Positions 1 to 64,000 of a stretch of DNA of 64,000 nucleotides are shown one piece after another; position 1 is the first letter of the stretch; each line of letters starts with the position of its first letter. The position numbers were made by a program, and so were the translations under genes. Below the pieces are notes generated by a model. It saw only the letters and a program-made list of their open reading frames with translations, did no database searches and was not told the DNA's origin. This DNA is from Escallonia rubra (lineage: Eukaryota > Streptophyta > Magnoliopsida > Escalloniales > Escalloniaceae). The stretch spans positions 1 through 64,000 of the forward strand of contig JAVXUO010001657.1 in the NCBI GenBank assembly GCA_033065855.1. The letters run 5' to 3'.

Positions 1-504
1 TTCGCGCCGTCGTGGATGTCAGTATCAATGGTCGTCGCAATCAAAGAAAAAAAATTCAGAATAGGAAGAAGCAGCGCCAAGGCTTATCGGCGCAACCACC
101 GAGTTATCGAGATGCGCACTGCCGCAATTTTCTGAGGGGCATCGGCGTTAGGTTCGGCCCACTATTGCAGTGGCCACCTATCCGTCCAGTCGACGCCACT
201 GCGAATGGTAGCATCGTCGCCATCTCAGCCTCGTGACCAAGGGATGCCTGATTCGCCGTTGCACCACTCCGGCCAACTCCACTGCACAATGGACTCAGCA
301 AAAAGGGCCAACGTCGCCACAACCACGACCAACTTTGACGACGCCATTCCGTCGTCTAAACCACTAAATCATCAGCCACGACACCGTCCTCTAGTGGTTT
401 CACCAACGCCGCCAGGCAACCACCACAACACTGCCGCATCAAAGAGTCGAAACCCACAACCATCCATGACGTCGTGCCAATCACTGCAAGCAAACAGCAA
501 TGGC

Positions 505-885
505 GTCGTTTCACCACAGCTCCCTAACATCGCGCTCTGTTCTCTGGTCAGCCAAGCTCCGATGTCACCGCCGGTAGGGCTGCCTGTCTACCATCGCCAC
601 TTCACTGGGGCCCAATCACCATACTGGTCACGACCGACCACCACCGCCGTGAGGCCGCCAGAACAGCAAATGTAAGATACAAAAAAAATGGAAAGAATAA
701 GCAGATCAGCGCTGCCGTCAACCTCTAGCACCCGTCGCCGGCATCAACCCTGCGACCATCCCGACGTCGCTCCGTCCATTGCGCCCACCGGGGCGATCGC
801 CTTCACTATAGCTCCCTGACGTCGCTGTGCTATTGGCCCAGTCAAGCCTCAATGTCACCGCCGGTAGGAGCTGCCACTGTTCAGC
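505..885 (+). repeat. Two degenerate ~290-bp tandem units in the retroelement 3' region
   Basis: The block with GCTCCCTAAC at 519 and TGTCACCGCCGGTAGG near 564 recurs with GCTCCCTGAC at 811 and the same second motif near 854, an offset of about 290 bases. The surrounding 1-1130 stretch is GC-rich and open on both strands, which is a composition effect and not evidence of a gene. Confidence 0.55.
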
Positions 886-1139
886 TGTGGTACCGCGCCA
901 CCGCGACTACAGGAAAGCTCCACCGCCGTCCACCACAATCGGCAAAAGCTGCCCCGCGAAGTGACTGTCGCACCAACACCAATCGGCTCTTCGTCTGGTG
1001 ATGTATCGGCCGGGCGGTCATTAGCAACCGAAACAGCTCATCGCTGATCCTACCTTGCTCGACGAATGCGACATGATCTGACCGACGGCAGCGACAGCCC
1101 GTGAAGGCTATTCAGCAGACCTCTCTTCATCCAGATAAG

Positions 1140-1510
1140 GTGCATTCCTTCCTTGTTAAAGCATTGATGTCTTAACCCCATGAAAATGTATAATTATATT
1201 TAGGGACCACAATGTCTTATTTATTCAATATATACCACAACTTTTTAAAAGCATTAAGCTTTTAACCCGTAATTATGCATATTTATATATTTGACCCACA
1301 GGGTCTTTTTTATTAGACATATGCCAATTTTAAAGACTATTAGGCTTTTTGCCTGCGGAAAAAGTCTATTTATGTTTAGACCCGAGAGTCTATGCTTAAA
1401 AGTTTTGAAATTTTAACCGGTCAACAAAGGCCTATTTAAATTTAAGGCCTACATGGCCTAATTTATTTGACATATGCTATAACCTATTTTTCGCACTAAG
1501 CTTTAGAATG
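1140..1510 (+). repeat. Degenerate ~105-bp AT-rich tandem repeat, about four units
   Basis: Units share a pattern of AAAGCATTAAGCTTTTAACCC, a TTATTTA stretch, then GACATATGCC. Copies are visible near 1160, 1245, 1335 and 1440-1490 with many substitutions. The block lies between the GC-rich repeat and the 3' LTR of the same element. Confidence 0.45.
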
Positions 1511-2913
1511 CACAATTGGACTGAACATGCTGCGCATTCTTTAAAAGGGTTTGTGCATTTTTTATAGTGCATATACGTCGCTAATAATAAAGCGATTATA
1601 ATTTTTAACGCTAGCAAAGCCTTTCGAAGGCTACTTCCAGTGCGCTTATAGCTAGACCTATTTTTGTTCTAGCATCATGCAATTGCATCAAGTGGTGCAA
1701 GCACGTCACAAGTTGGGGCTCCAACTGCTTTGACGTTTTAAGCACACCTGAGACACACCATGCAACACACCCATGTCGGCTAACCAACAAAGCCCTAATG
1801 GGGCCTCGATGTTTAAACACTATTCTCAATTATGTGCATTTTTATATGCTTTATTGCTTCAAAGGCTATTTTTTCAGTCACGTACTTTTATTTCTTGCAA
1901 GGGTTTTGATGTACAAACCACTCCATAAGCAAGGAACAAATTCACAGCACCCTGTGACTTGAAGTCGCATTTAGGGTTTTTGCTGCAGTATCCTGCCGCC
2001 TCGACATTATATATCTGGTTATACAGTGACCGACTATCAACGGTCAAACATCCACACCAGCGCATGCTACCAAAGCAACTGGTGAATCAGAGCACTTTGC
2101 GCTCCACCCGCCCCCGAGCGCACGTATGACGAGAACTCTACGTTTCGTCCAGCCCCCTAGGGCATCTACATGAGCTCCATGTTCCATTCCCCCTCAAGGG
2201 CACTTATCAGAACTCTACGTTCCACTAGCTCTCTAGGGCGGTCCCTCAAGGGACGAACACCCTCAAGGGTGATAGGATAGAGCTCAAGTTCTATCCGAAC
2301 GGTTTAGCTATAGTTCTAACCCATGAAATGGAAAAACCTAGTGGGAGTTCGTCGCCCTACCCTGTTTTGTTAATTCAAAACTTGGCCGAGCAATAGTGCG
2401 AGGCTTCTTTGTCAGTCCTTAGCTGACGATAAGGGTTCGCGTCAAAGTAAAATGCAAGCATGATGTGGTTAGCTCAAGCTAAAGAACACACACTTGCACA
2501 AAACAAACACCCTCCACAGGAGAGGTGACCCCTCAAGGGGACATTCAAACACTTAGCACATGCAACAACTTGCATGCACAGCTCTGTGTCCTCTCTCTAG
2601 AGAGGCTAACGTGGGGCACAACCTCTAATGGATCTCGAGATCCCATGATTCATCTTCCCAAAGATGATTCCGAGTAGCCTACTTAGGCGACATTCGAAAG
2701 ACCTAGCTCTCAAGAGATAGAGTTCTAGCATCCTACTCGGGCAAAGTTCCAAGGCTTAAGCTCCCAAGAGCTTAGGTCCGAGCACATGGAGTAGAGAAAT
2801 ATTATTACCCCTACATGCGGATGGAGAATCCCTTAAAAATCTGACGTATGTATGGAGGCAAAAGGTATAAACTTCATAAGCAAAAGATTTTGGCTAAGGA
2901 AGAGGGGGACTTA

Positions 2914-3297
2914 TGATATACCTCAAATATAACTCTCAATAATTGGGGAATACCCGGCAATCCTAGTCGAACTGGGAGACCAATAATTATCTTATCAGAG
3001 ATGGTGACGTGATCCTCAAGGATCCTAACGCCATCCTAACACATCTAGCCGACGGCCCAGTCCTACTAGGGCTCTTCTTCCTACCACTATATAAAGGGGT
3101 CTACCCCCCAGGTATGGGACAACTACACACATTCATGCTTTTTTCAGAGTCATTATCATGTAGCTGCGTTCTGACTTAAGCATCGAAGAGTTCTCCGCTG
3201 GGAACCCCACCCGGCGGTCACTCGTTTTCTGTCTTGCAGGTCATCGATTCGGGCTCGGGTTCCACAAAGTACACGAAGCATATTTTTAGCAGCAACA
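2914..3297 (+). repeat. 3' LTR (384 bp) of the Tat-like element
   Basis: The LTR begins TGATATACCTC after the purine tract and ends AGCAACA. A TATA box (CTATATAAAG) lies at 3087-3096 with a pyrimidine-rich leader behind it, matching the U3/R layout of an LTR promoter. The 5 bases after it, GGAAT, would be one half of the target duplication; the partner lies outside the window. Confidence 0.6.
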
Positions 3298-3621
3298 GGA
3301 ATAATTTTTCCAGTAAGCTTTCCCTCATCTTTTCCCTCTTGTTCTTTAATGGTTCATTGGATAAGGAGATAAAGGGAAACTGCCGTGAGTGGTTTTGTGA
3401 TCGGGGGGTTGCGGTTTTGAAGAGGAAATAATGGTTGATTCTTGTATGGTGTATATATACATTGTGGGTTAAGGCTGAGTTTAGATGGTTATGCAGTACT
3501 GTGCGAAAAGGGTGCGTGAGTTTGTGTGTGTGTGAAACTATGTGCATGATCGTGTGTGTAATGTGTGCTTGGGTGTGTGTTAATTGCCAGCAATATGTGT
3601 GTTTGTGTGTGTGTGTGTGCG
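3298..3621. other. TG-rich spacer without a recognisable gene
   Basis: Host or older repeat DNA between the Tat-like LTR and the hAT-like insertion. From about 3520 it is rich in (TG)n. Short open frames here are products of the dinucleotide composition. Confidence 0.6.
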
Positions 3622-4837
3622 CAGTGGCGGAACCAGGATTTCATCCCAGGGGGTGCTAAAAATATATCGAAGGAGATAAATATTTTTATAAGTAAAATAG
3701 CACACAAAAACAAAGTGCACTTTTTCAGTCATGTTTTATTATTTTACTTTTCCATTCATGTCTAATTATCGCGTTTATCTAATTAACTTAATTTCAACCC
3801 ACCATTCAACTAAATCACATATCCGACATCTCAATCCAATTGGGTCCCATCCTCCATCAACCATCTCAATTCTCAATTCTCAAATGCTCAATGCACAATT
3901 AACAACATATAATCAGCATGAAAATAATCTCAATTTTTAAATGCACAATTAACACAACCTAAAATTATCAATCAAATAATCAATGCTCAAACGGGATAAA
4001 AATCCAATTGGGTCCCATCCTCCATCAACAATCTCAAATCTAAGTGCTCAATGCACGATTAACATCCACAAAGCATCAATTAATAATCTAAATTATCAAA
4101 TACACAACTAACAACCTAAAATTATTAATCAAATAATCAATTCTCAATAGCAAAAGAAATTGTTCAAAATGCACACTGACCTCTGTCCTCAGAAATCAGA
4201 ACGGCGTCGCCGGAGTTGGGTGGGGACTGGCCAACTTAGAGGTGAACTTAGATCTGCCAGATCTGATCTGGCCGGAGTCGCCGGAGTTGGGTGGGGACTG
4301 GCCGGAGTTGGGGTGGGGACCGCCGGACTGGGGAGGCCTTCACCAATCACCGGCTTCGCGCTTCGGAGTTTGGAATCAGGGGACGGCGACCGGTGACCGC
4401 GGGTCAGTGGGTGGTGCGGGTGCCGGAGTGCGGCGAGCCTCGGTGGCTCAGTGGCTGAGAGAGCCGACTGCCGAGAGAGGAGGAGAGATGCCGGGATGCC
4501 GGCAGCCGGCGTGAGTCGCGTGACCGGCGACTCGTGAGACCGAGCTTGATTGACGGGCTGACGGCTTGACGCCACCGTCGCCACGCCTGAGAGAGCTGCC
4601 GATCTGCCGTCTGCCGTCTGCCGATGTGCCGTCTGCCGGCGTGCGGCGGTGTCGGCGGTGAGCCGGTGACTGACTGAGAGTGAGATCGTGAGAGCCGGCC
4701 GAGAGAGGAGGAGAGGAGGAGAGAGAAAGGAAAAGTGGAAAATGAAAAAAAACACTATATATATTTTAAAAAAAAAAAAATTCAAAATCTCAGGGGGGGC
4801 TATAGCCCCCCCTCGTACAGGCGTAGTTCCGCCACTG
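3622..4837. mobile_element. Non-autonomous hAT-like TIR element (1216 bp)
   Basis: The ends are CAGTGGCGGAACC at 3622 and the inverted GTTCCGCCACTG ending at 4837. Flanks are TGTGTGCG and TGTGTGTG, an 8-bp duplication with one mismatch, though the (TG)n target makes it weak. This terminal motif with an 8-bp duplication is common for plant hAT-like non-autonomous elements. There is no transposase. The interior has an AT-rich tandem duplication (3836-4153) and a GC-rich block (4190-4720). A perfect palindrome, a run of G then CTATAG then a run of C, lies at about 4791-4812. The 222-codon frame on the minus strand is low-complexity and not a gene. Confidence 0.7.
3836..4153 (+). repeat. 168-bp tandem duplication inside the hAT-like element
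   Basis: CCAATTGGGTCCCATCCTCC occurs at 3836 and again at 4004, followed by similar AT-rich text (TCAATGCACAATTAACA, CCTAAAATTAT, AATCAAATAATCAAT) in the same order. Two units with moderate divergence. Confidence 0.75.
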
Positions 4838-5623
4838 TGTGTGTGTGTAGCTGCCAAAAGACAACTGTGTGCGTGTGTTTTTGCGGGTGTGAAGAATTTG
4901 GCTACTTTTAATGCTATTCTGCTTGGATAATGGTTGTGGCGCTTTATGCATGGGAGAATGCTTCTGGTCTAGATATGTTGGGTTAGGTGCAGATGCTTGG
5001 TCTTTGAAAGTGGTTTATAGATCTTGTTGGATGAGTCTATGGGATGGAATTAGTAATGGTTGACTGTGCTCTTAAAAGCATATTCATTTGGTTGTGGGTA
5101 GTGGTGTCCTGGTGAAAAATTTAGGGAGATCTTTATATAAGAAATTGGTAAAGTACTAGCGGCAAAGTTCACCGCTAGAGTTTAAAAGTGATGAAGATAT
5201 GGAATGAATCCTCCATGTACTGATGGACAGTCATATCTCAATATATGGTGGAATCAGTATTGTTAATCTCTCGGTAGGATCACTTGATTTCTTAACAATT
5301 CATGACGGAGTTGCTATTTCACTGCATTTATGGCCTAAGCAGAGCAACCAAGGGATACGGTAAAATCTTTGGTGTGGGAATGAGGAGCTAGCTTTGTTTT
5401 CTATTGCCGGAGATAAGGACGCTAATGTAGTGGAGGTGTCTTCATTTCTAGGAAATGCCCACTGCTAGAATCCTATATTGAAACAGAATCTTAACGTGTG
5501 GTAGCTGGATTCTATTTCCATTTTGTTTGGAAGCATTCAAGCATCATCCGTCTCTCAAAGTGGTAAGGATAGGGAGAATCCTAGGGCCATTGGGAATGTG
5601 TATGTGTGTGTTTTGTGGATGAC
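4838..5623. other. Spacer, possibly a LINE remnant
   Basis: No intact frame. Around 5010-5130 a broken frame reads like the C-terminal zinc-binding region that follows reverse transcriptase in plant LINEs (SLWDGISNG followed by a short GSGV block), but this is too short and decayed to be sure. Nothing else is supported. Confidence 0.3.
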
Positions 5624-5660
5624 CATGTAGCTAGTGGTGTCAAAGGGCCGGGTTTGGGCC
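5624..5660 (+). repeat. Left end of the large hAT: 8-bp TSD and TIR
   Basis: CATGTAGC at 5624-5631 is followed by TAGTGGTGTCAAAGGGCCGG. The mirror end at 15843 reads TATAGCTGTCAAAAGGGCCGG on the other strand and is followed by the same CATGTAGC at 15844-15851. A perfect 8-bp duplication next to TIRs with the GTGTCAAA/CTGTCAAA core is diagnostic for the hAT superfamily. Confidence 0.92.
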
Positions 5661-6122
5661 GGCCCAGCCCGGGCCCAGTGGGCCAAAAGAGAAAAAGGGC
5701 CGGGGCCGGGTCAGATTAATGGGGTATCTAGGCCCAGTCCAAGCCCTGGCCCTAGGCCCTATATTTAGGGCCGGGCCCGGGCCCTATCCTTTTTTTAAAA
5801 AAAATTTCTTGTTATTCAAATTAAATACTTTAATTGACATAATTTCTTGTCATTATGTAAGCAAATTATAATTTAATAATTAGTGTATATATATTACCAC
5901 ATAAATGTGTATACAAGCAAATAAAACAACTAAAAATTCCTAGGCACGCACACATATATGTAGTAATATGTGTGTATACAATAAATATTTATAGCATTCA
6001 AATATTCAATCAACTGATGGAGTTAAATTGAAGATAAATTTATTCATAGGCCCTCCTCCTTTTATCCGGGCTTGGGACCGGCTGCTTGTAAACAAACAGG
6101 CGAAGTTACCTATTTTTTATTA

Positions 6123-6157
6123 TATATATGAAAAAATATCTATCTTGCTTGTAAAAT

Positions 6158-6249
<92 letters not shown>

Positions 6250-6366
6250 AAAATATATTGCTTGTAAAATATGAAAAATATCTATCTTGCTTGTGAAAAC
6301 CTATTCGATATATATATATATATCGAATAGGTTTTTACAAGCAAGATATATATTTTTTCATATATA
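6123..6366 (+). repeat. (TA)n tract with tandem and inverted copies of a short hAT sequence
   Basis: A (TA)n run occupies 6159-6245. The words TATCTTGCTTGTAAAA occur before it (about 6140), after it (6255-6295, two copies) and in inverted form at about 6331-6350. The last pair makes a long inverted repeat, 6281-6316 against 6317-6350, with TCGATATATA at the centre. This lies immediately left of the foldback insertion. Confidence 0.75.
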
Positions 6367-6388
6367 TAGATATATATATATATATATA

Positions 6389-8154
6389 GGGGGCCGATCC
6401 CCAGAAATAACTTTTCTCCACCCAACCGCTCCTCTTACAAGCGGTTGGGTAACATTTTGTTTTTTGAGAATGCAGTGGGGCCCGCCGTTCGTTTTCCAAC
6501 CGCTCCTCTTATAAGCGGTTGGGTAACGATTTTTTTTTTTTTTGAGAATGCAGAGGGGGCCCGCAAAAATCCCCAATTGCCGTACAAAAATCCCCCAACC
6601 GCTCCTCTTATAAGCGGTTGGGTAACAATTTTTTTTTTTTGAGAATGCAGTGGGCCCCGCAAAAAAACAAAAATCCTCCAACCGCTCCTCTTATAAGCGG
6701 TTGGGTAACATTTTTTTTTGAGAATGAAGTGGGGCCCTTGAAAAAAAATCCCCCAACCGCATATAAGAGGAGCGGTTGGGGGGGAGAGATTGACGCGAGA
6801 AGGGAGAAAATGGGGAAGGGAGAAAAGGGGGGAGAAAATGGAGAAAATGGGGAGAAAAGGGGGGAGGGGAGAAAATGAAAGACCAACCGCATATCCTACA
6901 TGCGGTTGGCATTGATGCCATGGCCCCCCACCTCCCTTGCCCCCCACCCCCGTGGCCCCCACCTTCCGTGAGTGTCCTTCTTCTTTTTTCTTTCCTTTTT
7001 CTTTCTTTCTTCTTTCCTTTCTTTTTCTTTGCTTTTTCTTTCCCCCCTTGCCCCCCACCCGTGGCCCCCCTCCCTATCTCACCTACATACAAACAAAAAA
7101 AATTTACGCCAGAAGATCGGTGGATAACCGCTAAAAGATCGGTGAATTTTTTGCATAAATATATCAAGTTAAAACAAGTAAGTATTTTTCAATTTGTTCT
7201 TACCAATTGATTGTTTAAATTGTGTTACGCTTAAATTGTTCTTACCACAGTATAATATTTGTGTTTAGGGCGTCAAAATTACGTTTTTACAAATCGGGGT
7301 ATTACACTCGAAAGATTCCACAATAGCGAATTTTTAGGGCGTTAAAATGACAATTTTTTCACGAATTTATAAAAAATAGCTAGAGCATGATTTTGCCAAA
7401 GTGCAAAAAAGAGACCCTAGATATTTTCAAAAGATCTGTATCAGGTAAAAATTTCATATTTTTCCAAAGACTGTAAAGGGGCTAACTGATACGGGAAACC
7501 GTGTACCTTCGCAGTCTAATTTAAAATACCAAGCTAGCGCGATTTCGCGCGAAACTTTTACGAGAATCCTAGGATGTTGGGAAGTTCCATTCCCCAAGAT
7601 TTTGCGCCATTCCGGAGCCATTAGCTATTTTTTTGGCCGAACGGCCCTTTAAGCGCTCGATCCGGACACCGGTTCGCGATTTTTGCCCCAAAGATCCGTA
7701 AAATACTTTTTAGATCAAGGATGAACTCAGGAAGCGTAAAATAGCATGTCGAGGCACTTTTGAGATTTTTCCTGATGCCAGGGGCATTTTGGTAATTTGC
7801 CACCCTGCGAGGGGTGTTTTGGTAATTTTCCCGCGCCAAGTTTTCCGAACGACTTTTTAGTCCAGAAATGTAATTACAAAACCTGAAATGTCGTTTTGAA
7901 GCTGGTTCGGGGGCGTTGGGGTGATAGTGAACCCCCAGGGGCATTTCGGTAATTTGCCGCTCATCGGGGGCTATTTTGCTAGGAAGGATCCAGATTAAAG
8001 GGCCATACCTTAAAATAACTTTTAGTTCAGGAAAGGGTGTGAGACACCCGAAAACTTATTTTGTTCCGGATGGTCTGAACCTTGTGACGCACCGGATATG
8101 ACTGCCAGGGGGTATTTTGCATAAGTAGCGGGTGTTTTGGTAACTTTTCCCATT
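6389..8154 (+). repeat. Left inverted arm of the foldback element
   Basis: Outer domain 6389-6910: palindromic units spaced by poly-T and GAGAATGCAGTGGGGCCC words. Middle 6780-7080: GGGGAGAAAATGG purine runs, then a CTTTCTTTT pyrimidine run. Inner 7080-8154: AT-rich, with repeated GGGGCATTTTGGTAATTTGC words at 7780-7830 and 7940-7960 and a related one at 8105-8145. From about 7330 it aligns by eye with the chromovirus LTRs at 62.4-62.9 kb (same strand) and 53.3-53.95 kb (opposite strand). Confidence 0.9.
6421..6909 (+). repeat. Array of six palindromes in the left arm
   Basis: Each unit has an 8-bp stem, CCAACCGC with GCGGTTGG, around an 11-nt loop. Units lie at 6421-6449 (one extra base pair each side), 6496-6522, 6595-6621, 6678-6704, 6753-6779 and 6883-6909. 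Loops of units 1-4 read TCCTCTTATAA or close; unit 5 carries that segment inverted (ATATAAGAGGA); unit 6 has a different loop (ATATCCTACAT). Spacing is about 74-130 bases. They could be binding sites or DNA/RNA hairpins. Confidence 0.9.
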
Positions 8155-8325
8155 TAAAATTTTTCCTGATATATTTGGTATATAATTGACGTAATTCATT
8201 TGAGAACTTGACTTTAACGCGGTTTTGAGGTCTTGGGGGTGTAGGGGCCATCGGGGGGTATATTGCTATATAACCACGTTGGCGCTAAATTCAGTGAGAA
8301 CTAGCGTAATTAAGCGTTCGACACG

Positions 8326-10087
8326 ACGATTGCCTTATATCCGCTCTAGTTGAACGATGGAGGAGCGAGACGAACTCATTTCACTTCCGGTTTGGTGAAA
8401 TGACTGTTACGTTAGAGGACGTCGGATATATACTTGGAATCCCATGTCACGGCAGACCCGTTACTCTGAGCGTGCCGTCTGCATCCGTAGCGAATATGGC
8501 TAGGCATTATTTTTCGGGAATTCCAAGGGCAGCACTTACAACAAACGGCGTCAAGATTAAATGGCTGAGAGAGGAGTAGGGGGAGCTACCGGATGAATAC
8601 ACTCGTCATGATTTCGTGACGTATACGCAGGCATACCTTCTGTATATTATTGGAGCCATATTACTTCCGACGCATTCGAAAAACACGGTGCATCCGAAGT
8701 ATATGGTGTTATTGGAGGATCTTGACGAGGTATACTCGTATTCGTGGGGTTCAGCTGTCCTTGCGCACCTATATCGAGCACTGCATAAGGCTACGAGAAA
8801 CGGTGCCAAGTCCATTGCCGCCTGCCTGACTTTATTACAGGTATGAGCATTTATTTTCTTGGTAGGATCCTTAGTCAATATATTCGGGATTAATTACTAA
8901 TTCCATATAATGTTTGCATTCACAGGTTTGGTCTTACGAGAGGCTACCCACGGGTCGTCCACAACCGTTGGTAGATTCCGATGAGACGTGGCCTAGGGTG
9001 TGGGCCTGGGGGCCTCCGACCAACCGGATGAGGAGACGGGTAGACCCTCACAACCATCTACAGTTCTATCGGGGGGAACTAGAGATACTGGATGCATCCC
9101 AGGTGACGTGGCAGCCATATGACAAGGTGATGCATCTGTTGGATGAGTTGTGTTGGCAACTTCCGGTGTTGAATCAATATGGCAGGTTTGGTTCGGGTGC
9201 CGCTCATTCACTTCGAAGAATGTGAGTTTTAGATGCCCGATCGAGCTATGAAGCAAGCTGGCTGTCCACAAGGGATTCCGAAACCCGCTGTAGACATGCA
9301 GCCATACAGGGGTGGTCGAGGGCCGAACTTCGAGGTGGCTAATGCCTTGACTGTGTTGGGTGACGAGGTGCAACAGTGGAATACCTGACAGGAAACGTAT
9401 GACAGCCTTGTATCGCTGAAGCACGACGGCATCAGTACTGAGGACTACTTACAGTGGTTTCTCAGGGTGACGCGCACGAGGGTGAATCGCCCTTCCCAGG
9501 TGAAGGAGACATCGTATGCGCCACGTGAGGTCTATGACCAGTTCTGGGCATTGGCCCTTGTAAGTCATGCTAGTGTTGTTTGATAATTTATTTGCGCACC
9601 TTATCGACCATGCCTGAAATGATTAGCCATATTTTCTATGCATGTTTTTTAGGTTGACCAGGCCACTGACGTGTTCAAGCAGCTGGAGTCGTTTGACTGG
9701 TTTGTCGCGCAGGCTCCTGACAATCTCAAGAGGTCCATTGAGAGGTACAAGACTGAAGTTCAAAACTTTAGTCTTGCGTATCGGGGTTACCAAGGGGAGC
9801 CGTCTAGTCACCCTCCTCCTGACGCGTACGACTATCAGCCCCAGAGTCAGGTGTGGGAGCCGTCTAGTCGCCCTCCTCCTGACGCGTACGACTACCGAAC
9901 TTCGAGTCAGGTGTGGGAGCCGTCTAGCGTGCCTCCTCCTGACGCGTACGACTATCAGCCCCAGAGTCAGGTGTCGGAGCCGTCTAGTCGCCCTCCTCCT
10001 GACGCGCCTCAATCCTATAGCTATGAATTCTGCGTGGCTAGCTGCCGTGACGTTACAAAAAACTGTACCAAAAAGAAATGTACATAA
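8326..10087 (+). pseudogene. Plant mobile domain (PMD, MAIN-like) gene, three exons, broken
   Basis: Exon 1 (8326-8840) translates to a typical PMD start: ALVERWRSETNSFHFRFGEM, then TVTLEDVGYILGIPCHGRPV. Intron 8841-8925 (GT..AG, phase 0) leads to exon 2 with VWAWGPP, WQPYDKV, VPLIHFEECEF, MPDRAMKQAG and the QFWALA motif; intron 9560-9652 (phase 0) leads to an exon ending in a proline-rich repeat tail. PMD proteins such as Arabidopsis MAIN/MAIL1 are nuclear factors linked to silencing and meristem maintenance, and PMD genes are widespread in plant transposons. The frame has about three in-frame stops and one frameshift in exons 1-2, so it is not functional as it stands. No clear start codon or promoter was found. 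It fills the core between the inverted arms. Confidence 0.85.
9797..10010 (+). repeat. 60-bp in-frame tandem repeat in the PMD tail
   Basis: Three full units and a partial one encode EPSSxPPPDAYDYxxxSQVW (20 residues). Units begin at 9797, 9857, 9917 and 9977. The third base and neighbouring positions vary little, so the expansion looks recent relative to the stops in the upstream exons. Confidence 0.9.
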
Positions 10088-10089
10088 TT

Positions 10090-10630
10090 TTTTGCATGCT
10101 AGGAATTTGGCGCTAAAATGTGCGCGAATATACAGTTCATATGACGCATTCAGAAAAATTACGCGTCTCGCTTTTTCACAGAAATTCATAGAAATGGGCT
10201 AACTAGCGTGCATGAGGTGCAATGAGAGAGAAAAAATTGACAAAAAAAATTATAACTTTTTTTCGCAAGTTAAGAATTGGGCCCTAAAGTGTGCCCGAAT
10301 AAGCCCTTCATAGGAAAACCCAAAAAATAACGTGTCTCGTTTTTTGCCGAAATACATAAGAATGGGCTAACTAGCGTGCCTCATGTGCGATGAGCGAAAA
10401 AAAAGTGACAAAAAAATTACAAGATTTTTCGAACGTTATGAATTGGCCCCTAAAGTGTGCCCGAATAGGCCCTTCGTAAGAAAACCCAAAAAATAACGTG
10501 TCTCGTTTTTCGCCGAAATACATAAGAATGGGCTAACTAGCGTGCCTCATGTGCGATGAGCGAAAAAAAAGTGACAAAAAAAATTACAAGATTTTTCGAA
10601 CGTTATGAATTGGCCCCTAAAGTGTGCCCG
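10090..10630 (+). repeat. ~167-bp tandem repeat between the PMD gene and the right arm
   Basis: GGGCTAACTAGCGTGC recurs at about 10196, 10363 and 10531, with ATTGGCCCCTAAAGTGTGCC and AACGTGTCTCGTTTTT blocks between. Units two and three are almost identical; the first is more diverged. No open frame of interest. Confidence 0.85.
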
Positions 10631-12383
10631 AATGGGGAAAGTTACCAAAACACCCGCTACTTATGCAAAATACCCCTGGCAGTCATATCCGGTGCGTCAC
10701 AAGGTTCAGACCATCCGGAACAAAATAAGTTTTCGGGTGTCTCACACCCTTTCCTGAACTAAAAGTTATTTTAAGGTATGGCCCTTTAATCTGGATCCTT
10801 CCTAGCAAAATAGCCCCCGATGAGCGGCAAATTACCGAAATGCCCCTGGGGGTTCACTATCACCCCAACGCCCCCGAACCAGCTTCAAAACGACATTTCA
10901 GGTTTTGTAATTACATTTCTGGACTAAAAAGTCGTTCGGAAAACTTGGCGCGGGAAAATTACCAAAACACCCCTCGCAGGGTGGCAAATTACCAAAATGC
11001 CCCTGGCATCAGGAAAAATCTCAAAAGTGCCTCGACATGCTATTTTACGCTTCCTGAGTTCATCCTTGATCTAAAAAGTATTTTACGGATCTTTGGGGCA
11101 AAAATCGCGAACCGGTGTCCGGATCGAGCGCTTAAAGGGCCGTTCGGCCAAAAAAATAGCTAACGGCTCCGGAATGGCGCGAAATCTTGGGGAATGGAAC
11201 TTCCCAACATCCTAGGATTCTCGTAAAAGTTTCGCGCGAAATCGCGCTAGCTTGGTATTTTAAATTAGACTGCGAAGGTACACGGTTTCCCGTATCAGTT
11301 AGCCCCTTTACAGTCTTTGGAAAAATATGAAATTTTTACCTGATACAGATCTTTTGAAAATATCTAGGGTCTCTTTTTTGCACTTTGGCAAAATCATGCT
11401 CTAGCTATTTTTTATAAATTCGTGAAAAAATTGTCATTTTAACGCCCTAAAAATTCGCTATTGTGGAATCTTTCGAGTGTAATACCCCGATTTGTAAAAA
11501 CGTAATTTTGACGCCCTAAACACAAATATTATACTGTGGTAAGAACAATTTAAGCGTAACACAATTTAAACAATCAATTGGTAAGAACAAATTGAAAAAT
11601 ACTTACTTGTTTTAACTTGATATATTTATGCAAAAAATTCACCGATCTTTTAGCGGTTATCCACCGATCTTCTGGCGTAAATTTTTTTTGTTTGTATGTA
11701 GGTGAGATAGGGAGGGGGGCAACGGTGGGGGGGCAAGGGGGGAAAGAAAAAGCAAAGAAAAAGAAAGGAAAGAAGAAAGAAAGAAAAAGGAAAGAAAAAA
11801 GAAGAAGGACACTCACGGAAGGTGGGGGCCACGGGGGTGGGGGGCAAGGGGTGTGGGGGGCCATGGCATCAACGCCAACCGCATGTAGGATATGCGGTTG
11901 GTCTTTCATTTTCTCCCCATTTTCTCCATTTTCTCCCCAATTTCTCCCCCATTTTCTCCCTTCCCCATTTCTCCCTTCTCAAGTCAACCGCATATAAGAG
12001 GAGCGGTTGGGGGATTTTTTTTCAAGGGCCCCACTTCATTCTCAAAAAAAAATGTTACCCAACCGCTTATAAGAGGAGCGGTTGGAGGATTTTTGTTTTT
12101 TTGCGGGGCCCACTGCATTCTCAAAAAAAAAAAATTTGTTACCCAACCGCTTATAAGAGGAGCGGTTGGGGGATTTTTGTACGGCAATTGGGGATTTTTG
12201 CGGGCCCCCTCTGCATTCTCAAAAAAAAAAAATCGTTACCCAACCGCTTATAAGAGGAGCGGTTGGAAAACGAACGGCGGGCCCCACTGCATTCTCAAAA
12301 AACAAAATGTTACCCAACCGCTTGTAAGAGGAGCGGTTGGGTGGAGAAAAGTTATTTCTCCACCGGTGGGTGGGGATCGGCCC

Positions 12384-12385
<2 letters not shown>
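10631..12385 (-). repeat. Right inverted arm of the foldback element
   Basis: Inverted copy of 6389-8154. The 324-bp segments 7621-7944 and 10840-11163 give identical translations in matching orientation, so the inner arms are essentially identical. Differences gather in the outer half: the right terminus has about 13 extra bases (CACCCACCGGTGG) after GATCCC, and the purine-rich middle is shorter. The arm stops inside the LTR-like segment, which continues past 8154 only on the left. Confidence 0.9.
11875..12340 (-). repeat. Array of six palindromes in the right arm
   Basis: Mirror of the left array: units at 11875-11901, 11984-12010, 12059-12085, 12143-12169, 12240-12266 and 12314-12340. The unit at 11984-12010 is the counterpart of 6753-6779, but its loop is in the opposite orientation relative to the arm, so the loops are reverse complements instead of matching. 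Confidence 0.9.
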
Positions 12386-12433
<48 letters not shown>

Positions 12434-12484
12434 TGAAATAAATTATTCTAAAAACTTGGGAAATGGAAAATAAAAAGAAATCAC

Positions 12485-14467
12485 CTAATCATCTGCAAGT
12501 ATTTCAACGTCCGAGTCACTGCTCTTTCTATCATCAATCGATTTATCTTGCGCGCGATATTTCGCGTCAAGATAATACTTCCAACATACACATAGCTCGA
12601 GCGACTCGGGTTTAAGCCGGCTCCTCCTGTCATCCAAAATTCTCCCGCTCGCTGAAAATGCCGACTCTGAAGCAACCGTGGAGGCTTGCACCGGCAGTAC
12701 ATCCCGTGCAATTTGGGCTAAAGTTCTATACTTGTTTTGATTTTGTTTCCAAAAACCTAACAAATTAAAATCAACCTGTTCTTGCATCGATAAATTAGCA
12801 TAATGATTAGAATTGGAATATAAACCAATCTCATTAAAAGAGGAAAAAGTAGACGAACTTGCCGTATTAGAAGTATTTTCACCTGGTGGTTGTCTTGCTA
12901 CTAGATGTTCGAGGCCCTTAAGGTATGGTGCATAATACATCTCACCAGTCGATGATGAAACTCGTCCGCGCACGTCAGCGAAACTATTATAGAGGTTGAA
13001 CAGATCCTCAAATTTCTTGCTCACTTTCGTTGTGAGTGTAGTTGTGTCCTCTTGTGTGTAGTTCATTAGTCTTGCAATCTCTTGTATCGAAACATTCACG
13101 CCATGCAACTTTAACCTAGGATCTAAACAAGTAGCCACAACAAAAATAACAGGCAATTTCTTCCAATATTTATTAAATTTTTTATCCATCTCTTCTACTA
13201 TTTGTTGAAAGGGTCATATATATCTCCATTTTGTTAACATTGTAGCCATCTTGAGGATTTCTATTATAGCGATAGGAGAGGTGGGATAGTACGTACCAGA
13301 CAATAAGTTGGTAGACGTGTAAAATACCTCCAAAAATTCAGATAGGTATGTAGCCATCTGCCATTCCTCCTGAGTTGGCAAGCCGGCTGGGAACGAGGTT
13401 AGTAGATAATGCGTATAGACTTCTTTGTATGCCAGAATATGTAAAAGCATATGGTATGTAGAGTTCCACCTGTGGGCTACATCTGTAAGTGGTCTCCTGT
13501 GAGGCATATTGTAATGAACACACAACGTTTTAAAGTGTTGTGTTCTCGGACCTGAACTATTAACATACGTTGTCATACCCCTCATTTTGAGAAGAATATC
13601 TCTTGCAGCAGCTAAACCATCTTGAACAATTAAATTAATAACGTGACAAACACAGCGAACATGAAATAATTCACCATTAAGTACAGGTTGAAGCGTGTCC
13701 TTTAAAGCTGCAACATCAGCTTTATTATTAGAAGCATTATCAAAACTAACACTCATAATCTTATTCTTTATTTTAAATGTGGTACATGCATTAATTATAA
13801 TACTAGCTACATTATTTGCATCATGAGGAAAAGGAAATAGTTCGAATGCGATGATTCTTTTGTTCATAACCCAATCAACACCAATCCAATGGGCCGTCAC
13901 ACAAGCATAACTAACAAAAGTAAACGGAGATTGTCAAATATCAGAAGTATGACTAACTCTACCGTCAAAATGATCGAAATAGTCAATCAAGCGTGCTTTA
14001 GCAGCATAATACTGCCGGAGTGCATCGGATCTAGTGGTGTTTCGTGTAACCTTTTTGTACAAAGGTTGCACGTAGGTGTTCATATATCTAGAGTGCTTAG
14101 GATTATCGGCAAAACTAAAGGCTTGTTCATCATGAATAACAAATTCAGCGAGACCGTCTATTTGTTCTCGCTGATTATAAACAAATAACTTACCGTCAAA
14201 GGATAACTGCGTTTGGCTAGGTTCGACGTGGCCGCTTCGAGGTGCACACATAGGGTAATTCCTGTTAAGATGTCCATTACCAGAACTAGTGGTAAATAAT
14301 TTAGTACAGTACTTACATCGAGCTTTTCGGGCGCCGTCCACCGTAATTTCATCAAAATGATTCCAACACTCGGTTTTTTTTTTCACCTTTTGGACTTCTG
14401 GCTGACTATTGGAAGTATTGCTCGGCCCTTCTCCATCACGACTGCCCATCGGGTTAACATTATGCAA
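12485..14467 (-). pseudogene. hAT transposase (BED finger, RNase-H-like core, hAT dimerisation), broken
   Basis: One frame runs from the ATG at 14467 to the stop at 12485 (about 660 codons, usual for plant hAT transposases) but contains two in-frame TGA codons, at 13934-13936 and 13214-13216. Residues about 30-75 form a BED-type finger (CWNHF, CKYC, GHLNRNYPMC) in which the histidine before the last cysteine is replaced by asparagine. Residues about 240-255 hold the core motif SFDNASNN. Residues about 565-630 form the C-terminal dimerisation region (WKQNQNKY, IARDVL, ASESAFSASGRIL, LELCVCWKYYLDA). The enzyme would excise and insert the element in the nucleus. The TGA after SDI probably replaces TGG, since hAT proteins have Trp there. 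An upstream frame from 14754 may be leader or an extra exon. Confidence 0.93.
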
Positions 14468-15475
14468 CGGAGTAGTAGCTTCGCCAACCGAGCTGCGTCC
14501 TTGACTATAATGCGGGGGTCTTGTGAAGGCGTGTATTTAAAATCTGGAATATTTTGATTGAACTCCCAATTGGCTTGGGTATCTATCATACAACCTGTAC
14601 TCATTCGTCCATGAATGAATGGTTGTGGTGGTGCTTGGATTGGTGTTTGTGATGACCGTGGCGGTGGAGCTTGTGCTAGTGGTGGTGTTTGTGATGATGA
14701 TGATGTTTTTCGTGATGATGATCCACGCCTGAATTTCTTTAGTATTCCAGACATATTTGACGCTAAACTTTTTTACTAAATTGGAAAATAAAAATAGTAA
14801 TATTAAACTAAATGCAGGAATAAGAGCAGTAATTACTAATTAGAAATAACAATTAAAAAGAATTAAAGAGTAACTAACGAATAAGAGTAATTAGTAACTC
14901 AAAATTGGAGAAAGTTAGTAATTAAAAAGAATTTGGTAATAGTAATTAATAAATAAGAATGCGCTAATTACTAATTAGTAAACAAAAGAATTAGAGAGTA
15001 ACAAATTAATGAAAGAAGTATGTTAGTAATTAGAATATAGGAAAATTAGTAATTAGTAAACGAGAGTAGTAATTAGCAAGAGTACAAATTAGTGAGTAAT
15101 AATTAGCAAGAGTAGTAGTTGGAGAGGAAAATAGTAGCAAAACTTGTAAAAATGTAGAATGTTGAGATAAGAGAGAGTAAGAAGATTGGTGTGAAATATT
15201 AGAAAGAAAGGGTGTGAATTTATAGATTTTTTAACGTTCACAAAAGACCAAAATGCCCCTTAAAACTATCCGTTTATAGTTGTTGGGGAGGGTAAGAGTG
15301 TAAAAAACTTTAAAAGAGTTGAAAAAATTAAGTTGGACGAAAATACCCCCCAAACTAGCCGTTATATTGTTGTTGGGGGGTAAAAGTGGAATTTAGGGAA
15401 ATAATGGGGAATATGGTCGTTGAGGGAGGGGGGGGGGGGGAAAGGGGGGGAAAATCTGATTTGAAATTGATGAAA
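14468..15475 (-). other. 5' flank of the hAT transposase gene
   Basis: From 14755 leftwards to 15230 the DNA is AT-rich with repeated TAGTAATTAG words; 15240-15400 has two similar blocks (ACCAAAATGCCCCTTAAAACT and AAAATACCCCCCAAACTAGC) followed by T-rich stretches. This is the expected promoter/leader side of the transposase. A frame of 123 codons (14754-14383) overlaps the main one in another phase and is Ser/Pro-rich. Confidence 0.5.
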
Positions 15476-15851
15476 CCAGCAAGATAAGGGCCAAAAAAGG
15501 GCTAGAGAAAGGGCCTAAAATGGGCCAGATTTAGGGCCGAAAAAGGGCCAGATAAAGGGCCTAAAAATCGGGCCAGATTTAGGGCCGAAAAGGGGCTGAA
15601 TTCCGGGCCAAAATCGGGCCAAACCCGGGCCAGCCCTAAAAATCGGGTCAGGGCCTAAAAACGGGCCGGTTTCGGGCCAGCCCGTTTTTTAGGGCCTGAC
15701 CCGGGCTTTTTAGGGCCGGGCCGGGCCTGGATAATTTTTTGGGATTATGTGGCCTGGTCCAGAGCCCTAAAGAAGTGGGTCGTCACTGTTCACGTGAAGG
15801 GCCGGGCCAGCCCAGGGGCCGCCCGGCCCTTTTGACAGCTATACATGTAGC
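15476..15851. repeat. Right subterminal GGGCC array, TIR and TSD of the hAT
   Basis: About twenty GGGCC/GGCCC words occur between 15490 and 15835 in the contexts AAAGGGCC and CGGGCC. The TIR ends at 15843 and the duplicated CATGTAGC follows at 15844-15851. The left subterminal region has the same words in denser form. Confidence 0.88.
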
Positions 15852-16052
15852 TATGTGTGGGTTTTAGAGATTGGGCTTGTGTGTGTCATGTGTGTATTTA
15901 AGTGGGTATAAGGTGTTTGTGTGCTGTTAATATGTGTGTGGGTATATAATGGGTTTGAAGATGTGCAAAGAGTGCGTGTGTACATAGTGATGCTGTCAAG
16001 AGGCAGCTAATGCGTGAGTCGGGTGCTTATGTGCGTGTTGTGTGTATTGCAT

Positions 16053-16090
<38 letters not shown>

Positions 16091-16275
16091 GTGTGTGCAT
16101 GCATAGGTGTGGTGACTGCAATAGGTGAGTGTGTGTTGAGTGATCGTGGGTATAAGAGTGTTATAGAGAAAGGAGAAGAAGAAGGTGAAATAGGTTGCTG
16201 GGCACCGGCAGATTTTGGAAGTACACACCTCGGTTAGCGTTAAGTACGATACATGCATAGGGTGGCATACAACAA
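15852..16275. other. TG-rich spacer continuing the hAT target region
   Basis: Uninterrupted before the hAT insertion: the text left of 5624 and right of 15851 is the same kind of TG-rich DNA. A (TG)n run lies at 16057-16086. No gene is visible. Confidence 0.6.
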
Positions 16276-18031
16276 TTGTTAATGCGTACAAATTTTAAAG
16301 TATGATACTTTAGGCGATATTAGAATTTCTGGTAAAAGTTTAGAAAATTTATGGAATCATATGTATTTTTTATATTTTCTGTAAACTTAAACTTGTAAAA
16401 TCTTTTGGAGCCTTTAAACTCAAGAAAATGTTCTGGAAAAAATTGAGTAATGTTTTCATAGTATAAATAACACTCAGTTTGAATTTGATGATTTTTGGAA
16501 TTGATTTGCTATAGTTTTTGTATCACATTGGTTTTAGCAAAACGAATAATTTAAAAATAGTTTTCATGCCTTTTAAATTTGGATTTCAATTTCTATAATT
16601 TTATACATATTTTAAAGTTATTACAAAAATTTTGGGACTTATTTTGCATCTGGAAGCAATTATGGCTATTTTATGGATTTTCTTGCATTTAAAGAAAATA
16701 TTTTAATTCGAAAATATTCAAAAATTCAGAAAATTCATATTTTGACTGTTATTAATGTTTTAAGCTATAAAAGTTTTTATTGAAATTTATTATAAATTTT
16801 GGGATATCGTTACACATTAGGTCGCGTACAAGGTTTTCAGTTAGTTAAATTGGTCGTGTGCGGAACCCGCTTTGAGTTGCGCGATTTCAGAGTTAGAAGT
16901 GAGCATGGGTAGTTGATATTAGGTTTATATTATTGTAGTATAGATTGTGCTCTAATATATGGATTGTCAATCTAGGTTTATTCAGAGATTGTTGATCGAG
17001 GTTTGGAAGTATCGTTTAGCTTGGATTGAGGTAAGGATTTTCTCTCTTAACCATACTCGTTATATGAACTCATATGTTTTAATCTCAACTTTTTTGCTTG
17101 AAAATATTTGGATGTGCCTGTGAAACCCTAATTTGAGTCGTTTAGCTATCGTTTGAAATTCTGATTCATACTTATCTGTTTATTGATTCAATCATCATAA
17201 AATATTTTCGATTCTATTTATTGATTCTCAATGTTGACATGAGTTAGTAATCTAGGACTTATAAGGATGGTCTGTATTGCTGGAGTTATAAGGATGGTAT
17301 GTTGGTTGGGTTAAACTAGTACCTAGATGGACTAGTCAGTGTACATATGCATATGTAAAGCGTATCGAGCACTGCCGGGATGGTTTTGTTACAGCGTGCT
17401 ACTCGTGTTCAATGTTTCATGTTTCTATTTTATTGTACCTTAAGTGTTTTGAAATGGTTATATCTGAACTGTTTTGAATGACTACTTATTTAAGGGATTG
17501 AGTTGATACTCATCCCTATGTTTATATTAAAATGTTGTGATTTTCTTTGAAAACCCTTTTTAAATTTTCATTTGATTGTATATAGAAAATTATTTGAATC
17601 GTTCGGCTTTTTTTTTTCCCGTTTTAAAAGTTATTATTTGGTTTAAATGTAAAATCGTCCGAATCATTTTTGTTAAATCTTTGATCGGCGTTACTCGGCT
17701 CTTGAAAGCTCACTCTCCTTTGACTTCCTTTCCGCAGGTGACAACCAGCCGTAGGTTACCTGAATATGGATGAGAGCAGAGTGAAAGAGCGAAAAGGATT
17801 AAAAAATTTTGTATTGATTATTGAACCCCTGCGTGGGTGACTTTGTTAGTTTATTAATTACTCGGGTTGAAATTTAGTTTCCAAGTATGACTGTACACTG
17901 AGAGAAATAAATTGATGGATGCTTTAGTTGCTCTGAAAGTTATGGTATTATTTGGTTAAGTTTTGAGGATAATATTGCTTAACGAACTAATCAAGCGAGT
18001 GTTAACGTTCAGAAAATTCCGGGATTTTACA
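16276..18031 (+). mobile_element. Probable degenerate Ty3/gypsy LTR (solo or fragment)
   Basis: The 3' part has the look of chromovirus LTRs: GAAAGCTCACTCTCCTTTGA, a pyrimidine run ending TTTCCGCAGGTGACAACC at 17717-17744, and an end CCGGGATTTTACA at 18031. The left boundary is uncertain and no duplication was found, so the start is an estimate. No coding domain is attached. Old and broken. Confidence 0.4.
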
Positions 18032-19091
18032 GAACCTAAGATATAACTGTGTACTTAAGGTAGACGAAGGTGTGAGAGCTATGTGATAGTTTGTGTCATG
18101 ATGCTGAAAAGGATTAATTAAGACAACACTCATGCCTTTCATAGCGGAGTTGTAGTCATTTGGCCTCTGAATGATCCAATTGGGAGATGCCATTTGTTAT
18201 GTGGCATGCTAGCTTTGTTGCTCTGGTTTTGCCTAAGTTATAGGAAGACCAAATCTGGAGCTGCCACGTATTCAAGCGTGCGTGTTTCACCATTCTGCTT
18301 GCGCTATGCTCCCTTGAGTGGTCTGATCTTGCCACGTGGTGGAACTGGAGAGGACCCTGTTTACATTCTTGACTAAGTTTTCATCCAGCTCTACACATGA
18401 TTTATGCAATTCTTCACTTTGTAACACGTAACACGATAAAAACGTTAGGCCCCATGTGGGGAGCCATATGTCTTTCTCATGATCAGAAGTGGCCACGGGT
18501 TATTTAGCCATTGTTGTCTTCAATTTGATAGTACGATTTGGTATTCACCGACTTGTCCCACTTATCCTTAGACAAATCGGCCTTAAGTGAGAACTTGTTT
18601 TCGGGCCAATTGCTCACACATTAATGTGGTGGCATGTTTGACGTCTTTAGATGTACTAGTCTTGCTTAGGTCAATACATTGCAACTTTCTTGGTGTAAAT
18701 TGTCAAATTAGATTGGTTTGTAATTCACTAGCGTTGTATGGAACATCACTATGAACGAACTGAAGAGGGAATGGATAAGTTTCACATGGTCACACAACTT
18801 GGCCCTTCCGTTGCAAAGAATGTGAACTGAATCCAAAAGTCATATAAGAGTGTTGCTCTGGTTTCCTTTGGTAAATAGGCACAACTACTATTGCCAGGTC
18901 ATATTTTCCAGCTAACCTTTCTCACCATTGCCGAAGCTTGTTCCCATCACTTCTGATAAGTGCTTTATTTTGAGGATGAAGACACGTTATTATGTATTCC
19001 TGATTCCTCCATAACAGGACCCTTTTCCTTTCTTCCTTGGACTTAATCTCCAATTCAAACTTGATCCAGTGATGCCCAGTTTGTCAGCCGC
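18032..19091. other. Downstream flank of the PPR gene
   Basis: Contains the probable 3' UTR of the PPR gene (next to 19092). Short minus-strand frames at 18002-18193 and 18287-18496 have ordinary amino-acid composition, but I recognise nothing in them. No repeat structure seen. Confidence 0.4.
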
Positions 19092-21215
19092 TCAAATTCT
19101 GTAAACTACATCTAAATGACTTGCATCGTCAACACAGAACTGCTTCCTCATGTTGCCATGAAACGAGTCAAGAATTCTCCACGTCACGGCATCGGGTGCC
19201 AGCCCATTCTTTCTCATTTCTCCCAATATCTGGTAGGCCTCTCTTTTTAAACTTAATTTGCAAGCACCGTTAATTAGGATATTATAATTAACAACATTTA
19301 GAGTTATGCCACAATCTACTAATTCATATAAAAAATCACACGCCTCGTTCAATTTGCCCCAGTGGCAAAACCCCTTTAGAAGGGCCGAATAGACGAAATT
19401 ATCATGAATCTTTGAGGGCCAAATAACATCACCCCAAAACCTCTTAGCTTCCTCTATGCGGCCAGACTTGCATAATCCTTCAACTAAAACAGCGTAAGTA
19501 GTACTGTCGGCAGTAACACCGCCACTAACCATGGCATCAAAAACTTTCACTGCTTTATTTGCCTGACCTAGTTCAAACAAACTGCAAAGGACTGCATTAT
19601 AGGTCACAACACCAGGGCAAAAACCATTTTGAGGCATTACATTGTGCAACATATCAAGAGCTTCTTCAGTTCTTCCGACATTCAACAAACCACGTATAAG
19701 TGTGGTGAATGTGACGCAATCTGGCGCACAAAACTTTCCTGTCCTCATATCGTGCAGTATCTTCAAAGGCTCTCCAATCCTCCCCACCTGGCAAAACCCA
19801 TGAATAACCGTGTTGAGTGTAATTACATCAGGCTGGCACCGGGTCTGAAGCATGAATACAAGCACATTTAGAAGCTCAGTTGGGTTCTTCAAAAGACAAA
19901 GAGCTCGTAAATAAATATTGTAAATTCTGGTGCTATCCACACCTCCCTTTTTCAACATGAACTGAAGAAGTTTGTTGGCCTTGCCGATATCACATTCTTG
20001 ACAAAGACGTTCAATCAAAACCTTGTACGTGAACTCCGAGGGCAAGTACCCAAACTTAATACCTTCTTCCAACAATTGATAAGCCCTCATACAAACCCGA
20101 TCCTTGCTAAGCCCATGTATGATTGAGTTGTATGAAACCAAGCTTGGCCGAAACCCTCTCTTTCTCATCATATACACAATTCTAGCCGCCCCATTGTACC
20201 TCGCGTATCTACATAGCGTATCTACCATCTCCCCGTAAGCAAATTCATCACAAACAGTCTTACTTTGAGGCATATATTCTGCAATCTCAAACACTTCACA
20301 AAACAACCCTTCTTGACACAAACAGTCAATGAGATTAGCAAAAGCTGCATTATTAGCAGTCGGGTCCTCTTCACCTTCCATTGTCTCCCAAAAATCCCCC
20401 ATTAACTCCCTCCCACGTTTAAAATCCTTGCTTCTGAGAACGCCTCTAATCAATACGCTGTAGGTGAACGAATTCGGCCTTACCCCATACTGGAGCATTT
20501 CATCAAGCACCTTATGCGCATAACCCACTTCACCAATTCTGACGTAACCATTAATCAGGGTAGTGTAGGAAACGGTGTTTGGCTGATGCCCTCTACTTTT
20601 CATGTCAATAAACAACTTATGCGCTTCATACGTGTGCGAAAGCAAACAAAGCTGATCGATTAAACGGTTATAATTAACCAACGAAGGTACAAATTCAGGT
20701 TTAACGGCGTTTAAACGGTGAAAAACCTGCAATGTCAGAATTGGGGTTTTCGAATGGAGGAGACGGGCAATGACGACATTGCAAGTGCGCTCATCAGGGA
20801 TGCAATTGGAAGCGAGGTAAAGGAGGAACCTGTGATGAGCTTCGGGGAAGCGCTTGGAGTGGCATAGAGCGTGGATAACACTGCTGACGTTGAGAGACTC
20901 GGGGCGGTAGCCATGGAGGCGGAGGCGGTCGAGGAGGCGGAGGGCTTGGTCGACGTTGCGGTCTACGGTGCAGAGTTTGTGTATCTTTTTGGTCCAGTAG
21001 GAACGGCTGGCTACGCTTATGCTCTCTTCTGGTACATCATTTGTGTGGGGTTGTTCTGAGTGAGATGCGATAGGGTGAGTGAAGAAGAGATGGAGCGACG
21101 TTGAAATTGTTTTGCAATGGATTGGAGGTTTTGATGAAGGGAGTGTTCTTAGGAACATTGTGTCTGCATTATTCCACGCAGTACTTCGGCGGGCAGAATC
21201 AAAGCCATACACCAC
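19092..21215 (-). CDS. P-class pentatricopeptide repeat protein, At3g18020-like
   Basis: A single intronless frame of 707 codons. From about residue 70 to 690 it consists of roughly 15-17 repeats of 35 residues with PPR signatures (VSYTTLINGYVRIGEVGYAH, NSFTYSVLIRG, DCVTFTTLIRGLLNVGRTEE, STTYAVLVEGLCKSGRIEEA). There is no E, DYW or PLS pattern, so it is P-class, a group that binds organellar RNA. Blocks IYNIYLRALC, DDVIWPS-like WGDVIWPSKIHD and KREAYQILGEMRKNG with PDAVTWRILD match my memory of Arabidopsis At3g18020. The first ATG is at 21215, but Met20 (21158) begins MFLRTLPSSKPP with an Arg/Ser-rich, acid-poor stretch like an organelle (probably mitochondrial) targeting peptide and is the likelier start. 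It is intact and the only clear host gene here; its RNA target cannot be read from the sequence. Confidence 0.95.
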   Translation of the reverse strand: MVYGFDSARRSTAWNNADTMFLRTLPSSKPPIHCKTISTSLHLFFTHPIASHSEQPHTNDVPEESISVASRSYWTKKIHKLCTVDRNVDQALRLLDRLRLHGYRPESLNVSSVIHALCHSKRFPEAHHRFLLYLASNCIPDERTCNVVIARLLHSKTPILTLQVFHRLNAVKPEFVPSLVNYNRLIDQLCLLSHTYEAHKLFIDMKSRGHQPNTVSYTTLINGYVRIGEVGYAHKVLDEMLQYGVRPNSFTYSVLIRGVLRSKDFKRGRELMGDFWETMEGEEDPTANNAAFANLIDCLCQEGLFCEVFEIAEYMPQSKTVCDEFAYGEMVDTLCRYARYNGAARIVYMMRKRGFRPSLVSYNSIIHGLSKDRVCMRAYQLLEEGIKFGYLPSEFTYKVLIERLCQECDIGKANKLLQFMLKKGGVDSTRIYNIYLRALCLLKNPTELLNVLVFMLQTRCQPDVITLNTVIHGFCQVGRIGEPLKILHDMRTGKFCAPDCVTFTTLIRGLLNVGRTEEALDMLHNVMPQNGFCPGVVTYNAVLCSLFELGQANKAVKVFDAMVSGGVTADSTTYAVLVEGLCKSGRIEEAKRFWGDVIWPSKIHDNFVYSALLKGFCHWGKLNEACDFLYELVDCGITLNVVNYNILINGACKLSLKREAYQILGEMRKNGLAPDAVTWRILDSFHGNMRKQFCVDDASHLDVVYRI

Positions 21216-22390
21216 TTCCTAAATTCCCCTTCTTTGGTTATACTAGTACAGACCGAGCACATGCGTAATTCACGTTGTTTTATTCGAGAGTAATGTTTGA
21301 AGTGATATTATTATATTTTTTATATAAAAATAATATAATTTAATTATGTTCTTATTTATTTTGTGACTTGTTATAAAAAAAATGTATATTTAATTTTCGC
21401 AATTATAATCAGTTTAATATTTAGAAATTTTCTTTGTAAACTTCTGGATTGAAAAATGTTTGATGGTACTGTTGAAAATAAAAGTAAATGAAGAAATTAG
21501 AAGAACAAATTTACGTCTTTCTTTTTGTAATATGTTGTTCATAGTTAAGATTTATAATTTTTAAGACCAGGTGCTTTTAAGAAATGCAAAGCACCTGGTC
21601 TTCAATTACAATAACTGAACATATTTTCAGTTCAAATTTGCATCATAATTAAACTTTGTTTTTTAATGCATATTTAACCCTTTTTCGAATTTTATTTTAT
21701 TTTTTTTGGTTTCCAACAATTTTTTGTTTCTTAATTTCACGCATTTCAGTTTCTTTATTTTGTTTTTGTTTTTCAGTTTTTCAATTGGTTAATCGTTTGC
21801 TAACCTAAAAATCCAAGAAAAAAAATCACAGTTTTCACTAACTAGTTCAATATCTAATGTTTATTTCATTTTAACCAAATTAAAAAGAGAATAATAAAGG
21901 AATTTATTTGTTATGTTTTTCTTTCTCATCACACTTTTTATTTTCTAATGTATAGAATAGATTCATTACCCAATGTTCTTTTAATTTCATCAAATTTTAA
22001 AAGGGAGTAATAAAAAAAGGGTAAGAATGTAATTGACGTAATTTACAGAGGACATAATTATTCAAAAATGATTTACAACATTCCTACTTTTGTTTCCCAA
22101 TGTATAAATGTGGGATTAAATTAAATTTATGACCTAATGTTCATTAAACACATTACAAAAAAAAATTAATTAGGGAAGGGTAGGGTTGTCATTGAAATAA
22201 CTAACGGAGGGCAAAACCGGAAATGATTATAAAATTAGTAATTAATAATAGTATTTATGAAATGGTAGGATTGTTATTTGAGTGATTAACGAAAGGCAAA
22301 AATAGAATAAAATAATTTACAAGATTCATACTTTTATAGGTAGTATAGATTGATTTTATTTGAGGGTCAAAAATTAATGTGAGGCACTAT
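21216..22390. other. Upstream flank of the PPR gene, AT-rich
   Basis: The promoter of the PPR gene must lie at its left side (21216 onward), but no convincing TATA box stands out. From 21840 to 22360 there are repeated words such as AATAATAAAGG, TAACGGAGGGCAAAA and TAACGAAAGGCAAAA, suggesting an old AT-rich repeat. No gene is visible. Confidence 0.45.
21563..21602. repeat. Perfect 14-bp inverted repeat with 12-nt loop
   Basis: AAGACCAGGTGCTT at 21563-21576 and its exact reverse complement at 21589-21602 flank TTAAGAAATGCA. It stands alone in AT-rich DNA about 350 bases upstream of the PPR start. Function unknown; it may be a tiny MITE remnant or a hairpin. Confidence 0.85.
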
Positions 22391-22394
22391 CAAT

Positions 22395-22540
22395 CGTCGG
22401 AACTTTGACAACAAGGCTGGTTGTGATCTAGTAGCGTTGGATGAACCATCAACAAGGAGCGTCCAAGTACAAGGTGGATAGTTTGGACACTATCAGAAGA
22501 AATATCATTTGGAAATCAAGGAAGGTTCATTCTACAATCA
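22395..22540 (+). repeat. Interspersed repeat X, copy 1 left part
   Basis: GATGAACCATCAACAAGGAGCG with CCAAGTACAAGG and ATCAGAAGAAATATCATTTGG aligns with 25411-25490. The copy continues after an insertion at 23622-23720. No coding function recognised. Confidence 0.65.
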
Positions 22541-23621
22541 ATGTAGTTTTGACAGAATTTTTTTTTTTAGCTTTTTTTTTCACTTTTGTAAACTCGAGAA
22601 AAAAAATTCATTTGACAGACAATTTTCGTTTTTTTTTCTCCCTTTAGTTTTGAAAAGCAGTTTTTAAAACTGGGTTCTTTTTGAAAACTCTATTTTGGAG
22701 TTTTAGTTTTTGTTTTGAGATCTAGCTATCAAACTTCATTAGAAGCAATTTGCTATCCGCATTTTTAAAAACTTATTTCATTTTATCACTTTCACCACTA
22801 CCACTACTTACCCTCTAAGCCCTCACCACCACTACCACCAGTAGACAACCACCGTCACCACCCGGCCACCGTCCCAGCCACCCCAGCTTCGTCACCCCAC
22901 TACCGCGCCACATCAGATCTTCCCCACCATCACCACCTTACCGCTGTTACACCAACAAATCTCTTACGTTGCCGCCACAATCTCGCTGTCACCACCGGCA
23001 GACCTGCCTCTCCGCCGCCACCCCACCGCCATCGCCACTACACGAATCTACTCCACCATTGTGTCGCATCAACCAAGCGGACAGCATCGCAACCACCAAG
23101 CACCACCACCACCATCTTAACAACCAAGCACACCGCCATAACTACCGATGATCGATCAACGTCGGACAACATCACAATCGGACAACATCATAACCACCAT
23201 CGATCAAGGTCGACGCTGTCGATTTCACAACTCCCAACCACCCACCGTCGATTTGCCACAACCGTCGACACCGTCGATCGTCACTGTCGTCTCTCCATTG
23301 TCGTTGATCTCATTAGATTTGATTTTTGGGTAGCAGTAACTCCGTCGTGGTTTTGGCAGTTGGTCGTGATGGGTGGTGGTTACTGGCTATGGGCGGTAGT
23401 GATACTGTGGCGTGATGGTGTTGGTAATAAAAACTGGTGTTTTTGGAAACCACGAACATAAAGAAAAATAAAATCCTCATAAAAAAACTAAAAATTGGAA
23501 TTTTACAAAATGATCTATCAAACATCTATTACTTTTTTTTTTCAAAACAAAAACCATAACTAGTTTTATTTTTTTATTTTTTAGAAAATCAAATCTAAAA
23601 ACTACAATGTTGTCAAACTGA
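22541..23621. mobile_element. TIR element with CCA-rich interior, inserted in repeat X
   Basis: Left text GTAGTTTTGACAGAA with following T-rich DNA and the inverted text before 23622 (TGTCAAAC preceded by AAAAACTACAATGT) match imperfectly; GTTTTTGTTTTGA followed by ATCAAAC-like words recurs inverted on both sides, so the inverted repeat extends over 150-200 bases. The interior (22790-23400) is GC-rich CCACCACCG/CACCGTCG text, open on several frames by composition only. The comparison with the uninterrupted repeat X copy at 25385-25610 shows that this block is an insertion. Exact ends, duplication and superfamily are unresolved. Confidence 0.55.
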
Positions 23622-23720
23622 CGTGAAGTCTTTAAGAGAGGGATGCGGTCGATAGAGTATGTCAAACTCATATGAGATCCATCGACCATCCAAGAGCTGC
23701 TTTCTAGACTCCACGCAAAA
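23622..23720 (+). repeat. Interspersed repeat X, copy 1 right part
   Basis: GAGAGGGATGCGGTCGATAG and GATCCATCGACCATCCA correspond to GAGGGAGGGATGGTTTCGGC and GATCCATCGACCATCCA in the copy at 25530-25600, in the same order. Confidence 0.65.
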
Positions 23721-23775
23721 TTTTCAAGATTTTTAGAATATTAAGGTGTTTGCGCTCGATAGCAAACTGCAATTA

Positions 23776-24242
23776 GAATATGTTTGGATGGAGAATTTCA
23801 AAGTACCTTGCATTTCAAAATTCATTCATTTTAAAATTCGATGATTTACAAATTTATGGAATTGCAAATTTGTTGTTTGGACGGTTTTGAAGAAGTGAGT
23901 ATTTTATATATGGATTTACATCTGAAAAATTGAACCCACCTAATAAGTTGACGTTGTATGGATAAAAGCTAGTGAGAGAGAGTTTCCTTTTTTTAGTGGA
24001 AGACAGTTGCTAAAATTATGGAGACACAGAAAGGTCACTTTCTCCCTATATTTGTGGTAAGGATATGTCAAATAACTAGTCTGGACTAGTTATTTGTAGA
24101 GAGGATTTTAGCACATCAAATCCCTCCTCAAATATGATAAATTCATCTCATCATAATCCAAACAAGGAATTTGGTGTGATGTATTTGCAAATCCTTTGTA
24201 AAAGTCAAATCCTCAGTTCAATTACTTCATCCAAACACACTC
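23776..24242. mobile_element. 467-bp Harbinger-like (Tourist-type) MITE
   Basis: TIRs GAATATGTTTGGATG and, inverted, GAGTGTGTTTGGATG; flanked on both sides by TTA (23773-23775 and 24243-24245). A 3-bp TTA/TAA duplication with a TIR containing TGTTTGG is the PIF/Harbinger pattern. Interior is AT-rich and non-coding, with further inverted similarity (CAAATTTGTTG against inner copies). Confidence 0.82.
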
Positions 24243-24245
24243 TTA

Positions 24246-25384
24246 ATGTGGTGTTCTTTTCGACCTCTTGTCTGAGCACTTCTCTAAATGGGAAACTTTC
24301 AACGATAAAAGAATGACTAAAATGGAAACTTTAATTAATTCAATAATCAAGTTACAAACTGCACGCCCATAATAAATTGTAACTTGTACCAATAGATCGA
24401 TTGACATAAACAAAACAAAAGTCCCTACCGATAGAAGGCAGAAGCACTGCATAAACAGAATATCTGAAAAAATAAAGAAAAAAGATAAGGCTTGAAATCA
24501 AGTCATTTGCTTGAGTCGAATGTTGATTGTCCTCTTCTATCCTTTCTTCTCCCCTTTTATTCTAATCTTCTGCCAAAAACAATTCGTTGCAATTTTTTAG
24601 TTTGATTTCAAAAGAAATCACTTGTAAACCGCTAGTAACCGTTGCTATCGATCCTCCTATCGATAGTTGTGTTGACCCTAGTAACTTGTTTCTGATATGA
24701 ATTATCCATGTGCTAGTCTTCCCGGCATTATTGCCTGACGTTCTATGGAAACTTGAACCGTCATAAAACTGCTCTATCATTATCTAATCCCGCCATAAAT
24801 TGTCATCACATCAGCACTAATGATGCATTAAACTTAATTTTCCAGCTGTCGGCCTTTGTCCAAGTGTCCATCGTCTATTAGTCACAACTAGTTAGAATTT
24901 AGACATGCATGCCAACATAAGGAATATGAGACATATCTTAGCAGAATTCTAGAGGAAACCACTAACAGCAGCAATGTGGTCGTTGAATGCATCTACTTCT
25001 CGGATGGTTTGTCGGGGCAGCCCTGACTAGATTTGCCTTGATCTTTTCTCAGTTTACCTCAATTTCTCAACAAGAGACGACGAAACCAAGATATTAATTT
25101 TATCAATACCAAATGCGCACTTGACAAGGCTCAATTTAAAATATTAGTGTCAGAGTGCGTTCAAATAATTCATGGATGTCTGTGTCCATAACCTTGAGAT
25201 TCTTGATGAGCACGTTCTGAACGTAAACTACCACGCTTTGACGTATCAAGATTTTAAAGAACTTGTTTACCGAAAGCTGATAGGCAGCTCCAGCATCTTT
25301 TAAACCAGAAGGCATTTCATTATTATTATACCACTAAAAGGCCCATTGATCTCCATAACCTAATCATTGGGACTTTTGGCAGAT
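24246..25384. other. Intergenic stretch, no supported gene
   Basis: A minus-strand frame at 24562-24780 (72 codons, with NKLLGSTQLSIGGSIATVTS) has an ordinary protein-like composition and could be an exon or pseudogene fragment, but I could not assign it. The rest shows no repeats or domains I can name. Confidence 0.35.
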
Positions 25385-25610
25385 ATGGCTGGTGCCGCTT
25401 TAGTAGAGTGTGATGAATCGTCAACAAATAGCACCCAAGTATAAGGGGATTCATTTGGAGACTCATCAGAAGAAGTATTAGTTGGGAAGATATAAAAAGG
25501 TGCACCCTATAAAGTATCCAGGGGTCTGTCCCTTGAGGGAGGGATGGTTTCGGCAGAGCATGTAAAACTCACCAAGATCCATCGACCATCCATGTAATGC
25601 CTGTCAAAGA
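25385..25610 (+). repeat. Interspersed repeat X, copy 2 (uninterrupted)
   Basis: Holds the left and right halves of copy 1 next to each other: GATGAATCGTCAACAAATAG ... ATCAGAAGAAGTATTAG ... GATCCATCGACCATCCATG. It serves as the empty-site reference for the insertion at 22541-23621. Confidence 0.65.
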
Positions 25611-26856
25611 AAAAAAAATTCAAAATAGAATTTTTGGAATTTATACAGCAGTGGCAGTTTAGTAAATAACTGATTTTTTGGTTGGGGGTAAACTGAAATT
25701 TGTAAGCATCAGCTCAAATAAGTATTCAAACTTTGGGGCGGTTATTTAATTAACCACTTGGCTTCATAAACCATCTAACACTGTGTTTTCCTCCTCATCC
25801 GCCTTCATTCTAAATCACTATTCTTCTCTTTTTTTTACCTCAAAAGGCGGCAAATTAGGACTTGGGGCGATTGTGGTGAGTAATAAAGGATTTGAACAAC
25901 ATTTTTTGAATCTTCGGGTAAGTTTTATTGCATTAATTCAGTGAACTTAGTTTATAGGGTTTGATGTGTTTAGAATTATAAATCCCCGATTGTTACTTTA
26001 ATGACTCTTAGTTATATAATGTAGGTTGTGGGTTTGCATTTGTGATTGGAAGACTGTGTTGATTTAAGGTAAGGGTTAAATTGGATTGTTCACCTTTTTT
26101 CTTATTGCTACGTCCTTGATATTTAGCCTCTATCATAGCTCGATTATTGTATGTTACATTGAAATTGCGATGTTTTCTTTTTTAGTGACAATTGCTCCAT
26201 GTTGAACGGGGCTTCAACTTTGATTTCTTGGGTACAATAAATTATAAAGATTGTACACTTCGATTCTTTTCCTTAATATATGCCTTTTTTTTGGCCCCGT
26301 TCCAAAAGGCTATTGAAAATTATTTCCATCGCTTCACACTAAAAGTTTGGTAATTGTCGAAATTTAGAATTTCAGGTCTTGGGCATTTTATTCAAATTGT
26401 CGCTAATTGTCTAGCATTGTTGGGTGATACGTAGTTTCCTTATTTCACGTGTTGACAAGTTATCATATTTGTTCTGTCTCGATGGTAGCTTAATTACTAT
26501 AGTTTTGTCGGCACTTTATATTTTTTGGACTTCATACAGATCGATCTATATTATTTATCGCGCCTTTAGCGTTATTATGCTGTATTTTTTATGTCCCTCG
26601 AGAGGATGGCTAATTGGTACTAGTACAAATTTTATTGCTTCGCCATGTGGGTTGATTATACGTGGTATAGAGTTCAATTAATATCTATTGAAATGCACAG
26701 TGCAATTAAACGTTTTTTTTACTCTATTTGATTGTAAAGTGCATGAATTACCATGTCTCCCATGCATATTGATCGTTCTGGCTAATGGTTCCAAATACAT
26801 GTTATTGAAACTATCACATTGTACTCCGGGTATTTGCGTATATTTCTATTACTGGG
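25611..26856. other. AT-rich stretch left of the Tat-like element
   Basis: No intact gene. 25780-25900 looks like a transcript leader (pyrimidine-rich, then a GTGAGTAATAA donor-like site), but no exon follows. An 85-codon plus-strand frame at 26424-26681 is hydrophobic and has no support. Confidence 0.35.
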
Positions 26857-28150
26857 TGTAGACACCCCATATTTGTAGCCCTGTCATTTATTTATTGTAT
26901 TGGGCTCTATTAATAAGGAACATTTATTATTATTATAGATGTAGGCCTAATAATAAGTCACGAGCATAATTTATTTAATCCAGCCCAGATAGTCCAGTCT
27001 AGTTGTCCAGTCCAGTCCAATCTAGTAATTAGAACCAGTCCAGTCCCATCAGTTGAGTCCAGTCCAGCTTGAAGATTGTGATTTATTTAGATAATTTAGG
27101 ATTATCTTATGATTAATCCTTGATGCTTGTGAGTAATCCTTGATTTATATGAAAGTTGAAGATAACTCTCGAGATTTGGTGTATCCATTCTATTTTGACA
27201 GAAATAATTATAAAATTTAGGACTGATAATGTCCCAAAATTTGGGAAGAAATATAAATTTTTCAACGGATAAACCGGCAGGTTTTCTCCAGCCGGCCAAT
27301 TTTTCAATTTGCGACTTTTACTGAATATTCTGCTATACCAGCAGGTCATAGATTGAGATGGTCATATTTATCATATATATGACCCCATACCTCTATAAAA
27401 AGAGTCTGTGGGCTACACTTTAAAGGGGATCAACTTTTTCTCTCTTGAGCATTTAGCATTTCTTCTCTAGAAGTGTATCATCTTTAAGGAGAAATTCAGT
27501 ACTTCATATTGATTTCTCCATATTTAAAAGTCACTTGCATCGTTGATTCATCACATGGTGTTCCCGAGTCTTCTAGGCAAATGCATTCTCATGGTATATT
27601 TACATGGCTTTCTAGATTAGTTTGGATTATAATAGTCTAGAGTGTCTCTCATTCCTGCGATCTCATTTCGGTATTAAAAACAAAACAATTCAATGGAGTC
27701 TTTCAATTCATTTCTTCTTATGTAAATTTGAGTCAAAGATTGACATGTAGGTCGCCACTCAAAGGACCTGGTCGAACTACGATAGTTTTGGTTCTGGTTT
27801 GTTCGACCGGATCGTAAATTGTTTGATCCCTGATGTTGAATTTAAACCAATAATAGAATTAAAACTAGGTGAGTTTTATATATTGCTCATGTGTTATGTG
27901 TTAAAAAAGGAAAAAAATAAATAAAAATAAAGTAGAGTCCATTAGGGGATGTTGGTGCCTAACACCTTCCTGTTGTATAACTTAGTCCACAAATTCATTT
28001 ATATGTTAAATAAATTAGAAGTCTTTCGACATTTTAGGGTCTTTTTAGGATTTTTCTTGTTTTTCCTTTTGTTCCACAAAATAAGAGGGCGACTCCTAAT
28101 TTTAGACCTTTCCCGGGGTCTAAGGATTTCTTTCGAGGCGGTTTGCTACA
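26857..28150 (+). repeat. 5' LTR of the Tat/Ogre-like element (1294 bp)
   Basis: Begins TGTAGACACCCC and ends GGTTTGCTACA. It carries repeated GTCCAGTCCAGTC words (26990-27070) and a TATA box (CTATAAAAAG at 27393-27402) with a leader behind it. Matches 41817-44083 in order once the solo Copia LTR there is left out. Confidence 0.85.
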
Positions 28151-28170
28151 AAGGATGACTCAATTGGGGA
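28151..28170 (+). other. Primer-binding site of the Tat/Ogre-like element
   Basis: AAGGATGACTCAATTGGGGA directly follows the LTR end and resembles the TGGCGACTCxxxTGGGGA site used by Tat/Ogre elements, with several changes. Confidence 0.65.
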
Positions 28171-28689
28171 CTAAAAAAATGAAAGGACTAGACTTGAAAT
28201 TTTTTATTGCTTTTCTTGGCCTTTTTTTTGTTGTGTTTTTTGTTGTTTTCCATATCAGGTACAATATGCTTTAATTGTTGTAGTTGTGCTTTTATTTTGT
28301 GACCCACACATGCGCACAATTGTCCCAAATCCACCCACTCAAGGATAACAGTTTAAATCCCGGACATCCTAGTTAACGGGGCAAATTGGACTGCACTCTC
28401 ACCTCTAAGGCCTAGTACCGAAAGCCTCCTAGTATCTCAGTATGCTAAATGACTTGTATACACGTACCAGTGACCGCCCATATTAACTACATGAGTTCCA
28501 GGTGAAAGGCATATAGTACGAGTCAGCCAAATGAGTGACCTTACACCTTGCGTCGAGAAAAAAAAACTACACACCTGGACAATTTTAATGGTCTATTATT
28601 TTTTGGGAGAGTACCTGTTTGGCGAGGAAACTAGCCGATATTCTATAAGTTTGTAGGAATTCTAGCTAAAAGGCTAGACTCTGACCAAC

Positions 28690-29200
28690 TGGCCATTTTT
28701 TCAAACAGGATAACCGAACGGTTAGTCATTAAGTGTAATACTTACAAATTCGAACATACTAGTTTATACCTCGAACTTTGTTGGTTAACCCCGAACTTCT
28801 AACCCTGCTGACCAACTGGAAAATTTACCCACAAGGTTATCTGACGGTTAGTCATAGTCCTGACCTTCTCAGAAGCTTTCACCCCACTAACTAACCAGCC
28901 GGTTTACCCGCAAGGTTACCTTCCCAGAAATTTTCAAAAATCTAAAGTTACTCCATTGATCAACTGGTCGGTTAACCCACAAGGTTAGACGGTTAGTCAG
29001 AGCCCTGACCTTCCCAGAATCATTGACAAAACCATAATTACCCCACTGGCCAATCGGCCGGTTAACCCATAAGGTTATCAGATGGCTAGTCAGCACCCTC
29101 TATCCCTATTTCTTTTTTAAATATCCAAATATACCCACTGACCAATCGCCCGGTTAACCCATAAGGTTACCAGACGGTTAGTCAGAACCCTAAAGTTAAT
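28690..29200 (+). repeat. ~100-bp tandem repeat in the 5' internal region
   Basis: About five units share CCAACTGG, CCGGTTAACCCAxAAGGTTA, GACGGTTAGTCAGA and CTGACCTTCCCAGAA. CCGGTTAACC is nearly palindromic. Units are visible from about 28690, 28800, 28890, 28960, 29050 and 29130 with irregular lengths. Confidence 0.75.
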
Positions 29201-29374
29201 TGGCTCCCTATCCTAGCAGTCTGTCAGTTCTATAGGCGTATTATGTGCTTAAACTTTTTATTTCTCTACCATTTAAGGGTAAGAAATGCTTGTATAGGTG
29301 TTCATCTGAGAAACTCACAACAACCCTAATTACCGAAGAATTCCCTCATATGGTGGATTTGGTCGGGATCCTTA

Positions 29375-30593
29375 AAGTATGTTTGGAACTATGGAATTCA
29401 TGGGGTTTCATTTCAAATCCTCAAATTTTGTTGTTTGGAACATTAAAAGAAAGAATTGGAATTGGATTTCATGCGATTTGACTGAATTTGTTTCTACTGT
29501 GTGAAATCCGATGAAAAATGGTAGGATTTCATGGGATTAAAGGTACTTGAATTAAAAGTAATTATCTACCTATTTTATCCTTTTTTCTTGGATCTCTTCA
29601 ATAATGAACCCCACCTCCACCATCTTCGTTGCCGCGACCGCCACAGCACTTTAACTACCACCACCAGTACCACTACTGTCACCACCACTGCCATCGGCAC
29701 CACTACTACCACCACTATTGCCACCGCCGCCGCCACAACTATTGTCACCACCACCATCGCCACTACAACTACTACCACCACTGCTGCCACCACCACCACA
29801 CTACCACCGCTGCCACAACTACAACTGTCGTTGTTGCCATAACCAACGATAACACTACCGCCACCACCACCACTACAACCACCACCACCGCCACTGCGTC
29901 TTTCACCACTATTGCCACCTCTACCATCAGTACTACGACAACTACCACTGTCGTCACCACCACTATTGCCACCACCACCGCCAACGCCATCATCACTACC
30001 ACAACCACCAATGTTGTCGCCACAGCCACCGATGTCGTCTCCACAACCACTGCCACCAATAATTCCACCATCGCCAATACTACTGCCACCACCACCACCA
30101 TCACCATTGTCACCATTATTGCCACCACTGCTGCCACCACCATCACCACTATGGCCACCGCCGCCGCAACTACCAGCATCGTCTTCAGCACCGCCACTAC
30201 TACTGCCACCGGCGTCACTATTGGCGTCAGTTGACGACCACCAGTTACACCTCGTTATACCTCAATACCACCACTACCATTATAACTATCAGTTGACCAC
30301 CCCACCACTTCCACCGTCGATGTCGCTACCCCGTGCGATGCCGCCACCAGCATCACCACTATGTGGTGGCACTAGCACATATGAAACCACTTACCATAGT
30401 TTGTTTTTCATCATAAGTCAAGGATATAATTGTCTAAAAATTTATTACCTTTTCATTTTCTCTGTTCTCCAAACACAAAATTGGAATTCTATGATTTGAA
30501 TTTCCTTTCGTTCCAAAAAAAAGTGAATTAAATTCCAAATCCAATTCCAAATTTAGAATCCAAATCCTAAAAGAATTGGTTCCAAACGCACCG
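29375..30593. mobile_element. Harbinger-like TIR element with CCA/ACC-rich interior (1219 bp)
   Basis: TIRs AAGTATGTTTGGAAC and, inverted, CGGTGCGTTTGGAAC; TTA on both sides (29372-29374 and 30594-30596). Both ends repeat GGAATT/AATTCC words over about 100 bases. The interior 29600-30390 is a long run of ACC/CCA/GCC triplets, open in several frames on both strands (Thr/His/Pro-rich on plus, Val-rich on minus). No transposase. The open frames are composition artefacts. Confidence 0.82.
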
Positions 30594-30596
30594 TTA

Positions 30597-30903
30597 GAGA
30601 ACTATGGAAAGATTTTTAGACCAGTTTCACAGCTCTGGCAGATCAGTAAGCAAGGACAACCGAGGATGCTGAAAACCTTAAGAAGAAGGGTAAAATGGTT
30701 CATGAGGATGAGCCTAAGATAGAAAGGATAAATGATAAGAAGAAAGACGAGTTTGATTGGCAGTATGAGTCGAAGGATGATGATGGAAAATCTGCCACTC
30801 CAAAATGGGAAGACAAGTTGGCTGCACTTGAATCCCAGGTTGCCCGGATGAGAAGGGCAGATGACCCTATGGACCTCAGTGCCCTTACCTTGAACCCTGA
30901 AGA
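30597..30903 (+). other. Internal fragment of the Tat/Ogre-like element
   Basis: A short charged frame (30695-30907, with KLAALESQVARMRRAD) continues the element after the MITE insertion. It looks like a leader or gag-side coiled segment; no domain is certain. A fossil fragment. Confidence 0.4.
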
Positions 30904-31484
30904 CTAGCTATCACTTTTTTTGTGGTTTATGAGTGTGTGCAGAGTGGGTAGGGTGCGCATGTGTATGTGTGTGCAGTGATGGGGATGGGGATGGGAGGTG
31001 TGGATGTGGGTGTGTGCCTGTGGGTGGTATGTGTGTGTGATAGGTGAAGGAGGGGGGAGGGCGAGGGCTATTGTGTGTGTTAAGGTATGTTGGGATGGAG
31101 GCGGTGTTTCTGTGTGCATGTGGTGGTGGGTATATGTCCAAATGTGTATTTTAGGGTGAATAATTGGCAATAGGGGTGGGGTTGGGGCGAATGGGTGGGT
31201 GTATGCGTTGTGTGTTTTGTGTATCTATGTGTGAGCACGCGTGCGTGTGTGTATGTATGAGAGATAGAGATAGAGTGTGTCGCGGTGGCTGGGGAAGAGG
31301 GCGATGAATGTGGTAGTGTTCGGTTTAGTGGGAGGCGTTCTGGGGGGTAGGGGCAAATATTTGTGTATGTGTGTACATTTGGGGGTAGAGTGGGTGCGGG
31401 GGTTGAAAAAGTTAAAAATGGTTTTCGTTTGAAAATTTGGTGTATAAAAGGGGTAGTTAGGACAATTCAACACAATCTGTTACA
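30904..31484. repeat. TG/GGGTG-rich simple-sequence stretch
   Basis: Dense GTGTGTG and GGGGATGGGGATGGG words from 30930 to 31400, then GTGTATAAAAGGGG at 31440-31453, which resembles a TATA box. The long His/Thr/Pro-rich frames on the minus strand come from the dinucleotide bias. Confidence 0.6.
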
Positions 31485-31559
31485 GGGAGTCAAAGTGCAT
31501 ATAGAAAGTTAAGATAAGAGTATTTTTAGAATCTTTAGATTTTAAATTGTGAGGAATCA

Positions 31560-33140
31560 TTGAAGATGGCCATTATGTTCCCACCAAGTTGATTAGGAAT
31601 AAGCTTATGCAAAATGAGCAATCCGAACTTAACGACTATGTTAGAAGGATGCATTGCATGAATCTTAGAGCTAAGAATTGTATTGTTTATGCTCTAAACA
31701 CAAATGAATTCAATCGAGTTAGTATGTTGATTCGGCTAACATTATGTGGGAACACTTCAATTAAGTCGCTCATGAAGGGACTTTTCTTCAAAGTGATATG
31801 AAAACGAATATAATGCATAGAGAATATGAATCATTTCAAATCTTTTTCGATAATTCAATTACGGAAATGAATTTTTGTTTAACTATAGTTGTTAATACTT
31901 TGAAACAATTAGGAAAAGATTTCTCTAATGGTGATCTTGTGATAAAGGTAATTAGGTCATTACCTAGAGAATGGGATGCAAAAATCACTGCACTTCAAGA
32001 ATCAAAGGATCTCAATACATTCCCAGTTGATGGATTAACTTGCTTCTTGCTGACCTATGAAATGCAACCCGAATCATCAGGCAAAAAGGTCCAAAGAAGA
32101 AGGAGATGTGCCAATTTTAAAGATTCATCAGCAATGGATCAATCTTCATGTAAAGAAGAGGAAGACTTAAAAAACAAAGAGATTGACATACTTGCAAAGA
32201 AATTTAACGAGTTCCTCAAAATATAGAATGATGGAAACTCATACAAGAGCAAGAATGAGTCAAGTATGGAGAGTATATCAGGGGAGAATGAGAAGAAGAA
32301 CGAGGCAACAAAGAAGCACTCCATAAGACATTAATGAAAGCCATTGTTTGGAGCGGTAATAACTCAAGTGGAGATGAAGGTGGTGACTTCCATGATAAAG
32401 ATGCAAATCTATGCTTCATTGCTCAAAAGGAAAAAGAGATAAATTTTTCGTATACTCATAGTGATAACATTTTTTCCAATGATGAATTTATGTTTCTTAT
32501 GCTCTTTCATATGAAGAATCCATGAAATTAGCCAAGAAAAATTGTACTTTAAAAAAAAATAAGTGCACGCCATTTCAAAAGATCTAGATGACTTAAAAAG
32601 TGAAAATAACGAGTGCCATGCTGCATATATAGCCATCTATATATAGAGCATGTGAATAGTGATTTGGTTGAATTGATTGTGAACATTCCTATCACAAAAA
32701 AGAATCTCTTTCGATACTTTAGTTTTAGACAAAAAAATAAAAAAATTAAGACTTGAGATTTGTGATTTAAATAATTGCCTTGAAAAATTGTTGATGGTCA
32801 AAACAACTTGGATGTCATGCTTGGACTCCAAAGAGTTGGCCTAAACAAAGGTGGTGTTGGATTAGATCCGTTCACCTTGCCTCCTAAAGTTTTGAAACAA
32901 CAAATAGGTTGAATGTTCATACAAGACAACCAAAGAACAATTGCACACCATTCACACGATGTGGTTGGTATTACAAGAAAGGGCATACGACTTTTTATTA
33001 TCCTAGTAGAATTTTATATGTCAGAGGTATAAAGAAAATGAGGATTGTGAAAGATCAAGATTTCAAATTTAAGACTAACACTTATGGACCCAAGAAAATG
33101 TGGGTACGAAAAACTAGACCTAAATTATTTTTGTAGGTTG
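31560..33140 (+). pseudogene. Copia-type gag (UBN2-like) remnant of the Copia element
   Basis: Short stretches match the usual gag region of copia elements of this lineage: TLKQLGKDFSNGDLVIKVIR with SLPREWDAK near 31890-31990, ALQESKDLN and a TYEM motif, then a knuckle-like CGWYYKKGHTTFYYP at about 32960-33000 and GPKKMWV near 33090. Gag would form the particle shell. Broken in several places; fossil. Confidence 0.6.
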
Positions 33141-33373
33141 TCCAAAGCAAGGTCAAATAGTAACAAGAAGAAAGTTCCAAGAAAAAATTAAAAGGAGGAG
33201 CAACAAGCTAAATCTTAAGGGGGAGTAAGCATTCCAAGATTGGAAATGCTACTTCAACTAAGGAGAGTCAAAATCTTGTCAAAGAAAATGGACTTCAAGA
33301 ATGATCTCTCATGCGCTCAATTTCTTTGTCATTTATCAAGAGGGGTAAAAGTCAATGCTCTATTAAACATATT

Positions 33374-33921
33374 TGTGATACCCCACATCAGTTGTGGGAG
33401 AGTTTGTGATTGGCCTTATAGAACCCTTCCAAAGAACTCATAAGTACCTACTTGCTAACTCTTTTAAGGGAGGCATTACCCTATGGTGGGGTCGCGGATC
33501 GGGTCGTACAGATGGTATCAAAGCCGACTCTCGAAAGCTCGAGCTGAGCTATCCAATAGGGTTGCCGATGATTGGAGGAAACAAAGGCAAGCCCGGGTAT
33601 ATTCCACATCAAGAGGATGGTTGGGGCAACGAAAGGTTAGCCTGGTATATCCCACATCAGCTAGAGAGGAAGATTCTGGGCTATGTGTGATCGAGCCTTA
33701 GCGAGGACAATAAGGCACAAGGAGGGAAGAATGTGATACCCACATCGGTTGTGGAAGAGTTTGTGATTGGTCTTATAAGACCATGCCAAGGAACTCATAA
33801 GTACCTACTTGGCTAGCCTTTTTTAGGGAAGCATTGCCCTGTGGTGGGTATTATATTTTTGGTAAGCAGGAATACTTTGAAATAGTATGTGTAGGTCAGC
33901 CTCCGGGTCGGGTAATTGACA
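33374..33921 (+). mobile_element. TRIM (miniature LTR retrotransposon), about 548 bp
   Basis: Two direct copies beginning TGTGATACCC and containing GAGTTTGTGATTGG and AACTCATAAGTACCTACTTG (33374-33510 and 33732-33921). Behind the first, GATGGTATCAAAGCC (33511-33525) fits an initiator tRNA-Met primer site; before the second, AAGGAGGGAAGAA is a purine tract. The flanks ATATT and ATTTT may be a 5-bp duplication with one mismatch. No coding capacity, as usual for TRIMs. The ends of the second repeat are less certain. Confidence 0.78.
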
Positions 33922-34612
33922 ATTTTTCTATGTGTTAAACTCATACATCATGAAGCATCCTTAAATTGTCATACTTATTTCTCATGATATAAATAACTTG
34001 TTTATTAAGCACTCATGAGAACTCTGGTCTAAATTGTGAATCCTTGATTGTTTACTTCTCTATATTATAATCTTGAGTACTTGTAGGATTTAGATGACGA
34101 TCAATAGCCCTCTTGCACTTATATTGGGAACATTGATTGTTGATAACCATTATTGACTTAGTGGAAATTTTGATGTTGAGATTATGTCGTCTTAATGCTT
34201 CGCACTGCCATTCCTACTCACATGCACCTTTTGGTAAAGCCAGAACGAGAGCATGACATGGTTAGACATTTAGTTGTGTTTATTGGATATTGTTGGCATT
34301 AATTGAGGGGGAGGATGCATTAGGATGGAGTATGCATATGGTAACTCGATTAGGGGGGCTTACATGCTTGAATCATATACTATCTTGTTACTCTTGAGAA
34401 GTGCATGACGTAAATGAGATTACTGAGGTACAATGCATATCTTTCTTTGGATCATAAAGGAACTCTTGATGTCATCTGTTTGACTTCATAAGTTATATGC
34501 ACCTCACGCCATTATATTGTTTATAACTATCTCTTCAGATATGCATACCCTTCTTTTTTTGTTGATAACAAAAGGGAAGAAATGATCTTGTTTCTATATA
34601 CTATGTGTTCCA
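33922..34612. other. Non-coding internal DNA of the Copia element
   Basis: No domain visible. AATTGAGGGGGAGGATGC at 34299-34316 resembles the GGGGGAG tracts of SIRE-like elements. Confidence 0.4.
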
Positions 34613-36550
34613 TACCTATCTTGGCTACACCTATATAGGCCCACTGGGGGTCCCAATTCTCATGACACGTCCCCACATTCAACGGTCAACTTTTCAACGC
34701 TCACAGGGCGGTCAAAGTGTCACATAATCAAGTCACTCTCATTTTCCCTTTGTGAAGCAACCTTGGTGTGCCTTCCCCCTTAAGGGGGTCGGCCATCTTG
34801 AGGGGGTAGGCCACCTTGGGGGGGTCAGCCACCTCAGGGGGGGGGGGGTCAGCCACCTACCTTGACGACCGACTACCATCATTCGCGGTCGCGCGCCGTA
34901 GTCGCGATGACCGTCGCTCGCCGCCGTGCTCCGTCGTTGCGATGACCATCGCTCGTCGCCGCGCTTCGTCGTCACGATGACCGCCGCGCACCGTCCATGC
35001 GACGCTAGTCGTCCATCGCCTGGGTAATGTCTCCGCGACACTCGTCGCCCATCGCCCCGGTGCTGTCTCCGCGACCCCGGTGCGCCGTATCCACGACCTT
35101 CATCGCCCGCGTCCGCACGATAGCTCCGCGACTCCCGTCACCCGCGCCCGCATGTCGCTGTTGCGACCTTCGTCGCATGCGTCCGCGTGACAACTCCGCA
35201 ACTCCTGTCGCCCATGCGCCGTCTTTGCAACCTTCGTCGCCGGCGCCCGTACACTGCACTCTCACACACCGCTGCGCCACTGATACAGCAATCTCACTGG
35301 CTCTCCGTCGTACTACATGCCCCCGGCACCAAGTATTGTTTCGCGACGTTCGTCGCCGCACCCATGTGCCACGCCACTTTCATGACATCCCCGGGCACCA
35401 GACATCGTTCCGCGACACTCGTCGTCGCGCCTATGCGCCGCACCACTTTCATGACGTGCCCCGGCACCAAGTATTGTCTCTTGACGGTAGTCGATGTGCC
35501 CACGCCCCACAATCATGTTACATGTTTCTGGGGGGGCTTCGCTCGTAGTGCTCCGGCACGAGGACCCCTTGCAGCGGGATGGACCCACTACCTTAAAGTC
35601 ATCGCAGTCACAATCACGGGGGCTCCGGCACGAGGACCTCTCGCCACGGGATGGGCTCATTACCTTAAAGCCATCGTCGTCACAATCACGGGGGGCTCCG
35701 GCACGAGGACCCCTCACAGCAGGATGGACTAGTTACCATAAAGCTATTACCGCCTGGTTTGATTTGCGTGACTCTGAGCACTGGGTTGCGATCATGTCCG
35801 CTCATGTTACCATTGATTGTCGACACTACCATGACAATGACCCCCGGGTCACTCCGGGACGGGAGCAGGTCCTTAGAGGGCATCGCGCCTAGTCCGCCTG
35901 GCAGTTGGCTACAGGGGTAACCCTCGCCGCTTTCAGGTTCTTTGCGCGTCTCTTGACGCACCTTGTGGGATTCAGTAAGGGCTTGGACCGGTGGCTGGGG
36001 CAACGGGCTACTCTGATCATGCTACCGCGGTGTGGTCAGTCTTCTCAGATAGGCAGAGAGATGCTGCATGGTTAGAGGCAGCATTAACTCGGGGACCGGC
36101 AGTCCAACGGAGAATCGGTACTTTGGGACCCCCGGTGACGTGTCACTCCAAGGGGACAACACATGTCGGTTGATGACACATGCACATTTTTGCCTATAAA
36201 TAGTGGACTTTGGAGCTCATTAAAGGGATCTCTCTCTCATTTGACATTTTCACTTTCTCTCTCTAAAAACCTATTCTCTCTGGAATTCTAGTGAGAGAAC
36301 CACATTTGGACTTCTGACATTGGACCCCTGACGCTGCACCCCCGACTTGGACTATCGACTGCCGACCCTGTTCGTCGTTGCCCTACTTGCGCAGCGCTAC
36401 CAGCCCTCGCGGCCTGTCTGGGGAGCCTTGCTCTCAGTCTTTACTCCGTCCTTACTATCTCTCACTTTGCATACTTGGAAGCTAACACGGACTGCAACCT
36501 TTGTGGCACCTCCACGTAGGTACGAACCCACTTTCCTTGGCATCACTATG
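34613..36550 (+). mobile_element. LTR-like block of an unidentified retroelement nested in the Copia element
   Basis: Promoter-like layout: GC-rich tandem repeats (34860-35765), then a TATA box CCTATAAATAG at 36193-36203 with a TCTCTCTC pyrimidine leader at 36230-36280. It interrupts the late part of the Copia internal region. Ends and duplication were not resolved, and family is unknown. The Arg/Pro/Ser-rich frames on both strands are composition effects. Confidence 0.45.
35320..35765 (+). repeat. Two adjacent tandem arrays: ~70-bp x3 and 72-bp x3
   Basis: First array: CCCGGCACCAAGTATTG-type starts at about 35321, 35391 and 35460 with CCACTTTCATGAC inside. Second array: GCTCCGGCACGAGGACC at 35550, 35622 and 35695 with TACCTTAAAGTCATCG inside. 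Upstream, 34920-35320 holds a shorter, more diverged CGTCGC/CGCGAC repeat. Confidence 0.8.
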
Positions 36551-36760
36551 TGATTGCGTGTTTTTAGAGGAAGAACATATCTTATTCTAGCTAGGGGGAG
36601 CTAGCTATGAGCTTAATTGTTATATGAGATAAATTGACATACCTTGAGTTTAGTAAAGATGATTGCATGTTCTAAGTGAGATTGTTGTGCTTAATTATAT
36701 CATTTGATACATCATACCTTATAAAGAATCAATGTTTGTCATCATAAAAAAGGGAGAGAT

Positions 36761-39138
36761 TGTTAGCCCTACGGTTGGATAACCTAGGCTTACATCTAGT
36801 TTTGATGATAACAAAACATTAATTATATTCTAATCTATGCTTTGAGTGAATTCTTAGTAGGTATACACAAACACACTCATGAAGACACATTTGAGAAGTT
36901 GGTTATGTGGATTACAGTTAAAGGAGTTTAAAGCTATAGTCGACATTCTATAGAAGTTTGATCAAGTCCAATGTCAAAGAGCAACAAAGACTGCATAGGC
37001 TAAGTTACTTTCTATTATGATTAATCTTTATTACTATGTAAGTAGTCTTAATTTGATGCTTGGATTGATGACTATATCCTAAAAAGACCTTAGGACACCT
37101 TTTGCATTGCATGTGAGTTCATAACCTTTCACACAAGTGTGTTTCTTGAAAATGATTGCATTTGGAACCTACTCATATTTTTTTAAAAATATTTTTGGAT
37201 CCAATCTTCTCATATCTTGATAAACCTTTTCTTTAGCTTTCCAATGCAAAAACAACACCTCAGTCTGATTTTCAAGAAAAATAAGAAAAGGGGTTCTATG
37301 GGACAGTCGATTCGAAGTAGCTCAATTCAGTTTGACTTCATTGCTCAATACAGTCGACTATGTTGTTGGAATTTTAGTTCCAACGACTATTTCCGAGGAT
37401 AAGACGCCAACGACTAGTTTAGAGGAACGCAGGCAATGACATTGTAATACGGTCGACTGTATTAGTTGCTTTAGTACATTTAATGTCTATAACGGTTATA
37501 TTTCATATCCTCCATGTACAAATGATTTGGGGCTTCATCATACACTATGGAAATCACATTCTAATCCTCTCTTCGTTAGAGAAACATCAGGCTCATAGAT
37601 TAAACTTTTCTCTCTTTATCTTCATGATGTTACATCATTAAAGAAAGTATCTTTGTGAGCAATTCTTTGATTGACAGTCAGCATTCCTTAAGTCATCAAT
37701 TATCTCATGTCTCTATTGTAGTAGAGCATCATTTGTACTCATTTTCTTTCAAAAGGATTCCTTGTACACAATTAATCTTTGTAAACAGAATGTGATCAAG
37801 GTTTGGGGTTGTCAAGTCTTGGGTGAGCTTTGTGGATTCAGGGCTTGTGCTTGGCGTAGGGATATCACCAAGGATTCAATTGAATTTGGCAACCCCAAGT
37901 TTCACGCAGTAGCTTTCTGCACCACAAAGTTATTTTTAGCTGTCTGCCATCCCAAACTTTCATATGTGTGGTGCCCAACACCCCTCGTATATTTTTCGAC
38001 CAATAGCCTCATCGAAGAAGTAATTTAAGTCAAACAAGGGGGCATTTTGGTCAGAATAATTAAAAAATGGAGGGAATATTGTAATGGGTTTGGCGAGTGG
38101 CGATGCGCGGCTGTTGTGGCCGCAGAGGGCGAGGGAGAGAAGCTGAAGGAATAGAGAAAGGGGGATGGCGTCGCCGACAAGGGGAGGGTCGCTGCTGGTG
38201 GAGAATGGGGCGCCAAATTGAAATGCCAAAGGAGGGGCCACGGGGCAAAGCGTGGCGGTACAGGGCTGGTGTGGCCTCGGGGGGTAGGGGATAGAAGAGC
38301 AAGGAATATAGGGGGGTTGGCATCGCCGATGGGGGGATGGACGCTGCCGGGAGAGAGTGGGGCAGCGGCATGAGATGCCAAGGAAGGGCAGCGGGGCCAG
38401 GGACGACGGCGTGGGGTTGTTATGGCCGCGGGGGCCAGGGGGAAAGGAAAAGGAAGGAAGAGAGAAGGGGGGTCGACATCGTCTATAAGGGGAGGGGCTC
38501 TACTGGCATAGAATGTGGCGATGGCCTGAGATGCCGAAAGAAGGGTGGCAGCGCAAGGGGTTGATGGCACAGGGTTGATAGAGATTAAGGTTTCTGTTGG
38601 GTTGACAAAGACTAGGGTTTCCATTCACTTGATATTCCAAAAATGTCCCCCCTAAGTTCAGCGGATTAAAATTTTTTGTCTGGGAATAGGCCAAAATTTG
38701 GAGGGAGGGTGTTGGGCGCCACACTTATGAAAGTTTGGAGTGACTGATAGTTAAAAATAACTTTGGTGCCGCTACCACATGAAAACTTTGGGCGCCGAAT
38801 ACAATTGACCCTATCACCAAGTGTTGTAAAGGTTTTGATCTTGACATGGAAGAAGATTGTTGGTAGTGGATTCTAGTGCTCTTGCAAGGGACTTCCTTGA
38901 AGACGTGGATGTAGGCTTAAGGGTAGTTCACACTGAACCATTTAAATCTCCTTATCAAGTATCTGTAACTCAATCTCTTTACTTATTGATCTATAATTGT
39001 TTGAGATTGTGTAGTTAGGATCTTCATTGCAATATTTCTTGGTTTGATTGAGATTCATGATTGTGTTTAAACTCCCTATTAACTTTGAAAACACTTATTC
39101 ACCCCCCCCCCTCTTCTAGGGTTGTTTTATTGGTTTCG
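36761..39138 (+). repeat. 3' LTR of the Copia element, with a MULE inside
   Basis: Starts TGTTAGCCCTACGGTTGG with TTTTGATGATAACAAAACAT behind it and ends near TTATTGGTTTCG at 39138. Without the 939-bp MULE it is about 1.4 kb. The reverse-strand relative at 42083-43671 confirms both ends (TGTTAGC... and ...TTGGTTTCA). Confidence 0.8.
37873..38811. mobile_element. Non-autonomous MULE (939 bp) in the Copia LTR
   Basis: TIRs of about 110 bases: from GATTCAATTGAATTTGGC on the left and GGGTCAATTGTATTCGGC on the right, continuing through CAAAGTTATTTTTA and CCAAACTTTCATAxGTGTGG and CGCCCAACACCC in both. Flanks are TATCACCAAG on both sides (37863-37872 and 38812-38821), a 9-10-bp duplication typical of Mutator-like elements. 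The related LTR on the minus strand at about 42390-42410 has the empty site. The interior (38050-38640) is a GC-rich block of three degenerate ~165-bp units (GATGGCGTCGCCGACAAGGG and relatives); it may be captured or amplified host DNA. No transposase. Confidence 0.9.
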
Positions 39139-40360
39139 GACCTGTTGCTTGAAGTTTGAGGAAGTCTTTCAAGTTGAAGTTTCCCTCAGTTTCACAACTC
39201 ATAGCAACACCATGGTTTTACCAAAGACGAGGAAACTGCATTGTCTTCGAAGAAAAGTTTTAGGTCATAACTGTCATGGGCTTCCTAGCTCCCTTGTTCT
39301 AGAGAATAAGAAAATACCAATTCGGTTTGGGATATAGGCCCACAAAGAAGGAGAAGAAAGAAGCTCCTAAGAAAATGGTCTGAATCAAGATAGCTCTGGA
39401 AGAAGGATGAGTCATAGATTTTCCTGTTATGTCTAAGGTCCCCACGTTGAATGGACACTTTGTCAAGGAAGGTTTGAAAGGACCATATATGGATTCCCTG
39501 AGCCAATCTTGAACATGGAAACCGAAAAGCTGATAAGAGGATGAAAGATCTTCTATGGCTATCAATGGGTGGAAAACAAAGAAATGCGAAGTCTGACAGA
39601 GCCAAGCAAAGACAATGTTTCTTATTGGATGGATTTCATGGAGTCGGGTGGAATGACTGCATGTTTTGATGATATGCACATCATTGTGCTTATCTGTGAG
39701 GTCGATGACCAGACTCTCAACCCTACAAGCCTGATCACCTTAACCCAGGGCCGAATGAGAATTAAAAGATTGAGTACAGACCGCTAGCTATGAGCAAGAT
39801 AACCGAGAATTGTCCTGATGCCAAGTCTAAACCTCGTTCGGACGATCTAAATGTTTTTATTTCTCTGCAAGATATGAATTTGCTTGCTTACTATGTTTCC
39901 CCAACTTTTTAATTGATAATATGATGGTTAATTTTGATTACTCCTTGGTTGCTGATATAAGTTAGGACGAGTTAATCCACACGGTTAATAATGAATCACA
40001 ATTAATGGATGAAGAAGAGAAAAAAATATCTGAATCAGATGATAACAGAAGTAGAAAATCGAGAGTCAAATCGAGTCAAGCTAGTGGAAGAAGAAACTAT
40101 CAAAGTTAACATACGCACGCTTAAAGATAAAAAAAGAAATCAAAATACAGGCTACCCTGAATAAGGTAGAAAAGGATGAAATGACCGCACTTCTAAAGAA
40201 TTCATCAATGTCTTTGCTTTGATATATAGCAACATGCGCGATATTGACCCGTCGATTGTTGAACATCATTTACCCACCCTGCTAGAGGTATACCCGTTAA
40301 GCAAAAACTCCGTAAGCTGAGGCCAAATGGTCACTCAAGGTTAAAGAGGAAGTTGTGAGT
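39139..40360 (+). other. Pol-side fragment of the Tat/Ogre-like element
   Basis: Resumes the Tat/Ogre internal region right of the Copia LTR. Near 40240-40330 a frame reads like the segment just before Tat-lineage reverse transcriptase (DPSIVEHHLPTLLEVYP, then KLRKLRPNG). Upstream stretches are decayed. A fossil; no catalytic core is present in this fragment. Confidence 0.6.
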
Positions 40361-40929
40361 GGAAGGGTTTGTAAGAGTTATAGAGTAACCTAATTGGTTG
40401 GCCAATATAGTTCCCTTCATAGAGTAGGATTTGAAAGAGAGGGCAGTGTTTGAGTGGAACTAAGGGTCTACCTGTAGCCCTACAATTGCGAAGAAAATAC
40501 CCAGATTCTAAACGGACAAACTAGACGATTTTCCCTTTTGTTCTTCCAACTATTTTTGATCAACTAGTCGGTTTTCCTTTTTCCTTTTTTCTCTTCCAGC
40601 TCTCTGATAAACCAGCTGGGTCACCTAATAAATTTTCCCGGCTCTTGGACCAACAGGCCAGTTCAAGGTCTTTTAAAATTTCTTTCGAACAGTAAAGAAA
40701 AAAAATCCTTCCAACATGCTTGTGTGTTGTGTGAATTTCCTTCAGCTGCATGTTTGCATGAACAAATGTTTGAGTTCTTTTGTATACCTATATGCTGCAT
40801 GTTATTCTTTTCTAAAATATTAGTAGGTCCAATGACCTTACAATTTTTTTGGCCAGATTGATTATTAACTGTGTAAGGCCAATGCAGTATCCCATGCTTT
40901 GTTGCTAGAACCAACACTTTCTCCATATC
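40361..40929. other. Decayed internal DNA of the Tat/Ogre-like element
   Basis: GATCAACTAGTCGGTTTTCC and ACCAACAGGCCAGTT echo the CCAACTGGCCGGTT words of the 5' minisatellite at 28690-29200. No coding signal. Confidence 0.4.
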
Positions 40930-41640
40930 AATTTGAGAAGTGAATGGTTATATTTGGCACTGAACGACCAGATGTCTTTGGACATTGCTGGCTCCGACTT
41001 CGAGTGATATTTAAGAATTTTTCATCCTTGTATCCAAGTGACTAACCGCTTGAGGGAGTTGTTGGCTCCGGCTCTCGGATATAAGCCCTGCTTTAATCAA
41101 GGGACCAACTGCTTGAGCGTGTTGTTGGCTCCGGCTCTTAGTCAAATCATTACGTTGTTTGTTGACTATCCAAATCTATTTGGTGGATCCGATAATGCAA
41201 AAAGTTACTTTCAGTGTTTCTAGACGACCACTCAAATCGAATTGGTAGCTCCTGCATCTAGCAATACCCTCCTCCCATCTTGTTTGTGGACCATCCAAAT
41301 CGATTTTGGTTGCTTTGGCAACATCCAAGATTCCTTTTCTCGTATATCTAGAACTACTTAAATCAATTTGGTGGATTTGACATCTAGATATAGGTCTCTG
41401 TCTGTCGACCATCCAAACAGATTTGGTGACTCCGACATCTAAATATAGGCCTTTGTTTGTCGACCATTCAAATTGATTTATTAGCTTCGGCAATAGGCAA
41501 AGTATATTCTTTTCAGTATCCTTAGATGATTAATTCTTGTTACTGTTGGCTCTGGCTTCTAAGGATTCGTCCATCGTTCGACAACCAATCATTACTACTG
41601 TTGGGTCCGACTTTGAATGATATTCTCTTTTGATCTATGT
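40930..41640 (+). repeat. ~60-80-bp tandem repeat in the 3' internal region
   Basis: Units contain TTGGCTCCGGCTCT or TTTGGTGGxTCCGACATCTA followed by TTTGTTTGTCGACCATCCAAA. At least eight units from 40960 to 41600; the best matched pair lies at 41360-41470. Non-coding tandem arrays at this position are usual for Tat/Ogre elements. Confidence 0.75.
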
Positions 41641-41816
41641 TGGTCTGATTCCTATTTTGGGGATACGTATGAAGTCCTCTAAAGGTCCTACCTCAAATAT
41701 GTTTGATTATTTGCGACTCTATCCAGAATTTTGTGATCTTTTCTGTATTTTCACTACAAAAATGTGTTGTCTTCGATGATGTTCACCCGCAGGCGAGCTC
41801 CCTCACCGAGGGGCTT

Positions 41817-44083
41817 TGTAGACACCCAATTTTTGTAGCCCTTTTATTTATTCATTGTAGTACTAGGCTTTATTAATCAGTAAGGTGTATTATTTTAGGG
41901 ATAGGCTTAATAAATAATTATGAGCTTAATTTATTTAATCCAGCCCAAGTAGTCCAGTCCAGTCAAGTCCAGTCTATTAATTGGATTCACTCTAGTCCAA
42001 TTAGTTGAGTCTAGTCCAGTATGAAGATTGTGATTTATTTGGATGATTTAGGATTATCTCGTGATTAATCCTTGATGCTTGTTGAAACCAATAAAAAATG
42101 CTAGAGGTGGGTGAATCGGTTTTTGAAGAGTATTAGGGAATTTAAACAAAACACAAACATGAACCTCAATCAAACCATTTAATATTTAAATGAAGGTGCT
42201 AACTACACAATCTCAAGTAATTATAGAGCAATAAGTAAAGAGATTGAGTTGGAGATATTTTACAAGGAGATTTAAATGGTTCGGCTTGAGCTACGCTAAG
42301 CCTACATCCACTTCTTTAAGGAAGTCCCTTGCAAGAGCAAGAGTCCATTAGCAACAATCTTATTCCGTGTCAAGATCAAAACCTTTACAACAGTTGATGA
42401 TATCCCCACATCAAGCACAAGCCTTGAATCCATAAAGCTCCCCAAGACTTGACAAGACCAAGCCTTGATCACACTCTTTTTACAAAGATCAATTGTGTAC
42501 AAAGAAATCCTTTTGAAAGGAAATAAGTGCAAATAAAGCTATAGAACATTAGAATGACTTGAAGAATGCTCACTCTCAATCAAACAATTATTCACGAATT
42601 AATGATGTATAATCACGAAGATGAAGGGAGAAAAGTTTAATCTATGAGCCTTGATAATTCTCTATGAATGGAGGCTTAGAATATGGTTTACATGGTGTCC
42701 AATGAAGCCTTAAATGATTTATACTTGGAGGATATGAAATACGGCCATTATAGGTATTCTGTGCACTACAACGGCTTATACAGTCGACTGTATTACCAAT
42801 GAAGTTGACACCGGGTTTGTAAATTAGCCTTTGGAATTCATTGCCTTAAACTAGCCATTGAACCTGAAATTCAAACAATTCATTCAACTAGGTTGCTCAA
42901 TGCAGTCGACTGTATTACTAATACTGCCAATCGACTGCCCACGAAACCCCCTTCTTTATTTTGGGCATAACTTTCTCTAGAAAAATCGGATTGATGTACC
43001 ATTTTTTTCACTAGAAATCCAATGAAAAGTTTATCAACATATGAAAGTGATTAGCTCCAAAAACATTTTTGAGATGAGTGAGCTTCAAAGTTCACTAAGT
43101 TTCACGAAACACACTTGTATCAAAGGTTATGAACTCATATGCAATGCATAAGGTGTCCTAAGGTCATTCTAGGCCTTATTCATCAAGCCAACCATCAGGC
43201 CATTACTAGTTACAGAATAGTATATTGATCATAATTGAAAGTAACTTAGCCTATTCATTGTTTGTTGCTTTTTGACACCATATGTTTAAGCTTCTTTGGC
43301 TTTAATCTGTATATCTAACTTCTCAAATGTGTCTTCACGATTCGGCTTGAACTACCCTCAAGCCTACAGCCACCTCTTCAAGGATGTCGCTTGCAAGAGC
43401 ACAAATCCACTAGTAACAATCTTCTTCCGGGTCAAGATCAAAACCCTTACAACACTTGGTAATATCCCCACTCTAAGCACAAGCCTTGAATCCACAAAGC
43501 TCACCCAAGAGTTGACAAACCCAAGCCTTGATCACAAATCTTTTACAAATATCAATTATGTACAAGGAAATCCTTTTGAACATAATCAAAGCACACATTA
43601 GAACATAATCAATATGTAGTTATCATCAAAACAATATGTGAGCGTAGTTTATCCAGCCAAAGTAGCTAACACTTTTGATTAGTCCTTGATTTACATGAAA
43701 GTTAGAGATGACTCTCAAAATTTGGTACATCTCTTCAGTTTTGACATCGATAACTATCGAATTTAGGATAGATAATGTCCCAAATTCAGGAAAAGTATAA
43801 CAAATTTCAATGGATGAAACGGCCGGTTAGTTGACTTTTCTCAGTTTGCAAATTCTGTCAAATATTCCGGTTTACCACCAAATGACAGATAGAGATGGCC
43901 AGACCTGTATAAAAGGAGCCTTGGGGCTTCATTCAAAAGAATCAGCCTTTTCTCTTTAAAGCTTTTATACCATTTCTCTTCTAGAAGTGGTACATCATTT
44001 CTAAGGATAAATTCATTAATTTCTCCATATTTATAAGTCACTTGCATGATGGATTCATCACAAGTCATTTTCGAGTTTTCTAA
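41817..44083 (+). repeat. 3' LTR of the Tat/Ogre-like element, interrupted
   Basis: Starts TGTAGACACCCAATTTTTG after a purine tract and matches 26857-27560 on both sides of a solo Copia LTR (42083-43671). It ends abruptly at 44083, where a CACTA transposon begins. Confidence 0.85.
42083..43671 (-). mobile_element. Rearranged solo LTR of the SIRE/Maximus-like Copia family
   Basis: In minus orientation it runs from TGTTAGCTACTTTGGC (43671) to TTGGTTTCA (42083), the same ends as the LTR at 36761-39138. Flanks CTTGT (42078-42082) and CTTTT (43672-43676) are a probable 5-bp duplication with one mismatch, and the Tat LTR text continues across it. A segment of about 245 bases is present twice (42280-42525 and 43341-43585) in the same orientation, so it looks like a recombined LTR made from two copies. 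It also retains the MULE empty site. Confidence 0.82.
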
Positions 44084-44560
44084 CACTACAAGAAAAAGGA
44101 CTATTAGCGACGACTCACAATTCCGTCGCAAAAAGTCGTATAGCCGTCGCCAAATACTTTTAGCGACAGACACCTCATTGCTATAAGTCTGTTGCCTAAA
44201 ACCCCATTGCTAAAAGTTTTGCGATGAAATTTTGAAATCCATCGCATAAAGTCGACCTTGAACGATGGACGTACAAATACAATTAGCGACGGATATTCTG
44301 TTGGTAATTGTATTTTTCGTATTTTAATCTATTTCCTTTTTTTGGATATAATTTATTACGTAAAATATTTAGTGACGAAACAATTCGTCATCAAGAGTTT
44401 TAACGACAGATAAAACAAATTCAAAAATGATGATTTTTAGCGACGGAAAATCCGTCCTTAAAACTTCAGGGACGGAACTTCTGTCGCTAAAATCAATTTT
44501 TTCAAGTAAGATTTTTTAGCGACGGAAGAAAATCCGTCGCTAAAAGTCAAACTAATTTTA
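44084..44560. repeat. CACTA subterminal AGCGACGG repeat array
   Basis: TTTAGCGACGG and its complement CCGTCGCTAAAA occur about a dozen times, often paired head to head (TTTAGCGACGGAAxxxxCCGTCGC). Such arrays bind the small CACTA-encoded protein in En/Spm-type elements. Confidence 0.85.
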
Positions 44561-45479
44561 AAAATATATATTTTTTTATTTTTTAATACCCAAACCTGTA
44601 ATTACAAATTCTCAACAATCATTCTCAATCTAGTAAATATTTCTCAATGCACATTAGGGTTAAATAATTGCTGATCCATCAGCAATTATTTAACCCTAAA
44701 ACAGACACAACACATATGTATAAGGAATGGATTCTATACTAATCGAAAAAAAAAATGTATACAAAGTTCAGGAGGGCACGAGAGCGGGGTACAATAGAGT
44801 AGGGAGGAGAAAGGAGTACAAGTCGGGAGGGGGGAGGGCGGGGCACTAGGACGGGATACAAACAGCTAGGAAGGGAAGGGCTGATCAGGGGTCGGCGAGT
44901 CCCGGATCTAGATCCTGCTGCTGATGGTCCTCGTCCACTAGGGCACTGTGATTTGGATCCAGCTCGGCATGTAAAGGCACGAAAGCATTAATCTTGATAG
45001 CAATCATATAAGGTGTTTACTCAACATATATAGTGGTTGTACCTGATTTTCGTCGTGATCATCCTATACACATCCATAGCAATGCGACGGATCTCGTCCC
45101 CTTGTAACGACGGTCGTCCCACGGTCGGTGTCTGTGTCTATGGAGGGGCAGCGGGGGGTGGAAGGATGGGGACACTCCTATCAAGACACGTACAGTCGTA
45201 CCGAGGAGGCCGTGTACGCAGACTTTCGGCCTATTGATGACCCTCGGTGTATCCAGCCATCGTTTTAATCCCCCAGTACTCGCGGCCATACTCGTGGACG
45301 CTGATGGCTGTCCGGACTGCTGCCCAGACCCCCTGATATGTTTGTTCGAGGCCTGCAAAACAGTGATTTTACATTCAAAACATTAAGACGACAAACATCG
45401 AATACAAAGGCAAAATTTTAACAAACTAAACAAATTACATAGATCTGTCGGGAAATATCTGAAACAAAGTCCCCTGCCT
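44561..45479. other. 3' region of the CACTA element
   Basis: Contains a purine-rich GGGAGGAGAAAGG stretch (44765-44880), a short inverted repeat AATAATTGCTGATCC/GGATCAGCAATTATT-like at about 44662-44695, and the C-terminal side of the second gene (45059-45358 minus, Ser/Arg-rich, decayed). Confidence 0.45.
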
Positions 45480-46590
45480 GGTGTTGATCATCCTTATCCT
45501 TCTTCCTCACGTGCGTCTGAGTGTACGTCAGAGCACAGACCTCATCCGCCGTCGGTTCAGGTGTTAGAGGATGTCATGAGCCACTGCCCCCCCCCCCCCG
45601 CGTGTGCATGGGATCTTTGTCCTATCTGTTCTCGCTCCCACTCTTACTCTTAGCCTTCTAGGATATATCAGTCTTCCACTTATCAACCATCTCTCCCCAT
45701 ACAGATGGAGATATCCAATGAGGGAAAAATTTCTTCAAGTTCTCCATCGGGGCACCCTCGGGCATTAACTTCCCGTCCGCTCCCGTGCATCGTGCAGCCA
45801 TCGACGGTAATTTTTGCCGATGTAGGAAAAAAAAGCCTGCCGTCCCAACACTTGCTGCTCAAGTGACTCAAACTCGAACCCCTCCTGCAAGGCATCTAAT
45901 TACACAATCAACACGATTAATTTAAAATTACGTTCTAATTAAACAAATAATGACTGACACAAATGGCTAAAAACCATACTAGCCACTCCTCCCATAAGGA
46001 CTCCATCGTCGAGGCATCACAGTCCTTCTTGTATAGCCGTGGCTCAAAGAATCGTCCCTTCACAAGGACGTCGATCTTCGTCTTCGCCGGAGTCTCCAGG
46101 ATCCTAATAAAGAAACAAACATTTGATACATTAAATAAGTGGACAGTAATAAATATCGAAATTGAAGATTGTAAGTACTGCATTATGTAATTTTTTTACT
46201 TACTGGCCCTCCTGGGTAAAAGTAACTCTTTATTTACGCTGGGGGTCGATGCTTACCCCCGCTTGTCGGTCCACATCCTCGTCGAGCATTATGACCAAAC
46301 GCCGTTATCAAATATACCTGGGGTAGAACCCATAGAAGAAGGAGAACCAGGGGACGAATCGGCTTGGGGCTGGGCCAACGACTGGAACTGGGACTGGGGC
46401 TGGGACAGGGCCCCCGTCTGCTGGATGTGAGCACTCCGTGCCTCGTCATCAGTGGGCCATGACGAGGTAGGAGCCACCGGGGTTGACGCAGCTCGACATC
46501 CACCGCGACCACAGATGGCCCGTAATCTATCCATGTCTGACTTCGTGTACAATAAGTCCAAAGAAATTAACACATACATAAGCACCAAAA
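45480..46590 (-). pseudogene. CACTA second gene (TNP1 / Transposase_24-like), broken
   Basis: Starts probably at the Met of MDRLRAICGRGG (about 46534), followed by a Ser/Gln/Pro-rich region (QPQSQFQSLAQPQAD) and LDEDVDRQAG. Further exons near 46100 (TKIDVLVKGRFFEPRLYKK), 45820 (QVLGRQAFFSYIGKNYRRWL) and 45720 (MENLKKFFPHWISPSVWGEM, VDKWKTDIS) fit the C-terminal half of the plant transposase Ptta/En/Spm family, which binds subterminal repeats. Intron-like gaps separate the pieces, and frame changes indicate decay. Confidence 0.6.
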
Positions 46591-46831
46591 AAAAAAATTA
46601 ACACATACAAAACAATGTATAGTCCCTATCATGTTACAACATTATATAAATGAATCGAGTATATATATAAACCGACTATAAAAACACTATATGAACCGAG
46701 TACTAAAAGAATGCATGTTACAACAGTACAAGTCAATCATCTGCATTTTGTGAATTATCGCCATCATCATCGTCGGACTCGTCATCCTCTTCTTCCTGGG
46801 ACTCGTAGTCCTCTTCATCGAGTAATTCTTC

Positions 46832-49800
46832 CTATTCGTCAGTAGACTCAGCCTCATCATCTTCAATACTTTCTATGTCTTGCGCATCATCATCTATGAT
46901 TTCTTCTCCTACATCAACTATTGGTTGAAGAGGGAGATCGTCCTCCTCGTTGTCCAACTCAACAGGTACTGAGACATGTGCTTGGTCGGCTTGAAAGGTA
47001 TCTACCACACTGTCATATGCCAAGGACAATTTCTTGGAATTGATAACTGTATACCAATGAGATTTGGGATTTGCGACGTTCTCCGCGTAAAAGACTTGTG
47101 CAGCTTGACTAGCAAACACAAACGGCTCGTCTGATGCAACTCTTGACTTAACATTGACATCTACAATCTCTTGCGAGCTAACACGGATTTCTCTACTGCA
47201 TGTGACATCGAACCATGTACACTTGAACATTACCAGGCAGTTTTGTGAACCCGGATATGTTAGCTCAACAATCACATCCAGCTCTCCATAAAAGTCTCGT
47301 GCAATTCTCGTCATAACTGTTGCTGTTCACCAAGAGTCCACTATTTTGGGTTTGTTTTGTCCGATCATCATATATTTTATGTTAAACCTAAGCCCATTTA
47401 TGATATAGTCTCCATGACAAGCTACTTGTTTACTAGGGCCTTGAGCTAGTAATTTCAACAAGGAGGCTATTGGAGCATCGACAAACTGAACCTATTTATA
47501 TTAGATGGTGAAAGTTAATAAACCACTTATGGAGTGGAATATAAAACATAGTATATTTTGGTTATAGACTTACACGTCTTCTGAACCACTCTACAAATTG
47601 TAACTGTCGATGAGATTCAAGTCCAGCGGCATCAGTGATTAAAGATTCATCATCGAATTCATTGCAAATCGAGAGAGTTAACCCACTGATCACACATTTT
47701 CAATTATGTACATTAATTATCTAAAGTCAGAAACTTACTCAACGAATGCTGAGACTTCATCACAATTTAGAAAGATATATATTGTTGCAGCACTATACTC
47801 TACACCCGTTAGCCACTGAATATAGGTTCGTCCAAACGGACTACCTGACTGCTTGAATATTAACAATTGCCCTTCCAAATGTGTGCTGGCTCTGGGCTCA
47901 TTTCGGCCTAGTTTATTTAACCTTGTATCAACATTAGGCTCAAAATATAGGCTACAAAAGTTTACAAGCTCTTCCATTACGTAAGTCTCAGCAATTGAGC
48001 CCTCAACACGAGCTTTATTACAGATTTCTTCTTCAAATGGAACATTAGAAGTTTAACAAATAGAGTTAGGTGGAATATCAATGAAACAGTGTTTGCATTA
48101 CCTATAAACGGACAACATAGAGTTAAAGCAATACCTCTCGAATGGATACATCCACCAATATTGCACAGGCCCACCCATCTTAGCTTCATACGCCAAGTGA
48201 ATGAGCAAATGCTCCATTGAATCAAAGAATGATGGTGGAAAGATTTTCTCGAGCTTGCAAATTGTCAACACAATGTTCTTCGCAAGCACCTCCGTGTTAC
48301 TTACTCGGATTGTAGAAGAACAGACATCCCGAAAATAATAAGATAATTTAGTTAAAGTCTCGCATACAGCCCTTGGCAACAGTCCCCGAAAGGCAATATG
48401 TATGAATCTTTCCACAAATACATGACAGTCGTGGCTCTTCATCCATTGGAACTTGCATTCTGATACATTGCAGGAACGAGATATGTAGGACGCATACCCA
48501 TCCGGAAGCTTCAAATTCTTAACCCACTAACGGACTTTTTCCACAAGTTTCTTGTCTAGACAGTAAGGTGCTTTTGGAAGCAATGTCATCCCGCTGACTA
48601 TCCGATGATGCAGTTCACGGCGTACAACCAACTGTTTAAGGTGATCCTTCGATTTATCCTTGACATTCATCATTGTGTTGAACACATTATCGAAAACATT
48701 CTTCTCAATGGGCATCACATCCATGTTGTTTTGGATAATGAGTGTCCTCTAGTAGGTTAACTCCCAGAAAATACATTGTTTCCTCCAGTTGTGCTCTTTC
48801 CCGTATCCTAGAATCTTCTGATCCAGCACACCCTTGTTGTATGGTATGCCAGTATCAAGTGCTTCCACGTGCGAGAGCACTTCTTCAACAGATAGGTAGT
48901 CCAGTGTGACAACCTCACGCTCGATTGTCCCGTCGAATTTATCCTTCTGCCTACGGATTTGATGGTCTGGTAGAAAAATCTTTCGGTGACATCTGAACCA
49001 CGAGGGCTTCCTGCCGTGCTTTAACATATGACCGGGATTCACGCCCATACAAAGCAATGCACGCTAACTTTCCATGTGTGTTCCACCCACATGTCATTCC
49101 CAATGCGGGGAAATCGTGTATAGTCCACATCAAAGCAGTCCTCATCTGAAAGTTTTGTTTGAGGGATGCATCATAGGTTTCGACTCCATGATCCTATAGC
49201 GGTTTGAGCTCATCAATCAACGGCCTTAAATACACATCTATGTCCTTACCGGGACTCTTCTTCCCCGGAATAAGCAACGACAAAAAGTATGTACGGCTTC
49301 TTCATGCACATGCCTGGTTGAAGGTTGTACGGGCAATAATAACAGGTCATGTGGAGTAATGCGTGCTAGACTGCCCGAAAGGGTTAAACCCATCGGTTGC
49401 CAAACCAAGTCTAACATTCCAAACTTCCTGAGCAAAGCTCGGATGCCGGCGGTCAAACTCCTTCCACGCCCCTTCATCAGCTGGGTGTGTCAGCACATCG
49501 GCATCGTTGCTACGAGTCTTACAGTGAGCCCTCATATGTTTAGCCGTATTGGAGGAGTAGTACATCCTCTGAAGCCTTGGGGTAACGGGAAAATATCGCA
49601 ATACCTTCCATGCAATGTTTTCCTTCTTCCCTTTGTCTGGTTTATACCTCGAATGATCACATACTGGACACTGTGTCAAGTCTTTATTCTCTTTCTAGAA
49701 CAATGCACAATTGTTATTGCACACATTTATCCGTTCATAGCTCAATCGAAGTTTCCTCATTATCTTCTTCGCATCATAGTATGACAGTGGAAGCTTTTAA

Positions 49801-50326
49801 CTCTCCGGCAAAATTTCTTTGATAAAAGTAACAAACTCATTAAATCCTTTCTCAGTTAGCCCGTGGTCTGATTTCAACTGTAATAACCTACTAACCGCAA
49901 ACAACCATGTGTGTTTTCAGATTACATCCCACAACGGCTCCTCCACGTCTCTCAACATATCATAAAACTGATTAGTCCCTCGTTCGGCTGCTGGGGACTG
50001 TCATCGCCGTGGTAGTCACCCCATTCAACATTAGCATGCCCACCATCCATAATCATATTGTGCCTCCTCCCTAACGTCAGCTTGACTGGCCGGGTTGGAT
50101 GACAATATTATCGTTTTCTCGTGCTGCGTCCACCTTGTGTATCCACCCATAAAACCGTACTAGAGAAGATGTCATTTTCCCACCATTCTCGTTCTCCAAT
50201 GCATAACTCACATATACTGCACGGACGCCTTATCATCTTAAAGTCAACATATGCAGGATGCGCGTAAGCGAACTCCAGAAATTCGTCGACGCGATCCTCA
50301 AAATCATCATCATTCTTCATTTTCAT
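46832..50326 (-). pseudogene. CACTA transposase TNP2-like, broken
   Basis: Pieces in order on the minus strand: an N-terminal transposase-associated segment (50326-50108, FLEFAYAHPAYVDFKMIRRP, CSIC); a core piece 49679-49347 with CPVCDHSRYKPDKGKKE, KVLRYFPVTPRLQRMYYSS and VRLGLATDGFNPFGQSS; 49250-48749 with SLLIPGKKSPGKDIDVYLRP and MRTALMWTIHDFPALG; 48724-48098 with a conserved domain of the DUF4218 type (EHLLIHLAYEAKMGGPVQYW); and a C-terminal DUF4216-type piece 47314-46832 (VMFKCTWFDV, FVFASQAAQVFYAENV) ending in an acidic tail. The enzyme would cut CACTA termini in the nucleus. Pieces lie in different frames, and stops replace conserved Trp codons (STHYST then stop then PV; ELKPL then stop). 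Confidence 0.9.
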
Positions 50327-50593
50327 CCAACTTCAATCGACCGACATGACGACTAAGATTACTATATACCACCTTAAATTAAAACCAATAGTTAGGCAGG
50401 GTCGATGTGAAAATGAATGCATGCATGTGACAACATGTCTATAAATACCCCTCCGTTCTCTAATAGGTAGTGGTCCTATCCCATTTAGAAAAGCACATGT
50501 TTATAAAAAAATTATCAACTCATGCTTAGTCCTCTGTCTGCGGAAAATTCGGCAGCACCTCTCCGTATTTCTCCAAGTACACGACATCGATTA

Positions 50594-50651
50594 GGTGTTC
50601 TAACATCCATCTAATCTTGCTCTTGCAAAAATTAACGGATGTTAGAACACC
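50594..50651. repeat. Perfect 15-bp inverted repeat in the CACTA 5' region
   Basis: GGTGTTCTAACATCC at 50594-50608 and its exact complement at 50637-50651 flank a 28-nt loop. It lies 29 bases from the chromovirus insertion point and upstream of the TNP2 gene. Confidence 0.85.
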
Positions 50652-50679
50652 AGATCTGTATGCACCCAGAGAAACACTG

Positions 50680-53600
50680 TGCGACACCCTCAACCCAGGT
50701 GACGTCCCCGGGCTGAGTTATCGACCATAATTACATTCAAAACCATGTGCTGAATACAGAGCAACTACATCCTCATACTCATACATCATTAACAGACGCT
50801 CCAAAATGCCTCCTTACAAAAAATTTCTTACAAACATACATCATACTGCAGCGGAAGATTTTCAAGTCTCAAAACAACATGAATGGTTGAAACCTAATAT
50901 ACGACTGTAGTCGTGTGACTCTTATCAACCTATCTCGGAGCTCAATCTTTATCTCACCATTTTGAGCTTGTCTTACCTCACACAACCTATCCCCTTGCTC
51001 AACTTTTCTAGCTTGTTTCTCTTCCTTTTTCTATGGGGTTCTCCTTGATCCACCTTACAGCCTGGACAATACAACATAATGAATGAGCGCAAATTGCCCA
51101 GTAAAGACAACACGAGGAGTATCATGTACAAATGATTCAAAAGAATCTGAGTAATAATAATCATCTCAACGATAGCAATAAATCAAGAGTATACAATGGA
51201 TTTCAGCAACAACATAACTTGTCAAACGATAATTTTTCTTTCGTTAGACTGAGTGGTTTTAAGGCTCAATAGAACATCATTATTGCCACCTTCTTATGGA
51301 CAAGACTGACTGACCGACAGACTGACTGTCCGACTATGCAAGTTAATACTACAACAGGAAATTGAAAAGATAAACATCAACGAAATACAAGTCATTAAAA
51401 TCATTAACATCAAAAGAAAATCAAAAGCAATGCATCTCAGACTAGACTCGACCAGACATGACATCCTCGACTCGCGCACCCTATATCCTCTTTGCCAGTG
51501 ATCATATTTCACAGGCCATCCTCCTCATATCGATGTCCCATTTTACGGGATGTTCATCTCAGTTGCAAGTAAATAGAAGAGACACTGTCAACAAGCATGG
51601 AACTCATCTAGAGTGCTTTCCCTAAACCATGTTACAGCCAAGCAACATGATTTCATCAACGGGGCGGACTAAGGAAAAATTTATTCCACCTTATGTCCTC
51701 AACAACACAACTCAACAAGGAATACCGGATAAGAAGATCAACCGGTGTTCAGACCTAACTACAAGAGTTCAACATAACATCATCAACAGAGCGGACTTGG
51801 GAAAAGTTTGCCGTGAGCCCTCAACAACATTCTTACATAAGAGAAATGTCGGTTACCAATAAGTGCCAACATTCCACCACAACAACGTAACGACCTTAAC
51901 AACATCATCACCAACGACAGGGCGGACTCGGGAGAAGTTTGCCACAAGCCTCAATGGTGTTCTCAAAGAGAAGAGAGATCGGCTATCAATTATTGCCGAC
52001 ATCTCACAACAACTACACAACAACCCCTACACAATATCACCCCCAACGTTAGGTATGTTAATCGAGTCGAATTATAGCATACTAGGACATGCATCATCCT
52101 TATTAAATTCTATCAATAAGGCGAACTAAAGGAATTATTCTACCCTAAGTCCTCAACAACACAATTCAAATATACGTATACCGGTCACAATGACTACCGG
52201 TGTTAACTCATAACAGCAAGAGTCCAACATAAACGTCATCAACATGGTATGCTAATCGAAACAATGAATTAGCATAATAGAACCGGATTATCCTTACCTA
52301 ATTGGCTTATAGCCGAAGCAACTCGTAATTTTTTTATCGCAACGAGTTGCATCACTTAATCAAATCATACCCTGCTCGTTAGTCATCATTCAACATACAC
52401 GCACTCCTTATTCTACCCCTTCCCACTTAGAGGCCGTTTGAGATTGATTAGAAAAAGCAGATTCAGCTCAAATCTTAATCACTTTTCAAAATCTGATTTA
52501 ATTAGAATCAGTTTGCTGTTTGGCAAAAGTAATTGTAAACTAGATTAAATCTATAAAAAGTGTTTGGATAGAAAGTACTTAAATCGGTTTCACTATGACC
52601 AAATGACCATAGAGGACACTCTATAAACAATTTTCTAACATAACTTTATACGTAAATAACTATAATGCCCAAATAAATTATGAAAATAACTATTTTCACG
52701 CACCTACAAGAGTTGTTACTTTTTATTTTAAATTAAAGTTTATCTTAAGCAAAAAAAAAAATTATCTAACAGAAATTGCATCACAGATAGCATCATGGAC
52801 ATTGGTCATGTAAATGTCACACCCAATAACACCGGTGAATGGAGTGCCTCCTTCATTATTATCATATATGCCATTTGCATCATTTGAAGAGATAACCTCT
52901 AGAAACTATTTAATTAATTAAGGGGTATGAGATGTCTTTTTGTAAAAAATATGGGGATAGGATAGTCAATTAGAAGGTCAAACCTGATTATGAAAAAAAT
53001 GATTATTTCATAATCCTCACTTTTGAGGATTATGGATTAAATCAGTTTTTAACTTTTGGAGATGGATTAAATCTCGTAATATTTTTTACCAAACACTCAC
53101 AAACCTGATTTAATCTAGATTAAATCCGGTTTGACCATCCCATAATCAATCTCAAACACCTTCTTAACCGTTCATAGCGTCTTACGATAACTTGTTAATC
53201 TGATCCGATAATCAGATCATTAACCGAGCCTTATCGACGCCTCCACAATAACCACTCCCATTATTTAACATATTAACACCATTCCTCACTTCCCACCACT
53301 TCAGATTCTGAATAACGCATGTTCCTAAAAATTTGGCGTCAACAAGGCAAATTATCAAAATCCCCCCCTCTAGGCAGCAAATTGCCAAAATACCCCCTGA
53401 GGGTTCACTACCACCCCCAACACCCTAAATCTGCTTCAAGGCAACATTTTAGGTGTTTTACAACTCTTTCTGGACTAACAAGTCCCTTGGAAAAATTTAT
53501 CGAGAAAATTACCAAAATACCCCTCTCCGGGCGACAATTTACCAAAATGCCCCCTAAGGGTTCCCGACACCAGAAAAATATCAAAATCACTTTACAACGC

Positions 53601-55153
53601 TATTTTAAGCGTGCCGAAGTCATTTTTGAGGTAAAAATAATTTTAAAAAATTTTCCCCAAAAATTCTGAACCGGTGTCCAGATAGAGCGCTTAAAAGCAT
53701 GTTCGGCTAAAAATAGCTAATGACTTCAGGACGACTCGACATTTTGGGAAATGAAACTTCTCAGCATCCTAAGGTCCCCACAAAATTTTCGCGCAAAACC
53801 GCATTCGTTTAGTATTTTAAATTTCACCGTAAAGTTCCAAAATCACCGCATTCATTAACCCCCTTCTGGACCTCGGAAAAATCTGAAAATTTTCCACTAT
53901 GTAGGTCTCGCAAAAATAATTGCGATATTTTTTTTGACTTTGGCTAAACCTAACCCTAACTATTTTTAAAAATTTTAATTTTAAACTGATTACTTAATTT
54001 CCATCTTTAGTGACAAAAACAGTCACTATTCACATCAGCACACACACTAGTTCACCTTCACGCACACACACTAACTTTCCTCCTCCAACCTGCTGCATAC
54101 CTGGGTGCGCACTCCTCATACTCACACATGGATTTCCTCATTAATTTCCATCTTAGATTATCTAAACACATTAATATACACCTAATTCATGCCCTAAACT
54201 CATTTTTATACATTAATTTCGCACAATTAAACACCATCCATCCATACCCATTAGTAACCCGAAGAACACACAATAACACACCCCGAACACACACCTCCCA
54301 TGAAACCCTAATTATCTTCTTTTCATTCTCCATTTTAAGCTTTCATCAACATTAACTATAATGAAATTCATCACAATTCTTCTCTCCCCCACCCACATAT
54401 ACAACCGAAACACATATATCTGTATATATACTATACATATTCAACCGAATTTCAACCCAAAATCCCAAAATTTAGGGCTTGAGAGGAAAGGATTACACCG
54501 TCGATATTTTAGGTTCTATCTTCCTTTTCTTCTTCTCATTCTTCCTCATTCTTTCCCTTTTTTTTCTTCCCTTTTTTCTTCCACTTTCTGCTGTTCTGCT
54601 CGTGTGCTTCAGCCGGGTGTTCTTGAGTTTCTCTTATTTCTATTTTTCACCCCAAAGTTTCCCTTTTATATTTAACCCCATTAAATCTTATCCAAAAATA
54701 GTTTATAATTTCTAACTTTGAGTCAGCTTGAAACAACCAGGAGATGGCCATCGTGCATGATCTGATTTCTCCAACTTCTGACACAATTTACAAACTTTCA
54801 AAATTTGAACTTTGGCCCCTCAAATTTCGAAAATTGCATTTTGGCCCCTCGACTTTCGGAAATTACAACTTGACCCCAAAATCACCCAACCCCTCATTCC
54901 ACTTCCTAACACCCACTCATCATCAAAATGATGCTACTTAATAGCATATGCATCCCGTTCACCATATTTTTTTAAATTACATTTTTTGGCCCCTAACTTT
55001 TTAAAATTGCATTTTAACCCCCAAGGCCACAGTAACCCCTTTTTTAGCTCCCTAATACTTAGTCATCACCCACATAATGCTACTTAATAAAAATAGCCCC
55101 CTTTAATTAATCTAATTCACGGCTAGAATAAGTTTTGGTATTTTTAGGGTATC
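50680..55153 (-). repeat. 3' LTR of chromovirus copy A (about 3.7 kb plus a MITE)
   Basis: Read on the minus strand it starts GATACCCTAAAAATACC at 55153 and ends GGTGTCGCA at 50680. The 1750 bases 50680-52429 are collinear with 59275-61026; 53167-53403 with 61027-61263. The part 53.3-53.95 kb is homologous to the foldback inner arms. Long frames inside (for example 54361-54715) are not genes. Confidence 0.88.
52430..53163. mobile_element. Harbinger-like MITE (734 bp) in the chromovirus LTR
   Basis: TIRs GAGGCCGTTTGAGATTGATT and, inverted, GAAGGTGTTTGAGATTGATT; TTA on both sides (52427-52429, 53164-53166). The sister LTR has the empty site CACTTAACCATTCATAG at 61021-61037. Interior AT-rich with inverted AATCTGATTTAATxxAGATTAAAT words; no coding capacity. 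Confidence 0.95.
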
Positions 55154-55174
55154 CCCCCCCCCCCCCCCCCCCCC
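55153..55174 (-). other. Polypurine tract of chromovirus copy A
   Basis: A run of 22 C (22 G on the element's strand) lies directly at the inner edge of the 3' LTR, where the purine primer for plus-strand synthesis sits. Runs of this length are prone to slippage and assembly error, and the first LTR bases (TGT) seem absorbed in it. Confidence 0.7.
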
Positions 55175-58100
55175 TTAAATAAATTTTGTCCTCGAAATTG
55201 GGATAAATCTCATCCTGCAAACAGATGCAGATATCTCTACCGCATCAACGCTTCGGGTTCCTATGTGGCTTCCTCTACCGCATTTGTTTTTCGGACTGTT
55301 CCACCAACTGTGTTATTTTCAAACATGATACTTGTTCTTCTTTATCAATCACCTCTATCAGTGCATCCTGATATGAGATATTATCTCGTATTTCAACTTG
55401 TTCTTCCTTGATCCCATGTGTAGAGTCGGGATCATACATCCTCAACATTGACACGTGATACACGCTATGCAATTAACTCAATCCTGAACGTAGATCGAAT
55501 TTGTATGCTATCTTCTCAATCCTAGGCAGGATTTTAAACGATCCGACGAACCTTAGACTTAACTTCTTCCACTTCTCGAATTGCATGACTCCTTTCCACG
55601 GTGACACTTATAAAATTTACTGGGTCACCCACTTCAAACTCCAACATCCTACGCCTCTTGTCAGCATAACTTTTCTGCTAATTCTGCGCAGTAAGATTTC
55701 TCTCTTGGATATCGATCACTTTGTTTTCTATTTCTTTGCACAGTCTTGTGCGAAATAGTCTTTGTTTCCTCAAATAGATTCTAATAAATCAACATGCAAC
55801 ATTTTCGGTTAAGGATATCTACTCATCCCAATGCTCTGCAAAAATAAATAATGCAGGCTTTCAACATTCTTGTAATATTTATACCGCTCGTCCCGACTTG
55901 CCATCCGTCTGAGGTAAAAGGCCGTCCCCATGGTTAACTCACTTCTTTCCAAATTAAGGAGACGTCTCTGCCTGACACAATAGTTACTAAAACTCCATAG
56001 CAACTAACTATTTGCTTAACATAAGTTTGGGTAAGTCGTTCAAAAAAATATTCTTCCTGGATAAAATAAATCGGGACGTCTTAGTCAACCTATCCACTAC
56101 AACCCCGATAGACGTATATCCCTTAGTTGTTCATGATAACCTTAACACCAAAATTCATTATAATGTGTTCCCACTTCCACTCAAGTGCAAAGAGTGGTTG
56201 CCACTATCTGGCGATTTTCTTATGATCCACTTTTACCTGTTAGCATGTCAAACATCGGGATACAAACTTTTATATATCACTTTTCATGTTAGGCCACCAA
56301 AATTATTTGGGCCGTAACTTAGGATACATTTTCGTCTCCCCTAAGTGAATTGGTACCCCAAACTATGAGTACTCTTCACAATCCCTTTCCTCAATTCATT
56401 ATTAGGCGAAAAACATATCCGACCTTCACATTGTAATTACCATCCTCATCACAATCAAAATTTCTTTTTCATTCATTTCTAATCCCCGCTAGATCTCAAT
56501 TTCCTTGTTTCGATCAGGAAGCGATGGTCACATTTTTTTCTTTTATGTGAAACATACTGTTACTTCCTTTTCTCCTTACTCGAATTTTGATTTTGAGTTG
56601 TTCACATCCTTATTGACTTGGCGTAGTAATCATTGCAGTCCATTTTCTCCAACAAGGCATCTTAGAGCGATTGTCACTAACTCCTTGGCAGCCTCCGGCT
56701 GAGCTTAGGAAGCTACTAATCTCAACGCCGATTTTTACGCGTTCCCCATTTGCTACTTTTTCAACTTTCCCCGAATCTCTTAACCTGCTTCTGCATCAAC
56801 CCTATACATCCAAATTTCCTAGTCAAAATTCACATTCCTCGAATTTAATATACAACTTAGCTTTCTTAAAATTTTCAAACTTGCCATTGCGCAAGTTCCT
56901 CTTTGCCCTTAATATCATTCATAAGGTCACCAATAAGGCGACAACACAATGATCCAATACTCTCAAAAGACTTGATTCCTCAAATTTATAACTGCCACAA
57001 CGGCCTTAATTAATCCCCCTAGCACCACTAAAAATTTATAATGCCGTCTCTGTTTCTAAACACAATCTTGACAACTTCATCCTTCCTTATTCCTTAATCG
57101 GTGATGACCTGTTCTAAGGTCAGTCTTACCGTTCTAAGGTCAGTCTTAGAAAGAAAACACTTAGCACCCAGCAATTGATCGACATATCATCTAGGTCAGG
57201 CAGTGAGTAATTATTTCTAACTGTCACCTTAATCAACTTCTGATAGCCAATTCATAATCTCATAAACCCCTCTTTTCTTTTTACTTCAATGATCATCACC
57301 CTCCTTTAGAGCACCTCCGTTCAATATACCCTGGCTGTTGACATTTAAAACAGCCTCTTTTGCTTCATCTTAAACGTTAGTTCGGTGACTTGCTCTCATA
57401 CTTAAGACATGCTTTACTTGCCTTAGCATAGTTCACACCCTCGTGCCTTAATCCACATCATCTACATTTTCTATATCCTCCTCTTTGTTCTGAACTTTGT
57501 CCGGACTGTTTATCATGTACTTACTTCTCAAAATTCTTTCCATTTTTCTAGTTTCGATTCTGGATTCTACCTCCTTTCGATCCTCGCACCCTTCTTTCTT
57601 CCCAGACCTCTTCATTCTCTGCCTCCATCACTTAGTTTTTCCTACTACTCTCATAGTAATTCCCCATTAGAACCCCCTTACCTGTCCCTTTTTAAGGATT
57701 ATTTCCTAACTCTCCTCATTTTATCCCACTTTTCAAATGTTTCTGTCATCTCCGAATTTCTATCCTTCCACTTAGCACGAGAAATGTGTCACCAACTTAC
57801 TCTGTAATTTAAGCCAAAAATATTTATCATCAACATGTTACATGTACCTATTCCGGGCAGCGCATGCCAAATAAGCAACCCTCCTCAACTTGTTTTGCCC
57901 GTTCTCAAAAACCTAAAACTCTTCTTGTACATATGACTAGCGAAAATCATCTTTTTGACATTTTCCCACATCTTGTTACTTCAACTATCTTCTCCATCCA
58001 TCAAATTCACGTAGTTGTCTACACTAGACCATTTCCCTCCCATGCGATTTCACCCAGGCAGGCATCCTGACAGTCTCGAGATCTACACTATTTTCTTTCT

Positions 58101-59274
58101 TTTACTGGGGTTGTCATAATAGTAGCCACCGGGTGTACTTGTAAAACTCCCACGATCTTTTGTAGAAGTCTCACTAGCTTTTTCTTAAGGTTTTCTTGAC
58201 GTAATATACTTCCTGCTTATTTCTTCCACTTACGTCCTGAACATTCACCATAACCACTTCTATTGAGGGTCCCTCTCGATTGGGAACCCTCTCTCACCTT
58301 TCCAAGGAAGGAGTAGCACGATAATTAAAATCGTGCACCATAATATTAACCATCACGCTCAAACAGCTAATGGTTTTCATCACTAAACAACCTTTTTCTA
58401 CAATAGTATGTAAATAACACTAGTTCCCCATCACCCTTCCCCTTCTCAATCACAATATAGGTCTGATTTCAAAAGTGGACTCCACCTCTTTTGGTACACC
58501 CTATCGACCTCAGAGAATCCATAACGCTCCTTTAACAATTTTAGGCTTTAATGACTCTCTCTTGGAATCAATTGTTGCATGTCCTTAGGTATTTCCCTAT
58601 TAGGAGGGCAATCACAAACAACCAGTCATACCTTTTGGACAATCTGCATACTGGTGTCCATCGTCTCCATTAATATATAATTCGATACTTACTTCTTATC
58701 CTTTTCATTCAAATTCAGTATCTCTATCATTTAGTTAACATCGCTTGTTTGGGACTCGAACTAACTTGTTGATCAGTCCCTTTTCCTCATCACTTGGAAG
58801 TATTTTCTCTTCCAAATGTCCATCAAAACTCTACTCATTCTCACTCTCGGCTCCTAATTTCTTCATTCCAAGTTCACACAATAAAAGTGTTCAACCTCAT
58901 CTATCTTCCCTGTGGTTTCTACAACTTCACTTCCTACTGGACCTTCATCTGGTTCTTTCAACCCTAATTCTATCTCGTTTACCATCTCATTAGGATCCTT
59001 TTTCGAGATCCAATACTGCAACCTTATCATTATCAAACCATCCTTCTAAAGCTAGGTCAACCAGCTCTTTCTTCCTTTCCCTGCAGTAGTAGCAGGAATG
59101 CTGAGGTCATGAATAAATATGCCTTAGCCAACCTCAACCCACATATCTTAACAATCCCCCTAGTTTAGCCAAATCATCAAGATTCTTCTTCTACTCCTCT
59201 CATCAACAACTTAGGCCTTCTACCAGACACTTCAAAAGTCTAAAGAATCTTTTGCCTAAGCTCTGATACCAACT
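55175..59274 (-). pseudogene. Internal region of chromovirus copy A (gag-pol remnants)
   Basis: In element order: primer site, gag with a zinc knuckle (CFKCQQPGYI near 57330-57360), the start of reverse transcriptase (near 57200-57260, GYQKLIKVTV then YSLPDLDD), integrase-side sequence, and the end-of-integrase/chromodomain boundary motif HSVYHVSMLRMYDPD near 55430-55470. That motif is typical of Tekay/Del chromoviruses. The region is shorter than normal and broken in many places. Confidence 0.75.
59258..59274 (-). other. tRNA-Met primer-binding site of chromovirus copy A
   Basis: On the minus strand the LTR end GGTGTCGCA is followed by AGTTGGTATCAGAGC, the standard initiator tRNA-Met complementary site of plant LTR elements. 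Confidence 0.9.
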
Positions 59275-61263
59275 TGCGACACCATCAACCCAGGTGACGT
59301 CACCGGACTGAGTTATCGATCATAATTATATTCAAAACACTGTGTTGAATACAGAGCAACTACATCCTCATACTCATACATCATTAACAGATGCTCCAAA
59401 ATGCGTCCTTACAATTTTTTTTCTTACAAACATACATCATACTGCATCGGAAGACTTTCAAGTCTCTAAACAACATGAATGGTTACAACCTAATATACGA
59501 CTGTAGTTGTGTGACTCTTATCAACCTATCTCACAGCTCAATCTTTATCTCACCATTTCTAGCTTGTTTTACCTCACACAACCTATCCCCTTGCTCAAAT
59601 TTTCTAGCTTGTTTCTCTTCCTTTTTCTAGGGGGTTCTCCTTGATCCACCTTATAGACTGCACAATACAACATAAGGAATGAGCACAAATCGCCCAGCAA
59701 AGACAACACGAGGAGTATCATGTACAAATGATTCAAAAGACTCAGAGGAATAATAATCGTCTCAACGATAACAATGAATCAAGAGTATACAATGGATTTC
59801 AGCATCAACATAACTTGTGAAACGATAATTTTTCTTTCGTTAGACTGAGTGGCTTTAAGGCCCAATAGAACAACATTATTGCCACCTCCTTATGGACAAG
59901 ACTGACTGACCGACAGACTGACTGACCGACTATGCAAGTGAACACTAAAATAGGAAATTGAAAAGATAAACATCAACAAAATACAAGTCATTAAAATCAT
60001 TAACATCAAAAGAAAATCAAATGCAATGCAACTCAGACTAAACTCGACCAAACATGACAGACTCGACTCATGCACCATACATCCTCTTTGCCAGTGATCA
60101 TATTTCACAGGCCATCCTCCTCATATCGATGTCCCATTTTACGAGATGTTCATCTCAGTCTCAAGTAAATAGAAGAGACACTGTCAACAAGCAGGGAACT
60201 CATCTAGAGTGCTTTCCCTAACCACGTTACAGCCAAGCAACATGACTTCATCAATGGGGGGGGGGACTAAGGGAAAATTTATTCCACCTTATGTCCTCAA
60301 CAACACAGCTCAACAAGGAATACTGAATCAGAAGATCAACCGGTGTTCAGACCTAACAACAAGAGTTCAACGTAACATCATCAACATGGCAGACTTTGGA
60401 GAAGTTTGTCGCAAGCCCTCAACAACATTCTTACATAAGAGAAATGTCGGTTACCAATAAGTGCTGACATTCCACAACAACAACGCAATGACCTTAACAA
60501 CATCATCATCAAGGACAGGGCAGACTCGGGAGAAGTTTGCCACAAGTCCTCAATGGCGTTCTCAAAGAGAAGAGATACCGGCTATCAATAATTACCGACA
60601 TCTCACAACAACCACCCAATAACCCCTACACAATATCACCCCCAACGTCATGTATGCTAATCGAGTCAAATTATAGCATACTAGGACACGCATCATCCTC
60701 ATTAAATTCTATCAACATGGCGGACTAAGGGAATTATTCTACTCTAAGTCCTCAACAACACAATTCAAATATACGTACACCGATCACAATGACTGCTAAT
60801 GTCAACTCATAATAGCAAGAGTCCAACATAATGTCATCAACATGGTATGCTAATCGAAATAATGAATTAGCATAATAGAACCACATTGTCCTTACCAGAT
60901 TGGCTTATAGCCAAAATAACTCAGAATTTCTGATCGCAACGAGCTGCATCTCTTAGTCAAATCATACCCTGCTCGTTAGTCATCATTCAACATACACGCA
61001 CTCCTTATTCTATCCCTTCCCACTTAACCATTCATAGCTTCATATGACAACTTGTTAATCCGATCCGATAACTGGATCATTAACCGAGCCTTATCGATGC
61101 CTCCACAATAACCACTCCCATTATTTAACGTATTAACACCATTCCTCACTTCCCACCACTCCAGACGCTAAATAACACGCGTTCCAAAAAATTTGGCGTC
61201 AACATGGAAAATTATCAAAATACCCCCCTTTGGGCAGAAAATTACCAAAATACCCCCTGAGGG
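59275..61263 (-). repeat. 5' LTR of chromovirus copy A, 3' half only
   Basis: Collinear with 50680-53403 without the MITE. Cut after CCCTGAGGG at 61263 by copy B; the remaining half should lie beyond copy B, outside the window. Confidence 0.88.
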
Positions 61264-64000
61264 TGTGATACCCCAAAAATACCGATAATTAATCTAACTG
61301 TGAGTTTGACTAATTAAGGAATGCTATATTTATTAAGTAGCAATATGTTGGTGATAATTAAGGGTTAGGGAGCTAAATAAGGTGTTAGTGTGCCCTTGGG
61401 GGTTAAAATGTTATTTTGGAAAATATGGTGAACATGATGCACATTTTTATTAAGAAGCATCATTTCGATGATAGTGAGGTGTTAGGGGGCTAAAGGAGGG
61501 GTTAGGTTGATTTTGGGGTCAAATTGCAATTTCCCAAAGTTGAGGGGTCAAAATGCAATTTTAAAAACTTGAGGGCCAATGTGCAAATTTTGAAAGTTGG
61601 CAAAATGTACCATAATCTGAGGAAATCAGACCATGCACGATGGCCACCTCCTGGTTGCAATAAGCTGAGTCAAAGTGGGAAATATTAAAATACTTTGGGA
61701 GAAAATCTCGTGGGAAAAAAATATAAAAGGAAAGTTTGGGGCAGAAAATAGAAATAAGACAAACTGAAGAGCACGAAGAATAAGAGCAGAAGCAGCCCCG
61801 GGAAGGAAAAAAAAAAGAGAAGAAAAAAAAGAGGAAAAAGGAGGAAGAAGAAGGAGGGGAAGAAAAGGAAAATAAGATTGAATCCGAACCCAAATAGGGT
61901 ATGAACCTTGAACCAAAAATTGTGGAAATTGGTTGAATTTGTCGAAGAATATGTGACGTATATATATGCATATATATGCTTCGGTCGAATATATGTAGAT
62001 TCGGGATGGAAATTGAAAGGGGATCGTGATAGCTTGTGTAATATGAGAATCTAAAGCACAACCAAGAAGAGAAAGTGATTAGGGTTTCGAATTTGGCAAG
62101 GTTTCAGTGTGCGTGGGTGTGTGTTCTTCAATTTCGGTAATGGGTATGGATTAGCGTGGTATAATTATGTAAATTGGATGGACTTAGGGCATTAAAATGT
62201 AAATTGCAATCCGATTAAGTGATAAAAAGTGAGGAAAAGTGAGAAATTCAGGTGGGATTGAAGGAGAAATGTGCTCAGGGGTGTGTGACGGCTGAAGGGG
62301 GAAGAGGATGAGTGTGTGTGGTCAAGGTGTGTTAGTGTGTGTGATGATCTGAATAGTAACATGTAATTGTCGCTAAAGATAAAAAGTGATGAAGCAGTTT
62401 CTTATCCAATTTTTTAAAACTCGTTAGGGTCCGATTTAGCCAAAGCACAAAACAGAGACCCTAGTTATTTTTTAGAGATCTACATTGTGGAAACATTTCA
62501 TATTTTTCCGAGGTTGGGAAGAGGGTTAATGAACATTGTGATTTTGAAATGTACAGTGGAATTTAAAATACAAAACTAGCGCTGTTTCGCTCAAACATTT
62601 TATGAGGACCCTAGGATGCTGAGAAGTTTTATTTCTAAAAATTTCTGGTCATTTCAAGGTCGTTAGCTATTTTTGGCCGAATAGGCTTTTAAGCACTCGG
62701 TCTAGACACTAGTTCGAAATTTTTGGGCGAAAATTTTGTAAAATATGTTTTAGGTCAAAAATGATTTCAAGATGCTAAAAATAGCGTTTTAAAGTGGTTT
62801 TGAGATTTTTTTGGCGACGGTAACCATCAGGTTGTATTTTGGTAATTTGTCATGTTGGCACTAAATTTTTGGGAACGCGTGTTATCCAGCGTCCCGAGTG
62901 ATGGGAAGTGAGGAATGGTGTTAATACATTAAATAACAGGAGTGGTTATTATGGAGGAATCGATAAGGCTGGGTTAATGATCGGTTATCGGATCGGATTA
63001 ACAAGTTGTCGTAAGACGCTATAAACTATTAAGTGGGAAGGGGTACAATAAGGAGTGCGTATATGTGGAATGATGTCTAACGAGCAGAGTATTATTTCAC
63101 TAGGTGATGCAGCTCGTTACGATCAGAGATTGTGAGTTGCTTCAGCTATAAGCCAATGAGGTAAGGACAATGCGGTTCTATTATGCTAATTCATTGTTTC
63201 GAATAGCATGCCATGTTGATGACGTTTTGTTGGACTCTTGTGGTTATGATTTGACACCGGTAATTATTGTAACCGGTATTCGTTGATTTGGAATTACGTT
63301 GTTGAGGACTTAAGGTTGAGTAATTTCCCTTAGTCCGCCATGTTGATGAAGTTTGGTAAGAATAAGTCGGGTTCTAGTACGCTATGATTCGATTTGATTA
63401 GTATACCTGACGTTGGGGATGATATTGCGTAGAGGATGTGTGAGACCTCGTCGATTATTGATAGCCGATATCTCTCATGTTTAAGAACACCATTAAGGAC
63501 TTGTGGCATACTTCTCCCTAGTCCGCCCTGTCGCTGGCGATGATGTTGTTGAGGTCATTGCGTGTTGTTGTGAAATGTCGGCACTTATTGGTAGTCGACA
63601 TTTCTCTTATGCAAGAACGTTGTTGAGGGCTTGCGGCAAACTTCTCCCAAGTCCGCCCTGTTGATGGTGTTACGTTGAACTCTTGTTGTTAGGTCTGAAC
63701 ACCAGTTGATCTTCTGATATGGTATTCCTTGTTGAGCTGTGTTGTTGAGGAGATAAGGTGGAATAAATTTTCCCTTAGTCCCCCCAGTTGATGAAGTCCT
63801 GTTGCTTGGCTATAACGGGGTTAGGGAAAGCACTCTAGATGAGTTCCCTGCTCGTTGGCAGTGTCTCTTCTATTTACCTAAGACTGAGATGAACATCCCG
63901 TAAATTGGGACATCAATATGAGGAGGATGGCCTATGAAATATGATCACTGGCAAAGAGGATGTAGGGCGCGCGAGTCGTGTCTTGTCGAGTCTAGTCTGT
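61264..64000 (+). mobile_element. Chromovirus copy B: LTR in opposite orientation, running off the window
   Basis: Begins TGTGATACCCCAAAAATACC, the same LTR start as in copy A but on the plus strand, and continues through the homologous text (CATGCACGATGGCCACCTCC at 61634; ATTTTGGTAATTTGTC at 62836; GTTATCGGATCGGATTAACA at 62984). Left flank GAGGG (61259-61263) is the probable duplication half. About 2.7 kb of an LTR of roughly 3.5 kb is visible. It is the younger of the two insertions. The minus-strand frames at 61561-62061 are not genes. Confidence 0.88.

Follow-up and report, generated by a model that had tools for sequence, protein, structure and literature searches.

Background

MuTAnTs of Medicago truncatula are foldback Mutator-like transposons with distal GGGG, mostly located within (TA)n microsatellites and flanked by 9-nt duplications; according to the available part of the report, 90% of them measure 200-300 bp, and AutoMuTAnT, 4.9 kb long with a single ORF and a Jittery-like transposase, is their putative autonomous partner (PMC4486113). 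SaTar elements, found in guayule and rice, are non-autonomous and Mutator-like; in the sections available they are described as associated with TA microsatellites, where they are often arrayed with unrelated elements, and unoccupied TA tracts are reported at some homologous sites (PMC5907723). A Ulp1 protease gene, in either orientation relative to the transposase, is reported for Kaonashi elements (KI-MULEs) and for Jittery-like families of grapevine and melon (PMC2528002, PMC13317346, both in part), the Jittery-like MULEs with Ulp1 of the two latter species being known from the excerpts of one of these papers (PMC2528002). Plant mobile domains (PMDs) occur both in transposable elements and in the host genes MAIN and MAIL1 (PMC8616336, PMC7156037, in part); a Ty3/gypsy origin is presumed for them, and a review suggested, in its accessible portion, that PMDs encoded by transposable elements may counter silencing (PMC8616336). 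The accessible portions of the same two articles describe neither a foldback nor a MULE carrier of a PMD.

The window considered here is a whole stretch of 64,000 bp from Escallonia rubra (assembly GCA_033065855.1, contig JAVXUO010001657.1, positions 1 to 64,000), located on the contig designated C1952 among the 3222 contigs, 566 Mb in total, of the genome searched. Positions 6389-12385 of the window correspond to a real foldback element, composed of a left arm, a broken PMD core and a right arm. Judging from its sequence, it belongs, as a non-autonomous and MuTAnT-like element, to a foldback Mutator-like family which targets (TA)n and carries PMD and Ulp1 genes.

Foldback arms, a terminus with a run of G, (TA)n targets and a 9-bp duplication are traits that the family shares with MuTAnT by description (PMC4486113, in part). 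Unlike MuTAnT, the Escallonia family reaches 12-14 kb, contains PMD and Ulp1 genes and has arms made up of multiple units. Like SaTar, it consists of Mutator-like elements in TA microsatellites, with empty TA tracts at some homologous sites, but SaTar elements were mined as repeats of 250-800 bp (PMC5907723, in part). A Ulp1 C48 peptidase gene is found inside relatives of the window element, as in Kaonashi-type MULEs; KI-MULEs, however, are described in the available text as non-TIR, unlike the foldback family reported here (PMC2528002, PMC13317346). FARE of Arabidopsis, a foldback with long palindromic repeats classed among the MULEs, is again similar by description (cited in PMC4486113, available part). 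Long modular inverted repeats, as in the window element, are also typical of the foldback-like Tetris and Galileo of Drosophila, although their hosts are animals and Galileo belongs to the P superfamily; the arm repeats of Tetris are possibly homogenised (PMC4079207, PMC4168063, both in part).

The main text on MuTAnT makes no mention of PMD or ULP (PMC4486113), the main text on SaTar contains none of the terms 'foldback', 'ulp' and 'mobile domain' (PMC5907723), and neither of the two papers on MULEs with Ulp1 names PMD in its main text (PMC2528002, PMC13317346). Transposons combining foldback with PMD, foldback with Ulp1, or PMD with Ulp1 were not found in the open-access papers searched, whose accessible portions also describe no PMD in a Mutator-like context. 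What the Escallonia family adds to the (TA)n-targeting foldback MULEs is a cargo of PMD plus Ulp1.

Structure of the element

The coordinates of the element, of its parts and of its surroundings are reported in Table 1. Over the 1742 columns of their alignment, the inverted arms, of about 1.76 kb each, show 28 mismatches and 7 gap events, corresponding to 98.39% identity. Identity rises to 99.3% in the inner 1.29 kb (9 mismatches in 1288), and the longest exact run, from 7064 to 7602, covers 539 bp. The initial annotation had reported that 7621-7944 and 10840-11163 are identical over 324 bases, and this is exact (100% over 324 bp). The terminal sequence given in Table 1 is present at both ends of the element, adjoining (AT)n; 12 bp located just inside it are present in the right arm and missing from the left one. 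In the right outer arm, a hairpin loop at about 11985-12010 is inverted with respect to nine other aligned arm ends.

Table 1. Features of the foldback element and of its neighborhood, in window coordinates.
Feature	Position	Strand	Remarks
Left (AT)n target tract, AT-rich	6346..6388		Sequence; element-free (AT)n in paralogous hAT copies
Left (PMD-side) arm	6389..8154	+	Terminus GGGGGCCGATCCCC
Inner arm segment found on both sides of the window element	8063..8154	+	
Core	8155-10630		Between left arm and right arm
Junction of ~361 bp deletion taking the PMD 5' part	8320..8321		
PMD (plant mobile domain) gene remnant	8321..9790	+	
Tandem array, units of ~166 bp	10057..10636	+	In relatives located beyond the Ulp1 gene
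Junction of array and copied inner arm end	10621..10646	+	26-mer
Right arm	10631..12385	-	Inverted copy of left arm
Right (AT)n target tract	12386..12431		Sequence; paralogous hAT copies
hAT transposase remnants	12488..14536	-	Dimer_Tnp_hAT E 1.7e-22; hAT-like RNase-H E 2.2e-12

Sister copies and damage to the PMD gene

The same dead core was found at two other places, on C281 (L009) and C861 (L010), and a rearranged version of it on C2115 (L011). The flanks differ among the copies. Two further copies, on C1487 and C970, consist of one arm each, followed by the end of the contig. In a tree of 61 arm units, from which no support values were read, the arms of the window copy, C281, C861 and C2115 form one group in which left and right arms are mixed, so that arms do not simply cluster by element. 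The copy on C2115 (25917-33050) is of the same founder type; its PMD fragment is inverted relative to the arms and their neighbors, and it contains the tandem array twice, in opposite orientations.

In the window, the Pfam PMD model matches the ORF at 8911-9222 with an E value of 1.9e-8 and a score of 34.3 bits, slightly below the family cut-off of 34.9, while an upstream ORF is matched in C281 (E 9e-46) and C861 (E 3.2e-47). Alignment to relatives revealed two in-frame stops, TAG at 8577-8579 and TGA at 9386-9388, one frameshift-making change within a cluster near 9170-9183, and the loss of about 361 bp of the 5' part at 8320/8321; the Ulp1 part is missing from the window copy, as evaluated by alignment and by mapping of its pieces against relatives. 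The initial picture of near-identical arms around a decayed PMD gene is confirmed, except that it had counted about three stops.

The distribution of the defects was evaluated by exact-match search over 77 loci, which include the places of the sister copies a second time, as L001-L008. The window copy, C281, C861 and C2115 all have exact matches to the junction of the 5' deletion and to the frameshift cluster. The context of the TGA is exact in the window copy, C281 and C861, the gene piece of C2115 stopping at this point, and the TAG is private to the window copy among the seven sequences aligned. Since deletion and frameshift are common to the sister copies, the PMD gene was dead before they separated, and all but one of the defects found predate the copies.

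Origin of the right arm

Pieces of the element were mapped on 21 loci, by using matches of at least 80 bases at E 1e-10. The segment 8063-8154 lies on both sides in all four founder-type copies, i.e. the window copy, C281, C861 and C2115. Nine relatives have sides which can be distinguished by the PMD or by a long Ulp1 piece: the segment lies on the PMD side in six of them (C2190, C1712, C1389, C3006, C1235, C469) and on the far side in none. Only the neighboring stretch, 7982-8062, is found in C2581, C984 and C233, on the far side. The segment is on neither side in C2794, C1266, C332 and C911; only one side is seen in C28 and C2033, and C1487 and C970 break off before the segment is reached. 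A genome search with the 26-mer spanning the junction between array and arm, AGTGTGCCCGAATGGGGAAAGTTACC, allowing up to two mismatches, returned exactly four places, for a control of zero.

A PMD-side segment located on both sides, together with a single junction, indicates that the right arm derives from the left one by copying. It is well supported by these sequence comparisons that the copying took place in a common founder, most simply once, and this is the reason why the arms match. The initial annotation had suggested, as one possibility, a copying of the left arm onto the right after the death of the gene; the copying is borne out by segment and junction, but it is assigned to the founder and not to the window copy. 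The direction of arm copying, with the PMD side replacing the far side, can thus be read from a side-specific segment and a shared junction. Three letters, AAT, are common to array and arm at the junction, as judged by eye, which suggests joining by microhomology.

Divergence of arms and core

Copies having the same core differ within it at 15 of 2475 positions (0.61%, window and C861), 14 of 2475 (0.57%, C281 and C861) and 26 of 2476 (1.05%, window and C281). The left and right inner arms of a single element differ at 9 of 1288 positions in the window (0.70%), 4 of 1289 in C281 (0.31%), 26 of 1285 in C861 (2.02%) and 14 of 1264 in C2115 (1.11%). The window copy, C281 and C861 have, taken together, 25 private substitutions in six arms (about 7.7 kb) versus 26 in three cores (about 7.4 kb), where arms were judged against eight sequences and cores against three, and columns with gaps or three bases were excluded. 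Private changes are unevenly distributed between copies (core versus arms: 13 versus 3 in the window, 12 versus 3 in C281, 1 versus 19 in C861), so the equality of arms and core is a sum over copies.

Mean arm distance is 1.01% between left and right arms within elements and 1.01% between elements (difference -0.13 to 0.09, 300 site bootstraps); when C2115 is included, the means are 1.04 within and 1.13 between (-0.27 to 0.04). The window arms are 5.0-7.1% distant from six relatives and the window core 2.8-5.2% from three, the two sets of relatives being partly different; the arms are therefore not slow.

These comparisons indicate that since the founder the arms are not younger than the core, both having diverged about equally. 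The initial annotation had held arms and core to be of unlike age, naming arm divergence in step with core decay as the observation that would speak against it. A difference in age is not supported by the values found, which are alike, with 0.57-1.05% in the core of same-core copies and 0.31-2.02% between the arms of one element.

Proposed history

The history which very probably explains these data places both the arm copying and a dead PMD gene in a founder, which later spread, its arms and core ageing equally. The starting point would be a larger (TA)n-targeting foldback MULE containing PMD, Ulp1 and, in some elements, SWIM-bearing transposase-like remnants. In the founder, the internal repeat array may have been linked, through aberrant repair or replication, to a second, inverted version of the PMD-side arm, and this copied arm would have replaced the far side and the far arm, thus generating two identical arms. 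The PMD gene was already frameshifted and deprived of its 5' part in the common ancestor of the four copies; arm copying and PMD death would both precede the split of the copies, in either order. The dead element would then have spread into (AT)n tracts, including the one adjacent to the hAT, presumably by means of a transposase provided from elsewhere, and afterwards mutations would have accumulated about equally fast in arms and core, the arms occasionally exchanging sequence with each other. The apparent paradox of well preserved arms around a decayed core is resolved by a founder which already carried the dead PMD gene. Arm identity may easily mislead on the age of a foldback, for which sister copies, rather than intact relatives, are the right yardstick.

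The initial annotation had favored arms kept alike by gene conversion or hairpin-templated repair, i.e. continually homogenised within each element, and hence young around a decaying core. As a general explanation this is rather doubtful, because arms are no closer within than between elements and are not less diverged than the core, but single sites do suggest exchange, when their polarity is set by using relatives. At positions 7567 and 8073, the window copy, C281 and C861 carry the derived base on both arms, and C2115 keeps the ancestral one on both; C2115 in turn has a derived base at 7657 on each of its arms. The left arm of the window copy and the right arm of C861 share the derived state at 7603 and 7620, the former also present in one relative, C2033. 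Position 7892 is ambiguous: the two arms of C861 agree there with most relatives, and the window copy, C281, C2115 and C1389 share another base. In addition, eight pairs of sites fail the four-gamete test, and the 12-bp terminal deletion affects the left arm in the window copy but the right arm in C281. Polarised sites are few and lend modest support; recurrent mutation or separate copying events could account for some of them. A few later transfers between arms are nevertheless likely.

The opposite sides of the 12-bp deletion, relative to the same core, could also result from flipping of the core by inversion between the arms, which would have swapped whole arms instead of conversion tracts, and the inverted PMD fragment of C2115 is in line with it. 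A purine tract near 6810-6870 and site 8148, however, pair the left arm of the window copy with the left arm of C861, and since these variants keep their side, a simple whole-arm flip does not fit all sites and is unlikely. A palindrome created by the assembly, through an arm collapsed or mirrored, was considered because, for the C1487 and C970 copies, the contig stops within an arm, which indicates that this region is hard to assemble. It was rejected as extremely improbable, given that the arms differ by 28 mismatches and 7 gap events, that one junction is present on four contigs and that the flanks vary from copy to copy. The founder history set out above remains the preferred reading.

Clusters of private changes

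Tight clusters of private substitutions, mostly absent from relatives, were observed in the left arm of C861 (corresponding to window positions 7514-7554 and 7851-7948), in the left arm of C2115 (window positions 7782-7805) and in the window copy itself, at 8196-8218 and 8534-8582. Comparison with 10000 random draws gave counts of 0 for the window core, 3 for the C861 left arm and 1195, not significant, for the C281 core. Relatives were also evaluated as donors, by aligning 13 other copies or relatives beside the eight arms: among 15 private sites of the C861 left arm, only 7403 and 7851 match any of them, so that conversion from the aligned relatives is not the main source of these changes. 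The clusters may represent either mutation showers left by error-prone repair or consensus errors.

A more speculative scenario, which we advance only tentatively, is that new foldbacks of this family are born by error-prone break repair in one step, in which an arm is copied over the other and the far (transposase) side is deleted, leaving tight mutation clusters, and that repair linked to later transposition keeps exchanging arm sequence. If so, the history of arm re-copying could be read from the four founder-type copies.

Relatives and termini

A genome-wide search for other elements with the same terminus, proposed in the initial annotation, was productive: allowing two mismatches at most, it gave 596 places for the terminal 26-mer and none for the control with the reversed pattern. 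Ten pairs of ends were chosen among the places listed; nine lie inside (AT)n, and are uninformative for target duplication. A perfect 9-bp target site duplication, AATAAATAA, was found for the tenth, the element on C194, and one matching at 8 of 9 positions for that on C984; this length agrees with the 9-11 bp typical of MULEs.

Foldback arms and the G-run terminus recur in the family, and in the larger relatives the arms are made of units of about 597 bp. Peptidase_C48 (Ulp1) was detected in the relatives L026 (E 1.1e-18), L027 (E 7.9e-20) and L022 (E 5.6e-16). Inside the element at C2190:12056-24276, which is bounded by both ends, lie a PMD, a Ulp1 gene (Peptidase_C48, E 1.1e-18) and an open frame with SWIM, which starts inside the arm repeat. 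SWIM is the only Pfam match (E 1.2e-7) in L026:1976-3298, a putative transposase fragment, and a complete transposase was not detected in the relatives compared. We take the SWIM open frame to resemble the C-terminal part of a transposase of the FAR1/Jittery type; a search of solved structures with the transposase fragment produced two matches, at chance level.

The hAT neighbor and the (AT)n tract

The flanking hAT is split over several ORFs. In addition to the domains reported in Table 1, a BED finger scores 20.4 bits, slightly below the cut-off of 20.6, and the middle ORF has no Pfam match. The insertion site is an (AT)n tract lying outside the last hAT open frame, past its end. The element had been described as nested in a broken hAT: the hAT is indeed broken, but the element lies beside its last open frame, in an (AT)n tract that belongs to the hAT.

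At least 39 further matches to the flanking hAT are present across the genome. Twenty paralogues (L058-L077) were compared, 14 of which match the left flank of the element in the window over 118-623 bp, with no foldback end in the 621 bases covered. Since (AT)n is present without the element in hAT paralogues, the tract most likely predates the insertion. Two of the 20 have foldback-type sequence at the homologous place, a foldback terminus on C1226 and a similar end, judged by eye, on C940; in a further hAT copy, on C28, this place is occupied by a foldback from a different subfamily. In four of the 20 paralogues (C1789, C116, C2570, C25) another repeat ends near GGATCAGCTC. From these comparisons, the (AT)n tract beside the hAT is most likely a repeated landing place.

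A small palindrome around (AT)n, at 6113-6370 of the window (TTGCTTGTAAAAACCTATTCGATAT...), is located in the hAT flank and is also found in other hAT copies, among them L058 and L067. Farther along the window, an open frame of 708 aa at 19092-21218, on the minus strand, presumably encodes a pentatricopeptide-repeat protein.
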